Assembly: GCA_944321875.1 (NCBI GenBank)
Contig: CALUMX010000012.1
Span: 1-64,000 of the forward strand
DNA from: an uncultured Muribaculaceae bacterium
GTDB taxonomy: Bacteria; Bacteroidota; Bacteroidia; Bacteroidales; Muribaculaceae
Reading direction: 5' to 3'
DNA: 64,000 nucleotides
The notes beneath the pieces were generated by a model, which saw nothing but the letters and a program-made list of their open reading frames with translations, had not been told where the DNA came from and did no database searches. This document shows positions 1 to 64,000 of the stretch, piece after piece (position 1 is the first letter of the stretch; each line of letters opens with the position of its first letter). The position numbers and the translations under genes were made by a program.

Positions 1-18
1 TACTTGAGCAACAAAAAA

Positions 19-37
19 GGCGCCCGTAAAGAGCGCC
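19..37 (-). terminator. Terminator of mnmE
   Basis: A 5-bp GC stem (GGCGC/GCGCC, 19-23 with 33-37) and 9-nt loop lie just past the mnmE stop. Read on the minus strand it is followed by six T. No other feature is seen in bases 1-82. Confidence 0.6.
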
Positions 38-82
38 ATATTAATCGATTATAATCAATTTAACTATTTGATAATCAGATAT

Positions 83-1492
83 TTACTTGCCGATGCAGAA
101 GCGGGAGAAGATGGAGCCGAGGACTTCGTGGGTGGTGATTTCGCCGGTGATTTCGCCGAGGAAGTGCATGCACTCGCGGATGTCCTGTGAGACGAAGTCG
201 CCGGAGATGCCGGCGCGGAGGCCGTCGAGGGCACGGAGTATGGCTTCGTCGGCATGACGGAGGGCGTCGTAGTGGCGTGCGTTGGTCACGACTACGGCGT
301 TCAGGTCGGCTTCATGCACGTTGGCTGCTTCTACAAGCATCTTTTCGAGTTGGGCTACGGCAATGTCCTGCTTGGCTGATATTTCGATGATGGCGGCTTC
401 CGGTGCTGCTTCGCTGACAGTGGCGCGCAGCTGTGCGAGCCGTTGGCTGTCGATGCTGTCCATCTTGTTGATGACGGCAATCAGATGCTTGCCTTCGCAA
501 CGTGGTACGATATCGGCCGCTACTGCCGGAATGTTCTCAAGCGGTTGCGTACCGTCAATCATCCAAAGGATAATCGACGCCTCGTCGAGTTTCTTGAAGG
601 TGCGTTCGATGCCCATTGTCTCGATGGTGTCCGACGTTTCGCGGATGCCCGCCGTGTCGATGAAGCGGAAGGTTAGTCCGCCCAGCACGATGGTGTCCTC
701 AATCACGTCGCGTGTCGTACCGCGGATGTCGCTCACGAGCGCCTTGTCGTCGTGGAGCAGACGGTTGAGGAGCGTCGATTTTCCGGCGTTCGGCTCGCCC
801 ACGATGGCTACAGGGAATCCGTTCTTGATGGCATTGCCCACCGAGAAGGAGTCGGCCAGACGGGAAATGACACCGTGTATGTTTTCCGCCAGTTCGATGA
901 GGCGGGTGCGGTCGGCAAATTCCACTTCCTCCTCACTGAAGTCGAGCTCAAGTTCCATCAGGGAGACAAATTCGAGCAATTGCTCGCGGAGCGATGACAG
1001 CATACGGCTGAAACCGCCGCGCATCTGGCTGATGGCTATGCGGTGGGACGCGCGCGAGTTGGAGGCAATCACGTCGGCAACGGCTTCTGCCATCGACAGG
1101 TCGAGGCGGCCGTTCATGAAGGCACGGCGCGTGAATTCGCCACCCTCCGCAGCCCGGCAGCCGTTGTCGATGAGCAACGCCACGAGCTGCTGCTGAATCC
1201 ATGTCGAACCGTGGCAGGAGATTTCCACAACGTCCTCTCCCGTAAACGATTTCGGTCCGCGGAACACGGTTGCCACAACTTCATCGAGCGTCTCACCCCC
1301 GGCATCGACGATGCGTCCGAGGTGTGCCGTATGCGACTTAACTGCCGTCAAATCGGCACCTTTCCATGATTTCATCACTGTTTCCAGTGCCTGCGCCCCG
1401 CTCACGCGGATAACGGCAATACCGCCGGCTCCGGCCGGTGTCGAGATGGCGCAGATGGTATCTTCTGTATGTTTTTTCGTTAGTTGTTCCAT
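83..1492 (-). CDS. mnmE: tRNA modification GTPase MnmE (TrmE)
   Basis: MnmE works with MnmG in the cytosol to add the carboxymethylaminomethyl group to wobble uridine 34 of certain tRNAs. The 469-residue product has the N-terminal tetrahydrofolate-binding domain, a helical domain, an inserted Ras-like G domain (G1 GEPNAGKST near residue 230, G3 DTAG, G4 NKMD) and the family's invariant C-terminal CIGK with its essential cysteine. The ATG at 1492 is chosen over a TTG five codons upstream because the protein then begins MEQLTKKH. With that start it overlaps the end of the upstream nuclease gene by 13 bp, which suggests co-transcription. Length and motifs are normal for the family. Confidence 0.97.
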   Translation of the reverse strand: MEQLTKKHTEDTICAISTPAGAGGIAVIRVSGAQALETVMKSWKGADLTAVKSHTAHLGRIVDAGGETLDEVVATVFRGPKSFTGEDVVEISCHGSTWIQQQLVALLIDNGCRAAEGGEFTRRAFMNGRLDLSMAEAVADVIASNSRASHRIAISQMRGGFSRMLSSLREQLLEFVSLMELELDFSEEEVEFADRTRLIELAENIHGVISRLADSFSVGNAIKNGFPVAIVGEPNAGKSTLLNRLLHDDKALVSDIRGTTRDVIEDTIVLGGLTFRFIDTAGIRETSDTIETMGIERTFKKLDEASIILWMIDGTQPLENIPAVAADIVPRCEGKHLIAVINKMDSIDSQRLAQLRATVSEAAPEAAIIEISAKQDIAVAQLEKMLVEAANVHEADLNAVVVTNARHYDALRHADEAILRALDGLRAGISGDFVSQDIRECMHFLGEITGEITTHEVLGSIFSRFCIGK

Positions 1493-2382
1493 TCGTTGAA
1501 ATTGCAATTTTTCTCAATTTGTACTTCAATGTCGTCAGGTAAGGTCGAGAAGAAATCGAAGCCTGTGATTTCCTCCACGTGGTCAATCGTCACCGCCTGC
1601 TGTTCCATCCGCTTCTGGCCGCCTTCGTTCTTGTAGACAAAAGCGATGCCGCGCGCCGGAGTCGTGTAGGGAGAGAGGATAACCTTGAAAAATCCGTCGG
1701 GCACGGCCACTCCGCTCTCCAGGCGTTGCGGACGCTCATCCATCAGCGGTCCGGCCACGATGACAATCGCACTGTCGCGTTGTGCCCAGTCGCGCGCCTT
1801 CTCCTCCAGGTCTTTCCACGCCCCGCGGTTGAGAGCCTTGGCCTGCGGACACATATTGGTCATGTAGAACGATTCGCTCATTGCCTCCTCGCTCCATTTC
1901 ATGTCGGCTGCCGGAGCCATATGGCCGCGGTCATAGCCCGAATGGCGGTAGGCAGATTCGTCAGGGCAGTTCCTCACGTTTCTGTCCTCCGAGAAATCGT
2001 CAGAACGGCTGACGGTTCCTTTTGTCTCTTCGCGCGTCAGTTCATAGACCACATAGTTGGGAATGCGGTAGTCGGGATTGAACGATACGCGGTAGCCGGC
2101 GTATTCCGCTATTTCCTCCTGCATTCCGTCGGGTATGATGACGTATTCCAGACTGTCGGTTTGGGCAATTGTCGCACGGGTGGTTTCCGTGCGTGTGAAG
2201 GTAAATCGCTCTTTGATTGATTTCACCAGCGGCGCATCCTTTTGTGTAAAAGCCAGAATGGCGGCCACAACGAGGACGGCCAGCAAGGCTATACCTATCA
2301 ATTTCAGAAACGTATGTTCGTTTTTCTGTTTCCGTTTTGTTCCCGTTGGACGTTTTCGTTGAGTCTGCTTTCGCTGTGCCAT
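1480..2382 (-). CDS. Membrane-anchored DNA/RNA non-specific endonuclease (NUC1 family)
   Basis: Predicted beta-beta-alpha-metal nuclease that cuts DNA or RNA without sequence preference. The 300-residue protein starts with a basic Lys/Arg-rich stretch (1-22), then one hydrophobic segment (about 26-45), so the catalytic domain is likely held on the outer face of the inner membrane. The domain carries the hallmark DRGH at 151-154 (catalytic His 154) followed by MAPAADM, and a downstream TNMCPQ stretch containing the family's metal-ligand Asn region. It is first in a two-gene unit with mnmE and lies behind a repeated promoter array. The link to mnmE is probably only transcriptional. A role in nucleic-acid scavenging or defence is possible but not shown. 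Confidence 0.9.
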   Translation of the reverse strand: MAQRKQTQRKRPTGTKRKQKNEHTFLKLIGIALLAVLVVAAILAFTQKDAPLVKSIKERFTFTRTETTRATIAQTDSLEYVIIPDGMQEEIAEYAGYRVSFNPDYRIPNYVVYELTREETKGTVSRSDDFSEDRNVRNCPDESAYRHSGYDRGHMAPAADMKWSEEAMSESFYMTNMCPQAKALNRGAWKDLEEKARDWAQRDSAIVIVAGPLMDERPQRLESGVAVPDGFFKVILSPYTTPARGIAFVYKNEGGQKRMEQQAVTIDHVEEITGFDFFSTLPDDIEVQIEKNCNFNEWNN

Positions 2383-2405
2383 AGTCTATGTGTTTATTTG
2401 CATTG

Positions 2406-2437
2406 CAAAGATAGCGAAAGCCGAGTGCAGAGACAAA
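2406..2437 (-). promoter_or_regulatory. Bacteroidota-type promoter for nuclease-mnmE
   Basis: On the minus strand TTTG (2437-2434) and TATCTTTG (2413-2406) are separated by 20 nt, a full match to the Bacteroidota primary sigma consensus. It lies 24 bp before the nuclease ATG and inside the gene-proximal copy of the 85-bp repeat. Confidence 0.8.
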
Positions 2438-2659
2438 CAGAAAACGCAAGTTTTCAAGTTTGACTATGCCGAGGCGCATCCTATCTTATGAAAAGATAGC
2501 GAAAGCCGAGTGCAGAGACAAACGGAAAACGCAAGTTTTCAAGTTTGACTATGCCGAGGCGCCTCCTATCTTATGAAAAGATACTGAAAGGCAGGTGCAG
2601 GGACAAGCGGAAACCAAAGTTTTAATACGGCGGCGAGCGTGGCGAACTTTTATCTTATC
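2407..2659 (-). repeat. Three tandem ~85-bp promoter-bearing repeats
   Basis: Three units with periods of 85 and 84-85 bp fill the gap between the LuxR stop and the nuclease start. Landmarks repeat at 2482, 2567 and 2651 (TATCTTAT) and at 2467 and 2552 (TGCCGAGGCGC). Units 1 and 2 are nearly identical; unit 3 is diverged and abuts the LuxR stop codon. Each unit holds a -33-like element 20 nt before a -7-like element, but only the gene-proximal unit has the intact TATCTTTG; the other two read TATCTTTT. A related pair lies before ugd. Confidence 0.85.
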
Positions 2660-3206
2660 AGACGGTAGGGGAGATGTAGCCGTTCATCATCGCATAGACG
2701 CTCAGACCCGAGGCACTGCGGATGCCGAGTTTCGAGGTGATGTTCTTGCGGTGGGAGAGTACGGTGTTGATGCTGATGCAGAGCTTGTCGGCAATTTCCT
2801 TGTTGGTCATGCCGCTTGCCACAAGACACAGCACGTCAATCTCCCGTTGTGAGAGTTCGTTGCCGTCCTCCGCTTTTTCCCTGACGGCTTCCACGATTTG
2901 CGTCAGCCGTGCGACAAACGTCTGTTCGTCGGCAAACCGGTTGAGCGTCTGGATGCTGCCGTCGCCGGCCGATTCGCCGTCGGTGAGCAGGATGAGTTTC
3001 GTGCGTCGGGGTATGAAAAAGCCGATGCACGAGGCAAACGACCGGCTGTCGGCGATGAACAGGTCGGTGGCCGCCGTGTCGGTTTCGGCCAGCTGTCCCT
3101 CGTCGATGCGTTCGGCCTCGATGTCAAACAGATTGTGCAGCAGATGGCGCAACCCGACGGCAAGAGCCGTGTCGCGCATGATGATTTTGATGTTGACCTG
3201 TTGCAT
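2658..3206 (-). CDS. LuxR-type response-regulator-like transcription factor
   Basis: Predicted DNA-binding regulator of 182 residues. The C-terminal third (about 116-175) is a clear LuxR/GerE helix-turn-helix: LSQREIDVL, then GMTNKEIADKL, then INTVLSHRKNI. The N-terminal 110 residues look like a receiver fold but match poorly: the acidic pocket at the end of strand 1 is missing, and only one Asp (in FIADSR) could be a phospho-acceptor. It may therefore be controlled by a partner rather than by a histidine kinase. It follows the RIC-like gene by 8 bp, so the two are probably translated from one message. No kinase gene is nearby. Confidence 0.85.
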   Translation of the reverse strand: MQQVNIKIIMRDTALAVGLRHLLHNLFDIEAERIDEGQLAETDTAATDLFIADSRSFASCIGFFIPRRTKLILLTDGESAGDGSIQTLNRFADEQTFVARLTQIVEAVREKAEDGNELSQREIDVLCLVASGMTNKEIADKLCISINTVLSHRKNITSKLGIRSASGLSVYAMMNGYISPTV

Positions 3207-3214
3207 GGGCCGCT

Positions 3215-3904
3215 TTATTTGGTGTTGTCCTCGATGGCGGCTGCCAGCGGGAAGAGGATACGGTTACGGATGCGGTTATTCTGGCGCAGGTCCTTTTCGA
3301 AACTGATGATGGCAAACAGCACGGCGTGGCACAGGTTGTGGTCGTAGTCGCCTCGCAGGTGAATGACAAACATGCTCTTCAGGTCGTTCAGCTTGTCCTC
3401 GATAGAGTCGGCCTCGTTGTTGGAGGCAGCCGGGTCGATGCTGATGTGCGCTTGTCCTGCTTTTTTCTCCAGTTCGATGATTTTGTCAAACCAGGTGTTG
3501 TCGGCCTCGATGCGCCGTTCGATTTCCGCTTTCACCTCCTGATAGAGCTGAAGGAGCAGCGGCAGGTTGTTGTTGGCGTCGGAGTGGCCGATAAGTGCGC
3601 GGAAATGCCGCTCGATGTTGGGCAGCTGGTTGCGCAGGTAGGAATTATTGGTCTTGCGCAGGTAGTCAATCACGCCCTTTGCCCCGAACGTCTTGAACGG
3701 ATAGTCGGGCAGGAACGACTCGTTGATGTAGGCATTGACGATGGTCAGGAAAAACGTCAGGTCGATGCCCTTGGCCGTGCAGATGGATTTGACCGACTTG
3801 TCGCCTACGCCGAGGGCGATGTCGAAGCGGTTGATGACGGGAATTACCGACGGTTCGTCGATGATGACGTCGCAGAGTTTGGTCTCAGGGGTGACTAATG
3901 CCAT
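3215..3904 (-). CDS. RIC/ScdA-like hemerythrin-fold protein, metal ligands apparently lost
   Basis: A 229-residue protein. Residues about 1-60 resemble the ScdA N-terminal domain (TKLCDVIIDEPSVIPVINRF), and the rest resembles the four-helix di-iron domain of the RIC (YtfE/ScdA) iron-sulfur cluster repair family. In family members I recall, the last helix has His-x3-Glu before ILFP; here the same place reads QNNRIRNRILFP, so both ligands are changed. Other expected His positions also seem replaced (for example NNSYLRNQLP). It may thus be a sensor or protein partner, not a di-iron repair enzyme. It is 8 bp upstream of a LuxR regulator and 33 bp downstream of the cyclo-ligase gene. The fold assignment is by eye. 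Confidence 0.6.
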   Translation of the reverse strand: MALVTPETKLCDVIIDEPSVIPVINRFDIALGVGDKSVKSICTAKGIDLTFFLTIVNAYINESFLPDYPFKTFGAKGVIDYLRKTNNSYLRNQLPNIERHFRALIGHSDANNNLPLLLQLYQEVKAEIERRIEADNTWFDKIIELEKKAGQAHISIDPAASNNEADSIEDKLNDLKSMFVIHLRGDYDHNLCHAVLFAIISFEKDLRQNNRIRNRILFPLAAAIEDNTK

Positions 3905-3937
3905 AGTGATGAGTGCGCTATTGGTGTGTGGATAAAT

Positions 3938-4495
3938 CTATTTTGTGGAGAATCGGAGGATTTCACGGTCGGTTACGACGGCATCCATCCTCACGTCGTG
4001 TGGTTCGGCAGGGATGGCCTCCAGCAGCTGGCAGGCATAGGCTACACCAATTTTCGGACAACGGCAGTTGTGCAGCAGCCGGTCGTAGAAACCCTTGCCC
4101 CGTCCGAGGCGGTTGCCATGACGATCAAAGCCCACGCCCGGCACGATGATAAGGTCGAGCGTCATAGGGTCGATGCAGTCATCGCCGGTCGGTTCCATGA
4201 TGTGGAAGGCTCCCTCCTCCGTTTGTCCCGGCTCGAAGGCCAGAATGTCAAGCTCGTCGCCGTTGACGCGGGGCAGGAACAGCTGTTTCCGCTCGTGCCA
4301 TTTCTCGATGAAAGCCGCTGTGCTGATTTCATCGGGCAGCGAGTTGTAGACGAGTACACGCTGTGTGGCGGCAAATTCCCCGCATTGCTCCACGTTGGCG
4401 AAGCAGCGTCGGGCCGCCTCGCTCTTTTCCTCCGTGGTCAGAGCTTTTTTCGCCTCCTTGATGGTTTTCCGCAGTTCGCCTTTAGTTGCATTCAT
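3938..4495 (-). CDS. 5-formyltetrahydrofolate cyclo-ligase
   Basis: Cytosolic folate enzyme that converts 5-formyl-THF to 5,10-methenyl-THF using ATP. The 185-residue product has the family pattern: an N-terminal basic helix, then the nucleotide-binding glycine-rich signature PGVGFDRHGNRLGRGKGFYD near residues 130-150. Length matches the MTHFS/YgfA family. It lies in a same-strand run with 30-40 bp gaps (dCMP deaminase, S41 protease, this gene, RIC-like, LuxR). Folate metabolism and dCMP deamination both feed thymidylate synthesis, so the grouping may be partly functional. Confidence 0.93.
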   Translation of the reverse strand: MNATKGELRKTIKEAKKALTTEEKSEAARRCFANVEQCGEFAATQRVLVYNSLPDEISTAAFIEKWHERKQLFLPRVNGDELDILAFEPGQTEEGAFHIMEPTGDDCIDPMTLDLIIVPGVGFDRHGNRLGRGKGFYDRLLHNCRCPKIGVAYACQLLEAIPAEPHDVRMDAVVTDREILRFSTK

Positions 4496-4525
4496 AGTCG
4501 GGAGTTTTTAGAAAGATTCATATCG

Positions 4526-6172
4526 CTATTTGAAATGGGCGTTGCCCTCGATTTCCACCTTGATAGGATATTCTGCCTTGCCGCTCTCAAACGCCTTCAA
4601 CGCCGTCTTGATGGTCTTGTCAAACTGGTTGTAGTAGCGGTAGAATTCCTCGTCGCCCAGCACGTCGCGCACAATCAGTGCCCGCAACTGGCGGAGCAGG
4701 AGCTGGCGGCTCTGGCCGATGTAGTACCAACGCGCCGGAATGCCGTTTTGTTTCGCATAGGTTACGAAATCGTAGAGCAGGGCATCGTCGCCCGGGATTA
4801 CCGACATGAGCGTTTTCAGGTTCTTCACCTTGCTCAGGTACTGGCGGTTGATATCCACGTAGGTGTAGACAAATTTCTGAATCAGACCCTTGTTGGCCAC
4901 CGATACATAGTAGGACGAGATACCGGCTGTGTCGTTCGGTACGAAGATGTCAGGCACGATACCGCCACCGCCGTAGACCGTACGACCGTTGGCCGTTTTG
5001 TAGATTTTTGATTTGTCCACCTTTATGCTGTCGGCATTGTAGATTTCGCCGTGGGTATAGCGGTCGAAGAGCTCCTGGTTGTAGTCGGAATCCTTACCCG
5101 GGGCATAGTCCTTTTGGATGCAACGGTGCGACGGCGTGTAGTAGCGGGCTACGGTCAGACGCAACGCGCTGCTGTCGGGCAGGTAAATCTGCTTCTGTAC
5201 CAGACCTTTACCGAATGAACGGCGTCCGATGACGAGACCGCGGTCGTTATCCTGAAGCGCGCCGGCCATAATCTCGCTTGCGCTGGCTGAATACTCGTCA
5301 ATCAGCACGGCCACCTGTTCCTCGTGGAAGGCGCCCTGGTTGTCGCTCCACACCTGAATGTCCTCTCTCAGCTTGCGGCCTTTCGTGTAGACGATGAGCT
5401 CGCCTTGCGGAAGGAACTCATTGACCATGAGGATGGCCATTTCCATATATCCGCCCGGGTTGCCACGCAAGTCAATCATGTAGCGTTTTGCACCCTCGCT
5501 TTTGAGTTTGAACAGTGCCGTATGGAATTCGCCGTAAGTGTTGCGGCCGAATTTTGAAACCTTGATGTAGCCCGTCTGGTCGTCGAGCATATAGGCCACG
5601 TCGACCGTATTGAGCGGAATGTCGTTCCGTTCAATCTCGAAAATCCGGGATTTCTTCTCTGTCGGACGCTTGATGCCGAGTTTTACGACCGAGTTCTTCT
5701 GTCCGCGTATTTTCGCGCGGATGTCCTCGTCGGAGATGTCCTTGCCGGTCACAGCCTCACCGTTGACGGTGACGATGCGGTCGCCCGGGAGCAGTCCGGC
5801 TTTCTCTGCCGGTCCGTTGGGCACGATGGTGCATATTATCGCCGTGTCCTGCAGGGAGATGAATGTAACGCCGATACCGCTGATGGAGCCGTCAAGCTCA
5901 TCCTTCGACGCGGCTACGTCAGCAGCCGGGATGTAATAGGAGTGCGGGTCGAGATTAGTGATGATTTCAGGGAGTGCCATTTCAATCAGGTCCTTCACGT
6001 CGACTGAATCGACATATTCTCCCTCGACAAGGTTGAGTACGGCATTGATTTTGCGGTCCTTGTCGGTAATGAATTTTTGAGTGGAAACGTAATTACCGAT
6101 GATTATGCCGGCCACGATGGACACTGCGATAACCAAAGGATACCAAATTATGGAATTATGCTTAATTCTCAT
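4526..6172 (-). CDS. S41-family C-terminal processing peptidase
   Basis: Periplasmic or membrane-anchored serine protease of the CtpA/Prc family. The 548-residue protein has an N-terminal hydrophobic anchor (about 9-28), a PDZ domain (about 85-165, with GISGIGVTF preceding it and GDRIVTVNGEAV inside), and the S41 catalytic core. The catalytic Ser lies in SASASEIMAG and the Lys about 25 residues later in RRSFGKG. The roughly 180-residue extension after the core is common in Bacteroidota members. It sits 39 bp after the dCMP deaminase gene and 30 bp before the cyclo-ligase gene. Substrates cannot be told from the sequence. Confidence 0.95.
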   Translation of the reverse strand: MRIKHNSIIWYPLVIAVSIVAGIIIGNYVSTQKFITDKDRKINAVLNLVEGEYVDSVDVKDLIEMALPEIITNLDPHSYYIPAADVAASKDELDGSISGIGVTFISLQDTAIICTIVPNGPAEKAGLLPGDRIVTVNGEAVTGKDISDEDIRAKIRGQKNSVVKLGIKRPTEKKSRIFEIERNDIPLNTVDVAYMLDDQTGYIKVSKFGRNTYGEFHTALFKLKSEGAKRYMIDLRGNPGGYMEMAILMVNEFLPQGELIVYTKGRKLREDIQVWSDNQGAFHEEQVAVLIDEYSASASEIMAGALQDNDRGLVIGRRSFGKGLVQKQIYLPDSSALRLTVARYYTPSHRCIQKDYAPGKDSDYNQELFDRYTHGEIYNADSIKVDKSKIYKTANGRTVYGGGGIVPDIFVPNDTAGISSYYVSVANKGLIQKFVYTYVDINRQYLSKVKNLKTLMSVIPGDDALLYDFVTYAKQNGIPARWYYIGQSRQLLLRQLRALIVRDVLGDEEFYRYYNQFDKTIKTALKAFESGKAEYPIKVEIEGNAHFK

Positions 6173-6211
6173 TGCGTATGATTGTCAAAATATTGATGTC
6201 GTTTTTATCAA

Positions 6212-6655
6212 TTATTTTTGTTGCGCCTCGGAATCATCGATGTAGACGCACTCTACTTTTGCTTTCTTCAGCAGGTCGAGTCCGTCGGTGAGTCGGTACA
6301 TTTCGTTGAAGACCACCCGTTTGATGCCTGCCTGGATAATCAGTTTGGCACATTCGATACAGGGAGCGGCTGTCACATAGAGGGTTGCTCCGTCGCTGCT
6401 GTTGTTGCTGCGTGCCACTTTCGTGATGGCATTGGCTTCCGCATGGAGCACATAGGGATACGTCTTGTCATTGTCATCTTCGCAGATGTTGTCAAATCCC
6501 GAGGGCGTCCCGTTGAACCCGTCGGAGATAATCATTTTATCCTTGACCAATAACGCGCCAACCTTACGCCTACGGCAATAGGAGTTCTCTGCCCAGATGC
6601 GGGCCATACGCAGGTAGCGCAAATCCAGCTGATGCTGTTTTATCGAGTTGTCCAT
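6212..6655 (-). CDS. Deoxycytidylate (dCMP) deaminase
   Basis: Deaminates dCMP to dUMP, the thymidylate precursor. The zinc site is complete: HAEANAI supplies the His ligand and catalytic Glu, and PCIECAKLI supplies the two Cys. The ATG at 6655 is chosen (147 residues, MDNSIKQHQLDLRYL) because the 13 codons upstream are not typical of the family. A promoter-like TAATTTTG lies at 6728-6721 on the minus strand with TTGC 17 nt before it. This is the first gene of the five-gene minus-strand run. Confidence 0.93.
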   Translation of the reverse strand: MDNSIKQHQLDLRYLRMARIWAENSYCRRRKVGALLVKDKMIISDGFNGTPSGFDNICEDDNDKTYPYVLHAEANAITKVARSNNSSDGATLYVTAAPCIECAKLIIQAGIKRVVFNEMYRLTDGLDLLKKAKVECVYIDDSEAQQK

Positions 6656-6809
6656 AATCGTAATCTTTGAACGTAATGCCTCTTTTTTACTCACGGCATT
6701 TTCGGTCGTTATTTAGTCAGCAAAATTACTAATAATAGATGATTCGCAATTATTTTTTCTGTTAATTTTTTGGCGGATGCTTTTTTTTGAGGATTGCCCG
6801 AAAAACAGA

Positions 6810-6843
6810 GCAGGCCGGCTGAGTATTTTTTCAGCCGGCCTGC
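6810..6843 (-). terminator. Terminator of the M3 peptidase gene
   Basis: A perfect 13-bp stem (6810-6822 with 6831-6843) and 8-nt loop, followed on the minus strand by TCTGTTTTT. It lies 24 bp past the M3 peptidase stop. Confidence 0.85.
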
Positions 6844-6867
6844 GCCTGGATAGTGTTGCCGATAGGC

Positions 6868-8955
6868 TTATTTCTTAATGCCGTCGCGCTTCAAAAGGGC
6901 GTCGATAGTCGGCTCCTGACCGCGGAAACGCTTGTAGAGCACCATCGGGGCTTCTGTACCGCCGCGGCTCATTACGTTGTCGCGCCATGACTCTGCGATA
7001 GTCGGATTGAAGATGCCGTTCTGCTTGAAGTATTCGAAGGCATCGGCTTCAATCATTTCGGCCCACTTGTAGCTGTAGTAGCCGGCTGCGTAGCCGCCTG
7101 AGAAGATGTGGGTGAACTTCGGAGAAGTCATCGTGCCCTTCACTTCCGGGAAGAGAGCCACTTTCTTCATGGCGTCAAGCTCGAATTGGTAAGCGTCGTC
7201 GACCGGAGCTGTGATGGAGTGCCATGCCATGTCGATGTAGCCGAATGAGAGCTGACGGAGGCAAGCATAGGCTGCGCCGAATTGGGACGCCTTGATTACC
7301 TTGTCGACAAGTTCCTGCGGGATAGTCTCGCCCGTGATGTAATGCTTGGCGAAGCTGTTGAGGAATTCTTTCTGTGTCAGGTAGTTCTCGCCGAATTGAG
7401 AAGGCACTTCTACAAAGTCGCGGAATACGTTGGTACCCGACAGTGAGGAGTATTGAGCCTGAGTGAGAAGGCTGTGCAGACCGTGTCCGAACTCATGGAT
7501 GAAGGTCTCTACCTCATAGAAAGTGAGCAGTGACGGCTTGGTCTCAGTCGGACGCGTAAAGTTCATGGTGAGCGTTACGTGAGGACGTTGGCTGACACCG
7601 TCGACAAAACGTTCCGGACGGAATTCCGTCATCCATGCGCCGCCTCGCTTCGTTGCGCGCGGGAAGAAGTCGGTGTAGAGTACGCCGATGAAGTTGCCGT
7701 CCTTGTCCATGACGTCAAACGACTTCACTTCAGGATTGTAGACCGAATAGTTCTGGTTTTCCTTGAACTGCAGGCCGTAGAGCTTGGTCGCGAAGCCAAA
7801 CACGCCTTCGATGACGTTGTTAAGCTCGAAATACGGGCGGAGTTCCTCGTCGTTGAACGCATATTTCTCATTCTTCAGCTTGTTGGCATAGTAAGAGTAG
7901 TCCCAAGCCTGAAGCTCGATTTTCTTGCCTTCTGTCTTCTTGGCGAAGTCGGTGAGTTCCTTCAGTTCCTTTTTCCATGCCGGAGCGTAAGCCTTCTGGA
8001 GGTCGTCGAGCAGCTTGTAGACGTTTTCAGGAGTCTCAGCCATTGTCATCTTCAGGCTGTGTTCTGCGTATGTCTTGCTGCCGAGCAGTTTGGCAAGCTC
8101 AAGACGCACCTCGGCGATGCGCTTCATGATGGCCACGTTGTCAAATTCGCCGCCGTTGCAGAGAGAGTTGTAGTCGCGGTAGAGCTTCTCGCGCAGGTCG
8201 CGGCGGTCGGCATATTTCATGAAGGCCATGTAGGTCGGAGCCTGGAGTGTGATGAGGTATTCGCCTTCGCGTCCTTTTTCCTTGGCTGCGAGAGCGGCAG
8301 CCTCGATGGAGCTTTCAGGAAGTCCTGCCAGGTCTTCCTTCTTCAGCCACAGCTCGTAGGCGGCAGTCGCCTTGACTGTGTTCTGCTCGAAGCGCAGGTT
8401 CAGTTCTGACAACTCAGCGGAGAGCTTGCGGTACTGGTCGCGGGCCTCTCCCTCAAGGTTGGCGCCGGAATGGGCAAACGATTCGTATGTCTTTTCAAGA
8501 AGCATCTTTTCCTCAGTGGAGAGGTTGAGTTGGTCGCGGCGGTCATACACCTGCTTGATGCGGTTCCAGAGACCCTCGTTGAGTGTGATGCTTGTGCTGT
8601 ATTCTGAAAGTTTCGGGGAGATGCGCATGGCAATCTCGTTCATCTCGTCGTCACCGTCGGCCGAGAGGACAGGGAAGAACGTGTTTAGCGTACGGTTGAG
8701 CATCTGTCCGGAGTTTTCGAGAGCGACGATGGTGTTCTCAAACGTCGGCATCGAGCGTTGGTTGACGATGGCGGCGATTTCCTGCTGCGCAACCTTGATG
8801 CCGGAGTCGACAGCCTCTTCGTAGAAGCTCTTCTCGATACGGTCAAACGGCACTACGTTGTGCGTGGTCTTGAACTCTTCAAAAAAGATATTTTCAGCGT
8901 TTGTCATTATAGGAGCTGTAAATAATAAAGGAATAATTAATGTTTTTAGATTCAT
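6868..8955 (-). CDS. M3-family metallopeptidase (oligopeptidase/Dcp type), exported
   Basis: Zinc oligopeptidase of the thimet/oligopeptidase A/Dcp family. The ATG at 8955 (695 residues) is preferred over one nine codons upstream because it begins directly with a signal peptide (MNLKTLIIPLLFTAPIMTNA), so the enzyme probably works in the periplasm. The active site HEFGH lies in FIHEFGHGLHSLL, with the downstream Glu ligand in the family stretch FVEVPSQFGEN, and the substrate-binding Tyr/Gly-rich GGYAAGYYSY is present. A -7 element TATTTTTG lies at 8987-8980 (minus). It is a single-gene unit ended by a strong hairpin. Confidence 0.95.
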   Translation of the reverse strand: MNLKTLIIPLLFTAPIMTNAENIFFEEFKTTHNVVPFDRIEKSFYEEAVDSGIKVAQQEIAAIVNQRSMPTFENTIVALENSGQMLNRTLNTFFPVLSADGDDEMNEIAMRISPKLSEYSTSITLNEGLWNRIKQVYDRRDQLNLSTEEKMLLEKTYESFAHSGANLEGEARDQYRKLSAELSELNLRFEQNTVKATAAYELWLKKEDLAGLPESSIEAAALAAKEKGREGEYLITLQAPTYMAFMKYADRRDLREKLYRDYNSLCNGGEFDNVAIMKRIAEVRLELAKLLGSKTYAEHSLKMTMAETPENVYKLLDDLQKAYAPAWKKELKELTDFAKKTEGKKIELQAWDYSYYANKLKNEKYAFNDEELRPYFELNNVIEGVFGFATKLYGLQFKENQNYSVYNPEVKSFDVMDKDGNFIGVLYTDFFPRATKRGGAWMTEFRPERFVDGVSQRPHVTLTMNFTRPTETKPSLLTFYEVETFIHEFGHGLHSLLTQAQYSSLSGTNVFRDFVEVPSQFGENYLTQKEFLNSFAKHYITGETIPQELVDKVIKASQFGAAYACLRQLSFGYIDMAWHSITAPVDDAYQFELDAMKKVALFPEVKGTMTSPKFTHIFSGGYAAGYYSYKWAEMIEADAFEYFKQNGIFNPTIAESWRDNVMSRGGTEAPMVLYKRFRGQEPTIDALLKRDGIKK

Positions 8956-8979
8956 TGTGTAGCGGATTTTATTTATACG

Positions 8980-8987
8980 CAAAAATA
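8980..8987 (-). promoter_or_regulatory. -7 element before the M3 peptidase gene
   Basis: TATTTTTG on the minus strand, about 25 bp before the chosen ATG. The -33 element is not clear. Confidence 0.45.
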
Positions 8988-9013
8988 GTATTTTTCTTCG
9001 AATTGAAAAATAT

Positions 9014-11224
9014 TCAGGCCGAATAGCGGAGTTTGTCCTCTATCAGCGCGAGCATCATGCCGTCGATGCCGGCGTCGAGCAGCAGCTGCCGGTCGTTGTG
9101 CAGGGTGTCGATGACCTTGCCGAGCGAGCCTTCGCGGGCCTTCATCGCGTTGACGTAGCCTTCGGTGGCCTCTTTGGTGCGTCCGGCGCAGAGAAGCGCA
9201 TGGGAGCGGTTGATGAGGTCGTCGGCCGAGGCATCGAGCGCGATGATGCGGTCGTAGTAGCTGATGCTTTGCTCGTAGTTGCCGGTAAGGAACGAACACC
9301 AGGCAATCGGTCGCATCGTGCGGGCTCCCTTGTTGGCCATATAGTCAACCTTGAAGAAATATTTCAGCGCCTCGTCCGTACGTCCCAGTGCGAGCAGGCA
9401 GTTGGCGATGCTGTTGGCCACGGCGGTGTTGTCGGGCTGCAGCGTCTCGACGCGTTTGAAGTACTCGAGCGCCTTTTCCGAGTTGCCCGCGGAGCGGTGG
9501 CATCCCGCCAGATGTTTCAGAGTCCAAGCGTCGTCGCTTTTCAGCAGGTCCACTTTCTCATAGTTGCGGATGGCCTCCTCGTAGTTCTTGGCCGACTCGT
9601 GGCAGAATCCCATTTTCTGGTACATGCCCACCGTGGCCGTTTCCTGTTGCGCTATCTTATTGAAGATGGCGAGTGCCTCGTTGTAGTATTCCTGTTTGAA
9701 ATAGAATTCGGCAATCAGTTGCAGGCTGTTGAGGTCGGAGAGGATGTCGGCCACGAACGGCACCTCAATCAGGTTGAGCGTCGTTGAGAACGGATTGTAG
9801 AATTCCTTTTTGTTGAACGACAGGTTGAAGAAACGGTAGAGGTTTTGGACGTATTTGTTGGCCGTGTTCTCGCGGTCTTTTGCCGGGTCGGGCAGGTTGC
9901 CGCTCATTTCCATCATTTGTTCGTTTTGTGCGTCAAACTGGCCGAGCATCATCTGCCGTTGCTGTTCGGGAACGCTGGCGAGGGAGAGGATGAACGAGAA
10001 TTTGTCGCTGTCGCAGAATGCTCCCGATTTCTCAATCATCGTCAGCATCGGGTTCATCTTGTTCTTGAACAGGGCGTACACCTCCGAATGGGTCATTTCA
10101 AACGGAATGAACCAGTTGGCGGTCGTGCGGAAGAACGGGAAGTTCTTCATCTGCGAGAACGTGCTGAGAAAGACGTCGCTGCCTTCCATCTGCATCTTGT
10201 TCAGCTCCTGCATCTTGGCCGTGATGCCCGACTTGTCGAGCACTTCCTGCCAGTCGGGGTTGATTTCTCCGTTCTCAAGGTCCTCCACCGCATTGGTGTT
10301 CTCCAGTTTGCGGCGCAGTTCCGGCGAGAGGTCGCGGATGCGCGGAATCAGCTCGTCACGCACTTTTTTCATCACGCGCTCTGTTCCGCGGCTGCGGATG
10401 AACTGCAGGAAAAGCGTCATGATGTCGGCCGTAGCCTGTGGATTGTCGGCCAGGTTGCCGATGCGCAGACGCAGCGGCTCTGAGTGGCGGATGGCATCGC
10501 GGTGGCGGTGCATTACCAGCAGGGCACAGCAGAGTGCCTTGATTTGCAGGGCCGGTACGGTGGTTGCCGAGTAGAAGTCGAGCAGGCAGAGCAGCAGCTC
10601 CTCGCGGTAGTGTTCCAGCAGGCTCATCATCAGGGCAGAGATTATCACCTCATGGATGACGGCGGGCTGCGTGTCGTCGGCGAGTGTCTGGCGGACGGTC
10701 TCCAGGTCGTCGTTGCTCATGGGGTAGGCCGTCCAGATATAGTTGAATATCGTGTTCTCCACCGCCTCCTTGTCCTTGAGCATCGGCAGCGCGGAGCTTT
10801 CGGCCTGCTCGTCGGCGGTCATTTCGAAAAATACGGCGAGTTGCTTGCGCAGTTGGCTGTGTTTCCCGAGAAGGATGGCCAGCGACGACGGATGAAGCCG
10901 CAGTGTCCGCAGGGTGCTGTAGTATATTCGTGGGGAAGTTTGGATGAGCAGCTCGTTGGCGGCGATGTCTGTCAGCTCGGCCGCCTTGTTGATGATGCTG
11001 TCATATATCTGGTTGCGCTGAGGGTCGGCAATGCCCTCGGTCGCGTATTGAATCATATATTTGTACGACTGTTCCAGCTCTTCGACTTTGTTGGTTATCT
11101 GCCAGTTGGCTGTCTCAGAGGCCAGTTGGCGCAACTCGGCGAATGCTTCGTTCAGCCGTTTCGACCGCAGAAGGCCGTTGATGACTTTTTGTCTGTCTTC
11201 GATGGGTTGTTTTGTCATAGACAT
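9014..11224 (-). CDS. Large tetratricopeptide-repeat protein
   Basis: A 736-residue, probably cytosolic protein with no signal peptide or membrane segment. The C-terminal part (about 520-710) holds several TPR units, recognisable by the pattern in YEEAIRNYEKVD, SEKALEYFKRVE and TDEALKYFFKVD. The N-terminal 500 residues are helical and not recognised; they hold no motif I can name. TPRs form scaffolds for protein partners, so an assembly or regulatory role is likely. It stands alone: the divergent DUF2721 gene lies 116 bp away and the M3 gene is separately promoted. An alternative ATG two codons downstream is possible. Confidence 0.8.
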   Translation of the reverse strand: MSMTKQPIEDRQKVINGLLRSKRLNEAFAELRQLASETANWQITNKVEELEQSYKYMIQYATEGIADPQRNQIYDSIINKAAELTDIAANELLIQTSPRIYYSTLRTLRLHPSSLAILLGKHSQLRKQLAVFFEMTADEQAESSALPMLKDKEAVENTIFNYIWTAYPMSNDDLETVRQTLADDTQPAVIHEVIISALMMSLLEHYREELLLCLLDFYSATTVPALQIKALCCALLVMHRHRDAIRHSEPLRLRIGNLADNPQATADIMTLFLQFIRSRGTERVMKKVRDELIPRIRDLSPELRRKLENTNAVEDLENGEINPDWQEVLDKSGITAKMQELNKMQMEGSDVFLSTFSQMKNFPFFRTTANWFIPFEMTHSEVYALFKNKMNPMLTMIEKSGAFCDSDKFSFILSLASVPEQQRQMMLGQFDAQNEQMMEMSGNLPDPAKDRENTANKYVQNLYRFFNLSFNKKEFYNPFSTTLNLIEVPFVADILSDLNSLQLIAEFYFKQEYYNEALAIFNKIAQQETATVGMYQKMGFCHESAKNYEEAIRNYEKVDLLKSDDAWTLKHLAGCHRSAGNSEKALEYFKRVETLQPDNTAVANSIANCLLALGRTDEALKYFFKVDYMANKGARTMRPIAWCSFLTGNYEQSISYYDRIIALDASADDLINRSHALLCAGRTKEATEGYVNAMKAREGSLGKVIDTLHNDRQLLLDAGIDGMMLALIEDKLRYSA

Positions 11225-11340
11225 TTGATTTTTTGCGAATATACATAAGTTAAAGCAAAAATTCGGCCAAAATGTTCATTAAAGTGGAACGGGATAGCGG
11301 CATTTCGGAAAAAATTTTTTTCTTTGTGAAAAAATTGACT

Positions 11341-11745
11341 ATGGATAAACTCGACATTACTACCCCGGCTTTGCTGTTTTCGGCTATATCGCTGATTATG
11401 CTGGCCTTCACTAACCGTTTCCTGTCGTATGCACAGCTCATCCGCAAGCTCCACGACGATTATCTCCGCGAGCAGAGCGACGTGACGGCCGCTCAGATTC
11501 GGAACCTGCGCCGCCGGCTTTATCTGACGCGTACGATGCAGGTGCTCGGCATCTCGAGCCTTTGTCTCTGCGTGGTGGCCATGTTTCTGGTCTATGTGGG
11601 CATCGGTCTTTGGGCGGTCTATGTGTTTGGGGTGGCTTTGCTGCTGCTGATAGCCTCGCTGGTGGTGTCCATCCACGAGTTGCGCATTTCGGTGGGCGCG
11701 CTCGACCTCCATTTGCGGGATATGGACCGGAAACTGAAAAAATAG
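11341..11745 (+). CDS. DUF2721-like small membrane protein
   Basis: A 134-residue integral membrane protein of unknown function. It has an N-terminal membrane segment (about 9-27), a charged Arg-rich cytoplasmic stretch (LRRRLYLTRTMQ), two further hydrophobic segments (about 67-105), and a charged C-terminus. This layout fits the DUF2721 family. The ATG at 11341 is chosen because the reading frame upstream (from 11272) has no family-like character and starts inside the promoter region of the divergent TPR gene. No functional context is visible. Confidence 0.7.
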   Translation: MDKLDITTPALLFSAISLIMLAFTNRFLSYAQLIRKLHDDYLREQSDVTAAQIRNLRRRLYLTRTMQVLGISSLCLCVVAMFLVYVGIGLWAVYVFGVALLLLIASLVVSIHELRISVGALDLHLRDMDRKLKK

Positions 11746-11764
11746 CCGCTTGTCGTTGCTGTTT

Positions 11765-11796
11765 TTTGCGGGATTCGAAGGAATGTCGTACATTTG
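11765..11796 (+). promoter_or_regulatory. Promoter of the DUF4293 gene
   Basis: TTTG (11765-11768), a 20-nt spacer, and TACATTTG (11789-11796) match the Bacteroidota consensus. The start codon is 29 bp downstream. Confidence 0.75.
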
Positions 11797-11825
11797 TGTG
11801 GAACTTTAAAATAAATTTTCTGATT

Positions 11826-12224
11826 ATGGTACTTCAAAGATGGCAGACCGTATATCTGCTGATTGCTGTCATAGTAATGGCTCTTGCGGCCTATTTGCCT
11901 GCTACCGTATGCCAGTCGTGCGTCTATGCTGTTGGCGGTGGTATGTTGGCCTATTATATACTTAATGGTGTGAACGCGCTGTTGCTGCTCGTCACTATCT
12001 TCAAGTTCAAGAATCTGAAGTTGCAGAAGTCGCTCTGCGCCGTGGCCATGCTACTGATGCTTGGCTCGTATGGTGTGCTGACGGCCAACTGCCTTTGGGT
12101 GGAGGGTACGGAGGTGACTTGGATTGCCTTGTTCCCGGCATTCGCGTTTATCTGCACATTCCTTGCTAAAGGTCGGATAGTCAGCGACTATAACCTTCTC
12201 CGCGATTGCGAGCGTTTGCGTTAA
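11826..12224 (+). CDS. DUF4293-like four-helix membrane protein
   Basis: A 132-residue protein of unknown function with four hydrophobic segments and the start MVLQRWQTVYLL, typical of the DUF4293 family found in Bacteroidota. The start is the ATG at 11826, just after a well-formed promoter; the open frame extending upstream is an out-of-context overlap with the DUF2721 gene. The gene precedes rpmH but is separately promoted. Confidence 0.75.
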   Translation: MVLQRWQTVYLLIAVIVMALAAYLPATVCQSCVYAVGGGMLAYYILNGVNALLLLVTIFKFKNLKLQKSLCAVAMLLMLGSYGVLTANCLWVEGTEVTWIALFPAFAFICTFLAKGRIVSDYNLLRDCERLR

Positions 12225-12288
12225 ATTTTGGAATTTGCCTGACTGTCAGTGTGTTGTGCGAAAAAGGCTAAATATTTTTGCGAATCTC

Positions 12289-12319
12289 TTTGATTATTAG
12301 AAAATAGTGGCTAATTTTG
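12289..12319 (+). promoter_or_regulatory. Promoter of rpmH
   Basis: TTTG (12289-12292), a 19-nt spacer, and TAATTTTG (12312-12319). The rpmH start is 45 bp downstream. Confidence 0.75.
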
Positions 12320-12364
12320 CACTCCGAAAAGTCTTGAATAATAACGAAAATAATATAGCTTAAG

Positions 12365-12517
12365 ATGAAAAGAACATTTCAACCTTCTAACAGAAAGAGA
12401 GTGAACAAACACGGTTTCCGTTTAAGAATGTCGACTGCTGACGGTCGTAAGGTGCTTGCACGTCGCCGCGCTAAAGGTCGTGCTCGTTTGACAGTATCTC
12501 ACTCTATCAATAAATAA
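12365..12517 (+). CDS. rpmH: 50S ribosomal protein bL34
   Basis: A 50-codon gene found by direct translation. The product starts [19 protein letters not shown] and continues with the family's [19 protein letters not shown], ending in SHSINK. This is the whole bL34 protein, a small basic component of the large ribosomal subunit. It has its own promoter and is followed by two hairpins. Confidence 0.97.
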
Positions 12518-12549
12518 TAAGCCACAGGCTTTGATGGGATAAGGTATTA

Positions 12550-12613
12550 CCGTTGCTGCGGATGCAGTGGCGGTTTCTTTGTGTCTGTATGCGTGGGCAT
12601 ACGGACTTTTTTT
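12550..12613 (+). terminator. Two successive hairpins ending the rpmH transcript
   Basis: The first stem pairs 12550-12559 with 12564-12573 (three G-U pairs, GGAT loop) and is followed by TTTCTTT. The second pairs 12584-12592 with 12597-12605 (GTGG loop) and is followed by CTTTTTTT, a standard rho-independent terminator. Confidence 0.7.
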
Positions 12614-12629
12614 GTTTCCAAGGGAATGG

Positions 12630-12800
12630 GGCTGCCGCGTGCATTTCGGCAATGCAAGGTTCAAATTTTAAACCTATGGTTTAATTTGCCATTGCGCTCG
12701 ATTTGCACTGTCTTTGGATAAGATAGGCTGCGTCTCGGCAAAGAACAAATTTTAAACCTATGGTTTAATTTGTCATTGCGCTCGATTTGCACTATCTTTG
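12630..12800 (+). repeat. Two tandem 84-bp promoter-bearing repeats before ugd
   Basis: CAAATTTTAAACCTATGG begins at 12662 and again at 12746, a period of 84 bp; the two copies differ at few positions over 55 bp. Each carries TTTG, 20 nt, and a -7 box: TGTCTTTG (12709-12716) in the distal copy and TATCTTTG (12793-12800) in the gene-proximal copy. The block 12718-12740 (ATAAGATAGG, CTGCGTCTCGGCA) nearly matches the core of the repeat array before the nuclease gene when both are read towards their gene. Confidence 0.85.
12769..12800 (+). promoter_or_regulatory. Promoter of the ugd-fcl run
   Basis: TTTG (12769-12772), a 20-nt spacer, and TATCTTTG (12793-12800), 23 bp before the ugd ATG, giving a very short leader. 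Confidence 0.8.
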
Positions 12801-12823
12801 TCCCGATAAAGAATAGGACATTT

Positions 12824-14137
12824 ATGAAAATTGCAATCGTTGGTTCTGGATACGTCGGACTCGTTTCCGGTGCCTGTTTTTCGGAAGTGGGTGTTGAGGT
12901 TACTTGCGTCGACATCGACGCCCGCAAAATCGAGAATTTGAAAAACGGGATTATCCCTATCTATGAACCCGGCCTTGATGAGCTGATTAAGCGCAACGTG
13001 GCGGCCGGACGCCTTCATTTTACGACCGAGTTGGCCGATGTCATCGACGACGTGGAGGTGGTGTTCAGTGCAGTCGGTACGCCGCCCGATGAGGATGGCA
13101 GCGCGGATTTACGCTATGTGCTGGAGGTGGCGCGCACGTTCGGACAGCATATCAGCAAGTACGCTCTTCTCGTTACGAAGAGCACGGTTCCTGTCGGAAC
13201 TTCGAAGAAAATCAAGGCAGTTATCCGTGAGGAATTGGAGCGGCGCGGCGTCGACATTCCGTTTGAGGTGGCTTCCAATCCGGAATTCCTCAAGGAAGGC
13301 GCGGCCATCAAGGACTTCATGTCGCCCGACCGTGTCGTTATCGGTATCGAGAGCGACCGTGCCCGCAAGGTGATGGAGCGTCTCTACCGTCCGTTCCTGC
13401 TCAACAATTTCCGTGTTATTTTTATGGATATCGCTTCGGCCGAAATGACAAAATATGCGGCCAATTCGATGCTGGCTACCCGTATTTCGTTCATGAACGA
13501 CATTGCCAACCTCTGTGAGTTGGTCGGTGCCGATGTTAATATGGTGCGCAAGGGTATCGGCAGCGATGCGCGCATCGGCAATAAATTCCTTTATGCCGGT
13601 TGCGGATACGGAGGTTCCTGCTTTCCGAAGGATGTGAAGGCTTTGATTCACACGGGACAGGAGCACGGCTACCACATGCGTGTGATTGAGGCCGTTGAGG
13701 AGGTCAACGAGTTGCAGAAATCGATTGTGTTCCGTAAGTTGTCCGACCTTTTCGAGGGCAAGCTCTCCGGCAAGCGCATTGCCGTATGGGGTCTGGCGTT
13801 CAAGCCGGAGACCGACGATATGCGCGAGGCTCCTGCACTGGAGGTCATCCGCCGTCTGTTGGAGGCCGGTGCGGAGGTTGTGGCTTACGACCCCGTGGCT
13901 ATGGACGAGGCTCGCCGCCGTCTGGGCGACAGCATCCGCTATGCGCGCGACATGTATGACGCTGTGGTCGATGCCGATGCTCTGGCTCTGCTGACGGAGT
14001 GGAAGCAGTTCCGTCTGCCTTCCTGGGGTGTGGTCAGCCGCGCGATGAGGGGCAACGTGATTGTCGACGGACGCAATATCTACGACGAACAGGAATTACA
14101 CGACGAAGGATTTATATATCATTGTATCGGGAAATAG
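12824..14137 (+). CDS. ugd: UDP-glucose 6-dehydrogenase
   Basis: Oxidises UDP-glucose to UDP-glucuronate with two NAD+, giving a precursor for capsule or other surface glycans. The 437-residue product starts MKIAIVGSGYVGLVSG, the NAD-binding Rossmann motif, and carries the catalytic cysteine in GCGYGGSCFPKD, followed by the C-terminal UDP-binding domain. The ATG at 12824 gives the family N-terminus; the 18 codons upstream overlap the promoter and are not coding. It heads a five-gene plus-strand run of nucleotide-sugar genes. Confidence 0.96.
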   Translation: MKIAIVGSGYVGLVSGACFSEVGVEVTCVDIDARKIENLKNGIIPIYEPGLDELIKRNVAAGRLHFTTELADVIDDVEVVFSAVGTPPDEDGSADLRYVLEVARTFGQHISKYALLVTKSTVPVGTSKKIKAVIREELERRGVDIPFEVASNPEFLKEGAAIKDFMSPDRVVIGIESDRARKVMERLYRPFLLNNFRVIFMDIASAEMTKYAANSMLATRISFMNDIANLCELVGADVNMVRKGIGSDARIGNKFLYAGCGYGGSCFPKDVKALIHTGQEHGYHMRVIEAVEEVNELQKSIVFRKLSDLFEGKLSGKRIAVWGLAFKPETDDMREAPALEVIRRLLEAGAEVVAYDPVAMDEARRRLGDSIRYARDMYDAVVDADALALLTEWKQFRLPSWGVVSRAMRGNVIVDGRNIYDEQELHDEGFIYHCIGK

Positions 14138-14178
14138 CCGGCAGGCCGTTTCCCCCTGCATCTTAATTGAAAAAGAAG

Positions 14179-15312
14179 ATGAAACCGCGAATTTTATTAT
14201 CGTACGTTCACATGAGCGGTACGGAAAAGGACTGGGTCAACAAGGCGCTCGAAACGGAGTGGATTGTACCCCTCGGTCCGAATGTCGATGAGTTTGAGCA
14301 TCGGCTTCAGTCTTATCTGGGTGTTCCCCGCGTAGTGGCTTTGAGTGCCGGTACGGCTGCCATCCATCTTGGTCTGGTGGCTCTCGGTGTGGAGGCGGGT
14401 GACGAGGTTATCTGCCAGTCATTCACGTTTGCTGCCAGTGCCAACCCGATTAAATACCAGGGTGCTACGCCTGTTTTTGTCGACAGCGAGCCTGATACGT
14501 GGAACATGTCGCCGGAAGTGCTTGAGAAGGCGATTATCGACCGCAAGGCTAAGACCGGCAAATATCCGAAGGCGATTATTCCGGTCTATCTCTACGGTAT
14601 GCCGGCGAAGATTGACGAGATTATGGCGGTAGCCAATAAATATGGCATCCCTGTGCTGGAAGACGCTGCCGAGGCGCTCGGTTCGCTCTATAAAGGTAAA
14701 TTCTGCGGTACGTTTGGTGCCTACGGTTGTCTGAGCTTCAACGGCAACAAGGTCATCACGACCTCGGGTGGCGGTGCGCTGATTTGCCACTCCGACAAGG
14801 ACGGCGACAACGCGCTGTTTCTTGCCACACAGGCCCGTGAGCCGCGTCCCTACTACTATCACGAGAAATTGGGCTACAACTACCGTCTTAGCAATGTCAG
14901 TGCCGGTATCGGCTGCGGACAGATGGACGTGCTTCAGGAGCATGTCGACCTGCGCCGCCGCATCCACGACTTCTACAAGCGTGAGTTGTCGGTGATTGAG
15001 GGCGTGACGGTGGCCGATAATCCGTCGGCCGATTTCGATTCGAACTTCTGGCTTACAACCATATTGATTGACCCTGCTACGGGTAAGACTCCCGAGCAGC
15101 TGCGTCAGGCGATGGCCGAGGCGGGCGTGGAGACGCGCCGTCTGTGGCGTCCGATGCACATGCAGCCCATTTATGCCGACGCGCCTTACTACGGCGGCGA
15201 TTGCTGCGAGCGGCTGTTTGACATCGGTTTGTGTCTGCCGAGCGGTTCCGGCCTGAAGGACGAGGAGCTGCGCTATGTGGCCGACCACATTCTTCAATTC
15301 TTCGGTAAATAG
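14179..15312 (+). CDS. DegT/DnrJ/EryC1-family sugar aminotransferase
   Basis: PLP-dependent aminotransferase of the type that puts an amino group on a keto nucleotide-sugar. The 377-residue protein shows the family landmarks: WIVPLGPNVDEFE near the N-terminus, the PLP-contacting ALSAGTAAIHLGL, the EDAAEALGS stretch, and the Schiff-base lysine in SFNGNKVITT. The ATG at 14179 is preferred over a TTG four codons earlier; an AAGAAG precedes it. It lies 41 bp after ugd and 8 bp before the HAD gene. The substrate is not predictable, and no 4,6-dehydratase for a UDP-sugar is seen in the window. Confidence 0.9.
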   Translation: MKPRILLSYVHMSGTEKDWVNKALETEWIVPLGPNVDEFEHRLQSYLGVPRVVALSAGTAAIHLGLVALGVEAGDEVICQSFTFAASANPIKYQGATPVFVDSEPDTWNMSPEVLEKAIIDRKAKTGKYPKAIIPVYLYGMPAKIDEIMAVANKYGIPVLEDAAEALGSLYKGKFCGTFGAYGCLSFNGNKVITTSGGGALICHSDKDGDNALFLATQAREPRPYYYHEKLGYNYRLSNVSAGIGCGQMDVLQEHVDLRRRIHDFYKRELSVIEGVTVADNPSADFDSNFWLTTILIDPATGKTPEQLRQAMAEAGVETRRLWRPMHMQPIYADAPYYGGDCCERLFDIGLCLPSGSGLKDEELRYVADHILQFFGK

Positions 15313-15320
15313 CAGAGGCT

Positions 15321-15989
15321 ATGCTGGTGGCTTTCGACCTTGACGATACGCTCTACAAGGAAGCCGACTTTGCCTGCTCGGCCTATCGGGAGATTGCGGC
15401 GCTGGCAGAGGCGGATTTCGGGCTTGACCCCGACGGAGCTTTCGCTGCGATGGCGGGTGCGTTGAGCCGGAAAGAGAATCCGTTTGACGCGCTGGAGGCA
15501 TTTGCCGGACGGGCGTTACCCGTTGCCGAATGGGTGAGGCGTTACCGCATTCACCGTCCGACGATTGCGTTGTCCGACGGTGTCGGAGCGTTGCTCGACC
15601 GGTTGAAGGTGCAGGGCTGCAGGCTGGCGGTCGTTACCGACGGACGCTCTCTGACGCAGCGCAACAAAATAGAGGCTCTTGGTCTGAGCCGTTGGATAGA
15701 CGGGGACAACATCCTGATTTCCGAGGAGACGGGAGCCGACAAGACCCTTCCCGATAATTTCGAGGCTCTTGAGCGTCGCTATCCGGGAGAGCAGTGGGTT
15801 TATGTGGGCGACAATCCTGCCAAGGATTTCTATCATCCCAACCGCAGAGGCTGGACGACGGTGTGCCTGGCTGATTCCGGCTGCAACATCCATCCGCAGA
15901 CGGCAACCGATGCGGAGCATGCCGCTCAGTTCACGATAAGGGAGCCGGAGGAATTGCCGGCAATTTTGGAAAAAATACAAAAACGATAA
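15321..15989 (+). CDS. HAD-superfamily hydrolase
   Basis: A 222-residue haloacid dehalogenase-like phosphatase. It has motif I DLDDT at residues 6-10 with the nucleophilic Asp, motif II in VVTDGRS, the conserved Lys in GADKTLP, and motif III/IV in YVGDNPAKDF. The cap is a small helical insert after motif I, as in the subfamily I HADs. It is packed between the aminotransferase (8 bp) and gmd (9 bp), so it probably acts on a sugar phosphate or related intermediate, but the substrate is unknown. Confidence 0.88.
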   Translation: MLVAFDLDDTLYKEADFACSAYREIAALAEADFGLDPDGAFAAMAGALSRKENPFDALEAFAGRALPVAEWVRRYRIHRPTIALSDGVGALLDRLKVQGCRLAVVTDGRSLTQRNKIEALGLSRWIDGDNILISEETGADKTLPDNFEALERRYPGEQWVYVGDNPAKDFYHPNRRGWTTVCLADSGCNIHPQTATDAEHAAQFTIREPEELPAILEKIQKR

Positions 15990-15998
15990 ACATATACT

Positions 15999-17090
15999 AT
16001 GGCTGATAACAAAAAAGTAGCCTTAATCACGGGCATAACAGGGCAGGACGGTTCGTTCCTCGCCGAGTTCTTGTTGGAAAAGGGGTATGAGGTGCACGGC
16101 ATCATCCGCCGCAGCTCTTCGTTCAACACCGGCCGCATCGAGAAGCTCTATTTCGACGAGTGGGTGCGCGACATGAAGCGCAGCCGCCTTATCAATCTCC
16201 ACTACGGCGACATGACCGATTCCAGCTCGCTCATCCGCATCATTCAGGAGTTGCAGCCTGACGAGATTTACAACCTGGCGGCACAGAGCCATGTGAAGGT
16301 GTCGTTTGAGGTGCCGGAATACACGGCCGACACCGATGCCGTCGGCACGCTTCGCTTGCTGGAGGCCGTGCGTATGCTCGGACTTGGCAACAAGACACGC
16401 ATTTATCAGGCAAGTACGTCGGAGCTGTTCGGTCAGGTGCAGGAGATTCCGCAGCGGGAGACCACGCCGTTCTATCCGCGCAGTCCTTACGGCTGTGCGA
16501 AGCTCTATGGCTTCTGGATTACGAAGAACTACCGCGAGAGCTACGGCATGTATGCCGTGAACGGTATCCTCTTCAACCACGAGAGTGAGCGCCGCGGTGA
16601 GAACTTCGTGACGCGTAAGATTACGCTGGCGGTGGCCCGTATCGTGGCAGGATTGCAGGACAAGCTCTATCTGGGCAACATGAATGCGCGCCGCGACTGG
16701 GGATATGCCCGCGACTATGTGGAATGCATGTGGCTGATGCTGCAGCAGGAGCAGCCTGACGATTTCGTCATTGCTACCGGCGAGTACCACTCCGTGCGTG
16801 AGTTTACGGAACTTTCCTTCCGCCGTGCCGGCATCGAGCTGCGCTGGGAAGGCGAGGGTGTCGACGAGAAGGGTATCGACGTGGCTACCGGTCGTGTATT
16901 GGTGGAGGTCGACCCGAAATATTTCCGTCCCTGCGAGGTGGAGCAGCTGTTGGGCGACCCGACAAAGGCCCGTACGCAGCTCGGATGGAATCCGCGCCGC
17001 ACCTCTTTCGAGGAGTTGGTCAACATCATGACCGACCACGACGTGGAGATGATACGCAGCCGTCAGCACGATTTTGACAAAATGATTTAG
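15999..17090 (+). CDS. gmd: GDP-mannose 4,6-dehydratase
   Basis: First step of GDP-L-fucose synthesis: GDP-mannose to GDP-4-keto-6-deoxymannose, in the cytosol. The 363-residue short-chain dehydrogenase has the NADP-binding [10 protein letters not shown] near residue 10, the [11 protein letters not shown] stretch typical of Gmd, and the catalytic Tyr-x3-Lys in SPYGCAK. The order gmd then fcl (11 bp apart) is the standard GDP-fucose module. Confidence 0.97.
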
Positions 17091-17101
17091 TCGTATTTAC
17101 A

Positions 17102-18178
17102 ATGGAAAAAAACGCAAAAATATATGTGGCAGGCCACCGCGGACTGGTTGGCTCTGCCATTTGGCGTAACCTGGAGTCGAAGGGCTACACCAACCTTGTC
17201 GGCCGTACGCACGCTGAGCTTGACTTGCTCGACGGTGTGGCCGTACGCCGTTTCTTCGATGAGGAACAGCCGGAGTATGTCATTCTTGCCGCGGCTTTTG
17301 TGGGTGGCATTATGGCCAACAGCATCTACCGTGCGGATTTCATCTGGCGTAACCTGCAGATTCAGCAGAACGTCATCGGCGAGAGTTTCCGCCACGGCGT
17401 GAAGAAGCTGCTTTTCCTCGGCAGTACCTGCATTTATCCCCGCGAGGCTCCACAGCCTATTTCTGAGGATGCGTTGCTGACATCGCCGTTGGAATACACC
17501 AATGAGCCGTATGCCATCGCCAAGATTGCGGGTTTGAAGATGTGCGAGAGCTTCAACCTTCAGTATGGTACGAACTACATTGCCGTTATGCCGACCAACC
17601 TCTACGGTCCGAACGACAATTTCGACCTGGAGCGCAGCCATGTGATGCCGGCGATGATTCGCAAGATGCACCTTGCCAAGTTGCGTATGGAAGGCGACCG
17701 TGAGGGATTGCGCCGCGACTTCGACCGTCTGCCCGTCTGTGGCGTCGACGGCAAGGCATCCGACGCTGAGATAGATGCTGTGCTCGACCGTTTCGGCATT
17801 GCCGACGGAGTGCTCAACCTCTGGGGCTCGGGAACACCGTTGCGTGAGTTCCTTTGGAGCGAGGACATGGCCGACGCTTCCGTCTATGTGATGGAGCATG
17901 TCGATTTCGAGCAGTTGAAGGGCACTCATCCCGACGTGCGCAACTGTCACATCAACATCGGCAGCGGCAAGGAAATCACCATTGCCCGTCTTGCAGAGCT
18001 GGTGAAGGAAGCCGTTGGATTCAAGGGAGAGATTCACTGGGATGCGAGCAAGCCCGACGGCACAATGCGCAAGCTGACCGATGTCAGCAAGCTGCACAGC
18101 CTCGGCTGGCACCACAAGGTAGAAATTGAGGACGGCGTTCCGGCCCTCTACCGCTGGTACCTCGCCCAGAACCGCTGA
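17102..18178 (+). CDS. fcl: GDP-L-fucose synthase
   Basis: Epimerises and reduces the Gmd product to GDP-L-fucose. The 358-residue enzyme has the Rossmann motif GHRGLVGS near residue 10, the serine-containing GSTCIYP and the catalytic Tyr-x3-Lys in EPYAIAK. It is about 35 residues longer than the E. coli enzyme, owing to an insert around residues 200-235 after the HVMPAMIRK stretch. It is the last gene of the nucleotide-sugar run and is followed by a strong hairpin. GDP-fucose supplies surface polysaccharide and, in known Bacteroidota, protein O-glycan synthesis. Confidence 0.96.
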   Translation: MEKNAKIYVAGHRGLVGSAIWRNLESKGYTNLVGRTHAELDLLDGVAVRRFFDEEQPEYVILAAAFVGGIMANSIYRADFIWRNLQIQQNVIGESFRHGVKKLLFLGSTCIYPREAPQPISEDALLTSPLEYTNEPYAIAKIAGLKMCESFNLQYGTNYIAVMPTNLYGPNDNFDLERSHVMPAMIRKMHLAKLRMEGDREGLRRDFDRLPVCGVDGKASDAEIDAVLDRFGIADGVLNLWGSGTPLREFLWSEDMADASVYVMEHVDFEQLKGTHPDVRNCHINIGSGKEITIARLAELVKEAVGFKGEIHWDASKPDGTMRKLTDVSKLHSLGWHHKVEIEDGVPALYRWYLAQNR

Positions 18179-18206
18179 TTCCGATATTTACAGTTAGGAA
18201 AAAATG

Positions 18207-18240
18207 AAGTCAGGAACCGCTTTCGGTTCCTGACTTTTTT
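18207..18240. terminator. Bidirectional terminator between fcl and the helicase gene
   Basis: A 13-bp perfect stem (18207-18219 with 18224-18236) and a 4-nt loop. T-runs follow on both strands, so it can end both convergent genes; the helicase stop codon lies in the plus-strand T-run. Confidence 0.9.
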
Positions 18241-20356
18241 ATGCCTCGTTTTCTTTGTATTCCTCGATGATGGAGAGGAGGGTGTCGCCGTATTTTTCGA
18301 CGGTTTTCTTGCCCACGTGCGGTACGTTCAGCAGGGCGGTTTCGTCGGTAGGCATCAGGTTGGCGATACCGAGTAGGGCTTTCTGATGCAGGACGGTGTA
18401 GGCAGGCTTGCCGGTGCGTTGGGCTTCCTCACGCCGCCATTCGGTAAGCGCATTGTAGAGTCTCGGATGCTGAATGTCCTGTCCGATGCTTTCTTTCTTC
18501 GGTTGCTCTTTTTTCGGTTGGGACTGCTTCTCCTTCTCATCGAGGGAAAGCAGCGATTTCTTCCGCAAGTAGTCGGTCACGGCAAATCCCTTTTCCCTGA
18601 CGTATTCCAGTAAAGCGGTTTTTTGCCGCAATGTTTCCGATAGGTCGGAAAAAGCCGCGTCCAGTTTTCGGAACAGCTCCTTATTGTCGGTTTCCACGTT
18701 GGTGCCTTCGACGAGTTCTGACAAGGGGTGGATTTCCCGTAAAAAATATTCAGACGCATCGTGTATGCGCTGCTGCAGATGGCTGTCGGTTGCGCAGTCG
18801 GCCGACGCACTGATTAGCATGGCGCATTGACGCTCAAACTTCACGCCGGTGTCCACCACCTTTTCGCCGAAACGCTCGGCTTCTTCCTTATATTGTTTGA
18901 CCAACCGGGGATAGAGTTCGTAGAGATATTCGTCCATCAGGCGCAGGAAGCCGTTGAGGAAGCGTTCCAGCATCTGAAATCCGAACAACTCTTTCAGCAA
19001 TTCCAGATAGAAAGTGTTCCGAAGACTCTCATATTGCCGCTCGTCGACCGGATTCCGGCTGACTTGCTCGTTGAACGTTCTGACTACCCAATCGCTGATG
19101 ACGGATTTTGCCGATACGGGGGCTGTCAATACGAGTCCTTCCAGCGAGCGGCAGCGGCTGAGTGCCACATACGTCTGTCCGTGGGCAAAGGCGGAGGATA
19201 CGTCGATAACCGCGTGTTCAAACGTCAGTCCCTGGCTTTTGTGTACGGTGATGGCCCAGGCGAGTTTCAGCGGATATTGCGTGAACGTGCCTTCAATGTC
19301 CTCGACGATTTCCTTGGTGTCTTTATCCAGCCGGTATTTGGCGTTGGTCCATTCTTCCGGCTTCACCTCTACTTCTGTACCCGTCTCCTCAATCCTCACT
19401 CTTATGTTATCCTCATCCAGACGGGTGATTTTTCCGATGGTACCGTTGGCATAGCGGTGTTTCCCCGACGTGTCGTTTTTGATGAACATGACCTGCGCGC
19501 CTTCTTTCAACTCCAGCTCAACATCGGTCGGGTAGGAGTATTCGGGGAACGTGCCTGTGATGCTGGCCTGGAAGCAGATGCTCTCGCTTTTGATGGCTTC
19601 CAGCCGTTGTGCGTTGATTTGCCGAGCCTGCTGGTTGTGGGTGGTCAGACGGATGTATCCTTCCATCTCGCAGCTGTCGGCATCGGGACGGTAGCGGCGG
19701 TTGAGGCAGTCAAGCACCCGTGCGTCGCAACGGTTTTCGCGCACGGCATTCAGCAGGTCGAGAAATTCCCGGTCTTTCTGACGGTAGACCGTCTGCAGCT
19801 CGATGGTGCAGTAGGTCGACTGGCGCAGGGCATGGCTGGAGAAGAAATAGGGTGAATCGTAGTAGGGCGACAGCAGTTGCCAGTCTTCGTTTTTGATGAC
19901 CGGAGGCAATTGTTGCACGTCGCCGATGAGCAGCAGTTGCACGCCTCCGAACGGTTTGTAGGGGTTGCGGAAACGGCGCAGCACGTCGTCGATGGCGTCG
20001 AGCAGGTCGGCACGCACCATGCTGATTTCATCAATGACCAGCAGGTCGATGCTGCGCATAATCTTCCGTTTTTCCTGGTTGAACTGGAAGCGGTACTTGG
20101 CTTTTTGGTCGCCGAATGCCGCACCCGGCACGAAGGGGGCAAAGGGAAGTTGGAAAAAGGAATGGATGGTCATTCCGCCCGCGTTGATGGCGGCGATGCC
20201 GGTCGGAGCCAGCACAACCATGCGCTTGGGCGAGTTCTCCTTCAGCGTATGCAGGAAGGTTGTCTTTCCAGTTCCGGCTTTTCCGGTCAGGAAAAGGTGA
20301 GTTCCGGTCTGTTCGATTAATCTGCGGGCCAGTTCCAGTTCCTTGTTTGTTTCCAT
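18239..20356 (-). CDS. PIF1/RecD-like helicase with C-terminal HRDC-like domain
   Basis: ATP-dependent 5'-3' DNA helicase of the PIF1/RecD-like superfamily 1B, 705 residues from the ATG at 20356 (METNKELELARRL). Walker A is GKAGTGKTT, Walker B is LLVIDEISMV, motif III is GDVQQLPPV, and the C-terminal helicase half ends with TVHKSQGLTF and VALSRCRSLEGL. Residues after about 620 (LYNALTEWRREEAQRTG to the end) look like an HRDC domain, an added DNA-binding module more usual in RecQ helicases. The open frame extends 50 codons upstream, through a hairpin, which is not coding. A -7-like TATCTTAG lies at 20380-20373 (minus). Confidence 0.92.
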   Translation of the reverse strand: METNKELELARRLIEQTGTHLFLTGKAGTGKTTFLHTLKENSPKRMVVLAPTGIAAINAGGMTIHSFFQLPFAPFVPGAAFGDQKAKYRFQFNQEKRKIMRSIDLLVIDEISMVRADLLDAIDDVLRRFRNPYKPFGGVQLLLIGDVQQLPPVIKNEDWQLLSPYYDSPYFFSSHALRQSTYCTIELQTVYRQKDREFLDLLNAVRENRCDARVLDCLNRRYRPDADSCEMEGYIRLTTHNQQARQINAQRLEAIKSESICFQASITGTFPEYSYPTDVELELKEGAQVMFIKNDTSGKHRYANGTIGKITRLDEDNIRVRIEETGTEVEVKPEEWTNAKYRLDKDTKEIVEDIEGTFTQYPLKLAWAITVHKSQGLTFEHAVIDVSSAFAHGQTYVALSRCRSLEGLVLTAPVSAKSVISDWVVRTFNEQVSRNPVDERQYESLRNTFYLELLKELFGFQMLERFLNGFLRLMDEYLYELYPRLVKQYKEEAERFGEKVVDTGVKFERQCAMLISASADCATDSHLQQRIHDASEYFLREIHPLSELVEGTNVETDNKELFRKLDAAFSDLSETLRQKTALLEYVREKGFAVTDYLRKKSLLSLDEKEKQSQPKKEQPKKESIGQDIQHPRLYNALTEWRREEAQRTGKPAYTVLHQKALLGIANLMPTDETALLNVPHVGKKTVEKYGDTLLSIIEEYKENEA

Positions 20357-20445
20357 CGTCGTAAATTTGAGTCTAAGATACGGATTTTTGTTAAATCGGC
20401 GATGTCCGTAAGCCGATTGGGCGGGAATGAGGGCCGTGGTCAAAC

Positions 20446-20480
20446 AAAAGACCGGCTTCCATTGCGGAAGCCGGTCTTTT
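20446..20480 (-). terminator. Strong hairpin ending the transcript upstream of the helicase gene
   Basis: A perfect 15-bp stem (20446-20460 with 20466-20480) and 5-nt loop; on the minus strand the stem ends in TTTT followed by GTTTG. It would end a transcript starting near 20637 before the helicase gene. Confidence 0.8.
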
Positions 20481-20637
20481 GGGTTTTCATAATACAGTAA
20501 AAACATGTATATATTTTTAAGAACAACATAGTGATAGACTGGCCCAATATGGACGGTGTGTTGTCTTCTGAATCAATGGTCTGTACTATGAATCGCGTGG
20601 TTGATAAATTTCCCTGAAGTCGTTGAGTTTTTTTGAT
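20446..20637 (-). ncRNA. Candidate ~190-nt structured small RNA
   Basis: The 423-bp gap between the helicase and macroglobulin genes contains an apparent stand-alone transcription unit. It has a -7 box TATCTTTG at 20651-20644 (minus), a predicted start near 20637, and the 15-bp terminator at 20480-20446. The RNA can fold: AACGAC (20624-20619) pairs with GUUGUU (20527-20522), CAUAGU (20590-20585) with ACUAUG (20532-20527), and AGAC (20582-20579) with GUCU (20539-20536); one base is shared between the first two helices. No convincing ORF is present. A 6S-like RNA is one possibility, based only on size and general shape. It could instead be a leader of the helicase gene, but that gene has its own promoter-like element after the terminator. 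Confidence 0.4.
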
Positions 20638-20643
20638 TCATTG

Positions 20644-20651
20644 CAAAGATA
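20644..20651 (-). promoter_or_regulatory. -7 element for the candidate small RNA
   Basis: TATCTTTG on the minus strand, a full consensus match. The -33 region is not canonical (a TTTC 15 nt upstream). Confidence 0.5.
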
Positions 20652-20703
20652 GACAATAGGTGTGCCGAAACGCGACATAGCTTTACCTCAAATCGGTCAA
20701 TCT

Positions 20704-20758
20704 GTTAAAAAAATAAGACGCAACGGAGCATCTTTTGTGAAGAAATCTCCGTTGCGTC
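20704..20758 (-). terminator. Terminator of the alpha-2-macroglobulin gene
   Basis: A perfect 12-bp stem (20717-20728 with 20747-20758) followed on the minus strand by TTATTTTTTTA. It lies 22 bp past the stop. Confidence 0.85.
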
Positions 20759-20779
20759 CCGTGTATGGATGGGAGTGTT

Positions 20780-23700
20780 TTATTCTACGGTGACGTCAGT
20801 TCCTGCGGTGTGAGCCGTGATTTGCGGCGCATACTGGCATTGGACGGTAGTCATGCCGCTGGCGCAGGTTCCGGCATTGTTGGCGTAGACATCGTAGGTG
20901 ATGACGTATGTTCCCTTGCGGATGCCCGGAATGAAGAAATTCGTGGCATCGTCACGCATCTCGCGGTAGGAGATGGTCTCACCCCAGCTGTAGCCAGAGA
21001 GCTGCTGAAGCGGCTCGAAGCAGGAGGCACGGTCGTCGGTCACGGCTACGAAGTCGAGGTCACGCTCCGTACGGATGGCGATGCGCACCTGGATGCGGTC
21101 GCCCGTCTTGAACGTCGTCGACGGGTGGTCGGCCAGCGTTCCGTCGGGTTGGTATGCGAAGAATTGCTTGTCAATCCGGATGTAGTCGGCCGAATATTTC
21201 TCCACATCGGCCATCGGCATCTGGTATTGGCTGTAGACGGCACCCCAAGCTGGCGAACCGCCGCTGCGGCTCACCTCGATGGTGTTCTTGCCCTCTTTCA
21301 GCTCAATCTCACGCTTGACGTAGCCGAAGTAAGGTGTCGCGTCGTCGGTCTTGATAGCCTTTCCGTTCACCTTGATTTCCGGTTTTCCTCCGTCCTTGCC
21401 TATCCAGTCCTTGCCGGTTTCGAGCAGGGCATAGACGATGTCGTTGACGATTGGGAGTGATACGTTCCACGTCTGCGTCTCTTTCTGCATCAGCAGGTAG
21501 CGGCGAATGCTGTCCACCATCGGGTTGCGCGGGTCGATGCGGTGGGCGGCGAGCAGAGCGTAGGTGGCTGTGATGGTGCCGCCTTCTTCCCAGTACATGC
21601 CGCCGGTCGGAGTGCTGACAGCATACTGGCGGATGGACTCCAGAATGGACGCTGCTTCCTTCTTGTGCCCGTTGTCGCTGAGGAACATCGCCGTGCGCGA
21701 CTTTCCGATGATGTCGTAGTCGCCCCAGTGCTTGACGGCCGTATCGATGGCTTTGTTGTAGGCATCCGTCAGCTCAACCGGAAGTTGCGTAGTGTTGAGC
21801 AGGTGGCGGACATAGAAATAATCCATCGGAACGATAGCTTCATTCGGATATTTCAGGAGTTGCTCGATGTAGAATTTATCGGTAAACTCGACGGCGCGGT
21901 TGATAATCCGGCTCACCAGTGCGTCGCTTCTGTCCAGATAGCCGAGGACACTCAGGTGGGCAAAATAGCGCAGTACGTCGGTCGTCACATAGGCGGAGCC
22001 TTCCAGTCCTTTGTACCAGGAGAAGCCTCCGTCGGGCAGTTGCAGGTCGGCAAGCTCGGTTAGAGCCTGGTATTGGCGGTACTGTACGGTAGCCGGGTCG
22101 GCGATTTCAGCCAGTTGGGCCATGCTTTCCGTCTCGCGTTGTGCCGCTCTCATCCATGGCGTCTCGTTGAGTTGTTTTGTCTTCAGCTCTGCGTTCTTTT
22201 CCAGCGGTGACTTTTGCGGGTCATGCTTGCTCCAGTAGTCGATAGCCTCTCCGATTTTCGGATTGTCGGCAACCAATCGTCCGGCGATGACGGTTGCATA
22301 GTAGTTGGCGGCCAGGCAGGGGGCTGTCTTCGATTTCGAGAGCATCGTTGGAATCGACGTAACGACGTTCCATGTCGGGTTGTCGGTGTATTCCAGTGTT
22401 ATTTTACCGTTTTTGTTGAATTCCGGGGTGTCGAGTTTCACCTTCTTGTCCTTCTCGTCGAGATAGAACGGTTCTGCCTCGATGACCTGGGTGGTGGCCG
22501 GAAGGATGGCAATCAGGTTCTGTTCGCCGTCGTTGCCGTTGGGCGTGCTGATGACCACCTTGCAGATAAGCTGCTCGCCGCAGGAGGCCGTTACCTCGTA
22601 AGGCATTTCGACAATGACCTGTCCCATCGCGCTGATGTTGATGTTGTCAAATGTCTTGCTTTCCGTCTTTCCGTCGGCCGTAATCTCAAAGTGGACGGAG
22701 GCGGTTATGCTCTCGGCTGTGTTGTTGAGTGCGGCGGCTTTCAGCACCACCGTGTCGCCTTCACGCACGAGGCGGGGCATATTCGGCTCTATCATGTATT
22801 TCTTGGCCGCTGTCACAGTGCGGTTGATGGCCGTCGACAGCATGTCTTCCGTATAGGCTACGGCGGAGAACTGCCATTGCGTATTGCGGTCGGGAACGTC
22901 GAAGGAGAATGTGATTTCCCCGTCCTCCGTGCTTACCAGTCCCGGGAGGAAGAATGCCGTCTTCTGGCGGTCGTCGCGCAGTTTCACATCCTGCGCTCCG
23001 TCCGTGCCGGCATCCTGTGTCGTTGCCGATTCCACTTCCGGCTCTGCCAGACTGTCGCTCACATCCATTACTTCCGTTCCGGCTACTTTACCTACGACCG
23101 CTTCTTCCAGCACGGCACCGTCGTTGGAGGCTGTCGCGGCGGCCATATACACTTTGTTGGCCGAGCGAGCAACGCCATACAGCTGGCTGAAACGCTGTAG
23201 CGTCGGGAGCATCGGCAACTGGACAGGCATCACGTCCTTGCTCGTCAGTTCCGATGAGCCATAGAGTCCCGTACCACCTCTGAAGAACAAGCGGTAGGCC
23301 AGAGAGGAGTGGTATTGGTAGAAATCTCCGAAGTAGAGATTGGATGCGATGGAGTTGAGCGAAGCGTCGTACATATTGGCGATGACGGCTGACGTGAACG
23401 GTTTTCCGTTGTTGTTGCGGATGCGCAGTTTCCACGTCTCGCGTGCGCCGGGCGTCACGTTGTCGCGGAATGTCTCCGTGACAAGCTCAATCTCGTCACG
23501 AGGCTCTGCCGGCTTGAGAGTGACGACTTCGCTCGACATGTCGTGGTCCGACATGGTGAACAGATAGAGCTGAGCGTCGCCCTTCTTCGTAAATTCCGCC
23601 TTGTCGGCAATCTTGTTCATGCCGGCGGTTGTGTGTACCCATCCGTCGCTCACCACCTTCTCGTTGTTGTAGATGATGTAGTAGACGCTGTTGGCATAGC

Positions 23701-26302
23701 TGCTGCCGTAGGTCAGCTCGAAAGAGCCGTCGGCCTTGCACTGCACGCTCTTCTCCTTCATCGGCAGCCAGAGCGCCGTCTCGTAGGGCGGCATCTTGTC
23801 GGTGAGGCGGTAGAGCAGAAGTTCCGACTGGCTGCTCTCTGTCTCGCCTTTTATCTGGAATTCCAGACGGTACTTTCCAGACGGTACGGATGCGAGTGCC
23901 AGCTGCGGCTGACGGGTGGTGAAGCTGCCGGAGGCCACTACGTCCTCTCCTTTGAGGATGCGGTAGTCGATTTCAGCTTCCTGACGGTTGCCGAGGTTGT
24001 CCCTGACAGCTACGGCAATGTTGCTGTCCTCGTCGGCGTTCAGTGTGAACTGCCGGTCGCATTCGATATAGAGATTGCCGCCGAGTTTGACCGTGCGGTT
24101 GATTTCCTGCGATTCGCCGCGGGCATCCGTCACTGTGATGCGGGCGTTGACATAGACAGAGGTTCCTGTAAGCTGTTCTTCGGGGATAGGAATGACCCAT
24201 TGTCCGTCCTTGTCGGTCTTCACGGTGCCGCTCAGAGGCTTGAAGCGGCCGTCGCGGTTGAACCACCAGACGTCGCACTGTGAGATTTCATAGCTTACTG
24301 TCGCATCGGCAGCCGGCATCATCGTATAGTTCATGGTACGGCCACGGAGGCTCAGCGCGGCTTTGTCGTTGAGCTTCGATTCCTTCTCGTCGATTTCGAC
24401 GAAGAACGTCGGTGCCTTGTATTCGCTCACCTCGATGGAGTGGTAGGCCAGTGTCTCAGAGCCGCACTTCAACTGAAGGTTGTAGCTGCCGAGAATGCCG
24501 GTTTCCGGCAACGTATATTCGCCGTTGATGCGTCCGAAGGCATCGGTGATGAAGTCTTGTTCCTTTACCAGTTGGCCGTTTCTGTCGTAAAGGAGGACAG
24601 TGACGGTCTTTTCCTTGACAACGGCGGCGTCTTCCTTATCGGTGTGGAACACGACGGCGGCAAACTTCATCGTATCGCCCGGGCGGTAGACGGCCAGGTC
24701 GGTGTAGAAGCGGGCCGAGTTGCGCGCCTGTGCATCGTAGTTGTAGATTTTCGACAGAAACTCCCATTCGGAGCTGTCATTGCCGTTGACGATACGGGCG
24801 TAGTATCGCCTGTCGTCCTGGTCGAGGACAACATAGCCTTTTTCGTTGACGGTTTTCCTCCATGCTGTCTCCGCGTATGAGTTCACTCTTCCCTCGATGG
24901 TCGCTCCGGCAAGCGGTTGCGATGTCCGTGCATCTACGGCATAGAGACGTTGCTCTCCGTTATGGTTGACGTAGAGGAAAAGGTCGGTGTCTGTAACCCT
25001 TATGGTTGTCAGACTGTACGGTTGCAGTGTGTTGACGGTTTTTCCTTGGGAATCCTTAAATTCCGCTATAAGCACATATCTTCCCAGCGGCAGCGGCGGG
25101 AACATCACTTTCTGCTCCTCTTCCTTCAGCGTGCGGTTCAGGTGGAAGGTTGCCTCGCATACAGGTTTCTGTTTCTCCAGCTGCTGTTCCTTCACCGAAT
25201 CCAGGTCGGCATCATCGCTTATACGGTAAGCCTTGACGGTGACATCGTCGATAAACTTGGACAGGATAGTCACCGGAATGGAGTCGTTGCTCAGTTGCTT
25301 GGTGCCGATTGTCAGGTTGATGGTCTGCTGTTCGTAACGGCTGATTTTGTTCTCCAGCAGCTCGATGCGCTCATATTCCGGGAACTTCCTGACGGCATCC
25401 TTTGCCATCAGGTAGTATTCCTCAGCGCCTTCATTGTGCCAGTTGACTTCAAACAGCTTGTCGAGCACCTCCACGGAGTAGGGGCTTTGCTCGTTTTGCA
25501 GGTACAGTTCCTTTATTTTGCTTTGCGCGTCTTCCCGTTCCTCTTCAGTAGCGTTGTTGCGGTCGCACAGCGCCGTCAGGCGTTGCAGCTCACCGTAGAT
25601 ATAGGGTGCGGAGCCGGGTTGGTGGCGGCTGAGCAGCAGACGGTAGAGCGAATCGGTTTTTTCATTGATGTCGAGCCCCTTGTTGCCGGAGGCATTGCCA
25701 CGGTAGAAACTCGGGTACATTTGGAAGCTCCTCAGTGTCGAAATGCTGTAATATATGGTCATGTCGAAGAGCGTCGGAGCGAAAGTGACGCCGATGTCGT
25801 TGAACTTTACGACCTTCTTGTATTCCTTCGTCTGGGTGGCGGAAAGAGCGTCGGCGTTGGCCAGCGCCTTGTCGGTCAGCTCAACGGTTTTATCCAGAAA
25901 ATTCTCCCTGCTCCATTCGAAGATGTCGGCCGGAACTTCTTCTCCGGTCTTCTCGCGTGAATTGTATTTGTAGGAGTCGTTCTGGTACACATTGGCATAG
26001 AGCCGAGCCTCCAGCGCGTAAAGAAGCGAGCGCAGGCATTCGTCCTCCGTCTTTTCTGCCAGACTGTCGGTCTGTGCAATGACTGAGGGTAGATTGTTGA
26101 TGGAAATTTCGGCTTTTGCTTGAGCCAGAAGAGCCAGTTGCTCCACGAGCAGTTCGTTGTCGTTTTTCTTCAGGGCTTTTTCTATTCCCTCCTGAGAGTC
26201 CTTAATCACGTCTTCAGGGAAACGTATGTCGGGTTTCTTCACCTTGCCGTCGGCTGCCGATACGGAAATCAGCGCAGCCAGAGCCGATAGTATTTTTTTC
26301 AT
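20780..26302 (-). CDS. Alpha-2-macroglobulin-family protein, thioester motif lost
   Basis: A 1840-residue exported protein related to bacterial alpha-2-macroglobulins, which trap proteases in the periplasm or at the surface. From the ATG at 26302 it begins with a signal peptide (MKKILSALAALISVSAADG); an in-frame ATG 14 codons upstream would hide it. An MG2-like domain (LAVYRPGDTMKFAAVV) lies near residue 560, the A2M core (MPRLVREGDTVVLKA) near 1180, and the helical thioester/complement-like domain near 1380-1650. At the place where thioester forms have Cys-x-Glu-Gln, this protein reads APCLAANYYA, so no thioester can form. A CGEQ string near residue 1260 lies in a beta-sandwich region and is not that motif. 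The N-terminal 450 residues are specific to Bacteroidota relatives. Confidence 0.88.
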   Translation of the reverse strand: MKKILSALAALISVSAADGKVKKPDIRFPEDVIKDSQEGIEKALKKNDNELLVEQLALLAQAKAEISINNLPSVIAQTDSLAEKTEDECLRSLLYALEARLYANVYQNDSYKYNSREKTGEEVPADIFEWSRENFLDKTVELTDKALANADALSATQTKEYKKVVKFNDIGVTFAPTLFDMTIYYSISTLRSFQMYPSFYRGNASGNKGLDINEKTDSLYRLLLSRHQPGSAPYIYGELQRLTALCDRNNATEEEREDAQSKIKELYLQNEQSPYSVEVLDKLFEVNWHNEGAEEYYLMAKDAVRKFPEYERIELLENKISRYEQQTINLTIGTKQLSNDSIPVTILSKFIDDVTVKAYRISDDADLDSVKEQQLEKQKPVCEATFHLNRTLKEEEQKVMFPPLPLGRYVLIAEFKDSQGKTVNTLQPYSLTTIRVTDTDLFLYVNHNGEQRLYAVDARTSQPLAGATIEGRVNSYAETAWRKTVNEKGYVVLDQDDRRYYARIVNGNDSSEWEFLSKIYNYDAQARNSARFYTDLAVYRPGDTMKFAAVVFHTDKEDAAVVKEKTVTVLLYDRNGQLVKEQDFITDAFGRINGEYTLPETGILGSYNLQLKCGSETLAYHSIEVSEYKAPTFFVEIDEKESKLNDKAALSLRGRTMNYTMMPAADATVSYEISQCDVWWFNRDGRFKPLSGTVKTDKDGQWVIPIPEEQLTGTSVYVNARITVTDARGESQEINRTVKLGGNLYIECDRQFTLNADEDSNIAVAVRDNLGNRQEAEIDYRILKGEDVVASGSFTTRQPQLALASVPSGKYRLEFQIKGETESSQSELLLYRLTDKMPPYETALWLPMKEKSVQCKADGSFELTYGSSYANSVYYIIYNNEKVVSDGWVHTTAGMNKIADKAEFTKKGDAQLYLFTMSDHDMSSEVVTLKPAEPRDEIELVTETFRDNVTPGARETWKLRIRNNNGKPFTSAVIANMYDASLNSIASNLYFGDFYQYHSSLAYRLFFRGGTGLYGSSELTSKDVMPVQLPMLPTLQRFSQLYGVARSANKVYMAAATASNDGAVLEEAVVGKVAGTEVMDVSDSLAEPEVESATTQDAGTDGAQDVKLRDDRQKTAFFLPGLVSTEDGEITFSFDVPDRNTQWQFSAVAYTEDMLSTAINRTVTAAKKYMIEPNMPRLVREGDTVVLKAAALNNTAESITASVHFEITADGKTESKTFDNINISAMGQVIVEMPYEVTASCGEQLICKVVISTPNGNDGEQNLIAILPATTQVIEAEPFYLDEKDKKVKLDTPEFNKNGKITLEYTDNPTWNVVTSIPTMLSKSKTAPCLAANYYATVIAGRLVADNPKIGEAIDYWSKHDPQKSPLEKNAELKTKQLNETPWMRAAQRETESMAQLAEIADPATVQYRQYQALTELADLQLPDGGFSWYKGLEGSAYVTTDVLRYFAHLSVLGYLDRSDALVSRIINRAVEFTDKFYIEQLLKYPNEAIVPMDYFYVRHLLNTTQLPVELTDAYNKAIDTAVKHWGDYDIIGKSRTAMFLSDNGHKKEAASILESIRQYAVSTPTGGMYWEEGGTITATYALLAAHRIDPRNPMVDSIRRYLLMQKETQTWNVSLPIVNDIVYALLETGKDWIGKDGGKPEIKVNGKAIKTDDATPYFGYVKREIELKEGKNTIEVSRSGGSPAWGAVYSQYQMPMADVEKYSADYIRIDKQFFAYQPDGTLADHPSTTFKTGDRIQVRIAIRTERDLDFVAVTDDRASCFEPLQQLSGYSWGETISYREMRDDATNFFIPGIRKGTYVITYDVYANNAGTCASGMTTVQCQYAPQITAHTAGTDVTVE

Positions 26303-26332
26303 AGGTGTGGAGTATTGGGTTAATTGTATGAA

Positions 26333-26367
26333 AAAACGCTGCATTTCGGGAAGGAATGCAGCGTTTT
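26333..26367 (-). terminator. Terminator of the sigma/anti-sigma operon
   Basis: A perfect 13-bp stem (26333-26345 with 26355-26367) and a 9-nt loop, then TTTTTT on the minus strand. It separates the LTxxQ gene from the macroglobulin gene, whose own promoter is not obvious. Confidence 0.8.
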
Positions 26368-26404
26368 CCGATATGTTTTTAAAAAGCGTATTTTATAAAT
26401 TGTT

Positions 26405-26878
26405 TTATTTTGCTGTGCCTCTGTGATGATTCAGGATGGCTTGTGAAAAGGATTCTTCGGCCTTTTTCAGCAAGAAAAGCTGTTTCTTGGAGAGAATCTT
26501 CTCAAATTTGGCGAAGTATTCCATTTCGACTTCTCCTTTTTTCAATGTGCTCTTTGTGATGGCAAAAGCGGCCGATTCGTATTCGGTGTCGGTTACCGAT
26601 TTGTCTTCGGCTATCTTCTTCAGCAGCGAGTCAGCCTCTTTGCTGATTTTGAATATGGCTTTTTCCTTTTCCTCATAGAGCGGGAAGAAGGCATCCTGTT
26701 GCTCTTTGGTCAGTCCGAGTTCCTTGGTGAAAAGCTCAAACTTGAATTTTCTTACTTCCTCCATCCATGTCTTGCGCGCTTGGATAGTGGAAAGAGTCGT
26801 TTCCTCGCCCTTGCGGGAATATCCCGGTGAGGCTATGAACAGTGAGAAAAGAACTATTAGTAGCGTTTTCCTTATCAT
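26405..26878 (-). CDS. Exported LTxxQ-type (Spy/CpxP-like) protein
   Basis: A 157-residue protein with a signal peptide (about 1-21, cleavage after GYS) and a helical, highly charged mature part. The LTKEQQDAFFPLY stretch is the LTxxQ motif of Spy/CpxP-like periplasmic chaperones and sensors. It is the third gene of the operon with an ECF sigma factor and a membrane protein, an arrangement in which such a protein may sense envelope damage. The family call rests on one motif and the helical pattern. Confidence 0.7.
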   Translation of the reverse strand: MIRKTLLIVLFSLFIASPGYSRKGEETTLSTIQARKTWMEEVRKFKFELFTKELGLTKEQQDAFFPLYEEKEKAIFKISKEADSLLKKIAEDKSVTDTEYESAAFAITKSTLKKGEVEMEYFAKFEKILSKKQLFLLKKAEESFSQAILNHHRGTAK

Positions 26879-26908
26879 AATTGCGGATTAGAGGGGGATG
26901 TGTCTGAG

Positions 26909-27307
26909 TTAGTTAATGGAAGAATCTCCGAAAACAGAGGGGTCGACATTGTCCTCATACATTTGTTGAAGGATGTCGTAATCGTCGATGTTGCTCATGT
27001 CGACAACATCGCGCGCAACCTGATTGTCCTCCATTGCTTCGGCGAGCTGCTCGTTGTAGCCGTATTCGCTGCCGGTGCGGCCTTTCATATCGTTAAACAG
27101 ATACATCATGCACCATACGCCGGCAAACATTGCCGCCATATAGACATAAGGACGGATACGCAACCACTTTGTCGCTTTCTCCGTCTTGATTTCTCGTTCG
27201 GGGAGCGATGCGGCCATTTTCTTCGCAAAGTCCTCAAAATATCCTTCGGGTACCTTGTATCCGGATTCCTTACTGAATCTTGATAATATTTCCTCGTTCT
27301 TATTCAT
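26909..27307 (-). CDS. Single-span membrane protein, probable anti-sigma factor
   Basis: A 132-residue protein with a cytoplasmic-looking N-terminus (KVPEGYFEDFAKKM near residue 20), one membrane segment (about 53-70) and an acidic C-terminal part of about 60 residues. The gene is 33 bp after an ECF sigma factor gene, the usual place for its antagonist. The KVPEGYFE motif is common in small Bacteroidota proteins next to ECF sigma factors. No zinc-finger anti-sigma motif is seen. The role is inferred from position. Confidence 0.6.
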   Translation of the reverse strand: MNKNEEILSRFSKESGYKVPEGYFEDFAKKMAASLPEREIKTEKATKWLRIRPYVYMAAMFAGVWCMMYLFNDMKGRTGSEYGYNEQLAEAMEDNQVARDVVDMSNIDDYDILQQMYEDNVDPSVFGDSSIN

Positions 27308-27340
27308 AGTAACCTTTTGACAAATTTGCCCTGTGAAGGT

Positions 27341-27889
27341 TTAATTTCGTTTGAAAAAAGTTTCGATTTTTTTTACGGCATGGTGGTAGGAGGCCTTCAG
27401 CGCACCCACTGATGTGCCCAGAATTTCCGACATATCCTCATATTTCATGTCGTCAAAATACTTCATATTGAAAATGAGGCGTTGCTTTTCCGGGAGGGAG
27501 GCGATGGCTCGTTGCAGCTCCAGTTGCAGCTCGTCGCCGTCAAACCACTCGTCGCTCTCCAATGAGGCCACGAGAAAGGCGTCATCGTCGATTGACTCGT
27601 TCTGGCGCTGGCGTTCCTTGTTGAGGAAGGAAATCGTCTCATTGATGGCTATCTTGTAGAGCCATGTTGAGAGTTTTGCCTCTCCTCTGAAATATTCGAT
27701 ATTGGACCATGCTTTCAGAAAGGTGTTTTGCAGGAGATCGTTGGCGTCGTCATGGCTCACGACCATCTTGCGAATCTGCCAGTAGAGCGGTTCGCTGTAG
27801 AGTGAGATGATTTCCGTAAAGGCCTGTCGGCATTCTTTCGGATTTTGTAGGCGTTTGACGAGTTCTTCTTCCTTTTCTTTGTTCAGCAT
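27341..27889 (-). CDS. ECF sigma factor (RpoE-like)
   Basis: An RNA polymerase sigma-70 family protein of 182 residues with only regions 2 and 4. Region 2 includes DDANDLLQNTFLKAWSN and the STWLYKIAINE stretch; region 4 includes LPEKQRLIFNMKYF and a helix-turn-helix ending in GALKASYHHAVKKI. It begins a three-gene operon (sigma, membrane protein, LTxxQ protein), so it probably directs an envelope-stress regulon. A promoter with TTTG, 20 nt, TAACTTTA lies upstream at 28009-27978 (minus). Confidence 0.93.
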   Translation of the reverse strand: MLNKEKEEELVKRLQNPKECRQAFTEIISLYSEPLYWQIRKMVVSHDDANDLLQNTFLKAWSNIEYFRGEAKLSTWLYKIAINETISFLNKERQRQNESIDDDAFLVASLESDEWFDGDELQLELQRAIASLPEKQRLIFNMKYFDDMKYEDMSEILGTSVGALKASYHHAVKKIETFFKRN

Positions 27890-27977
27890 TATTGAGTGTA
27901 ATCGTAAGTAGGTGTATTTGCTGAGGGACAGCGGGCATCCGCCGGTGGGAAATCCGCTGTCCCTCGCAATGTTGTCG

Positions 27978-28009
27978 TAAAGTTAAGGGAAACTTTTTGT
28001 TCGGTCAAA
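27978..28009 (-). promoter_or_regulatory. Promoter of the ECF sigma operon
   Basis: TTTG (28009-28006) and TAACTTTA (27985-27978) on the minus strand, 20 nt apart; the last base of the -7 box deviates from consensus. The leader is about 80 nt. Confidence 0.55.
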
Positions 28010-28076
28010 CTATCGTATGAATTTTATGGATAAATTATGCTTTTTAGGCATTTTTGCCTTTCCGGATGCCGGAAGC

Positions 28077-28580
28077 CTAATCTTCCTTCACGTAAGTGGG
28101 CGCATTTTTCGGCGCTTTGCCCTTCACTACGCGGTGATAGTACTCGTAGGTCATCGGCTTGCCTGTTTCCTTTACGGCATCGACCAGGCGGCCGAGAACC
28201 ACAACGTGTGTACCGCAGTCTACGAAGTTGACGGCGTCAAGCACCAGGCGGCTGCAGAACGTGCCTTTAACAATCGGGGCATCCGAAAGCTTGTCGTAGC
28301 CGAAGTCCTCATACTTGTCGTTGGTGCGGCTGCTGGAGAAGCCGAAGATGGCGATAATCATGTTGTCGGTCTCCTCTGCCACTACCGAGAGGGAGAAACG
28401 CTTGTTGTGCTTGATGGCCTCGAGCGTATAGTTGTTCTTGTTGAGGGAAATGGCGAGGGTAGGGTTCTCACTCGTTACCTGGAAGCAGGTGTTGATAGTG
28501 CAGCCCACCGGGCGTTCGCCATCCATTGTTCCGACAATATACAGTCCGTATGTAAGGTTGAAAAGTGCGGTTGTATCCAT
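28077..28580 (-). CDS. Flavin reductase-like (FMN-binding) protein
   Basis: A 167-residue protein of the flavin reductase / FMN-binding split-barrel family. It begins LFNLTYGLYIVGTM, continues with PVGCTINTCFQVTSENP and SLNKNNYTLE, all typical, and has the FSLSVVAEE strand. Family members reduce flavin with NAD(P)H or act as the flavin module of high-molecular-weight rubredoxins and oxygen-scavenging systems; here there is no fused rubredoxin. It is monocistronic, with a weak -7 element CATCTTTG upstream. The electron partner is unknown. Confidence 0.88.
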   Translation of the reverse strand: MDTTALFNLTYGLYIVGTMDGERPVGCTINTCFQVTSENPTLAISLNKNNYTLEAIKHNKRFSLSVVAEETDNMIIAIFGFSSSRTNDKYEDFGYDKLSDAPIVKGTFCSRLVLDAVNFVDCGTHVVVLGRLVDAVKETGKPMTYEYYHRVVKGKAPKNAPTYVKED

Positions 28581-28678
28581 TTTGTTCGTTTTTAATTGTG
28601 TTGAAAATCAATTTGTCAATTGGAAAACAAAGATGGAGGGTAAATTGTTTGCGCTGACCTTCCGGGAATGTCGAAAAA

Positions 28679-28711
28679 AAGCCGGCGGAGCTGTTTTTGC
28701 TCCGCCGGCTT
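28679..28711 (-). terminator. Terminator of the lipoprotein/TonB-receptor operon
   Basis: A perfect 13-bp stem (28679-28691 with 28699-28711) and a 7-nt loop; on the minus strand it runs into a string of T. Confidence 0.9.
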
Positions 28712-28739
28712 GTGAGGGTTGACGCATGAAGCGTTATGC

Positions 28740-29624
28740 TTACAAGGCAATCTTGTTGCTGTCCTGGATGTCAGGATATGCGCTGCCTTGGCCGTTTACC
28801 TGATAAGACTTGCCCATTGGCTGGCACTTGAAGCCGATGTTCATCTGCATGCCGTTGGAACCGACATACATGGCGAGGTCCGTGATGGCAAATTGCTCGA
28901 ACGGTACGCCGTTGATTTCCGGAATTACCTTGTCGGTTGCCAGCGTGTAACCTGTCTGAGTCACTGTTACAGGCACATTCTTGAGCTCCATTGTCTGCAT
29001 TGGCATGGTTTCTGCGAATTGTGCGTTCTGGATAGTGATGGCGGCATGCTTGTTGTCCTTGTCGAATTTCACGCTGTAAGTGGTTTTGGTAGTTTCGTAA
29101 GGAGCGCCGTCGCCATAGGTTGTGGTTGACGTGTTCGGGAATTCAGGAGACGGGTTGCAGGCGAATACTTGGTACTTGTGGCCCAGACGGTAGCTGATTT
29201 CCATGATGATAATCTGCTTCATGCCCACTTGGTCGTCGCTCTTGTAGTAAGGATAGATGCGGGCGTTGAGGTTGGACACTGCATAGTCCTCCGCATTGCC
29301 GTCGCTCACTTCCGGTACCATTTCCGCTACCTGGAATGTATAGCCTTTATCCTGGCTGAACTCCATCTTGATGTCCTTCAGGCGGATGGTCACAGGCTCA
29401 CCGTTGGAAGTGTAGGCACTGTTGATGGTGAGGGTGGTTGTCATCGCAGTGAAGTTCATATCGAGCGTGTATTCCGCATTCTTGAGAATGGTTTCCTCGC
29501 TTGAATAGATGTGGTTGTTGCCCAGATACTTCAAAGTTGTTGTTGATTCAACGGGTTCGTCGTTGCCCAGACATGATGTCAGGAACAACGGTAGGATCAG
29601 AAGGGTTGCTAATAATTTTTTCAT
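28740..29624 (-). CDS. Lipoprotein of unknown function next to a TonB-dependent receptor
   Basis: A 294-residue exported lipoprotein: signal peptide with lipobox LTSC (Cys 18), followed by LGNDE, an acidic stretch close to the cysteine that fits surface-exposed lipoproteins of Bacteroidota. The mature part is beta-rich, with many Thr and alternating hydrophobic strands, and I do not recognise the family. It starts 15 bp after the TonB-receptor gene, so the two are almost surely co-transcribed. It may help capture the receptor's ligand, as lipoprotein partners of TonB receptors do; this is inference. Confidence 0.75.
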   Translation of the reverse strand: MKKLLATLLILPLFLTSCLGNDEPVESTTTLKYLGNNHIYSSEETILKNAEYTLDMNFTAMTTTLTINSAYTSNGEPVTIRLKDIKMEFSQDKGYTFQVAEMVPEVSDGNAEDYAVSNLNARIYPYYKSDDQVGMKQIIIMEISYRLGHKYQVFACNPSPEFPNTSTTTYGDGAPYETTKTTYSVKFDKDNKHAAITIQNAQFAETMPMQTMELKNVPVTVTQTGYTLATDKVIPEINGVPFEQFAITDLAMYVGSNGMQMNIGFKCQPMGKSYQVNGQGSAYPDIQDSNKIAL

Positions 29625-29639
29625 ACAGTTATTGTTGTT

Positions 29640-31901
29640 TTAAATTGTTATTCTGAGAGTTGCGCCAAATTGTGCCGGTTTGCCCCGTTGAAGGAACTCG
29701 TGCTGTATAGAAACGAAATAAAAGGTGTTATACTGCGTGTCCGTGGCATTTTTTGTCCACAGGTCCAGTGAGTAATGCTCGCCGGAAAAACGCACATTGG
29801 CGTCCAAAAGAAAATAGAGGTTCTGCTGGCGGGTATTGTTCTCGTTCCAGTAGATTTTTCCTACACCGTGTCCGCTTGCTCCCACTGAGATATATCGCAG
29901 AAAATCGTTCTTCACTCTGAATGAATAGTTTGCACCTGCAAAGATAGTGTTTTGCGGGGCATAAGGAACAAATTTTCCAGAATAATCCTGCTTGCCGTTG
30001 TTGAATTCCACGAATTTGGCGTTCGTGTATCCGTAGCCGGCGTTGAGCACAAGGCCGTTGACGGGGTAGTAGGTGACTGACAGTTCGGCGCCCGTGCTGC
30101 GGGTCTTGCCCGCGTTGGTCATGATGCGGCCGGTCACGTCACCGTCGGGGAACACTGTCAGCTGCTGGTCGCGGCAGTCGATGTAGAACGCGGCGAAACT
30201 CGTCGAGAGCCGTCCGTCGGCCAGGCTGAACTTACCGCCGATTTCGTAGTTCCAGCTCTTCTCCGGGTTGTAGCCGATTACCTTGTCCACGTCGTAGCGC
30301 TGACCGATGCCCATGTCGCTCATCAGCTGCTGCTGGAGCACGTCGGAGAACATCTGCGTGTTGAAGCCGCCGGCCTTGTAGCCTTTGGCCACAGTCAGGT
30401 AGAGATTGGCAGGCTCCTGCAGCGGCAGGTTGTAGACGACCGATACTTTCGGAAGCACTTCCTTGAACGAACGGCGCAGGTGGCCCGTATTGTGGATTTC
30501 GACAGGGTCACGGCGGAAGGGCCGCTCGCTGCCGTCGGGTTGTTGCTGGTAGATGGTGTAGCTGGTCGAGCAGTCGCTGTTGTAGTTGAGTGTCACCGAC
30601 TCGAAGTCGAAGCGCACACCGCCGATGAAGGTGAAGCGGTCGAGCTGATAGGACACTTCGCCGTAGGCCGACAGCCCGTAGGACGGCATCTTGAAGCGGG
30701 AGCCGAGTACGAACTGGTCCTCATCCCAGCGCATCGGATACTTGCTGTTGTTGGCATTCCAATTTTTCGTAATCAGCTGTTCTATACCGTATTCCTTGAA
30801 GGTGACGGGAGCGTCCATGCTGAGATGTCGGTAGAATCCGGAAATGCCGGCAAGCCAGTTCAGACGGTCGTTGACCGAGCTTTTCAGAACCAAGTCCTGC
30901 GTTACGGCGTGCTCCTTTTTCAGTTGTGACAGCGTGAAATAGGACACGGGCAGGAAGTCCTGGTCGAGCGTCATGTCGTCGTCGATATACTGGTAGCTGG
31001 TGACGCTCGTCAGCGAGAAATTATCGTGGTTCCATTTCATGGTCAGACCATCGAGAATGGAGTTGCGTCGATAGTAGCAAGTGTCGTTGTAGCTGATTTG
31101 ACCGGTTTCGATAAACTCATAGGCATATCCGCTTTGGCGTACGGCGGAGAACGATGCCATGTTCTCGACGATGAAATTCTCGTTCGGTTTCCATGCCAGT
31201 TTCAGCGACGCGCGCCCGCCGTCCTCCTTGCCGCAGTCCGCGCCGTTGTAGGCATTCTCGAAGAAGCCGTCGGAGCGGGAATAGTAAAGGCTCGCGCCCA
31301 CGCCGAACTTGCTGGTCGGGCGTGCGTAGTGGGAGACACCCGCCTTCACGCGGTTGGCGTTGCCGTATTCGGCCAATAGCCGGGTTCCCGAATAGGAGAG
31401 GGGAGAGAGCGTGCGTATGTCAATCATTCCGCCCATCGTGTTGCGGCCGTAGAGCGTGCTCTGCGGACCGCGGGTGATGTCGATGGCGGCAATGTCGAGA
31501 ATGTCGAAATCGTAGTTGTCCTTGTTCATAATCGGGACATTGTCGATGTTCATGCCCACGGCCGGCTGGTCGATGCGCGCGCCGATGCCCCTCACATAGA
31601 TGGTGGAGGTGATGCGGGAGCCGTAGTCAGGAATGTAGAGATTGGGGACGACTGCGGCCGCACCCTTTGCCGTTACGATGTTCATCCGCTCCACTGTCTG
31701 CCGGCTGAGGGAGGAAACAGAGACGGCCTCCTTCTCCTGGTCGGAAGTGCTTTTGGTTGCCGTGATGGCAATCTCTTTGAGGTTGACGATGGAGTCGCCA
31801 TATTCGTTGCCCTTGTCGGCCGCCGGATTTTTGGCGGACAGTTCCGCAGGCAGAAAAGCCGACAGTGCGGACAGGCTTATTATGGTGATTGTCTTTTTCA
31901 A
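29640..31901 (-). CDS. TonB-dependent outer-membrane receptor
   Basis: A 753-residue outer-membrane transporter with a signal peptide (about 1-23), a TonB-box-like stretch (LKEIAITATK near 42-51), a plug domain (TIYVRGIG, ITRGPQSTLYGRNTMGG) and a 22-strand barrel ending in FGATLRITI with its aromatic/hydrophobic last strand. It lacks the N-terminal carboxypeptidase-like domain of SusC proteins and has no SusD, so it resembles siderophore, haem or cobalamin receptors more than glycan porins. The ligand is unknown. It is followed by a lipoprotein gene. A promoter (TTGC, 20 nt, TAATTTTG) lies at 31955-31924 (minus). Confidence 0.93.
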   Translation of the reverse strand: MKKTITIISLSALSAFLPAELSAKNPAADKGNEYGDSIVNLKEIAITATKSTSDQEKEAVSVSSLSRQTVERMNIVTAKGAAAVVPNLYIPDYGSRITSTIYVRGIGARIDQPAVGMNIDNVPIMNKDNYDFDILDIAAIDITRGPQSTLYGRNTMGGMIDIRTLSPLSYSGTRLLAEYGNANRVKAGVSHYARPTSKFGVGASLYYSRSDGFFENAYNGADCGKEDGGRASLKLAWKPNENFIVENMASFSAVRQSGYAYEFIETGQISYNDTCYYRRNSILDGLTMKWNHDNFSLTSVTSYQYIDDDMTLDQDFLPVSYFTLSQLKKEHAVTQDLVLKSSVNDRLNWLAGISGFYRHLSMDAPVTFKEYGIEQLITKNWNANNSKYPMRWDEDQFVLGSRFKMPSYGLSAYGEVSYQLDRFTFIGGVRFDFESVTLNYNSDCSTSYTIYQQQPDGSERPFRRDPVEIHNTGHLRRSFKEVLPKVSVVYNLPLQEPANLYLTVAKGYKAGGFNTQMFSDVLQQQLMSDMGIGQRYDVDKVIGYNPEKSWNYEIGGKFSLADGRLSTSFAAFYIDCRDQQLTVFPDGDVTGRIMTNAGKTRSTGAELSVTYYPVNGLVLNAGYGYTNAKFVEFNNGKQDYSGKFVPYAPQNTIFAGANYSFRVKNDFLRYISVGASGHGVGKIYWNENNTRQQNLYFLLDANVRFSGEHYSLDLWTKNATDTQYNTFYFVSIQHEFLQRGKPAQFGATLRITI

Positions 31902-31923
31902 ATTTTGTCGATTTTGTTGGATG

Positions 31924-31955
31924 CAAAATTAAGTAGCAGACCGCTATACGCGCAA
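31924..31955 (-). promoter_or_regulatory. Promoter of the TonB-receptor/lipoprotein operon
   Basis: TTGC (31955-31952) and TAATTTTG (31931-31924) on the minus strand with a 20-nt spacer. No Fur-like palindrome was recognised around it. Confidence 0.6.
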
Positions 31956-32088
31956 TCACTAAATCTTGTGATTTTTGCGGTCGGGCGAGCTTTTGGGCTT
32001 TGTGTGAAAAATTGATTATGGGGTGAAAAAATAGTATAGAGGGACAAAAAAAGCAGTGGGCGATAGGTTTTTTGAAAGAAAGAATTCG

Positions 32089-32241
32089 TATATTTGCACT
32101 GCCTAAAAGGTTAAAAATGAATAAAACTTATAGTGGAAGGGACGTGAACGACTGATTATTAGTGGTTTGTGTCCTTGCTGTTGTTCGTTTTAGAGACCTT
32201 ATAAGCCTTGTTGTAGAATAACTTAAGTAATTATATTATAG
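32089..32241 (+). promoter_or_regulatory. Promoter and ~140-nt leader of the nuo-atp-nuo run
   Basis: In the 340-bp divergent gap before nuoA, TATATTTG (32089-32096) is a consensus -7 box; the -33 element is weak, with only a T-rich run at 32068-32073. The leader of about 140 nt holds a 12-codon reading frame (32117-32155). I see no riboswitch-like structure. Confidence 0.5.
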
Positions 32242-32616
32242 ATGGAATTGTCAATATTTGGTATTGAAAGTACGTCAACAGCCCTTGTGGCCGTATTGAC
32301 CGGTGTAGCCCTCGTGGTGCTCGGTCTGTCGTTGGCGGCGTTGATCGGTCCGCGATCTTTTGCTCCTCAGAAAGGAGAGGCCTATGAGTGTGGTATCCCG
32401 ACGCGGGGTGAGAGTATGGTACAGTTCAAGGTGGGATACTATCTGTTTGCCATCTTGTTCCTCATGTTCGACGTTGAGACGGTATTCTTGTTTCCATGGG
32501 CAGTAGTAGCTAAGGGTATGGGTGCCGACAGCATTCTCGCTGTGGGCGTATTTTTGTTTGTATTAATCTTGGGTCTTGCCTACGCTTGGCGGAAAGGAGC
32601 ATTGCAATGGAAGTAA
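32242..32616 (+). CDS. nuoA: Complex I subunit NuoA
   Basis: A small three-helix membrane subunit of complex I (124 residues), part of the region at the quinone-site interface. The loop between helices 1 and 2 carries YECGIPTRG, the conserved cysteine-containing loop, and helix 2 holds the conserved acidic FDVETVFLFPW. It is first in the 18-gene run. The nuoB start lies inside its last codons (10-bp overlap), showing tight coupling. Confidence 0.95.
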   Translation: MELSIFGIESTSTALVAVLTGVALVVLGLSLAALIGPRSFAPQKGEAYECGIPTRGESMVQFKVGYYLFAILFLMFDVETVFLFPWAVVAKGMGADSILAVGVFLFVLILGLAYAWRKGALQWK

Positions 32617-33227
32617 AGATAAAGGGAATGAAGTGGGAAGACTTCAACGAGAACGAGTATATTGAAAGCCTTGTTGAAGAGTTGAAGAGCTCCGGCCAAA
32701 ATGTGGTCGTTGGTAAGCTCGACCAGTTGATTAACTGGGGACGCTCCAATTCTCTCTGGCCGCTGACATTTGCTACAAGCTGCTGCGGTATTGAGTTCAT
32801 CAGTTTGGGTGCGGCCCGTTACGATATGGCACGCTTCGGTTTTGAGGTAGCCCGTTCAAGTCCACGTCAGGCCGACTTTATGATGGTGGCCGGTACAATC
32901 GTTCACCGTATGGCGCCTGTATTCCGTCGTCTTTATGAGCAGTTGGCTGAACCTAAATATGTGATTGCAGTTGGTGGTTGCGCCATTTCCGGCGGTCCGT
33001 TCCGCAACTCTTACCATGTAGTGAAGGGTATCGACGAAATCGTTCCGGTCGATGTGTTCATCCCAGGTTGCCCTCCACGTCCGGAGGCTATGTTCTACGG
33101 CTTGATGCAGCTGCAGCGCAAGGTGAAGGTAGAACGCTTCTTCGGTGGCGTAAACCGTAAGAGAACCCGTGAGGACTTCTTCCGTGAGAATCCGGAAATC
33201 GCAGAACGTGAACATGCTCAAGAATAA
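32607..33227 (+). CDS. nuoB: Complex I subunit NuoB
   Basis: Carries the N2 iron-sulfur cluster that passes electrons to quinone. The 206-residue protein has the tandem cysteines in FATSCCGIEF and further ligands in GGCAISGG and PGCPPRPEA. The ATG at 32607 is chosen over the upstream TTG; GGAAAGGAG (32591-32599) stands in the ribosome-binding position, and the start overlaps the nuoA stop. Confidence 0.96.
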   Translation: MEVKIKGMKWEDFNENEYIESLVEELKSSGQNVVVGKLDQLINWGRSNSLWPLTFATSCCGIEFISLGAARYDMARFGFEVARSSPRQADFMMVAGTIVHRMAPVFRRLYEQLAEPKYVIAVGGCAISGGPFRNSYHVVKGIDEIVPVDVFIPGCPPRPEAMFYGLMQLQRKVKVERFFGGVNRKRTREDFFRENPEIAEREHAQE

Positions 33228-33251
33228 TATTGATAAAGAATACATATATTT

Positions 33252-34871
33252 ATGGCAGATATAAAAGATATAATCGGCAAGGTTTGTCCCGATGCCGTTT
33301 ATGAAGAAAACGAAAGACCATTGGCTGTCGTGCCCGATGCGAAGTGGCACGATGTAGCCGTAGCTTTGAAAAATGCAAGCTATGACTGGCTGATTGCTCT
33401 CGTCGGCGAAGACTTTGGCGATGCCCTCGGCTGTATGTACTATCTGAAATCAACGGCCGACCATTCCATCATCTCTGTGAAGGTTGTTACAACCGACCGT
33501 GAGAACCCGATGATTCACAGTGTTTCCGACATCTGGAAGGTGGCTATCAACGAAGAGCGTGAGGTATACGACTTCTTCGGTATCAAGTTCATCAATCACC
33601 CTGACATGCGTCGTCTTTTCCTCCGTAACGACTGGGTAGGCTACCCGTTGAGAAAGGACTACGACATGAATCCGGACTTGAACCCGGTGCGCCTCTACCA
33701 TGAGGAGCCGGACGATGCTTCCGTTTCTTATCAGGAAGGTGCCGACGGAAAGATTACGGCTGTGCCTGTTAAGGTGTTCGGCGATAACGAATTCGTTGTC
33801 AACATCGGTCCGCAGCACCCTGCTACTCACGGTGTGCTCCGTTTCCGCACATCACTCGACGGTGAGGAAATCAAGAAAATCGACCTCGTTTGCGGTTATA
33901 TCCACCGCGGTATCGAGAAGCTCTGCGAAAACCTCGGTTATCCGCAGACTATCCACTTCTACGACCGTATGGACTACTTCTCTGCTCTTCCTAACGAGCA
34001 TTGCGTATGCTCCTGCATCGAGAAGGCGCTGGGCGTTGAGGCTCCGCGTCGTGCACAGGTGGTGCGCGTAATCTGCGATGAGTTGTCGCGTATCGCTTCC
34101 CACTTGCTGTTCTTCGGTACGTTCTGTATGGACTTGGGTGCTACGACAGCCCTCTTCTACGGTCTCCGCGAACGTGAGACAATCCTTAACATCCTTGAAG
34201 AGACTTGCGGTGCGCGCATGTCATTCAACTACTATACAATCGGCGGTCTCCGTGCCGACATTCACGAAACTTTCATTCCGAAGGTGAAGGAACTGCTTGC
34301 CATCATGCCGAAGGCGCTGAAGGAATACCACCAGCTCGTTACGGGCAACGTGATTTTCCAGAACCGTTTGAAGCATGTGGGTATTCTTTCCCGTGAGGAT
34401 GCCATCAGCTACGGTATCGGCGGTCCTTCAGGACGTGCTTCCGGTTGGGCTAACGACGTGAGAAAGACGAATCCGTATGCCGTTTACGGCGAACTCGATT
34501 TCGAGCAGGTTGTGATGGACGGATGCGACTCTTTCGACCGTTATCTGGTCCGCATGAAGGAAATCGAGCAGTCAATGAAGATTATCGAACAGCTCATCGA
34601 CAACATTCCGGAAGGCGAGTTCTGCGCGAAAGTGCCTAAAATCATCAAGTTGCCTGTAGGTCACTGGTATCAGGAAGTGGAGGCATGCCGTGGTGCGTTC
34701 GGCGTTTACATCGACAGCCGTGGCGAGAAGACTCCTTACCGTATGAAGGTGAACGGCACCTGCCTGCGTCTGGCAAGCATCGTCGACCTCATCACACGCG
34801 GTTCAAAGATTGCCGACCTTATCACCATCGGTGGTTCGCTCGACTACATCGTGCCCGATATCGACCGATAA
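33252..34871 (+). CDS. nuoCD: Complex I fused subunit NuoCD
   Basis: One 539-residue polypeptide: residues 1 to about 150 are NuoC (ending with the family's REVYDFFGIKF, and HPDMRRLFL), and about 170-539 are NuoD, which forms the quinone cavity with NuoB. The NuoD part has IGPQHPATHGVLR with the quinone-site His, and ends in SLDYIVPDIDR. The fusion is common in Bacteroidota and enterics. It is followed by nuoH after 43 bp. Confidence 0.96.
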   Translation: MADIKDIIGKVCPDAVYEENERPLAVVPDAKWHDVAVALKNASYDWLIALVGEDFGDALGCMYYLKSTADHSIISVKVVTTDRENPMIHSVSDIWKVAINEEREVYDFFGIKFINHPDMRRLFLRNDWVGYPLRKDYDMNPDLNPVRLYHEEPDDASVSYQEGADGKITAVPVKVFGDNEFVVNIGPQHPATHGVLRFRTSLDGEEIKKIDLVCGYIHRGIEKLCENLGYPQTIHFYDRMDYFSALPNEHCVCSCIEKALGVEAPRRAQVVRVICDELSRIASHLLFFGTFCMDLGATTALFYGLRERETILNILEETCGARMSFNYYTIGGLRADIHETFIPKVKELLAIMPKALKEYHQLVTGNVIFQNRLKHVGILSREDAISYGIGGPSGRASGWANDVRKTNPYAVYGELDFEQVVMDGCDSFDRYLVRMKEIEQSMKIIEQLIDNIPEGEFCAKVPKIIKLPVGHWYQEVEACRGAFGVYIDSRGEKTPYRMKVNGTCLRLASIVDLITRGSKIADLITIGGSLDYIVPDIDR

Positions 34872-34914
34872 ACAATTAAACAGAGTAATAATAAGAAAGA
34901 AATCAAAATAAATT

Positions 34915-35991
34915 ATGTTTGACTTCAGTATAGTCACAGGATGGTTAGACAGCTTGCTGAACAGCTTTATGCCGGTATGGCTGACAACCGTAGTCGAATG
35001 CGTGCTCATCGGCGTTGTCCTTTTGCTTGCCTATGCGCTCCTCGCATTGTTTTACATCTACTTCGAGCGTAAGCTTTGTGGTGCGTTCCAGTGCCGTCTC
35101 GGCCCGAACCGTGTAGGTCCGTTCGGTTTGCTCCAGAGCTTCGCCGACATGTTCAAGATTCTTATCAAGGAGTTGATTCCTATCAACAACATCGATAAGT
35201 TCCTGTTTATGCTTGCTCCGTACCTCGTAATCGTGGCTTCGTTTGCGGCTTTCGCCGTTTTGCCATGGGGTAACGGTCTGCAGATTATCGATTTCAACAT
35301 CGGTATCTTCTTCCTTACGGCTGTATCTTCCATCGGTGTGCTGGGTATCCTTCTCGCCGGTTGGTCAAGTAACAACAAGTTCACCCTTATCGGTGCTCTC
35401 CGAAGCGGTGCGCAGATGGTCAGCTACGAGCTTTCCATCGGTCTGTCAATCATGACGATTGTGCTTCTTTCCGGTACGATGTCAGTTTCCGGCCTTGTAG
35501 AGGGTCAGAAAGACCTCTGGTTCATCTTCCAGGGGCACATTCCGGCCATCATCGCCTTCATCATCTACATGATTGCAGGTACTGCCGAGACTAACCGTGG
35601 CCCGTTCGACTTGCCTGAGGCAGAGTCAGAGTTGACTGCCGGTTACCACACTGAGTATTCAGGTTTGCACTTCGGTCTCTTCTACCTGGCAGAGTACCTT
35701 AACCTGTTCATCGTATCAGGTGTTGCCACTCTCCTGTTCTTCGGAGGCTGGATGCCGCTTCACATCCCGGGATGGGAAGGCTTCAATGCCGTTATGGACT
35801 GCATTCCTTCAGTGATTTGGTTCCTCGCTAAGGCCATCTTCCTTTCTTCCATCATCATCTGGTTCAAGTGGACGTTCCCGCGTCTCCGTATCGACCAGTT
35901 GCTGGCATTCGAATGGAAGTACCTGTTGCCGATTAACCTGTTCAACCTCGTGTTGATGCTGTTGGTGGTAGCTTTCGGCTGGCATTTTTAA
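34915..35991 (+). CDS. nuoH: Complex I subunit NuoH
   Basis: Eight-helix membrane subunit that links the quinone site to the ion-pumping arm. The 358-residue protein has [15 protein letters not shown] in the first cytoplasmic loop and [20 protein letters not shown] with its conserved acidic residues. In most nuo operons nuoI follows; here only 37 bp separate its stop from atpD, and no hairpin is present, so transcription likely continues into the ATP synthase genes. Confidence 0.95.
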
Positions 35992-36001
35992 TTCGAGATA
36001 A

Positions 36002-37534
<1,533 letters not shown>

Positions 37535-37551
37535 CGAAAATTACAAACAAG

Positions 37552-37791
37552 ATGACACTCAAAGTGATTTCAGCAGAGAAAGTTTTGTTCGACGGTGCCG
37601 TGTCGCTCGTGACACTGCCCGGTGCGGCAGGCTTGTTTACCGTTCTCGAGAATCACGCCTCTCTGGTCTCCGTGCTCACAGCCGGCGAGCTTGAGTTTCA
37701 GGCCGAGGAAGGCGGAGAGCGCCAGCGCATGGCCATCGAAGGCGGTATTGCGGATGTAGACCGTAACGTAGTGTCAGTATGTGTATATTAA
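37552..37791 (+). CDS. atpC: F1F0 ATP synthase subunit epsilon, short form
   Basis: Only 79 residues: the N-terminal beta-sandwich that binds gamma and the c-ring (LKVISAEKVLFDG, LPGAAGLFTVLENH) is complete, but the C-terminal two-helix domain of about 50 residues that inhibits ATP hydrolysis in E. coli is absent. The stop is 2 bp before the atpB start with no sign of a frameshift, so the short form is likely native. Confidence 0.93.
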   Translation: MTLKVISAEKVLFDGAVSLVTLPGAAGLFTVLENHASLVSVLTAGELEFQAEEGGERQRMAIEGGIADVDRNVVSVCVY

Positions 37792-37793
37792 CT

Positions 37794-38888
37794 ATGAAGA
37801 AAGTACTTGCCATATTGCTCATGGTCGTTGCAGCGGTCGTCGCACCGGTGCAGGCCACTGCGTCGGCATCATCGGAGGGTGAGGGCGGAACGCCTGGTTT
37901 CGACATCAAGGAAATCATTTTCCACCACCTCGGCGATGCCTACGGTTGGGAAGTGCCTTTTTCCCACGACCTCCGCATTCCGCTCCCGATTATCGTCAAT
38001 GACTCCCAGGGAGGATGGCACCTGTTCAGCTCCGCACGTCTGGAGCACGGACAGACCTACGTCGATAACGGGGTGACCTACCGCATCGCCGAGGAAGGTG
38101 ACTACAGCGGTAAGGTGGTGGAAGTGGCTGCCGACGGAGGCGAATTTCGTCCGTTTGACTTGTCAATCACGAAAAACGTCCTCGCATTGTTTATTTCGGC
38201 TATCGTAGTGATGGCTCTCGTCTTCAGCCTGTTGCGCTACTACAAGCGCAATGGCATGCGTGCTCCCCGCAAGGGTGTCGGCGCACTGGAGGCGCTCATC
38301 TGCTTCATCTACGACGGCGTGATTAAAGACACGCTCGGCGCGAAAGCTCCGAAATTTGCCGGCTACCTTCTGACCGTGTTCCTTTTCATCTTTGTGATGA
38401 ACTTGCTCGGCTTGATTGTGATTTTCCCGGGTGGTGCGAACCTGACAGGCAACATTGCCGTTACGCTCGTGCTTGCTCTTATGACGTTTATCATTACCAA
38501 CGTGAAGGGTAACAAGCATTACTGGAAGGATATTTTCTGGCCTGATGTGCCCCTCCCATTGAAGTTCCCGTTCCCGTTGATGCCGATAATTGAGCTTTTC
38601 GGTATCTTTACGAAACCGGCAGCTCTCTGCGTCCGTCTGTTTGCCAACATGCTCAGCGGACACATGATTGTAATTGTGTTCACCATGCTCATCTTCATCT
38701 TCGCGCCGTTCGGCGTTGCGGTGACGACGGGTACGACGGTGATTTCGGTCATGTTCTCATTGTTCATGCTTATGCTTGATGTGCTTGTCAGCTTCATCCA
38801 GGCTTATGTGTTTACAATGCTGTCAACTCTCTTTATCTCGTTTGCGGTGGAAGAGCACCACGAACCGGAAGTAAAAACAGAACAATAA
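37794..38888 (+). CDS. atpB: F1F0 ATP synthase subunit a, long N-terminal form
   Basis: Stator membrane subunit that forms the ion half-channels with the c-ring. The essential Arg is in LCVRLFANMLSGHM. From the ATG at 37794 the protein has 364 residues, about 90 more than the E. coli subunit: it opens with a signal-like hydrophobic segment (about 1-22) and then about 105 mostly polar residues that should face the periplasm before the usual membrane helices. An in-frame ATG five codons upstream would overlap atpC and is less likely. The long N-terminus is, as far as I know, usual in Bacteroidota. Confidence 0.94.
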   Translation: MKKVLAILLMVVAAVVAPVQATASASSEGEGGTPGFDIKEIIFHHLGDAYGWEVPFSHDLRIPLPIIVNDSQGGWHLFSSARLEHGQTYVDNGVTYRIAEEGDYSGKVVEVAADGGEFRPFDLSITKNVLALFISAIVVMALVFSLLRYYKRNGMRAPRKGVGALEALICFIYDGVIKDTLGAKAPKFAGYLLTVFLFIFVMNLLGLIVIFPGGANLTGNIAVTLVLALMTFIITNVKGNKHYWKDIFWPDVPLPLKFPFPLMPIIELFGIFTKPAALCVRLFANMLSGHMIVIVFTMLIFIFAPFGVAVTTGTTVISVMFSLFMLMLDVLVSFIQAYVFTMLSTLFISFAVEEHHEPEVKTEQ

Positions 38889-38930
38889 AAACTTTAAAGA
38901 AATAAATTAACCATTAAAAACTGAATTACT

Positions 38931-39194
38931 ATGTTAGGAATGATTTTAGCGCAAGCTGCAGAAGCTGCTATGAATTTGGGTATTGACAAGTTGGGTGCAT
39001 GTCTTGGTGCTGCCCTCGTTGCAATCGGTGCAGGTCTTGGTATCGGTAAGATTGGTGCTGCCGCTATGGAAGCTATCGCACGTCAACCGGAATCATCTGG
39101 CGACATCCGTAGTAACATGATCGTGATTGCAGCCCTTATCGAAGGTGTGGCTTTCTTCGGTGTGATTGTTTGTATCCTCTCTTTGTTCATCTAA
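38931..39194 (+). CDS. atpE: F1F0 ATP synthase subunit c
   Basis: Two-helix hairpin of 87 residues that forms the rotor ring. The loop ARQPES is conserved and the ion-binding Glu is in ALIEGVAFF. Sodium-type rings have a Gln in helix 1 and a Ser/Thr right after the Glu; here the aligned positions are Ile (in GLGIGKIG) and Gly, so the sequence looks proton-type. It is preceded by a 42-bp gap after atpB and is probably translated strongly. Confidence 0.95.
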   Translation: MLGMILAQAAEAAMNLGIDKLGACLGAALVAIGAGLGIGKIGAAAMEAIARQPESSGDIRSNMIVIAALIEGVAFFGVIVCILSLFI

Positions 39195-39207
39195 TAAAAA
39201 TTGACAG

Positions 39208-39705
39208 ATGGAACTTTTCACGCCTGAAATTGGCTTGGTGATTTGGATGTTCGTGGCTTTCGTCTTGCTTTGCCTTGTGCTTGGCAAGTTTGCGTGGCCG
39301 GCCATCCTCTCGATGATTAACTCCCGCGGGGAGCTCATCGACAAGGGGGTGGTCTATGCCCAGGAAGCCAAGCAGCATCTCGACAATGCAAAAGCTGAGG
39401 CGGACAAGTTCATTCTCGATGCGCAACGCCGTCAGGCCGAAATTCTTCGTGAGGCGGCGCGTTTGAAAGCACAAATCATCGAAGAGGCTAAGGAAGCTGC
39501 CTCCGTAGAGGCACAAAAGGTGATGGATGCTGCAAAACTGTCGATTGAGCAACAGCGCAAAGAGGCAGAATTGCAATTCCGCAACGAGGTGAGCAGCTTT
39601 GCCATCAGCATTGCAGAGAAACTCCTCCGCCAGAAGATGAACGACGACAAGTCGCAGTCAAAACTCGTGGAGCAACTGCTCAACGAAATGGAAACGAAAA
39701 ACTAA
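39208..39705 (+). CDS. atpF: F1F0 ATP synthase subunit b
   Basis: Peripheral stalk subunit, 165 residues: one N-terminal membrane segment (about 7-27) followed by a long charged coiled coil rich in Ala, Glu and Lys. It lies 13 bp after atpE and 18 bp before atpH. Confidence 0.94.
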   Translation: MELFTPEIGLVIWMFVAFVLLCLVLGKFAWPAILSMINSRGELIDKGVVYAQEAKQHLDNAKAEADKFILDAQRRQAEILREAARLKAQIIEEAKEAASVEAQKVMDAAKLSIEQQRKEAELQFRNEVSSFAISIAEKLLRQKMNDDKSQSKLVEQLLNEMETKN

Positions 39706-39723
39706 CGATACAATTCAACGGAA

Positions 39724-40269
39724 ATGAACGAAGGACTTATTCCTAATCGCTACGCAAAGGCTCTTTACGATTACGCTATCGAGCAGAAGGCAGCCGGCTC
39801 CGTCTACGACGAGGCCAATCGACTTGCCAGTGTCTACGAGGCGGAGAGCGGGCTGGCAAAGGCCGTCTGCAATCCGTTCCTGTCGGTTGACGACAAGTGC
39901 AAGTTGCTGCTCACTGCCTCAGCGTCGGAATCCGGGGGATGTCTCGACAAGTTTTTCCGGCTCGTTTTGGACCATGGTCGTGAGGCCTTCATGCGCGAGA
40001 TTGTCCTGGCTTACGGTCGTAAGTACCGTGAGGCCAACGGCATTCTTCAAGTGGTGATTACCACGGCGGCTGTCCTCTCGGACGCTGCCATGGAGAAAAT
40101 CAAGGCTTCCGTACAGGCTTGCTTTGTAGGTAAGAAACTCGAGTACCGCACGGTGGTTGACGCCGACCTTATCGGCGGATTCACTGTGAAGGTCGACTCG
40201 CAGCTTCTCGACGCCTCCATGAGCAATGAATTAAGAAAATTGCGTTTAAAACTCCTAAGTAAAAAATAA
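39724..40269 (+). CDS. atpH: F1F0 ATP synthase subunit delta
   Basis: Connects the peripheral stalk to the top of F1. The 181-residue protein has the family start [16 protein letters not shown] and the C-terminal signature region [21 protein letters not shown]. The stop is 2 bp before the atpA ATG. Confidence 0.95.
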
Positions 40270-40271
40270 AC

Positions 40272-41852
40272 ATGATTGACCCAAGTGAGATTTCAGACAT
40301 ACTGAAACAACAACTCGACGGCATTAAGGAAAAAACAGCCTTCGAGGAAGTTGGTACAGTGTTGAACGTCGGCGACGGTGTGGCTCACGTCTACGGTCTG
40401 GAGAATGTTGAAGCCAACGAGCTTGTCGAGTTCGACAACGGTGCTACCGGTGTGGCGATGAACCTCGAGGAAAGCAACGTCGGCGTCATTCTGCTCGACA
40501 AGGTGAACGACGTGAAGGAAAACATGTCAGTGCGCCGTACTGGTGAGATCGCTTCAATCCCTGTGGGCGAGGGCCTGTTGGGACGTGTCATTAACGTGCT
40601 CGGTGAGCCGCTTGATGGCAACGGTCCGATTAACGGCAAGCTCATTCGTCTGCCTCTCGACCGCAAGGCTCCGGGTGTTATCTTCCGTCAGCCTGTGAAG
40701 CAACCGCTTCAGACCGGTCTGAAGGCTGTCGACTCCATGATTCCAATCGGCCGCGGACAGCGTGAGCTTATCATCGGTGACCGTCAGATTGGTAAGACAG
40801 CCATTGCGATTGACACGATTATCAACCAACGTCAGAACTATGAAGCCGGCAAGCCGGTGTACTGTATATATGTAGCCATCGGCCAGAAGGCATCTTCTAT
40901 CGCCGGACTCGTCAACACGCTCCGTAAGCACGGTGCGATGGACTACACGGTAGTCATCGCCGCTACTGCTTCCGACTCAGCTGCCATGCGCTACTACTCT
41001 CCGTTTGCGGGAGCCGCCATCGGTGAGTATTTCCGCGACAGTGGACGCGACGCGCTGATTGTCTACGACGACCTCTCCAAGCAGGCTGTTGCCTACCGTG
41101 AGATTTCGTTGATTTTGAAGCGCCCGTCAGGACGTGAGGCTTATCCGGGTGATATCTTCTACCTGCACTCCCGTCTGCTCGAACGTGCAGCCCGCATTAT
41201 CGACAATGACGAAGTGGCACGCAACATGAACGACCTTCCTGAGGTATTGAAACCGATGGTGAAGGGTGGTGGCTCGCTCACGGCGCTCCCGATTATCGAG
41301 ACGCAGGCCGGTGACGTTTCTGCCTACATCCCGACAAACGTTATTTCAATTACCGACGGTCAGATATTCCTTGAGTCGGCTCTCTTCAACCGCGGTATCC
41401 GTCCGGCCATCAACGTAGGTATCTCCGTATCGCGTGTGGGTGGTAACGCACAGATTAAGGCGATGAAGAAGATTGCCGGTACGCTGAAAATCGACCAGGC
41501 ACAGTTCCGCGAGCTCGAGTCGTTCACCAAGTTTGGCGGCGACATCGACCCTGTGACTGCGCGCGTCATCGACAAGGGCCGCAAGAACGAGCGTCTGCTC
41601 ATTCAGGCTCAGTATCGTCCGATGCCTGTAGAGGACCAGGTGGCCGTTATCTTCTGCGGTACGAAAGGTCTTCTTGCCAACGTGCCGATGGAGAAAGTGG
41701 CAGAGTTTGAGGAAGAATTTTTGCAAATGCTTCACGCCGGACACCGTACGGACGTTCTCGACGTGATCAAGAGCGGACAGCTAACAGACGAGGTGGCAGC
41801 CATCCTTACGCAGACTGCACAGACTGTGGCTGCCAAATATAAGCAACAATAA
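40272..41852 (+). CDS. atpA: F1F0 ATP synthase subunit alpha
   Basis: Non-catalytic nucleotide-binding subunit of F1, 526 residues. The P-loop is [10 protein letters not shown], the arginine finger region VISVSRVGG appears as [14 protein letters not shown], and the C-terminal domain is full length. It lies 12 bp before atpG. Confidence 0.98.
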
Positions 41853-41864
41853 GCACTTTGAGTT

Positions 41865-42737
41865 ATGTCAACGCTACGCGAATTAAAAGGAAGAATCGGT
41901 TCGGCTGCCTCGTCGGAGAAAATCACGGGTGCGATGAAGATGATTTCTTCGGCAAAGATGCACAAGGCTGAGCAGATGCTCGCCCGCGTCGTGCCGTTCA
42001 GAAATCAGTTGCAGACCATCATGGGCAATCTGATGTCGGCCGATGCTGTCTACTCTTCCGAGTTGACAGAAACCCGAGAAGTGCAGACGGTTGCGCTGGT
42101 GGTTACCGGCTCAGACGACGGGCTTTGCGGTGCGTACAACATCAACATCTTCAAGAAGCTGTTGATGCGCATCAAGGAACTTCGCAGTGGCGGCAATTTG
42201 AAGGTGATTGTATATCCGGTGGGCAAGAAGATGGAAAAAGCCGTTGCCAAGCTCAATATGAGCAACGTGACGGTGGAGCGCACCGGAGTTCTCTCCAAGG
42301 CTACGGCCGAAGAGGTGAAGCAGTTGACCGAACGGCTGAAGAACGATTTCCTCAGCCATAAGGTCGATTTGGTGGAAGTGGTGTCGATGCAGTTTATCAG
42401 CGCCGGAAAGCAACTCCTGCGCTCCCTGCAGCTCCTGCCGGTTTCGGCCGACGCTTTCGGCGAGCTTCCCGCCAACTCCAACCGTCTTTACATCTTCGAA
42501 CCGGACGCCAACACCATCTACAACGCGCTTTTGCCGTTGTATGTAATCTCGATGATGCAGGAAGTGTTTTTGCAGAACGCAGCTTCCGAGCAGGCCGCCC
42601 GCGTCATGGCAATGCAGAGTGCCAACGACAATGCGCAAAAGCTGCTTGAGTCGTTGAAACTTGAATACAACAAACTTCGTCAGCAGGGAATTACGACCGA
42701 ATTGCTCGATATTCTCGGCGGACAGGTGGAGAAATAA
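41865..42737 (+). CDS. atpG: F1F0 ATP synthase subunit gamma
   Basis: Central rotor shaft, 290 residues. The N-terminal helix ELKGRIGSAASSEKITGAMK and the C-terminal helix ending in QGITTELLDILGG form the coiled coil; the middle has the GSDDGLCGAYN turn. It is the last atp gene, followed by a 114-bp gap with a strong hairpin before nuoI. Confidence 0.97.
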   Translation: MSTLRELKGRIGSAASSEKITGAMKMISSAKMHKAEQMLARVVPFRNQLQTIMGNLMSADAVYSSELTETREVQTVALVVTGSDDGLCGAYNINIFKKLLMRIKELRSGGNLKVIVYPVGKKMEKAVAKLNMSNVTVERTGVLSKATAEEVKQLTERLKNDFLSHKVDLVEVVSMQFISAGKQLLRSLQLLPVSADAFGELPANSNRLYIFEPDANTIYNALLPLYVISMMQEVFLQNAASEQAARVMAMQSANDNAQKLLESLKLEYNKLRQQGITTELLDILGGQVEK

Positions 42738-42750
42738 GAAACTCAGTAAC

Positions 42751-42793
42751 ACATCTGGAAAGGGGAGAACATACCGGACCCCTTTCCGGATGT
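42751..42793 (+). promoter_or_regulatory. Strong hairpin between atpG and nuoI
   Basis: A 15-bp stem with one G-U pair (42751-42765 with 42779-42793) and a 13-nt loop, followed by CTTTAAAAAC. The lack of a U-tract makes a full terminator unlikely; partial termination, mRNA processing or 3'-end protection of the atp part are possible. No Bacteroidota promoter is clear between it and nuoI. Confidence 0.6.
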
Positions 42794-42851
42794 CTTTAAA
42801 AACAATAATTTTCAATTCCGGTATAAAAAAACAGTTGGTCAAAACTTATTT

Positions 42852-43403
42852 ATGAGTAGTGTAAAAGAATACTTCTCCGGATTAGGCAAGGGCTTGGGTA
42901 GCTTGCTTAAGGGTATGGAAGTGACAGGGAAGGAATTTTTCACCAAGAAGGTGACGGAAGAATACCCTGACAACAGAGCCACATTGCATATTGGCGAGCG
43001 TTTCCGTGGCACACTGGAGTTAATCTACGATGCTGAGGGCAACCACAAGTGTATTGCCTGCGGTCTCTGTCAGATGAACTGTCCGAACGGAACGATTCAC
43101 ATCGAAACCCGCATGGTGGAAGTAGCTGAAGGTAAGAAAAAGAAAGTGTTGGCTAAGTACCTCTACGATTTGGGTAGCTGTACGTTCTGCCAGTTGTGCG
43201 TGTCGTCATGTCCGCACCATGCGATTCACTTTGTGAACAATTTTGAGCACGCTGTCTATACGCGTGCGAAATTGGTCAAGCAGTTGAACTATCTGCCGGA
43301 AAAGGACCCCGTGGTGGCTCCCGCTCCGAAACCTGCTGAACCTAAAGCCGAGGCTCCGGCTGCGAAGCCGTCTGCCGATGCTAAAAACGAAAAATCGGAA
43401 TAA
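42852..43403 (+). CDS. nuoI: Complex I subunit NuoI
   Basis: Ferredoxin-like subunit with clusters N6a and N6b: CIACGLCQMNCP and CTFCQLCVSSCP each give four cysteine ligands. The 183-residue protein ends with a Pro/Ala/Lys-rich tail of about 30 residues after residue 150, not needed for cluster binding. It restarts the nuo series after the atp insert. In complexes without NuoEFG, NuoI is the likely entry point for electrons. Confidence 0.95.
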   Translation: MSSVKEYFSGLGKGLGSLLKGMEVTGKEFFTKKVTEEYPDNRATLHIGERFRGTLELIYDAEGNHKCIACGLCQMNCPNGTIHIETRMVEVAEGKKKKVLAKYLYDLGSCTFCQLCVSSCPHHAIHFVNNFEHAVYTRAKLVKQLNYLPEKDPVVAPAPKPAEPKAEAPAAKPSADAKNEKSE

Positions 43404-43420
43404 AATTAAAATAAGTATAT

Positions 43421-43939
43421 ATGAATGTAGTAGGAAATTCAATCGTGTATTGCGTGATTGCTTTGGCAATTATCGTTTTCTCGGTTCTTTCGGTCACTTC
43501 TGGCAAAATCTTGCGAGCTGCTACTTACTTGCTGTTTACGCTTTTCTCTACGGCTGCCCTCTATTTCCATCTCGGATATGAGTTCCTGGGAGCTGTGCAG
43601 ATTGCTGTGTACGCCGGCGGTATTCTTGTGCTGTTCGTATTCTCGATTTTGCTGACAAGCAAGCCCGGAAACAATGCCGAGAGGTTGACTTCAAAGCGTA
43701 AGACGCTGGGACTGATTGCTGCAGTGGCCGGAGCCGCTGTCTGCACGTATGCGCTTTTCAGCTATTTCTCAAGCGAAGTCGTTACTTTGTTTTCGACAGC
43801 CAACACCGTTACTGTCGAGAAAATCGGTGAGGCGCTTCTCGGTACGGAGAAGTTCCAGTACCTGCTTCCGTTTGAGGCTATCAGTGTGTTGTTATTGGCA
43901 TGTATAATCGGTGGTGTGACAATTGCCCGTAAAAGATAA
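43421..43939 (+). CDS. nuoJ: Complex I subunit NuoJ
   Basis: Five-helix membrane subunit of 172 residues. Helix 3 carries FLGAVQIAVYAGGILVLFVF, the conserved family stretch containing the pi-bulge region. It sits 17 bp after nuoI and 5 bp before nuoK. Confidence 0.93.
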   Translation: MNVVGNSIVYCVIALAIIVFSVLSVTSGKILRAATYLLFTLFSTAALYFHLGYEFLGAVQIAVYAGGILVLFVFSILLTSKPGNNAERLTSKRKTLGLIAAVAGAAVCTYALFSYFSSEVVTLFSTANTVTVEKIGEALLGTEKFQYLLPFEAISVLLLACIIGGVTIARKR

Positions 43940-43944
43940 TTGCT

Positions 43945-44256
43945 ATGGATTTGACATTGTTATACTATTTGGTCCCGAGCATCATCATGTTTGCTTGCGG
44001 CGTCTACGGCTTCATCACCCGTAAGAATCTGATTGCCATCCTCATCTCCCTGGAATTGATGCTCAACTCTATCGACATCAACTTCGTGGTGTTCAACCGC
44101 TTCCTGTTCCCGGGTCAGATGGAAGGTATGTTTTTTGCTTTGTTTGCCATAGCCATTGCTGCTGCTGAAACGGCGTTGGCAATTGCTATCGTCATCAACA
44201 TTTTCCGTGTTGCGAAGAGCGTTGATGTGCAGAATCTAACTAAAATGAAATTTTAA
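43945..44256 (+). CDS. nuoK: Complex I subunit NuoK
   Basis: Three-helix membrane subunit (103 residues) with the two conserved membrane glutamates needed for proton transfer, in SLELMLNSIDINF and AAAETALAIAI. It lies 5 bp after nuoJ and 5 bp before nuoL. Confidence 0.95.
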   Translation: MDLTLLYYLVPSIIMFACGVYGFITRKNLIAILISLELMLNSIDINFVVFNRFLFPGQMEGMFFALFAIAIAAAETALAIAIVINIFRVAKSVDVQNLTKMKF

Positions 44257-44261
44257 GGATT

Positions 44262-46181
44262 ATGGATTTGTCTCTTTCAATCATTACGATATTTCTGCCG
44301 TTGTTGACGTTCTTTGTCCTCGGCCTTCTGGGCATGAAAATGCCGAAGAAGACGGCCGGCCTGATTGGAACTGCTTCAATGCTCGTAACCACTATCGTGG
44401 CTTACGGTGTGGCTTTGAACTACTTCTTCAACCCTGACTTCATGGTTGGCGGAGTGAGAGAGGCCCAACTTGTGTTCAACGAAACTTGGTTGACAATGGG
44501 CGAGAACCTGAAGGTGTCGATGGGTATCCTCGTCGACCCGATTTCAGCCATGATGCTCATCGTCATTTCTACGATTTCCCTTATGGTCCACCTCTACAGT
44601 TTGGGCTACATGCACGGCGAGAAGGGCTTCCAGCGCTACTATGCGTTCCTGTCGCTCTTCACGTTCTCCATGCTCGGCCTTGTAGTGGCTACCAACATCT
44701 TCCAGATGTTCATCTTCTTTGAGATGGTGGGTGTTTCTTCCTACCTCCTCATCGGCTTCTACTATCAGAAGCACTCGGCTATCGCCGCTTCCAAGAAGGC
44801 GTTCATCGTTACGCGTTTTGCCGACCTCGGCTTCCTCATCGGTATCATGTTGCTCGCTTACTACTGCGACACATTCGACTTCCAGACGCTGATGAGCAAT
44901 CCGGGCGCTATCGTTGGCAGCTCTGCCGGCGTGACATTCCTCGGCTGCTCGGCTGCATCATGGGCAATGGCACTTATCTTCATCGGTGGTGCCGGTAAGT
45001 CTGCGATGTTCCCGTTGCACATCTGGTTGCCGGACGCAATGGAAGGTCCGACACCTGTGTCTGCCCTCATCCACGCTGCGACGATGGTCGTTGCCGGTGT
45101 ATTCCTGGTAGCACGTATGTTCCCGGTTTACCTGGCTACTCCTGAGGTGCTCGAGCTGATTACGGCTACCGGTGCGGTGACTGCGCTCTACGCTGCCATC
45201 GTAGCCTGCGTGCAGACCGATATCAAGCGCGTGCTTGCCTTCTCTACTATCTCTCAGATTGCATTTATGTTCACGGCTCTCGGTGTGGCTCGTCCTGAGC
45301 TTCACGAAGGCGTCGGCTACATGGCTTCCATGTTCCACCTCTTCACTCACGCTATGTTCAAGGGCTTGCTCTTCCTCTGCGCCGGTGCGATTATCCACAT
45401 GGTTCACAGCAACGAAATGGACCAGATGGGTAACTTGAGAAAGTATATGCCGATTACCCACATCACCTTCCTCATCGCCTGCCTCGCTATCGCTGGTATT
45501 CCTCCGTTCGCCGGTTTCTTCAGTAAGGATGAAATCCTTGTTGCGGCTTACGAGAACAGCACGCTCTGGGGCGTGTGGATGTCGGTGGTTGCCGGTCTGA
45601 CAGCGTTCTACATGTTCCGTCTCTACTACCGTATCTTCTGGTGGAGCAAGCCGGACTACTCACACCACACTCCGCACGACTGCGAATGGGTGATGACGCT
45701 TCCGCTGATTCTTCTCGCCGTGGTTTCCTGCCTCGCAGGTTTCATTCCTTTCGGCCACTTCGTGACTTGGAACGGTGAGAACTACGATATTCATCTGAAC
45801 TGGACGGTTGCCGGCACAAGTATCGCCATTGCCCTCGTAGGTATCCTGGTGGCTACGGTGCTCTACCGCAAGGAGAACAGCGTGCCCGACCGCATGGCCG
45901 ACTCTGTCAAGGGTCTCTACAAGGCTGCTTACCGCCGCTTCTACATGGATGAGCTTTATCAATTCGTCACTCATAAGATTATCTTCGGCATCATCTGTAA
46001 GTCGATTGCATGGTTCGACCATGTGATTGTCGATGGCACGATGAACATGTTGGCTCACATGACCAACAACGCATCTTATGCAATCCGCAAGCTGCAGTCG
46101 GGTTCAATCCAATTCTATGTTTGGGTTTACTTCATCGGCGCGCTGCTCCTCGGTGTTGTGACATTTATGTTGTTAATCTAA
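44262..46181 (+). CDS. nuoL: Complex I subunit NuoL
   Basis: Antiporter-like ion-pumping subunit, 639 residues, about 16 membrane segments including the C-terminal lateral helix. The conserved Glu lies in FFEMVGVSSYLLIGFYY, and the Lys/His positions in GGAGKSAMFPLHIWLPDAMEGPTP (two family motifs). It is 26 bp before nuoM. Confidence 0.96.
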   Translation: MDLSLSIITIFLPLLTFFVLGLLGMKMPKKTAGLIGTASMLVTTIVAYGVALNYFFNPDFMVGGVREAQLVFNETWLTMGENLKVSMGILVDPISAMMLIVISTISLMVHLYSLGYMHGEKGFQRYYAFLSLFTFSMLGLVVATNIFQMFIFFEMVGVSSYLLIGFYYQKHSAIAASKKAFIVTRFADLGFLIGIMLLAYYCDTFDFQTLMSNPGAIVGSSAGVTFLGCSAASWAMALIFIGGAGKSAMFPLHIWLPDAMEGPTPVSALIHAATMVVAGVFLVARMFPVYLATPEVLELITATGAVTALYAAIVACVQTDIKRVLAFSTISQIAFMFTALGVARPELHEGVGYMASMFHLFTHAMFKGLLFLCAGAIIHMVHSNEMDQMGNLRKYMPITHITFLIACLAIAGIPPFAGFFSKDEILVAAYENSTLWGVWMSVVAGLTAFYMFRLYYRIFWWSKPDYSHHTPHDCEWVMTLPLILLAVVSCLAGFIPFGHFVTWNGENYDIHLNWTVAGTSIAIALVGILVATVLYRKENSVPDRMADSVKGLYKAAYRRFYMDELYQFVTHKIIFGIICKSIAWFDHVIVDGTMNMLAHMTNNASYAIRKLQSGSIQFYVWVYFIGALLLGVVTFMLLI

Positions 46182-46207
46182 CAGTTGACGGATAAAAAAA
46201 TAAAGAT

Positions 46208-47731
46208 ATGTTTAATATACTTTTTCTATTTGTAATAATCCCTGTGCTGACGCTCGGCGCGTTGTTCCTGACGCGCAATGTCAAGCAGGTTCGCGCGGTT
46301 GCTGCGACGGGCGCGTCGTTGCTTCTGATTGCGGCACTCTATCTCTGCCACGAATACCTGGGTGCCCGCGCTGTCGCTCCGGAAGGCACATTGATGCTCC
46401 TGACCGACTCTTATATGTGGTATGAGCCGCTGAACATCCATTTGGCTGTCGGTGTCGACGGTATTTCCGTATTGATGATTCTTCTTTCCGCGATTATCGT
46501 GTTCACCGGTACGTTCGCTTCCTGGAAGATGGAGCCGCTCACTAAGGAATACTTCCTTTGGTTCACGCTTCTCTCCATCGGTGTGTTCGGCTTCTTCATC
46601 TCCATTGACTTGTTCACGATGTTCATGTTCTACGAGGTTGCCTTGATTCCAATGTATCTGCTCATCGGTGTATGGGGTAGCGGTAACAAGAACTACTCAG
46701 CCATGAAGCTGACGCTGATGCTCATGGGTGGTTCTGCGTTCCTCTTGATTAGCATCCTCGGTATCTACTATCACTCAGGCGAGACAATGAACCTCATCGA
46801 GATTGCCCGCAACGGTGTCGCTCTCGAATGGCAGAACGCACTCTTCGTTTGTGCCTTTGTCGGTTTCGGTGTGCTCGGTGCCATGTTCCCGTTCCACACT
46901 TGGTCGCCTGACGGTCACGCTTCAGCGCCTACAGCCGTGTCAATGCTCCACGCCGGTGTGTTGATGAAGCTGGGAGGTTACGGCTGCTTCCGTATCGCTA
47001 TCTTCCTGATGCCTCACGCTGCTCACCAGTTAGGTTGGATTTTCATGATTCTGACAGGTATCAGCGTTGTCTACGGTGCGTTTGCCGCTTGTGTGAAGAC
47101 TGACTTGAAATATATTAACGCTTACTCTTCAGTGAGCCACTGCGGTCTTGTGCTGTTCGCCATCCTGATGATGAACCAGACAGCGATGAGCGGTGCCGTA
47201 ATGCAGATGTTGTCACACGGTTTGATGACAGCTCTCTTCTTCGCCCTCATCGGTATGATTTACGGCCGTACTCACACTCGTGACGTGCGTGAGATGGGTG
47301 GTTTGATGCAAATCATGCCGTTCCTCTCAGTAGGCTACATCATCGCCGGTCTCGCATCTCTCGGTTTGCCGGGTCTGAGCGGTTTCGTTGCCGAAATGAC
47401 CATCTTCCTCGGCTCATTTGAGAATACGACTGTCTACAACGCAGTGCTCGGCGACGGTAACCTCTTCCGTCACGCATTCGCTATCGTCACTACGACTTCC
47501 ATCGTCATCACGGCTGTCTACATCCTCCGCGTTGTCGGCAAGCTGCTGTTCGGCCCGGTTCAGAACGAACACCACCGTCAGCTCGACGATGCTCACTGGT
47601 ACGAGCGTTTCAGCACTGTTTCGCTGATGCTTGCCATCGCAGTGCTCGGCTGCTTCCCGGACCTCGCCAACCTGGTGCTCCGCGACAGCTTCGGCCCGAT
47701 TGTAGAACACATCATGACTTTTGCTCAATAA
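46208..47731 (+). CDS. nuoM: Complex I subunit NuoM
   Basis: Second antiporter-like subunit, 507 residues, 14 membrane segments. The conserved Glu lies in FMFYEVALIPMYLLIG and the Lys region in FPFHTWSPDGHASAPT. It is 33 bp before nuoN. Confidence 0.96.
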   Translation: MFNILFLFVIIPVLTLGALFLTRNVKQVRAVAATGASLLLIAALYLCHEYLGARAVAPEGTLMLLTDSYMWYEPLNIHLAVGVDGISVLMILLSAIIVFTGTFASWKMEPLTKEYFLWFTLLSIGVFGFFISIDLFTMFMFYEVALIPMYLLIGVWGSGNKNYSAMKLTLMLMGGSAFLLISILGIYYHSGETMNLIEIARNGVALEWQNALFVCAFVGFGVLGAMFPFHTWSPDGHASAPTAVSMLHAGVLMKLGGYGCFRIAIFLMPHAAHQLGWIFMILTGISVVYGAFAACVKTDLKYINAYSSVSHCGLVLFAILMMNQTAMSGAVMQMLSHGLMTALFFALIGMIYGRTHTRDVREMGGLMQIMPFLSVGYIIAGLASLGLPGLSGFVAEMTIFLGSFENTTVYNAVLGDGNLFRHAFAIVTTTSIVITAVYILRVVGKLLFGPVQNEHHRQLDDAHWYERFSTVSLMLAIAVLGCFPDLANLVLRDSFGPIVEHIMTFAQ

Positions 47732-47764
47732 TAAAAGTAACGAACTAAATAGGAGATTAAAATT

Positions 47765-49219
47765 ATGGATTATTCACAGTTTTTATTCATGCACCACGAA
47801 ATCGGAGTATTGATTGTATTCCTGTTGGTGTTTTTGTTCGATACTTTTCTTCCTGCGCGCTATCAGTCGAAGTTGGCTGTCACTTCCTGTGTGCTTTTCG
47901 GCATTTACACCGTGCTCAGCTTCTTCACACCGCTCGATAACGCGGAGGCATTCTCTGGAATGTTTGTGACTTCGCCGATTGTGGCGTCTATCAAGAATAT
48001 CTTGAACGTAGGTATGTTCATCGTGTTGCTCCAGTCCATCCAATGGAACAACAGCGACCATGAGGTAATCCGTCGCGGTGAGTTCATCGAATTGATGCTC
48101 GTAACGCTTTTCGGTATGTACCTGATGGTGTCTGCCCGTCACTTTCTTCTCTTCGTCATCGGTCTTGAGACAGCGTCTCTGCCGCTTGCCGCTCTTGTTG
48201 CATTCGAAAAGAAGCAGTACGAATCGCACGAGGCAGCCGTTAAATACCTCTTTACTGCCGTGTTCTCTTCTGCTATCTACATGCTCGGTCTGTCGTTTGT
48301 CTACGGTTTCGCAGGCTCTCTCTACTTCAACGACATCGCCGTAGCTTGCGGTCTTGCTGAAGGCTCAATGTTGCTCTATGTAGCGTTGGCGTTTGTAGTG
48401 GCAGGTATCGGTTTCAAGATTTCTCTCGTACCGTTCCACTTGTGGACTGCTGATGTTTATCAGGGTGCACCGACATCCGTTACTTCCTACCTCTCAGTCG
48501 TATCGAAGGGTGCTGCTGCTTTTGCCGCATTCATCGTGCTGACTCAGGCTTTCGGTACTGTTTACAGTGCCGTTTGGGAGTGGATGCTCTACGCTTTGAT
48601 TATCCTGACCATCACTATCGGTAACCTTTTCGCAATCCGCCAGACCAACATGAAGCGCTTCCTCGCGTTCTCATCCATCTCACAGGCCGGCTACATCATG
48701 CTCGGTGTGATTGCCTTCAACGCTACCGGTATCGCAGCCCTCTCTTATTATGTATTGATTTATGTTGTGTCCAACCTCACAGCGTTCGGTGTTATCCAAG
48801 CTATCGAGAACGCTACCGACAAGGTTGACATGACAGACTATAACGGCCTCTACAAGACGAACCCGAAACTCGCGTTTGCGATGATGCTTGCGATGTTCTC
48901 TCTCGGTGGTATTCCTCCGTTTGCAGGTTTCTTCAGCAAGTTCTTCATCTTCTCATCCGCTTTGGCAGAAGGTTCGGTGGCTATGTACGTATTGGTGCTG
49001 ATTGCGTTGATTAACACAATCGTGTCACTCTACTACTACCTGCTTGTTGTGAAGGCGATGTTTATCAATCCTAACGACAACCCGATTCCGACATTCCGCT
49101 CTCACTGGACAGAGCGTGCAGGTCTTGTTATCTGTGTCGCAGGCGTGCTGTTGATTGGTTTGGTAAGCTGCATCTACACCTTCCTTAACCAGGCAGCTTC
49201 TGTGAGCCAACTGTTTTAG
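47765..49219 (+). CDS. nuoN: Complex I subunit NuoN
   Basis: Third antiporter-like subunit, 484 residues, 14 membrane segments. It shows GLETASLPLAALVAF with the conserved Glu and KISLVPFHLWTADVYQGAPT with the Lys. It ends the 18-gene run; a strong terminator follows. No nuoE, nuoF or nuoG gene lies in or beside the run. Confidence 0.96.
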   Translation: MDYSQFLFMHHEIGVLIVFLLVFLFDTFLPARYQSKLAVTSCVLFGIYTVLSFFTPLDNAEAFSGMFVTSPIVASIKNILNVGMFIVLLQSIQWNNSDHEVIRRGEFIELMLVTLFGMYLMVSARHFLLFVIGLETASLPLAALVAFEKKQYESHEAAVKYLFTAVFSSAIYMLGLSFVYGFAGSLYFNDIAVACGLAEGSMLLYVALAFVVAGIGFKISLVPFHLWTADVYQGAPTSVTSYLSVVSKGAAAFAAFIVLTQAFGTVYSAVWEWMLYALIILTITIGNLFAIRQTNMKRFLAFSSISQAGYIMLGVIAFNATGIAALSYYVLIYVVSNLTAFGVIQAIENATDKVDMTDYNGLYKTNPKLAFAMMLAMFSLGGIPPFAGFFSKFFIFSSALAEGSVAMYVLVLIALINTIVSLYYYLLVVKAMFINPNDNPIPTFRSHWTERAGLVICVAGVLLIGLVSCIYTFLNQAASVSQLF

Positions 49220-49245
49220 AAATATAATTAAATCTACATGACGAG

Positions 49246-49286
49246 TGTCCGCATCCGAGGTTCGGGTGCGGACATTTCGTTTTTTG
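49246..49286 (+). terminator. Terminator of the nuo-atp-nuo run
   Basis: A 13-bp stem with one G-U pair (49246-49258 with 49262-49274), then TTTCGTTTTTTG. Confidence 0.85.
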
Positions 49287-49310
49287 CCGAGCTCCGCTGA
49301 GAGAGTGCGT

Positions 49311-49341
49311 TTTGCCATGAGCGGCTTTTTTCGTACATTTG
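49311..49341 (+). promoter_or_regulatory. Promoter of the sulfatase gene
   Basis: TTTG (49311-49314), a 19-nt spacer, TACATTTG (49334-49341); the ATG is 33 bp downstream. Confidence 0.75.
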
Positions 49342-49374
49342 TGGGCAAATCCATATTAAAACCATTATCAGAGA

Positions 49375-50868
49375 ATGAATAAGTATCTTATTGCCACTGC
49401 CGGACTGCTTACCTTTACGGCAGCAGCCGCACAGCAGCGGCCGAACGTGATTATCGTCATTGCCGACGACCTCGGGTTCGGCGACGTGAGCGCCTACGGG
49501 TCGCAGACCATCCACACTCCCAATATTGACCGTCTTGCCAACGGAGGCGTGTGCTTCAACAACGGATATGCCACTTCGGCTACATCAACTCCCAGCCGCT
49601 ACGGTATGCTGACCGGACACTACCCCTGGCGCAACGTCAAGGCTCGCATTCTTCAGGGAGACGCTCCGCTGCTGATTGGCGTGGACGAATATACGTTGCC
49701 GAAAATGATGAGCAGCGCAGGTTATGCCACGGGAGCCATTGGAAAGTGGCACCTTGGCATGGGAACGGGCGTCGTAGACTGGAATACGACCATCACACCC
49801 GGTGCCCGCGAGGTGGGTTTTGATTACTCCTGTATCATTGCCGCTACCAACGATCGTGTGCCGACCGTCTACGTTGAGAACGGACGTGTCGTCGGGCTTG
49901 ACCCCTCTGACCCGATTGAGGTCAACTATAAGCAGAAATTTGAAGGCGAGCCGAATGCTATCGATAACCCCGAACTGCTCAAGATGCAGTGGTCGCACGG
50001 ACACAATCAGGCCGTAGTCAACGGCATTCCCCGCATCGGCTACATGAAGGGCGGAGAGTCTGCCCGTTGGGTCGACGAGGATATGGCCGACTATTTCTCC
50101 GACAAGGTGAAAACATTCGTTACCGAGCACAAGAACGAGCCGTTCTTCCTCTATTACGGACTCCACGAGCCACACGTGCCGCGTGCTCCGCACAGCCGCT
50201 TCGTTGGTGCGACCGACATGGGTCCGCGCGGAGATGCCATCGTGGAGGCTGACTGGTGTGTCGGCGAGTTGCTCAAGCATCTGGAGAAGGAAGGCATCCT
50301 TGAGAATACACTTATTTTCTTCACAAGCGATAACGGCCCTGTGCTCGACGATGGCTACAAGGACCAGGCGGTGGAGCGTCTCGGCAATCATAAGCCGACA
50401 GGCGGCCTCAGAGGCGGTAAATACAGCCTCTTTGATGCCGGCACACACGTTCCTCTGTTCGTTTATTGGAAAGGCAAGGTGCAGCCGGTGCGCTCCGATG
50501 CCATATTCTGCCAGATGGACATCATGGCATCGCTGGCGGCGATGCTCGGCGTCGACATTCCTGAGGGACTTGACACGCAGAACTATCTTGACGTCATGCT
50601 GGGCAAGTCGCAGCAGGGACGCGATGAGCTGGTACTGGAAGCCGACATGCGTCTGATGCTCCGTAGCGGAAAGTGGGCTTTCATTCCTCCCTATAAAGGA
50701 AAAGAGCGTAATCTGACGGGTAACGAGCTGGGCAACGGTGCGGAGTATATGCTCTTCGACATGGAAGCCGACCCTAATCAGACCACAAACGTGGCTACCA
50801 GCCATCCTGACGTAGTGAAACAGCTTAAAGAGCGTTTCGTGCAGCTCACAGGCCGTACGCTCGAATAG
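49375..50868 (+). CDS. Exported sulfatase, serine-type
   Basis: A 497-residue sulfatase that removes sulfate esters, probably from host or dietary glycans, in the periplasm or at the surface. The signal peptide covers about 1-19. Metal-ligand residues lie in IADDLGFGD, and the modification site is S71-T-P-S-R (in SATSTPSRYGMLTGHYPWR), the serine form that needs an anaerobic sulfatase-maturating enzyme to make formylglycine. Further landmarks are GKWHLG and the ligand stretch FTSDNGP. No maturase, SusCD pair or other glycan gene is beside it, so the substrate is open. Confidence 0.95.
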   Translation: MNKYLIATAGLLTFTAAAAQQRPNVIIVIADDLGFGDVSAYGSQTIHTPNIDRLANGGVCFNNGYATSATSTPSRYGMLTGHYPWRNVKARILQGDAPLLIGVDEYTLPKMMSSAGYATGAIGKWHLGMGTGVVDWNTTITPGAREVGFDYSCIIAATNDRVPTVYVENGRVVGLDPSDPIEVNYKQKFEGEPNAIDNPELLKMQWSHGHNQAVVNGIPRIGYMKGGESARWVDEDMADYFSDKVKTFVTEHKNEPFFLYYGLHEPHVPRAPHSRFVGATDMGPRGDAIVEADWCVGELLKHLEKEGILENTLIFFTSDNGPVLDDGYKDQAVERLGNHKPTGGLRGGKYSLFDAGTHVPLFVYWKGKVQPVRSDAIFCQMDIMASLAAMLGVDIPEGLDTQNYLDVMLGKSQQGRDELVLEADMRLMLRSGKWAFIPPYKGKERNLTGNELGNGAEYMLFDMEADPNQTTNVATSHPDVVKQLKERFVQLTGRTLE

Positions 50869-50899
50869 CAGAAATAACAACGGTAATCCGTTGAATATT

Positions 50900-50934
50900 G
50901 TCGTCTCCCTTGGGTTGGGAGGCGGCTTTTTTTT
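50900..50934 (+). terminator. Terminator of the sulfatase gene
   Basis: A 10-bp stem with two G-U pairs (50900-50909 with 50917-50926), 7-nt loop, then eight T. Confidence 0.85.
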
Positions 50935-51190
50935 ATGAAAAATAAAAAATAATTGCATTGTTAGTTGGATGATTGTCAGATATTTGTAATTTTTATTCGA
51001 AAAAAGTGAGAAAAAATGAGGGAATGGAATAGGGGTATTTTGGGGGTGTTGCGTTATAAGGTCGAAAGTGAGTTAGCTAACACGATTCATAAGGAGAGGC
51101 AACAGCCGCCCTTTCCGAAAAAGAAGCCGGCCGGATGCCGGAGGATAGATAAAAGCGGTTTTGATATAAATACTTTAAAATTAGAAAAAT
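50935..51190. other. AT-rich gap before the outer-membrane protein gene
   Basis: The stretch holds a weak promoter-like GATATTTG near 50980 and a GC-rich short hairpin near 51125-51140. A 61-codon open frame (51016-51201) runs into the next gene's start but has no coding character. I see nothing else. Confidence 0.4.
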
Positions 51191-51826
51191 ATGAAATTTA
51201 AATTGATTGTATTATCTTTGTTGATGGCAGCGAGCACTAACTTTGTAAACGCACAGGACAACAGTGGAAAAAACTTATCGGGTGAGAATCGTCATGAATT
51301 CCGTCTTTCCGTCAGCGACGGTCTTACGTTAGGTTCTTCTGGTATTCTCGGTGATGGACTGACTGACGCTATTCTGGGAAGCAAGCGTTCGGATTCGAAG
51401 ACTTCGATGCTTTTCGGTTTTGGCTACCGCTATTCGATTAACCGTTTCCGCGTGGGTGCAGACTTGGGTTTCCTGCAGGCAAGCAGTAAGGTGACATTGT
51501 CGGGAGAGACCGCTCCTTCGATAAAGGACAAGGGTTTGAACTTCCTGATTCTTCCGACAGCTGAGTTCACTTACTTCAAGCGTGGATTGGTAGAACTCTA
51601 CGGTGGAGCATCGGTGGGTGTCGACTTGGTTCGCCAGACGCAGACTCCGCTGAGCGCAGACCGCAAGAATGAGAAAATGAAAAATAAAAATGACTTCTCA
51701 GCGTCTGTCGCTTATCAGGTAAATCCGATTGCCGTGCGTGTGGGCAACGACCGTATCGGCGGATTCATCGAGGCAGGTTTCGGTTACAAGGGCTTTGCTA
51801 CGGCTGGTGTGAGCCTGAAATTTTAA
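51191..51826 (+). CDS. Outer-membrane beta-barrel protein
   Basis: A 211-residue exported protein: signal peptide to about residue 21 (NFVNAQ), then alternating polar and hydrophobic strands such as FGFGYRYSINRFRVGADLGF, ending in GYKGFATAGVSLKF with a terminal Phe, the usual barrel end. The family is not recognised; it resembles the OmpW/porin-like small barrels. It ends 32 bp before the ECF sigma gene, so it may be part of that transcription unit. Confidence 0.7.
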   Translation: MKFKLIVLSLLMAASTNFVNAQDNSGKNLSGENRHEFRLSVSDGLTLGSSGILGDGLTDAILGSKRSDSKTSMLFGFGYRYSINRFRVGADLGFLQASSKVTLSGETAPSIKDKGLNFLILPTAEFTYFKRGLVELYGGASVGVDLVRQTQTPLSADRKNEKMKNKNDFSASVAYQVNPIAVRVGNDRIGGFIEAGFGYKGFATAGVSLKF

Positions 51827-51858
51827 GAACAACAGACTTCATTGTCAATTAAAACGGT

Positions 51859-52416
51859 ATGGATATCCAACGGAAGATACAGTTTGAGAAACGCTTTAAG
51901 CAACATTATCCGAGGCTGTGCTGCATAGCACTCGGATATGTTGCCGACCGCGACGACGCGGAGGACATCGTGCAGGAAGCATTCATCAACGTTTGGCACA
52001 AGGGCCTGGACGGCCTTTCCGACGAGGAGTTTGTTCCCTACATGACCAAGGCGGTGAAAAATAACTGTATCACCTTTCTCCGCCGGCAGCAGCAAACGCT
52101 TTCCATCGACGAGCATCCGGCGGCAGCCGGAGTCCTTGACGACGATTCGCACGACGAGGAGACTCTGTCGCCCGGCGAGATGTTGGAGCGTGCGCTGGCG
52201 ATATTGCCGCCCAAATGCCGCGAGGTGTTTCTGATGGCAAAAATGCAGGGTATGAAGTACCGTGAGATAGCCGCCGCGTTGAGCCTTTCGGAAAAAACGG
52301 TGGAAAACCAGATGTCAAAGGCCATTCGGCTGCTGCGTGATTTCGCGTCGGCGATGCCGTTCGCTATGGTGGCCGTTGTCACTCTTGTATTATCAATCAT
52401 TCTTAATTGCGATTAG
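51859..52416 (+). CDS. ECF sigma factor, FecI-like
   Basis: An RNA polymerase sigma-70 family protein of 185 residues. Region 2 is in DRDDAEDIVQEAFINVWH, region 4 in LPPKCREVFLMAKMQGMKYREIAAALSLSEKTVENQM. The last about 18 residues are strongly hydrophobic (FAMVAVVTLVLSIIL), as in many Bacteroidota FecI-like factors. The next genes are FecR (3 bp away) and a receptor with an STN domain, so this is a cell-surface signalling set: ligand at the receptor releases the sigma factor through FecR. Confidence 0.93.
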   Translation: MDIQRKIQFEKRFKQHYPRLCCIALGYVADRDDAEDIVQEAFINVWHKGLDGLSDEEFVPYMTKAVKNNCITFLRRQQQTLSIDEHPAAAGVLDDDSHDEETLSPGEMLERALAILPPKCREVFLMAKMQGMKYREIAAALSLSEKTVENQMSKAIRLLRDFASAMPFAMVAVVTLVLSIILNCD

Positions 52417-52419
52417 ATT

Positions 52420-53373
52420 ATGAAGCACGACTATGATATTGACGCATTGCTGGCCAAGCATTTTACAGGTGAGAGGCTGACTGCCGGCGAACAGTCGCAG
52501 CTGAACGCGTGGATGGCTGACAATGACGGAGAGTATAGAAAGATAAAACGCCTTATGGAGGCAGAGATTCCGCAGGCACAGGCGTTTGACGCCGATGCTG
52601 CCTGGGAAAAGGTGGAGGGCCGCCTTACGCGCAGGCTGACTATCCACTGGAACCGCCGAATGGTGGCTGGATGGGCGGCAGCGGCCGTATTCCTTATCGT
52701 GTTTGGCATAGCGTCGTTCCTGTTCCTTCAGAACGATGTGGAGGAAACCTCCGCTCATTTTGCCAACACTTCCGGCCATGAGCAAATAGTGGTGTTGCCC
52801 GACAGTTCGGAAGTGACACTCTATCCAAGTTCGCGTATTGATTACCTGGCAGATGCCGGTGGCCGTAAGGTCAATCTTGAGGGTAAAGCGTTTTTCCAGG
52901 TGAGGAAGAACGGACAGACGTTCTCGGTCGATGCCGGAACGCTGAACGTGGAAGTGCTGGGTACGTCATTCCTTGTCGACGTGCAGCAGGCCGACAGCAG
53001 CGGAGTCTATGTCAAGACAGGCCGTGTGCAGGTCGAGGCTGCCGGCAGTCAGACGATACTGACGGCCGACCGTCGGGCGGTATTGTCGGGCGATGTACTC
53101 AGGGTTGATTCGATTGCCAATCCTCGTATGACCTTCGGAGGTCGGAGCCGGATGCTCTCGTTTGAGCGCGCACCGCTCTGGGAGGTTGTCGGAACGGTGA
53201 AGGACGCTACCGATGTGGAGATTCTGTTGGATAAAGGTCTGGGCGGACAACTCGTCACGACACGCATCAGTACCAACGACTACGAGAGTATTGCCGCAGA
53301 GTTGGCTTTCATCTGCGGGTGCCGGTGCGACACGCTGAAAGCCGGGAAACGTTACAGACTGTATTATGAATAA
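52420..53373 (+). CDS. FecR-family anti-sigma factor
   Basis: A 317-residue inner-membrane regulator: cytoplasmic N-terminus of about 80 residues that should bind the sigma factor, one membrane segment (about 84-105), a periplasmic FecR domain (about 115-215, including VVLPDSSEVTLYPSSRI) and a C-terminal domain of the DUF4974 type. It overlaps the start of the receptor gene by 8 bp. It should pass the state of the receptor's STN domain to the sigma factor. Confidence 0.93.
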   Translation: MKHDYDIDALLAKHFTGERLTAGEQSQLNAWMADNDGEYRKIKRLMEAEIPQAQAFDADAAWEKVEGRLTRRLTIHWNRRMVAGWAAAAVFLIVFGIASFLFLQNDVEETSAHFANTSGHEQIVVLPDSSEVTLYPSSRIDYLADAGGRKVNLEGKAFFQVRKNGQTFSVDAGTLNVEVLGTSFLVDVQQADSSGVYVKTGRVQVEAAGSQTILTADRRAVLSGDVLRVDSIANPRMTFGGRSRMLSFERAPLWEVVGTVKDATDVEILLDKGLGGQLVTTRISTNDYESIAAELAFICGCRCDTLKAGKRYRLYYE

Positions 53374-55793
53374 ACGAAAGCGGCTGTTTGCAGCCATACT
53401 GACACTACTGACAACTATTATGAATATTCTGCCGGCTTTTGCTGCCGGACGAGTAGCGGAGGAGCGGATTACCATATCCGGCTCTTCCGCTACTGTGCTG
53501 CAATGGTTTGATGAAATCGAGCGGCAGACGGGCATTGTGCTGTCCTATGACCCTTCGGCCATCGACCTCGGATGGCGTTGTACGCTTAGTAGTGGCAGGA
53601 CAACGGTTGGCGACATGTTGCAGACGCTGCTGAAAGGCCGGGAAGTGCGGCTGCAGGAGATGCCGTCGCGCAAGCTGGTGATTTATGTGGGCGAGGAGCT
53701 GAAATACGTATTGAGCGGTACGGTCGCTGACGAGGCTGCTGCCGAGAAGCTCTATGGCGCTACGGTGTCGGTCGACGACGGAGAGGGTACGCGCTTGTAC
53801 GCCCAGACGGATGAAAACGGTTTCTTCCGTTTTGTTCTTCCGGTTGGTGAATACATGGTCGGTATTTCGTATTTGGGTTATTCTTCTCATGCGGCAAAGG
53901 TGAAACTGGAGGGCAACCGTTGGCTTTCGGTGGCGATGAAGCCTCTGCCGTTTGAGATGGAGGAGATAACGGTCAATTCGCGGACTCCGGTTGACGAGAT
54001 GGGGGATTTGTCGCCTTCCTCACAGCTTTCGTTCAGTTCCAACGACTTGTTTTCGCAGCTTTGGATTTTGCCGGGGGGGGACAGGAGTCCCCGCTGGCAA
54101 TAATTTTCAGGTCGACGGTGGCAGTTACGATGAGAACCAGCTCCTGGTCGATGGAGCGCCGGTCTATCATCCCGGCCACGTCAGCACCATTTTCCCCGCC
54201 ATCAACGGAGATGCGGTGAAGAGCGTGGCTTTCCACAAGGGCTTTTTCCCGACACGGCTGGAGGGGCGGCTCTCCTCGGTGACGGAGATGACGATGAAAT
54301 CAGGCAACAAGCGTGATTTTGCGCATACGTTATCGCTTGATATGCCGGCTGTGTCTGCCGTCCTCGAAGGACCGATAGTCAAGGATAAGCTTTCATATAT
54401 CGTTTCCGGCCGTCGCAGTTGGCTTGACCTTTTCGACGGATTGCTTTCTGAGGAGAATCGTTTGGGACTTTCCGCCTACGACTATACGGCCAAATTATCC
54501 TACGATGTCAGCCCGGCGACCACGATAGAGGCGTTTGCCTACGGTGCTTGGGACAATTACCGGCTGCCGCTGGCGGAGGGAAGCAGAGAGCCCGTTTTGC
54601 GTTGGGACAATCAGCTCTATCAGCTGAGGTTGAATACGCGTTTCGGGCAGGTGGGAAACACGACTTCCTTGTTCTATACCTCGCACACGAATCGCGCCGA
54701 TGCCGCATTGTTCGGTTATGACGGCGGAGGCTATCTGTCGAGTGGTGTCCGTACGCTGAACGTTCTGTCGGAATTCAGTCTCGCGCTTGACAATATGTTC
54801 AGCATTCGCTGGGGTGCGAAATATTCGCATGAGATTTTTGACATTGCCTCACTGGACGATGACCAGTTGAAGTCGAGGCGGGAAAGAATCAATCAATACA
54901 CGGTCTTTTATGACAACCATATCCGCATCCGCGACAATCTGTACGCCCAGGTAGGTGTGCATTTCGTGGGATACCGGCCGGTGCGCCACCGCGACTATTA
55001 CGGTATCCAGCCCCGGTTGTCGCTCCGCTATTCGCTGACAAGCCGTGACTTGCTGTTTGCCAGCTTCTCCGAGATGCAGCAGTTCTATCATTTCCTGCGC
55101 CTTGAGACGATTGCCCTGCCCACCGATTTCCGAATGCCTAGCATCGACGGGTTCAAGCCGCGGGCTTCGGAACACATCGAGCTTGGTTGGAAACATTTCT
55201 TGCCGGGAGGTTCCATCGAAGCATCGGTCTACTACAAGACGCGCCGGAATGTGATTGCGCTCAAGCCCGACACCTATTGGATAGAGGGCAGTCTGAGCGG
55301 TTACATAATGGCGGGTAACGGCGACAGCTACGGCCTGAAGCTATTCTTCTTCAACAACTGGCCGCGATGGATGCTTCAGGCTGCCTATACGTTCAGCCGC
55401 AGCCGTGAGTGGTTTGACGAAGTGAAGGAATTGGGCAAGCTGCCGTCGCTCTATGACGTTCCCCATCAGTTCAATGTCGCTGTGTCCTACAAATTGACCT
55501 CCCGTTCGATGCTTTCGTTGGGAGGAACACTTCATTCGGGGAGAGTTACGGACGATTCCGACAGTTTTGAGTTCGTACCCTTGGAACAGTTCCGTCGGAA
55601 TCGTGAGTCGGTGAGCTATCGTGTTGACGCAGGCTATACGTTTAAGAAAGATTTCGGACGTTCGCTTCTGGCATTCCGGTGTGGACTTTATAACATTATC
55701 GGAAATCCGACGGAGGAAGAAGTGCTCAGTTTTTATACCATCTATTTCAATAATCACCTTCTCCCTTATGTCGGCATCAGTTTTAAATTCTGA
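53366..55793 (+). CDS. STN-domain TonB-dependent receptor, frameshifted at a G8 tract
   Basis: Two frames together encode one about 808-residue outer-membrane receptor. Frame 1 (53366-54103) gives a signal peptide, an STN signalling domain (about 35-110), a carboxypeptidase-regulatory-like domain (about 112-200) and a TonB-box-like MEEITVNSR. It stops 23 bp after a run of eight G at 54073-54080. The plug (FQVDGGSYDENQLLVDGAPVY) and the whole barrel, ending in YVGISFKF, continue in the other frame up to 55793. Seven or ten G would join them: ...LPGG then TGVPAGNN. So the gene is off as sequenced, which suggests slipped-strand phase variation; a sequencing error or plain mutation is possible. 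It closes the sigma/FecR/receptor set. Confidence 0.88.
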
Positions 55794-55810
55794 TGTCCTC
55801 TTGGAAAAAC

Positions 55811-55843
55811 AAAAAAACGGACTCTAAGGAAGTCCGTTTTTTT
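55811..55843. terminator. Bidirectional terminator between receptor and barrel genes
   Basis: A 13-bp stem (55811-55823 with 55831-55843), including A- and T-runs on its outer part; it serves convergent genes. Confidence 0.85.
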
Positions 55844-55863
55844 GTTGATACTATGATTGTTTT

Positions 55864-56448
55864 TTAGAACAGATAGTCGAGTGATGCAAGAACGCGGAAT
55901 GAATTGACGTCGGAAGCAGCAGGGAAGGAAAGCATCGGGGTCACCTGCAGATTACCGACTTTGAAATGAAGTCCGGCTCTTATTCGTTTTTCCGACATTC
56001 TGTATTCTGGAATGGTCGTATAGTCCGTGATGATGCTGATGTGCTTGTGTACCTTGAATCCGAGACCGGCGGCAAAACACGTCTCATAGCCCATGCCGGA
56101 GTCATAGTGAGGATTGAGTGAGGCGTGTACGTTCAGCCATTTGAGAGCGTCGGCCGATGCCGAGAGGTTTGCTCCCAGATTGTAGTAATCCCGGTTATAG
56201 GTGATGCCCCAGTAAGGTCTTCCCTGCAGGGTCAGCCATTTGTGCTCAAACCGATAGCTGGCACTGAGCCGGAAATACTGGTATTTGATTTTACCTTTGA
56301 ACAAGCTGTGCTCGTATCGTACGTCCCAATTCTCTTTGAATTTATAATATATATAGGCAAATTGGTTATCCCTCAGTCCGATACCTACTTGTGCCGACGC
56401 GTTGAGCAAGCCAAAAAGAAAAGCGGTGACTAAAAAGATTTTTCTCAT
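55864..56448 (-). CDS. Outer-membrane beta-barrel protein
   Basis: A 194-residue exported protein with a signal peptide (cleavage near NASAQ, residue 20) and about ten predicted beta-strands, ending in SLDYLF with a terminal Phe. The family is not recognised. It is 2 bp after the SGNH hydrolase gene, so translation is probably coupled. A role in the outer membrane is inferred from form only. Confidence 0.68.
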   Translation of the reverse strand: MRKIFLVTAFLFGLLNASAQVGIGLRDNQFAYIYYKFKENWDVRYEHSLFKGKIKYQYFRLSASYRFEHKWLTLQGRPYWGITYNRDYYNLGANLSASADALKWLNVHASLNPHYDSGMGYETCFAAGLGFKVHKHISIITDYTTIPEYRMSEKRIRAGLHFKVGNLQVTPMLSFPAASDVNSFRVLASLDYLF

Positions 56449-56450
56449 GT

Positions 56451-57026
56451 TTAAAGATGTTTATAGACGTGGTATGTCAGAATTTCGTATCCGTATTTGT
56501 TGGGATGTAGTCCATCGTAGAAGAGATTCATATTGACAGTTTCGTTTTCCAGAAAGTCCTCATGTGCTCCGTCTGCGTATGTGATATTGATGCCGGATTT
56601 CTCAACCTCTGTCTTTATCAAGTTGTTTAGCTTTTGGATTCTTTCATTGATGTCAGGAGTGAATTCGTTGGCTTTCCTTGGAAGAATGGGGAAGAGTATG
56701 ATTCTTTGTGCGCTCAGATTGTTCAAGGCTGTCACATATTGCTGACTGTATTTCTCATATCCGGTCTCGTTGATTTTACTTAAATCATTTGTTCCGGTGA
56801 TGATGACAACGGTTTTACCGGCGAAGCGGTCTGCCATCGATTCGATGTATTGGAATCCGCTACCCGATATGCCATAATTTTCAGTGTTGTGGGTAGGAAA
56901 GCTGTATCGCACGTCCCATCCTTCTATGATGGAATCGCCGAGAAAAGCCAACACTTCTCTGTCCTCTGAAGTACAGGATGTTATCATGAGTAATGGCAAT
57001 AGTAAATAATAAATCAGTTTATGCAT
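56451..57026 (-). CDS. SGNH/GDSL-family hydrolase lipoprotein
   Basis: A 191-residue lipoprotein: lipobox ITSC (Cys 18), then the catalytic Ser block AFLGDSIIEGW, the Gly block, the Asn block IITGTNDLSK and the Asp-x-x-His block FYDGLHPNKYG. All four SGNH blocks are present. Such enzymes deacylate glycans, peptidoglycan or lipids; the target is unknown. It lies 51 bp after an L,D-transpeptidase gene and 2 bp before a barrel gene, which fits an envelope role. Confidence 0.88.
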   Translation of the reverse strand: MHKLIYYLLLPLLMITSCTSEDREVLAFLGDSIIEGWDVRYSFPTHNTENYGISGSGFQYIESMADRFAGKTVVIITGTNDLSKINETGYEKYSQQYVTALNNLSAQRIILFPILPRKANEFTPDINERIQKLNNLIKTEVEKSGINITYADGAHEDFLENETVNMNLFYDGLHPNKYGYEILTYHVYKHL

Positions 57027-57077
57027 AAATAGTTTTTTATTGATGTAGATTCATATATGTACGATTGAAAGACGGGA

Positions 57078-58112
57078 TTATTCGATGACGCAGACGAGGG
57101 TGCGGTGAGTGGGTGCCCAGTCGAAGATAAACTTGGAATGGGAGGTGGCGTTGCGCACACACATGTGGGAGCGGGGCGTAGTGCCCAGCGACCAACTGTA
57201 TTCAATCGCAGGTGCTGCTACGTCATCAACCGGGACGCCGTGAATGTAGGCTCCGTTCGTAAACCGGCTGGCATAGGGCGCGTAGCCGGCCAGTTCGGTC
57301 GTTCCGTCCTTATAGTAGAGCATACGCGTCTTTTTCTCCTGAATGACGTACATCCCCAGCGGCGTTTTCTGGGCATAGGGAGGCGCGAAACGGCCTGTCG
57401 TTGCAGGATTCATGCTGCGGATGCGCCACACGGTTACGGAGTCGCTTTCGAGCGTGGCGATGTTCTGGTTGTGGCGGTCAACGATGATGACGTGGCGGAA
57501 CGAGGTGGGCGAAGGCAGCAGCCGGACATAGCGGCGCGGCACGAGCCATTCGGTTTCTCCGACGACAGGGCGGATGCGCCAGAAGTTGCCCGTGGAGTCG
57601 TTGAGCCAGGCCAGCGAACCGTCGCGGCCGTATATCTCGGGCGTGAGCGTATCGGTGAGCGCATAGAGCGGGGCTGACTGATAGCGTTCCGTGCCGAGGG
57701 AGTCGCAGATGCGCGTATAGTTGTTGCGTTGGAAGTTCTTTACGACGGGAGCTTCCTGGTTCTGGTTGCGGTAGTTGGTCAGGATGATATACTGCACCGT
57801 CGTGTCGCGTTGCATGTTCTCGATGGCGGCGAGCAGGGCTTTCACCTTATCCCATTGGAAATAGCGCACGGTGTCGCGGTAGGGATACTCATCCTCCAGC
57901 GTATATTTTTCGAAAGCAATGTCCTTGCGGATGGTGATGTCATCGGCTGTCCAATCGTGAATTTCCGGTTCGGTTACGGGCAGAGGCACCGTATCGACAG
58001 CAGAAGTGTCTGTCACAGAAGTATCAGCGACAGGAGCCGTAGCCTGTTTCCCCGTGCAGGCAGCGGTAAAGAGAAGGGTAACAATCGGTATTAGTAGAAT
58101 GAATCGGTTCAT
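57078..58112 (-). CDS. L,D-transpeptidase (YkuD-type) lipoprotein
   Basis: A 344-residue envelope protein: lipobox TAAC (Cys 19), a Thr/Val/Asp-rich linker, about 170 unrecognised residues, then a C-terminal YkuD domain. The active site has GAYIHG with its His and, about 30 residues later, SHMCVRNA with the catalytic Cys; most family members have Gly where this one has Met (SHGCxR). Family members make 3-3 cross-links in peptidoglycan or attach proteins to it. A promoter lies at 58163-58132 (minus). Confidence 0.88.
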   Translation of the reverse strand: MNRFILLIPIVTLLFTAACTGKQATAPVADTSVTDTSAVDTVPLPVTEPEIHDWTADDITIRKDIAFEKYTLEDEYPYRDTVRYFQWDKVKALLAAIENMQRDTTVQYIILTNYRNQNQEAPVVKNFQRNNYTRICDSLGTERYQSAPLYALTDTLTPEIYGRDGSLAWLNDSTGNFWRIRPVVGETEWLVPRRYVRLLPSPTSFRHVIIVDRHNQNIATLESDSVTVWRIRSMNPATTGRFAPPYAQKTPLGMYVIQEKKTRMLYYKDGTTELAGYAPYASRFTNGAYIHGVPVDDVAAPAIEYSWSLGTTPRSHMCVRNATSHSKFIFDWAPTHRTLVCVIE

Positions 58113-58131
58113 TGCTAAATCATTAATTATT

Positions 58132-58163
58132 CAAAAGTAATGAAAGACAAGCGCAGCAGCAAA
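58132..58163 (-). promoter_or_regulatory. Promoter of the L,D-transpeptidase/SGNH/barrel group
   Basis: TTTG (58163-58160), a 20-nt spacer, TACTTTTG (58139-58132) on the minus strand, about 20 bp before the ATG. A second -7-like TATATTTG lies near 58200. Confidence 0.7.
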
Positions 58164-58217
58164 TTAAAATTTAATTATTTTTAAATTTCGCTACAAATAT
58201 ATTCGCAAGGATGCGTA

Positions 58218-58252
58218 AAAAGCCGGGAGTAAATCACTTGCTCCCGGCTTTT
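58218..58252. terminator. Terminator after the broken surface-protein gene
   Basis: A 12-bp stem (58218-58229 with 58241-58252) and an 11-nt loop, with A/T runs on both outer sides; it can end the minus-strand gene that stops at 58299. Confidence 0.85.
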
Positions 58253-58298
58253 GTTATCCTATACCGCTCTGACTGATGTGTCAGAGTTTCTTTTCATG

Positions 58299-60371
58299 TT
58301 AGAGGCAGAATTTCTGCACGTGTCCGTCGTATTGCAGCAGGTAGATGCCTTGCGGAACGCGGATGCTGAACGAAGACTGGCTGCTTTCGTGCAGCAGGAT
58401 GCCGTTCAGGTCGTATATGCGTACGAGCCGTTGTTCCGGGTTGGTGATGTAGGCTGTACCATTGTCAGCCGTTACCTGAACATCTTTTGGCAGCTGTGCG
58501 TCGATGCCGCTTTGCTCCTTTTTCTCGATGCGGAGACGGTCGGCATACAGGTAGTAAATGCTGCTCTTGCCGCAAGCGTGGATTCCGAGACGGTAGAGTC
58601 CGGTAGTCGTAATGTTGAACAGGGCTGACGTATAAGTCTTGGTTTGCGCATGGTCAATGGCTACTGCCTGCATGATGTTGTTGGTCATGGCTTCTGCCGT
58701 AGCGTCTGTGCCGAAGGCCATTTCCACTTCAGCCGCATACTGGTCGTCTTCCGAGCGCAAATCGCAGCTCATCTGGTAGTCGTAGCCGGCTTCCAGTTTG
58801 ACAGACGGTGTTATCAGCCAGTCGTTATTGGTTTCGCTGTATGCCCAGTCATAGCGGATGGTATTGGCCTCCAGACTGTAAATCCAGGTTGTACGGTCGT
58901 TGTTGCAGTCGAGTGCGCTGAAAAGCGGGAAACGTGTCCAGTCAGTCAGGTCTTCATCCACTGGTACCGACAGCGATTCGCCCAGGATTACAAAATTGGA
59001 TTCCGTCACTTCTCCATCCCCGTATTCTGAAAGCGGAGTAATGGAGTAGTAGCGGATTTGCATGCCTTCTTCCACGGATTGCGTTTCCTGGAAGGAAGTT
59101 CCGGCATAAGCCTCCTGTGCGGTCTCGTTGTCAGGCTGGCGCACAATTCGGTAGGTTATCTGCTCAGGGTCGACGTAGCCGTTATGTATGCCCGTTTCCG
59201 GCAATTTCCATGTCAGCGACATCGTGTTTCCGTTTGCTGTCAGCGTGACGTCGGTCACAGCCCGTGGAGTGTCGACGCCGACGAAGCGTTCGATGTTGAC
59301 GGCAGGAGCGCTGCCGGCATCGTTACGGACACTGATAGTGAAGCGGTACATACCGTTATTCTCCACTTTCAGCGGCTCTGACACGGCTTGTCCCGGTGTG
59401 CCTTGGCCGGAAACGGTTACCTTGCCGTCGATGGAAACTTCGTAGGTCAGTTCGCCTGAAAGCGGTTGACCTTCGGAGTCGTTTGACGGGAGCGTGAACG
59501 ATATGTTGCCTTCGAGCGCACCCTTTTCAAAAGTGACGAGGGCATCGCTGATGTCACCCGGCTGTTGCTGCGGGATGTCGGACTTGATATAGATGCCTCT
59601 TATCTGAGTCTTGTCCGGATAAGTGCCGATTAGGGAGCTTGTCCGTTTGTCGTGTCCACCTGATAGAGCGCGCCTCCCTCTTCGGTATAGGCTGACCAGT
59701 AGAGAATCTGGCTGGCGGGGTCGAATGTCGCTGATTGAGTTCCGCTCGGTTGCACGCCGGTGTCACCGATTTTTGTCAGTTCGGCAGTCGCTTTGTCGAT
59801 TGTGTAGAGCGTACCGCTGGAGGCGGAGATGCCGTAGAGCGTTCCGTTCTTGTCGGCTGCCAGCGCACACATTTGCTCGATAGGGGCGATGGGTGACTGT
59901 ACGCCGTTCTCCAGGTTCATGATACTGAGATTGAAAGAGCCGTCACCCGACTGGTCCAGGCTGCAACCGTAAACGTTACCGGTGGCCGGGTCGAAAGTCA
60001 TGTCGGTGGTAACGTACGATACGTTCCAGTCCATGATGTCCACATAGTTAAATTCCTGCTTCTCGACGTCGCAGATGGAGAGAGAGCCGACAGTGAAGGC
60101 TCCGCCGAAGTCGAGGTAGGACAGAACGTAGTATTTCCCATTGGCATAGACCGCACCACCGTTGCCCATCAGGTCACCGTCCAGCCATATCGGCGTAAAC
60201 GTGATTTCGGGAGTTGCCTGGAAGGAATAAATGCCCCAGGACATTTCTGCGGTTTCTTCGGAATACTTGCCAGGAACCGTAGATGGTGGGCGGTTCCGGA
60301 TTTGCGCCAAATGCCGGTAGCGACAGGCAGGCAATCAGCCCTGTCGCTGCCAATTTCTTTACGTTTTTCAT
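58299..60371 (-). pseudogene. Surface protein with T9SS-like C-terminus, broken by two frameshifts
   Basis: Three frames on the minus strand read as one protein of about 690 residues. The start (60371) gives a signal peptide MKNVKKLAATGLIACLSL and ANPEPPTIYGSW. Near 60265 the frame must shift to continue with YSEETAEMSWGIYSFQ, a beta-propeller-like region (repeats of the type DKNGTLYGISASSGTLYTID). Near 59635 it shifts again to TSSLIGTYPDKTQIRG and goes on through fibronectin-III-like segments to a C-terminal domain (VRIYDLNGILLHES, GIYLLQYDG) resembling a T9SS sorting domain. The two shifts compensate each other. Neither site is a long homopolymer. It is a pseudogene or carries sequencing errors; the substrate or role is unknown. 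Confidence 0.75.
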
Positions 60372-60494
60372 GAATAGTGTGTTTTAGTAATAAGTTTCTA
60401 TTGTCCAAACCATTCTGAGGTTACTTGATGACTGCAATATAGCTATTTTTTGCATAAAATGTCAACTTTCCGATAGAAATTTCGATGGGAAAAT

Positions 60495-61433
60495 TTATTC
60501 ACAGCAGGCCTTTCTGACGGCCTCTCGGTATTTGACGGCTTTGGTGCTTTTCAGGATGGCTTTGCGTTCTTTCTTGCCGAGGTCGGGCAGCAGATAGTCC
60601 CATAGCGGTTTTATCTTCGACAGCAACTGCTGTTCGCCGCCTTCCAGCGTGCGGGCAAGATGGTCGTAAATCAGGTCGTGCATCTGCAGTGTTTTCCGGT
60701 ACAGCAGGGCCTTGTCGTCGGTTTTCCCGTCGCGCAGCTCAGCGGCGAGCCACGGGCGGGCCAGCAGTCCGCGGCCAAGCATGATGCCGGCCGTCTGCGG
60801 GTAGCGGGTGGTCAGTTCGTCGATGTCGTCGGGTGTCAGCAGGTCGCCGTTGTAGACTACCTTGTGGCGGCAGGCAGCCAGAAATGCGCCGAATGCCTCA
60901 CGGTCGGCCTCACCCTTGTATTGCTGACGGCCGGTGCGGGGGTGCAGGGTTATCATTTCCAACGGTGTGTTGTTGAGCATTTCGATGAGCGCTTTCCACT
61001 CGTCGTGACTTTCCAGTCCCGTACGCATTTTTACGGAGAACGAAATCTCCGGGTGGCGTTTTATCACGTCGCACAGTTCCTTCACGCGTTCGGGATGAGG
61101 AAGAATGCCCGCGCCCTTCCCTTTGGCGGTGATGAGCGGAAAGGGGCAACCCATGTTCACGTCCATGCGCGTGTAGTCGTATTCGGCAATGCGTGCCACG
61201 AGCCGTTCCATCTCCTCGCCGGTTGAGGCGATGAGCTGCGGAACGATGGCGGCCGTATTGTTCTCCGGGTTGATGTCGCGCAGGTCTTTGTTGCGGAATG
61301 CGCCCTTCTCGATGCGCACAAATGGCGTGAAATAGCCGTCGGTTCCGCCAAACACGGTGTGGTGGGCGTTGCGCCAAGCCGCTTCGGTGTATCCCTGAAG
61401 CGGGGCTGCGTATATGCTGATGTTTCCGTCCAT
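60495..61433 (-). CDS. tRNA-dihydrouridine synthase
   Basis: Flavin enzyme that reduces uridines in tRNA D-loops. The 312-residue protein has the TIM-barrel start IYAAPLQGYTEAAWR, the active-site cysteine in DVNMGCPFPLI, the FMN-phosphate region in VVYNGDLLTPDD and GIMLGRGLLARPWL, and the C-terminal helical domain. It stands alone, divergent from hppA. Which uridine it modifies is not clear from the sequence. Confidence 0.94.
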   Translation of the reverse strand: MDGNISIYAAPLQGYTEAAWRNAHHTVFGGTDGYFTPFVRIEKGAFRNKDLRDINPENNTAAIVPQLIASTGEEMERLVARIAEYDYTRMDVNMGCPFPLITAKGKGAGILPHPERVKELCDVIKRHPEISFSVKMRTGLESHDEWKALIEMLNNTPLEMITLHPRTGRQQYKGEADREAFGAFLAACRHKVVYNGDLLTPDDIDELTTRYPQTAGIMLGRGLLARPWLAAELRDGKTDDKALLYRKTLQMHDLIYDHLARTLEGGEQQLLSKIKPLWDYLLPDLGKKERKAILKSTKAVKYREAVRKACCE

Positions 61434-61569
61434 GGGCTGAATTTTGCGTAAAGTTACATGAAATTTTGCTGTGAGGTCGGTTTTGGCCGTCGTTTTTCCT
61501 TCGCGAACTATTGTTTTTCTCCGGGAAAATGAGTAAATTTAAGCATTCAACCCTTTAAATGTCAATACT

Positions 61570-63771
61570 ATGGAACAAATTCTTTTCTGGTTGGTTCCGT
61601 CTGCCTCCATCCTGGCGCTTGTTTTCGCCTGGTATTTCCATCGGCAGATGATGAGAGAAAGTGAGGGTACGCCTCAGATGAAAAAGATTGCCGCCGCCGT
61701 GCGCAAGGGGGCAATGTCCTATCTGAAACAGCAGTATAAGATTGTGGGGTGGGTGTTCCTCGGTTTGGTTATCCCGTTTTCCATTATGGCTTACGGTTTC
61801 GAGGTGCAGAACCCATGGGTACCGGTGGCTTTTCTGACCGGCGGTTTCTTCTCCGGCCTTGCCGGTTTCCTCGGTATGAAGACAGCCACTCAGGCATCGG
61901 CCCGTACGGCCAACGCCGCACGCGGCTCGCTCAATGCCGGACTGCGCATTGCTTTCCGCAGCGGCGCGGTGATGGGGCTTGTCGTGGTGGGGCTTGGCCT
62001 GCTCGACATTTCCTTCTGGTATCTGCTGCTCAACGCCGTGATTCCTGCCGAGGCCATGACTCCTACGCATAAATTGTGCATTATTACGACCACGATGCTC
62101 ACCTTCGGAATGGGTGCGAGCACGCAGGCGCTGTTTGCGCGTGTGGGCGGCGGTATTTATACGAAGGCTGCCGACGTGGGTGCCGACCTCGTCGGTAAGG
62201 TGGAGGCGGGCATCCCGGAGGACGACCCGCGTAACCCGGCGACGATTGCCGACAACGTGGGTGACAATGTGGGCGACGTGGCTGGAATGGGCGCCGACCT
62301 CTACGAGAGCTATTGCGGCTCCATTCTCGCTACGGCGGCGCTCGGAGCGGCCGCTTTCATGCAGGGCGGCGATGTCGGGATGCAGTTCAAGGCGGTCATC
62401 GCTCCGATGCTGATTGCCGCTGTGGGCATTTTGCTGTCGATTCTCGGCATTTTCGCCGTGCGGACGAAGGAGAATGCCACGATGAAGGATTTGCTCGGCT
62501 CGCTGGCTTTTGGCACCAATCTCAGCTCCGTGCTGATTGTCGTTGCCTCGTTCCTTATTCTCTGGCTGCTGCAGCTCGACAACTGGGCCTGGATAGCCGC
62601 TTCGGTGGTGGTAGGGCTTGTGGTGGGAGTGGTCATCGGCCGTTCCACTGAATACTATACCTCGCAGTCCTACCGTCCGACGCGCCGTCTCAGCGAGAGT
62701 GGCAAGACGGGACCGGCTACGGTCATTATCTCGGGCATCGGTCTGGGTATGCTCTCCACGGCCGTTCCGGTGATTGCCGTGGTGGTGGGTATTATCGCCT
62801 CCTATCTGTTTGCCTCGGGCTTCGATTTTATGAACGTGGGGATGGGTCTTTACGGCATCGGTATCGCTGCCGTGGGCATGCTCTCGACGCTGGGCATCAC
62901 GCTGGCTACCGACGCCTACGGTCCGATTGCCGACAATGCCGGCGGCAACGCTGAGATGTCGGGACTTGGTCCGGAGGTCAGAAAGCGCACCGACGCGCTC
63001 GATTCGCTCGGCAATACGACGGCGGCCACAGGCAAGGGCTTTGCCATCGGTTCGGCGGCGCTGACGGGATTGGCGTTGCTGGCTTCCTACGTTGAGGAGA
63101 TACGCATCGGCCTGACGCGGCTCGGCATGATGGAAATTCAGGTGGGCAACGAGATGATTCCGCTCCAGGACGCGACGTTCTTCGACTTCATGCACTACTA
63201 CGACGTGACGCTGATGAACCCGAAGGTGCTCTCCGGCATGTTTATCGGTTCGATGATGGCTTTCCTGTTCTGCGGTCTTACGATGAATGCCGTCGGCCGC
63301 GCAGCCGCCCACATGGTCGACGAGGTGCGCCGTCAGTTCCGCGAGATTAAGGGCATCCTCACCGGCGAGGCGGAGCCTGACTATGAGCGTTGCGTGGCGA
63401 TTTCCACGAAGGGCGCGCAGCGGGAGATGGTCGTGCCGTCGCTGATTGCCATTATCGTTCCTATCCTGACGGGGCTGGTGTTCGGTGTACCGGGTGTGTT
63501 GGGCTTGCTTATCGGCGGTCTGAGCAGCGGTTTCGTACTGGCTATTTTCATGGCGAATGCCGGCGGTGCGTGGGACAACGCTAAGAAATACGTCGAGGAG
63601 GGCAATTTCGGCGGAAAGGGCAGCGATGTGCACAAGGCTACGGTCGTGGGCGACACCGTGGGCGACCCGTTCAAGGATACGTCTGGCCCGAGTCTCAACA
63701 TTCTCATCAAGCTGATGAGCATGGTGGCCATCGTGATGGCCGGTTTGACTGTCGTGTGGAGTCTGTTCTGA
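61570..63771 (+). CDS. hppA: Membrane-bound ion-pumping pyrophosphatase, K+-dependent type
   Basis: Hydrolyses pyrophosphate to pump H+ and/or Na+ across the membrane. The 733-residue protein has about 16 membrane segments and the family's acidic substrate motifs: [37 protein letters not shown], and near the C-terminus [15 protein letters not shown]. The subtype-deciding stretch is [10 protein letters not shown], with Ala where K+-independent enzymes have Lys, so it should be K+-dependent. K+-dependent enzymes include H+, Na+ and dual Na+/H+ pumps, the last known from Bacteroides; the ion here cannot be decided by eye. It is monocistronic. Confidence 0.95.
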
Positions 63772-63793
63772 CAAATGTATGTATAAAATCGGC

Positions 63794-63841
63794 CGTCCCC
63801 GGATGCCTTCTGTGCAGGAAGCGTCCGGGGACGTTTTTTTT
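63794..63841 (+). terminator. Terminator of hppA
   Basis: A 10-bp GC-rich outer stem (63794-63803 with 63824-63833) followed by eight T. Confidence 0.88.
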
Positions 63842-63859
63842 CAGTGGGCGGAAAACAAA

Positions 63860-63886
63860 AAAAGGAAGTCGTGATGACTTCCTTTT
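63860..63886 (-). terminator. Terminator of the tRNA gene
   Basis: An 11-bp stem (63860-63870 with 63876-63886) starting 1 nt past the tRNA 3' end, followed by TTT-G-TTTT on the minus strand. Confidence 0.8.
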
Positions 63887-63887
63887 G

Positions 63888-63961
63888 TAGCGGGATCGAG
63901 AATTGAACTCGAGACCTCCGGGTTATGAATCCGACGCTCTAACCAACTGAGCTATCCCGCC
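63888..63961 (-). tRNA. tRNA with CAU anticodon (Met or Ile2)
   Basis: The minus strand folds as a tRNA: acceptor GGCGGGA/TCCCGCT, D arm GCTC...GAGC, anticodon loop TTCATAA, T arm TCGAG-TTCAATT-CTCGA, discriminator A. CCA is not encoded. CAU can be elongator Met or, if lysidine-modified, Ile for AUA; I favour Met but cannot decide. Two oddities: the first pair is G1-U72 and the anticodon stem has an A31-C39 mismatch. Confidence 0.93.
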
Positions 63962-63972
63962 GTTTGCGAGTG

Positions 63973-63980
63973 CAAAGGTA
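63973..63980 (-). promoter_or_regulatory. -7 element of the tRNA gene
   Basis: TACCTTTG on the minus strand, 11 bp before the tRNA 5' end. The -33 element would lie near the window edge. Confidence 0.6.
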
Positions 63981-64000
63981 ATACAGGAATATGAACTGTG

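Follow-up and report, generated by a model that had tools for sequence, protein, structure and literature searches.

A run of eight G lies within the receptor gene of a predicted cell-surface signalling cassette of an uncultured Muribaculaceae bacterium, and the reading frame of that gene is broken at the run. The locus, in the first 64,000 nucleotides of contig CALUMX010000012.1 (hereafter the window), raises the question of whether the run is an evolved on/off switch, as the preliminary description proposed in calling it likely phase variation, a plain mutation, or a fault of the assembled sequence. Bacteroidales are better known for switching by DNA inversion; a true switch here would be a contingency locus working by slippage, and it would affect a receptor and its regulon together. 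The interpretation we favor, with confidence somewhat above even, is that a TonB receptor of the cell-surface-signalling type has recently, and in this lineage only, acquired a slippage mutation at a G run of accidental origin. The broken allele is known from one assembled sequence.

Four genes on the same strand, with the receptor gene at the end, lie between two terminator-like hairpins:

50900..50926, + strand, terminator-like hairpin preceding the cassette
51191..51826, + strand, cassette gene 1, small predicted outer-membrane protein of 211 aa (gene order shared by 13 ortholog loci)
51859..52416, + strand, ECF sigma factor of 185 aa, intact (TIGR02985, 137.5 bits, above cut-off; PF08281, PF04542)
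52420..53373, + strand, FecR-type anti-sigma factor of 317 aa, intact (PF04773, 4.2e-14)
53366..54103, + strand, 5' fragment of the receptor, 245 aa (Pfam, alignment, AlphaFold model)
54073..54080, + strand, G8 tract with a one-base frame shift of the receptor (sequence, codon scores, frameshift HMM)
54081..55793, + strand, 3' part of the receptor, with plug and TonB-dependent beta-barrel, read in the other frame (PF00593, ortholog identity)
55808..55846, + strand, terminator-like hairpin downstream of the receptor (perfect 16-nt inverted repeat, loop of 7 nt)

An ECF sigma factor adjoining a FecR-type anti-sigma factor (TIGR02985 and PF04773), together with a receptor that has a TonB beta-barrel and plug, is the composition of a cell-surface-signalling transducer set. 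The sigma/FecR set with a TonB receptor that had been described from the sequence was borne out by the TIGR02985 match above cut-off and by the matches to PF04773 and PF00593. The beta-barrel match in the 3' part was above cut-off (3.7e-17); the plug profile match was weak (E 0.025), and the plug was conserved by ortholog alignment. No Pfam family matched the 211-aa outer-membrane protein. The identical four-gene order was present in 13 ortholog loci, from Barnesiella, Bacteroides, Butyricimonas, Odoribacter, Phocaeicola and Xylanibacter. As in FecA/FecR/FecI and FoxA/FoxR/FoxI, an ECF sigma factor, a FecR-type anti-sigma factor and a TonB receptor with an N-terminal periplasmic domain are adjacent on one strand, but the window receptor has a CarboxypepD_reg-like domain between its N-terminal domain and the plug (a Bacteroidales architecture), the cassette is led by the extra gene for the small outer-membrane protein, and the receptor frame is broken.

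The 5' fragment comprises a signal peptide, an STN-like domain (residues about 30-113), a CarboxypepD_reg-like domain (116-203) and the TonB-box region, and it ends in a short out-of-frame tail. Pfam found CarboxypepD_reg-like domains in this first part of the receptor; no STN profile matched with Pfam in 15 members, nor with NCBIfam or PDB profiles. The AlphaFold model was confident over residues 31-190, with an order of strands and helices that fits STN. The Foldseek hits shown for the N-terminal model were driven by the CarboxypepD-like domain, and the STN-like domain modelled alone was poor (pLDDT 54). Judged by eye from its sequence and from the secondary-structure pattern of the AlphaFold model, the N-terminal domain looks like STN. 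In the designation "STN TonB receptor", the TonB receptor stands, given PF00593 and the orthologs; the STN label was not confirmed by profile searches.

The frame break itself was apparent by several measures. Direct reading of the sequence gave exactly eight G at 54073-54080 on the + strand. The upstream frame opens with an ATG at 53366, within the 3' end of FecR, and reaches a TAA at 54101-54103 after 245 aa; the downstream frame is open from 53970 onward and ends at the stop codon 55791-55793. By codon scoring the coding signal moves between frames at the G8, the net shift being one extra base. An HMM in which frameshift transitions are modelled explicitly placed the event at 54082-54084. 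Apart from the tract, the receptor runs through ~570 codons without further stops or indels, and alignments of orthologs run on unbroken over it, with DLFSQ(I/L)WILPG on the near side followed by TG.P.GNNF.VDGG on the far side. These results confirm the claim that the receptor is broken at eight G and is otherwise intact, and the position assigned to the break, between TonB box and plug, was about right, since it sits between the N-terminal domains of the receptor and the plug. A repeat tract is thus located in a reading frame where its length decides expression, as in phase-variable loci. In base-composition shuffles of the 64-kb window, 1.13 runs of G8 on either strand were expected by chance.

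In order to place the tract among related receptors, eighteen distinct orthologs (49-61% identity; Barnesiella, Bacteroides, Odoribacter and others) were gathered by an alignment-based scan of contigs; a scan with the window protein alone matched nothing, and viral contigs contained no receptor match. All eighteen are intact, so that the disabling change belongs to the window genome, as in a recent pseudogene. The intact orthologs all have WILPGV here, with PGV encoded, for instance, as CCG GGC GTG, CCG GGA GTA or CCG GGG GTG, and in none do more than five G precede the T in the codon for Val. No G or C run longer than 6 was present anywhere in the ortholog receptor genes, and the tract was neither conserved nor recurrent in homologs. 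Among near and far homologs together, the residue after LPG was Val in 49 of 53 and Ile in the remaining 4, and never Gly. A tract of 7 or 10 G is in frame, as had been stated, but the resulting protein would read LPGG(G)T where the family has LPGVT, so the restored receptor would not have the normal family sequence at this site. Since the window receptor lacks that Val in any frame, with the frame-restoring lengths giving LPGGT or LPGGGT, it differs from the family by at least two changes, one a substitution and one an indel.

A DNA search found no ortholog in three congeners, the receptor homologs in 297 genomes of the window's family were only ~25-30% identical, and in two congeners a different gene follows nuoN; for these reasons we regard the cassette as accessory in the window's lineage. 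The cassette (51191-55793) was seen scattered across Bacteroidales families and was not found in the three congeners, and horizontal spread of the four genes is possible. Bacteroides caecigallinarum ET12 (L084, 4380-5660) has lost the same receptor independently: compared with a relative of 88% identity, an internal deletion has taken ~0.7 kb out of the 5' part, and a second break lies further on. The sigma and FecR genes of that locus are open, and loss of the receptor with both of these kept indicates that such loss is tolerated elsewhere.

The age of the break was assessed from gene trees built with the same 12 taxa for all cassette genes. The window's share of the tree length was 0.16 for the upstream part of the receptor and 0.14 for the downstream part, as compared to 0.15 for the outer-membrane protein and 0.13 each for sigma and FecR. 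Decay of the receptor does not exceed that of the other operon genes, and the break is therefore recent, or not real. These relative branch lengths, the same as for the intact cassette genes, led us to reject an old pseudogene long free of selection, a reading to which we give hardly any credence and against which the ~570 undamaged codons also speak. In its favor, among the columns where all other orthologs share one residue, the window protein has a different one in 10% upstream of the tract and in 9% downstream, the highest values in the set (orthologs at most 8%), but these values are the same on both sides and fit a long branch.

Several features of the tract are those expected if slippage at the G8 were an evolved means of toggling the receptor and the sigma regulon: it is long enough to slip, it is in a surface receptor, a shift at its position removes most of the protein, and both halves are otherwise undamaged, with receptor decay equal to that of the operon partners. 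The clean frame past the tract is likewise expected of a reversible switch and in this respect counts against the mutation that we favor. The claim of likely phase variation was nevertheless not supported, given that no ortholog has the tract, that the in-frame lengths put Gly where 53 of 53 homologs have Val or Ile, and that the genome purges G runs from its genes. In 707 kb there were no coding G runs of at least 7 (3.4 expected from synonymous shuffles) and no coding C runs of at least 7 (6.7 expected), and coding G6 runs were depleted fivefold, with 4 found against 20.6 expected. Eleven tracts of G8 or longer occur in the genome, the longest G10, and the one at 54073-54080 alone is within a gene, the ten others being intergenic. 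In addition, MutS and MutL domains were identified in open frames, indicating that mismatch repair genes are present. Evolved phase variation is consequently a possible but distinctly unlikely reading. In a recent review the test for phase variation is reversible switching that can be seen without selection, and C7/C8 tracts of this sort, namely the mga C8/C7 change and the siaD C7 tract, count as accidental and not as evolved phase variation (PMC11868660). The GeneTack study put singleton frameshifts down to indel mutations or sequencing errors and placed phase variation among the clusters (PMC3711429). A clean G-run frameshift in a surface gene is insufficient for a call of phase variation; relatives, reads and a working in-frame protein are needed.

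A local sequencing or assembly error, with an intact receptor in the cell and a contig wrong by one or two bases where the sequence is rich in G, is the alternative we take most seriously, although we consider it unlikely. In its favor, the missing Val demands two changes in one place, and a second broken gene lies nearby:

58302 to about 60370, - strand, second broken gene, 4-6 kb from the receptor (HMM, homologs)

This gene had weak matches, its N part to DUF4394/DUF6923 (propeller-type) and its C part to choice-of-anchor J with a T9SS tail. Continuous alignment to two intact homologs showed a break near 59635, where there is no homopolymer, and a second single-base break near 60265, also without a homopolymer, is probable. 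Frame breaks were scanned for in 872 kb of stretches, equal to 32% of the genome, with sensitivity only in strongly coding stretches; the frameshift HMM recovered both known breaks unprompted, and the truly frame-broken genes numbered two, both on the window's contig, with no true break detected in the ~797 kb outside that contig. Two further HMM hits, at C1:155869 and C2:125351, were rejected as ordinary junctions between genes (by eye, mraY/murD-like and ruvX/def-like). With a second break 4-6 kb away and none elsewhere in the sample, a local assembly fault is possible. Against such a fault, the base quality is good, as judged by the low rate of breaks elsewhere in the sample and the eleven A/T runs of at least 8 inside open frames, the genome is 99.84% complete in 45 contigs, and the G8 is far from the ends of its 74,473-base contig. 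Two broken genes within 6 kb may reflect poor assembly of this patch, or a stretch of accessory genes on which selection is weak.

A G run is also a plausible slippery site, and the shift required here is a single base, so that a ribosomal +1 shift or transcriptional slippage might yield some full-length receptor. We regard recoding of this kind as very improbable, since the product would carry Gly for Val; moreover, the orthologs have no such site and need no recoding, which indicates that there is no conserved programmed recoding site.

For the slippage mutation that we favor, the likely sequence of events would begin with a substitution in the conserved Val codon (the site is CCG GGG GTG in, for example, the orthologs L076 and L083), by which adjacent G would be merged into one run, and replication slippage would next have added one G. 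The 245-residue exported piece would presumably still be made, with the N-terminal domains and without plug or barrel, and receptor uptake would be lost. Induction of Fox and Fec signalling is inhibited when the signalling domain is present free and in excess; in the Fox system this domain protects the anti-sigma factor (PMC11637429, PMC9249621). If the FoxA and FecA cases carry over, a free signalling domain here would protect the anti-sigma factor, and the regulon would be held off and not merely left unregulated; the 245-residue product may in this way keep the sigma regulon off. Slippage back at a low rate could occur, as for any such run, with no sign of selection as a switch. A true G-tract switch whose off state exports the N-terminal signalling domain, holding the anti-sigma factor and silencing the regulon, seems to us improbable. 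The retained N-terminal fragment offers a testable idea on how broken transducers affect their sigma factor.

In the poly-G/C slippage loci of Campylobacter and Neisseria a G run likewise lies in the frame of a surface protein and its length sets the frame, but the window tract is a lone one that is absent in relatives, its in-frame length alters a conserved residue, and the genome has mismatch repair and depleted coding G runs. In mga C8/C7 of group A streptococci and siaD C7 of meningococci, which are accidental mutation-prone tracts of 7-8, slippage likewise inactivates the gene with no evolved switch evident, although the changes there were seen directly in populations and here one assembled allele is known. 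Within the same order, the invertible promoters of SusC/SusD-type receptors in Bacteroides also control how outer-membrane receptors are expressed. In contrast, no inverted-repeat pair suggestive of an invertible segment, and no invertible promoter, was found around the window cassette.

Between two convergent genes, one G8 (L022; G000 C1:109224-109231) makes up part of a hairpin loop; the hairpin (CGGGAATGA...TCATTCCCG, then a T run) resembles a terminator. Two contig ends (L032, G000 C25:47074-47083, and L039, G000 C42:78-85) are near-identical, with G10 in one and T-G8-C in the other at the same place, and are probably a repeat at an assembly break. Across the window's family, G9 tracts, often intergenic, were present in 113 of 119 genomes (L090-L119, L178-L217), and the length was exactly 9 in 55 of 75 tracts. 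Many of these G9 tracts are within the motif TTAAC..TTAACAA(T/C)-G9-TAA-N15-TAnnTTTG(C); a TAnnTTTG was found 10-34 bases past the tract in 16 of 75, 13 of these at 17-19, as compared to 3% in AT-rich controls. This family motif looks like a promoter element of fixed length.
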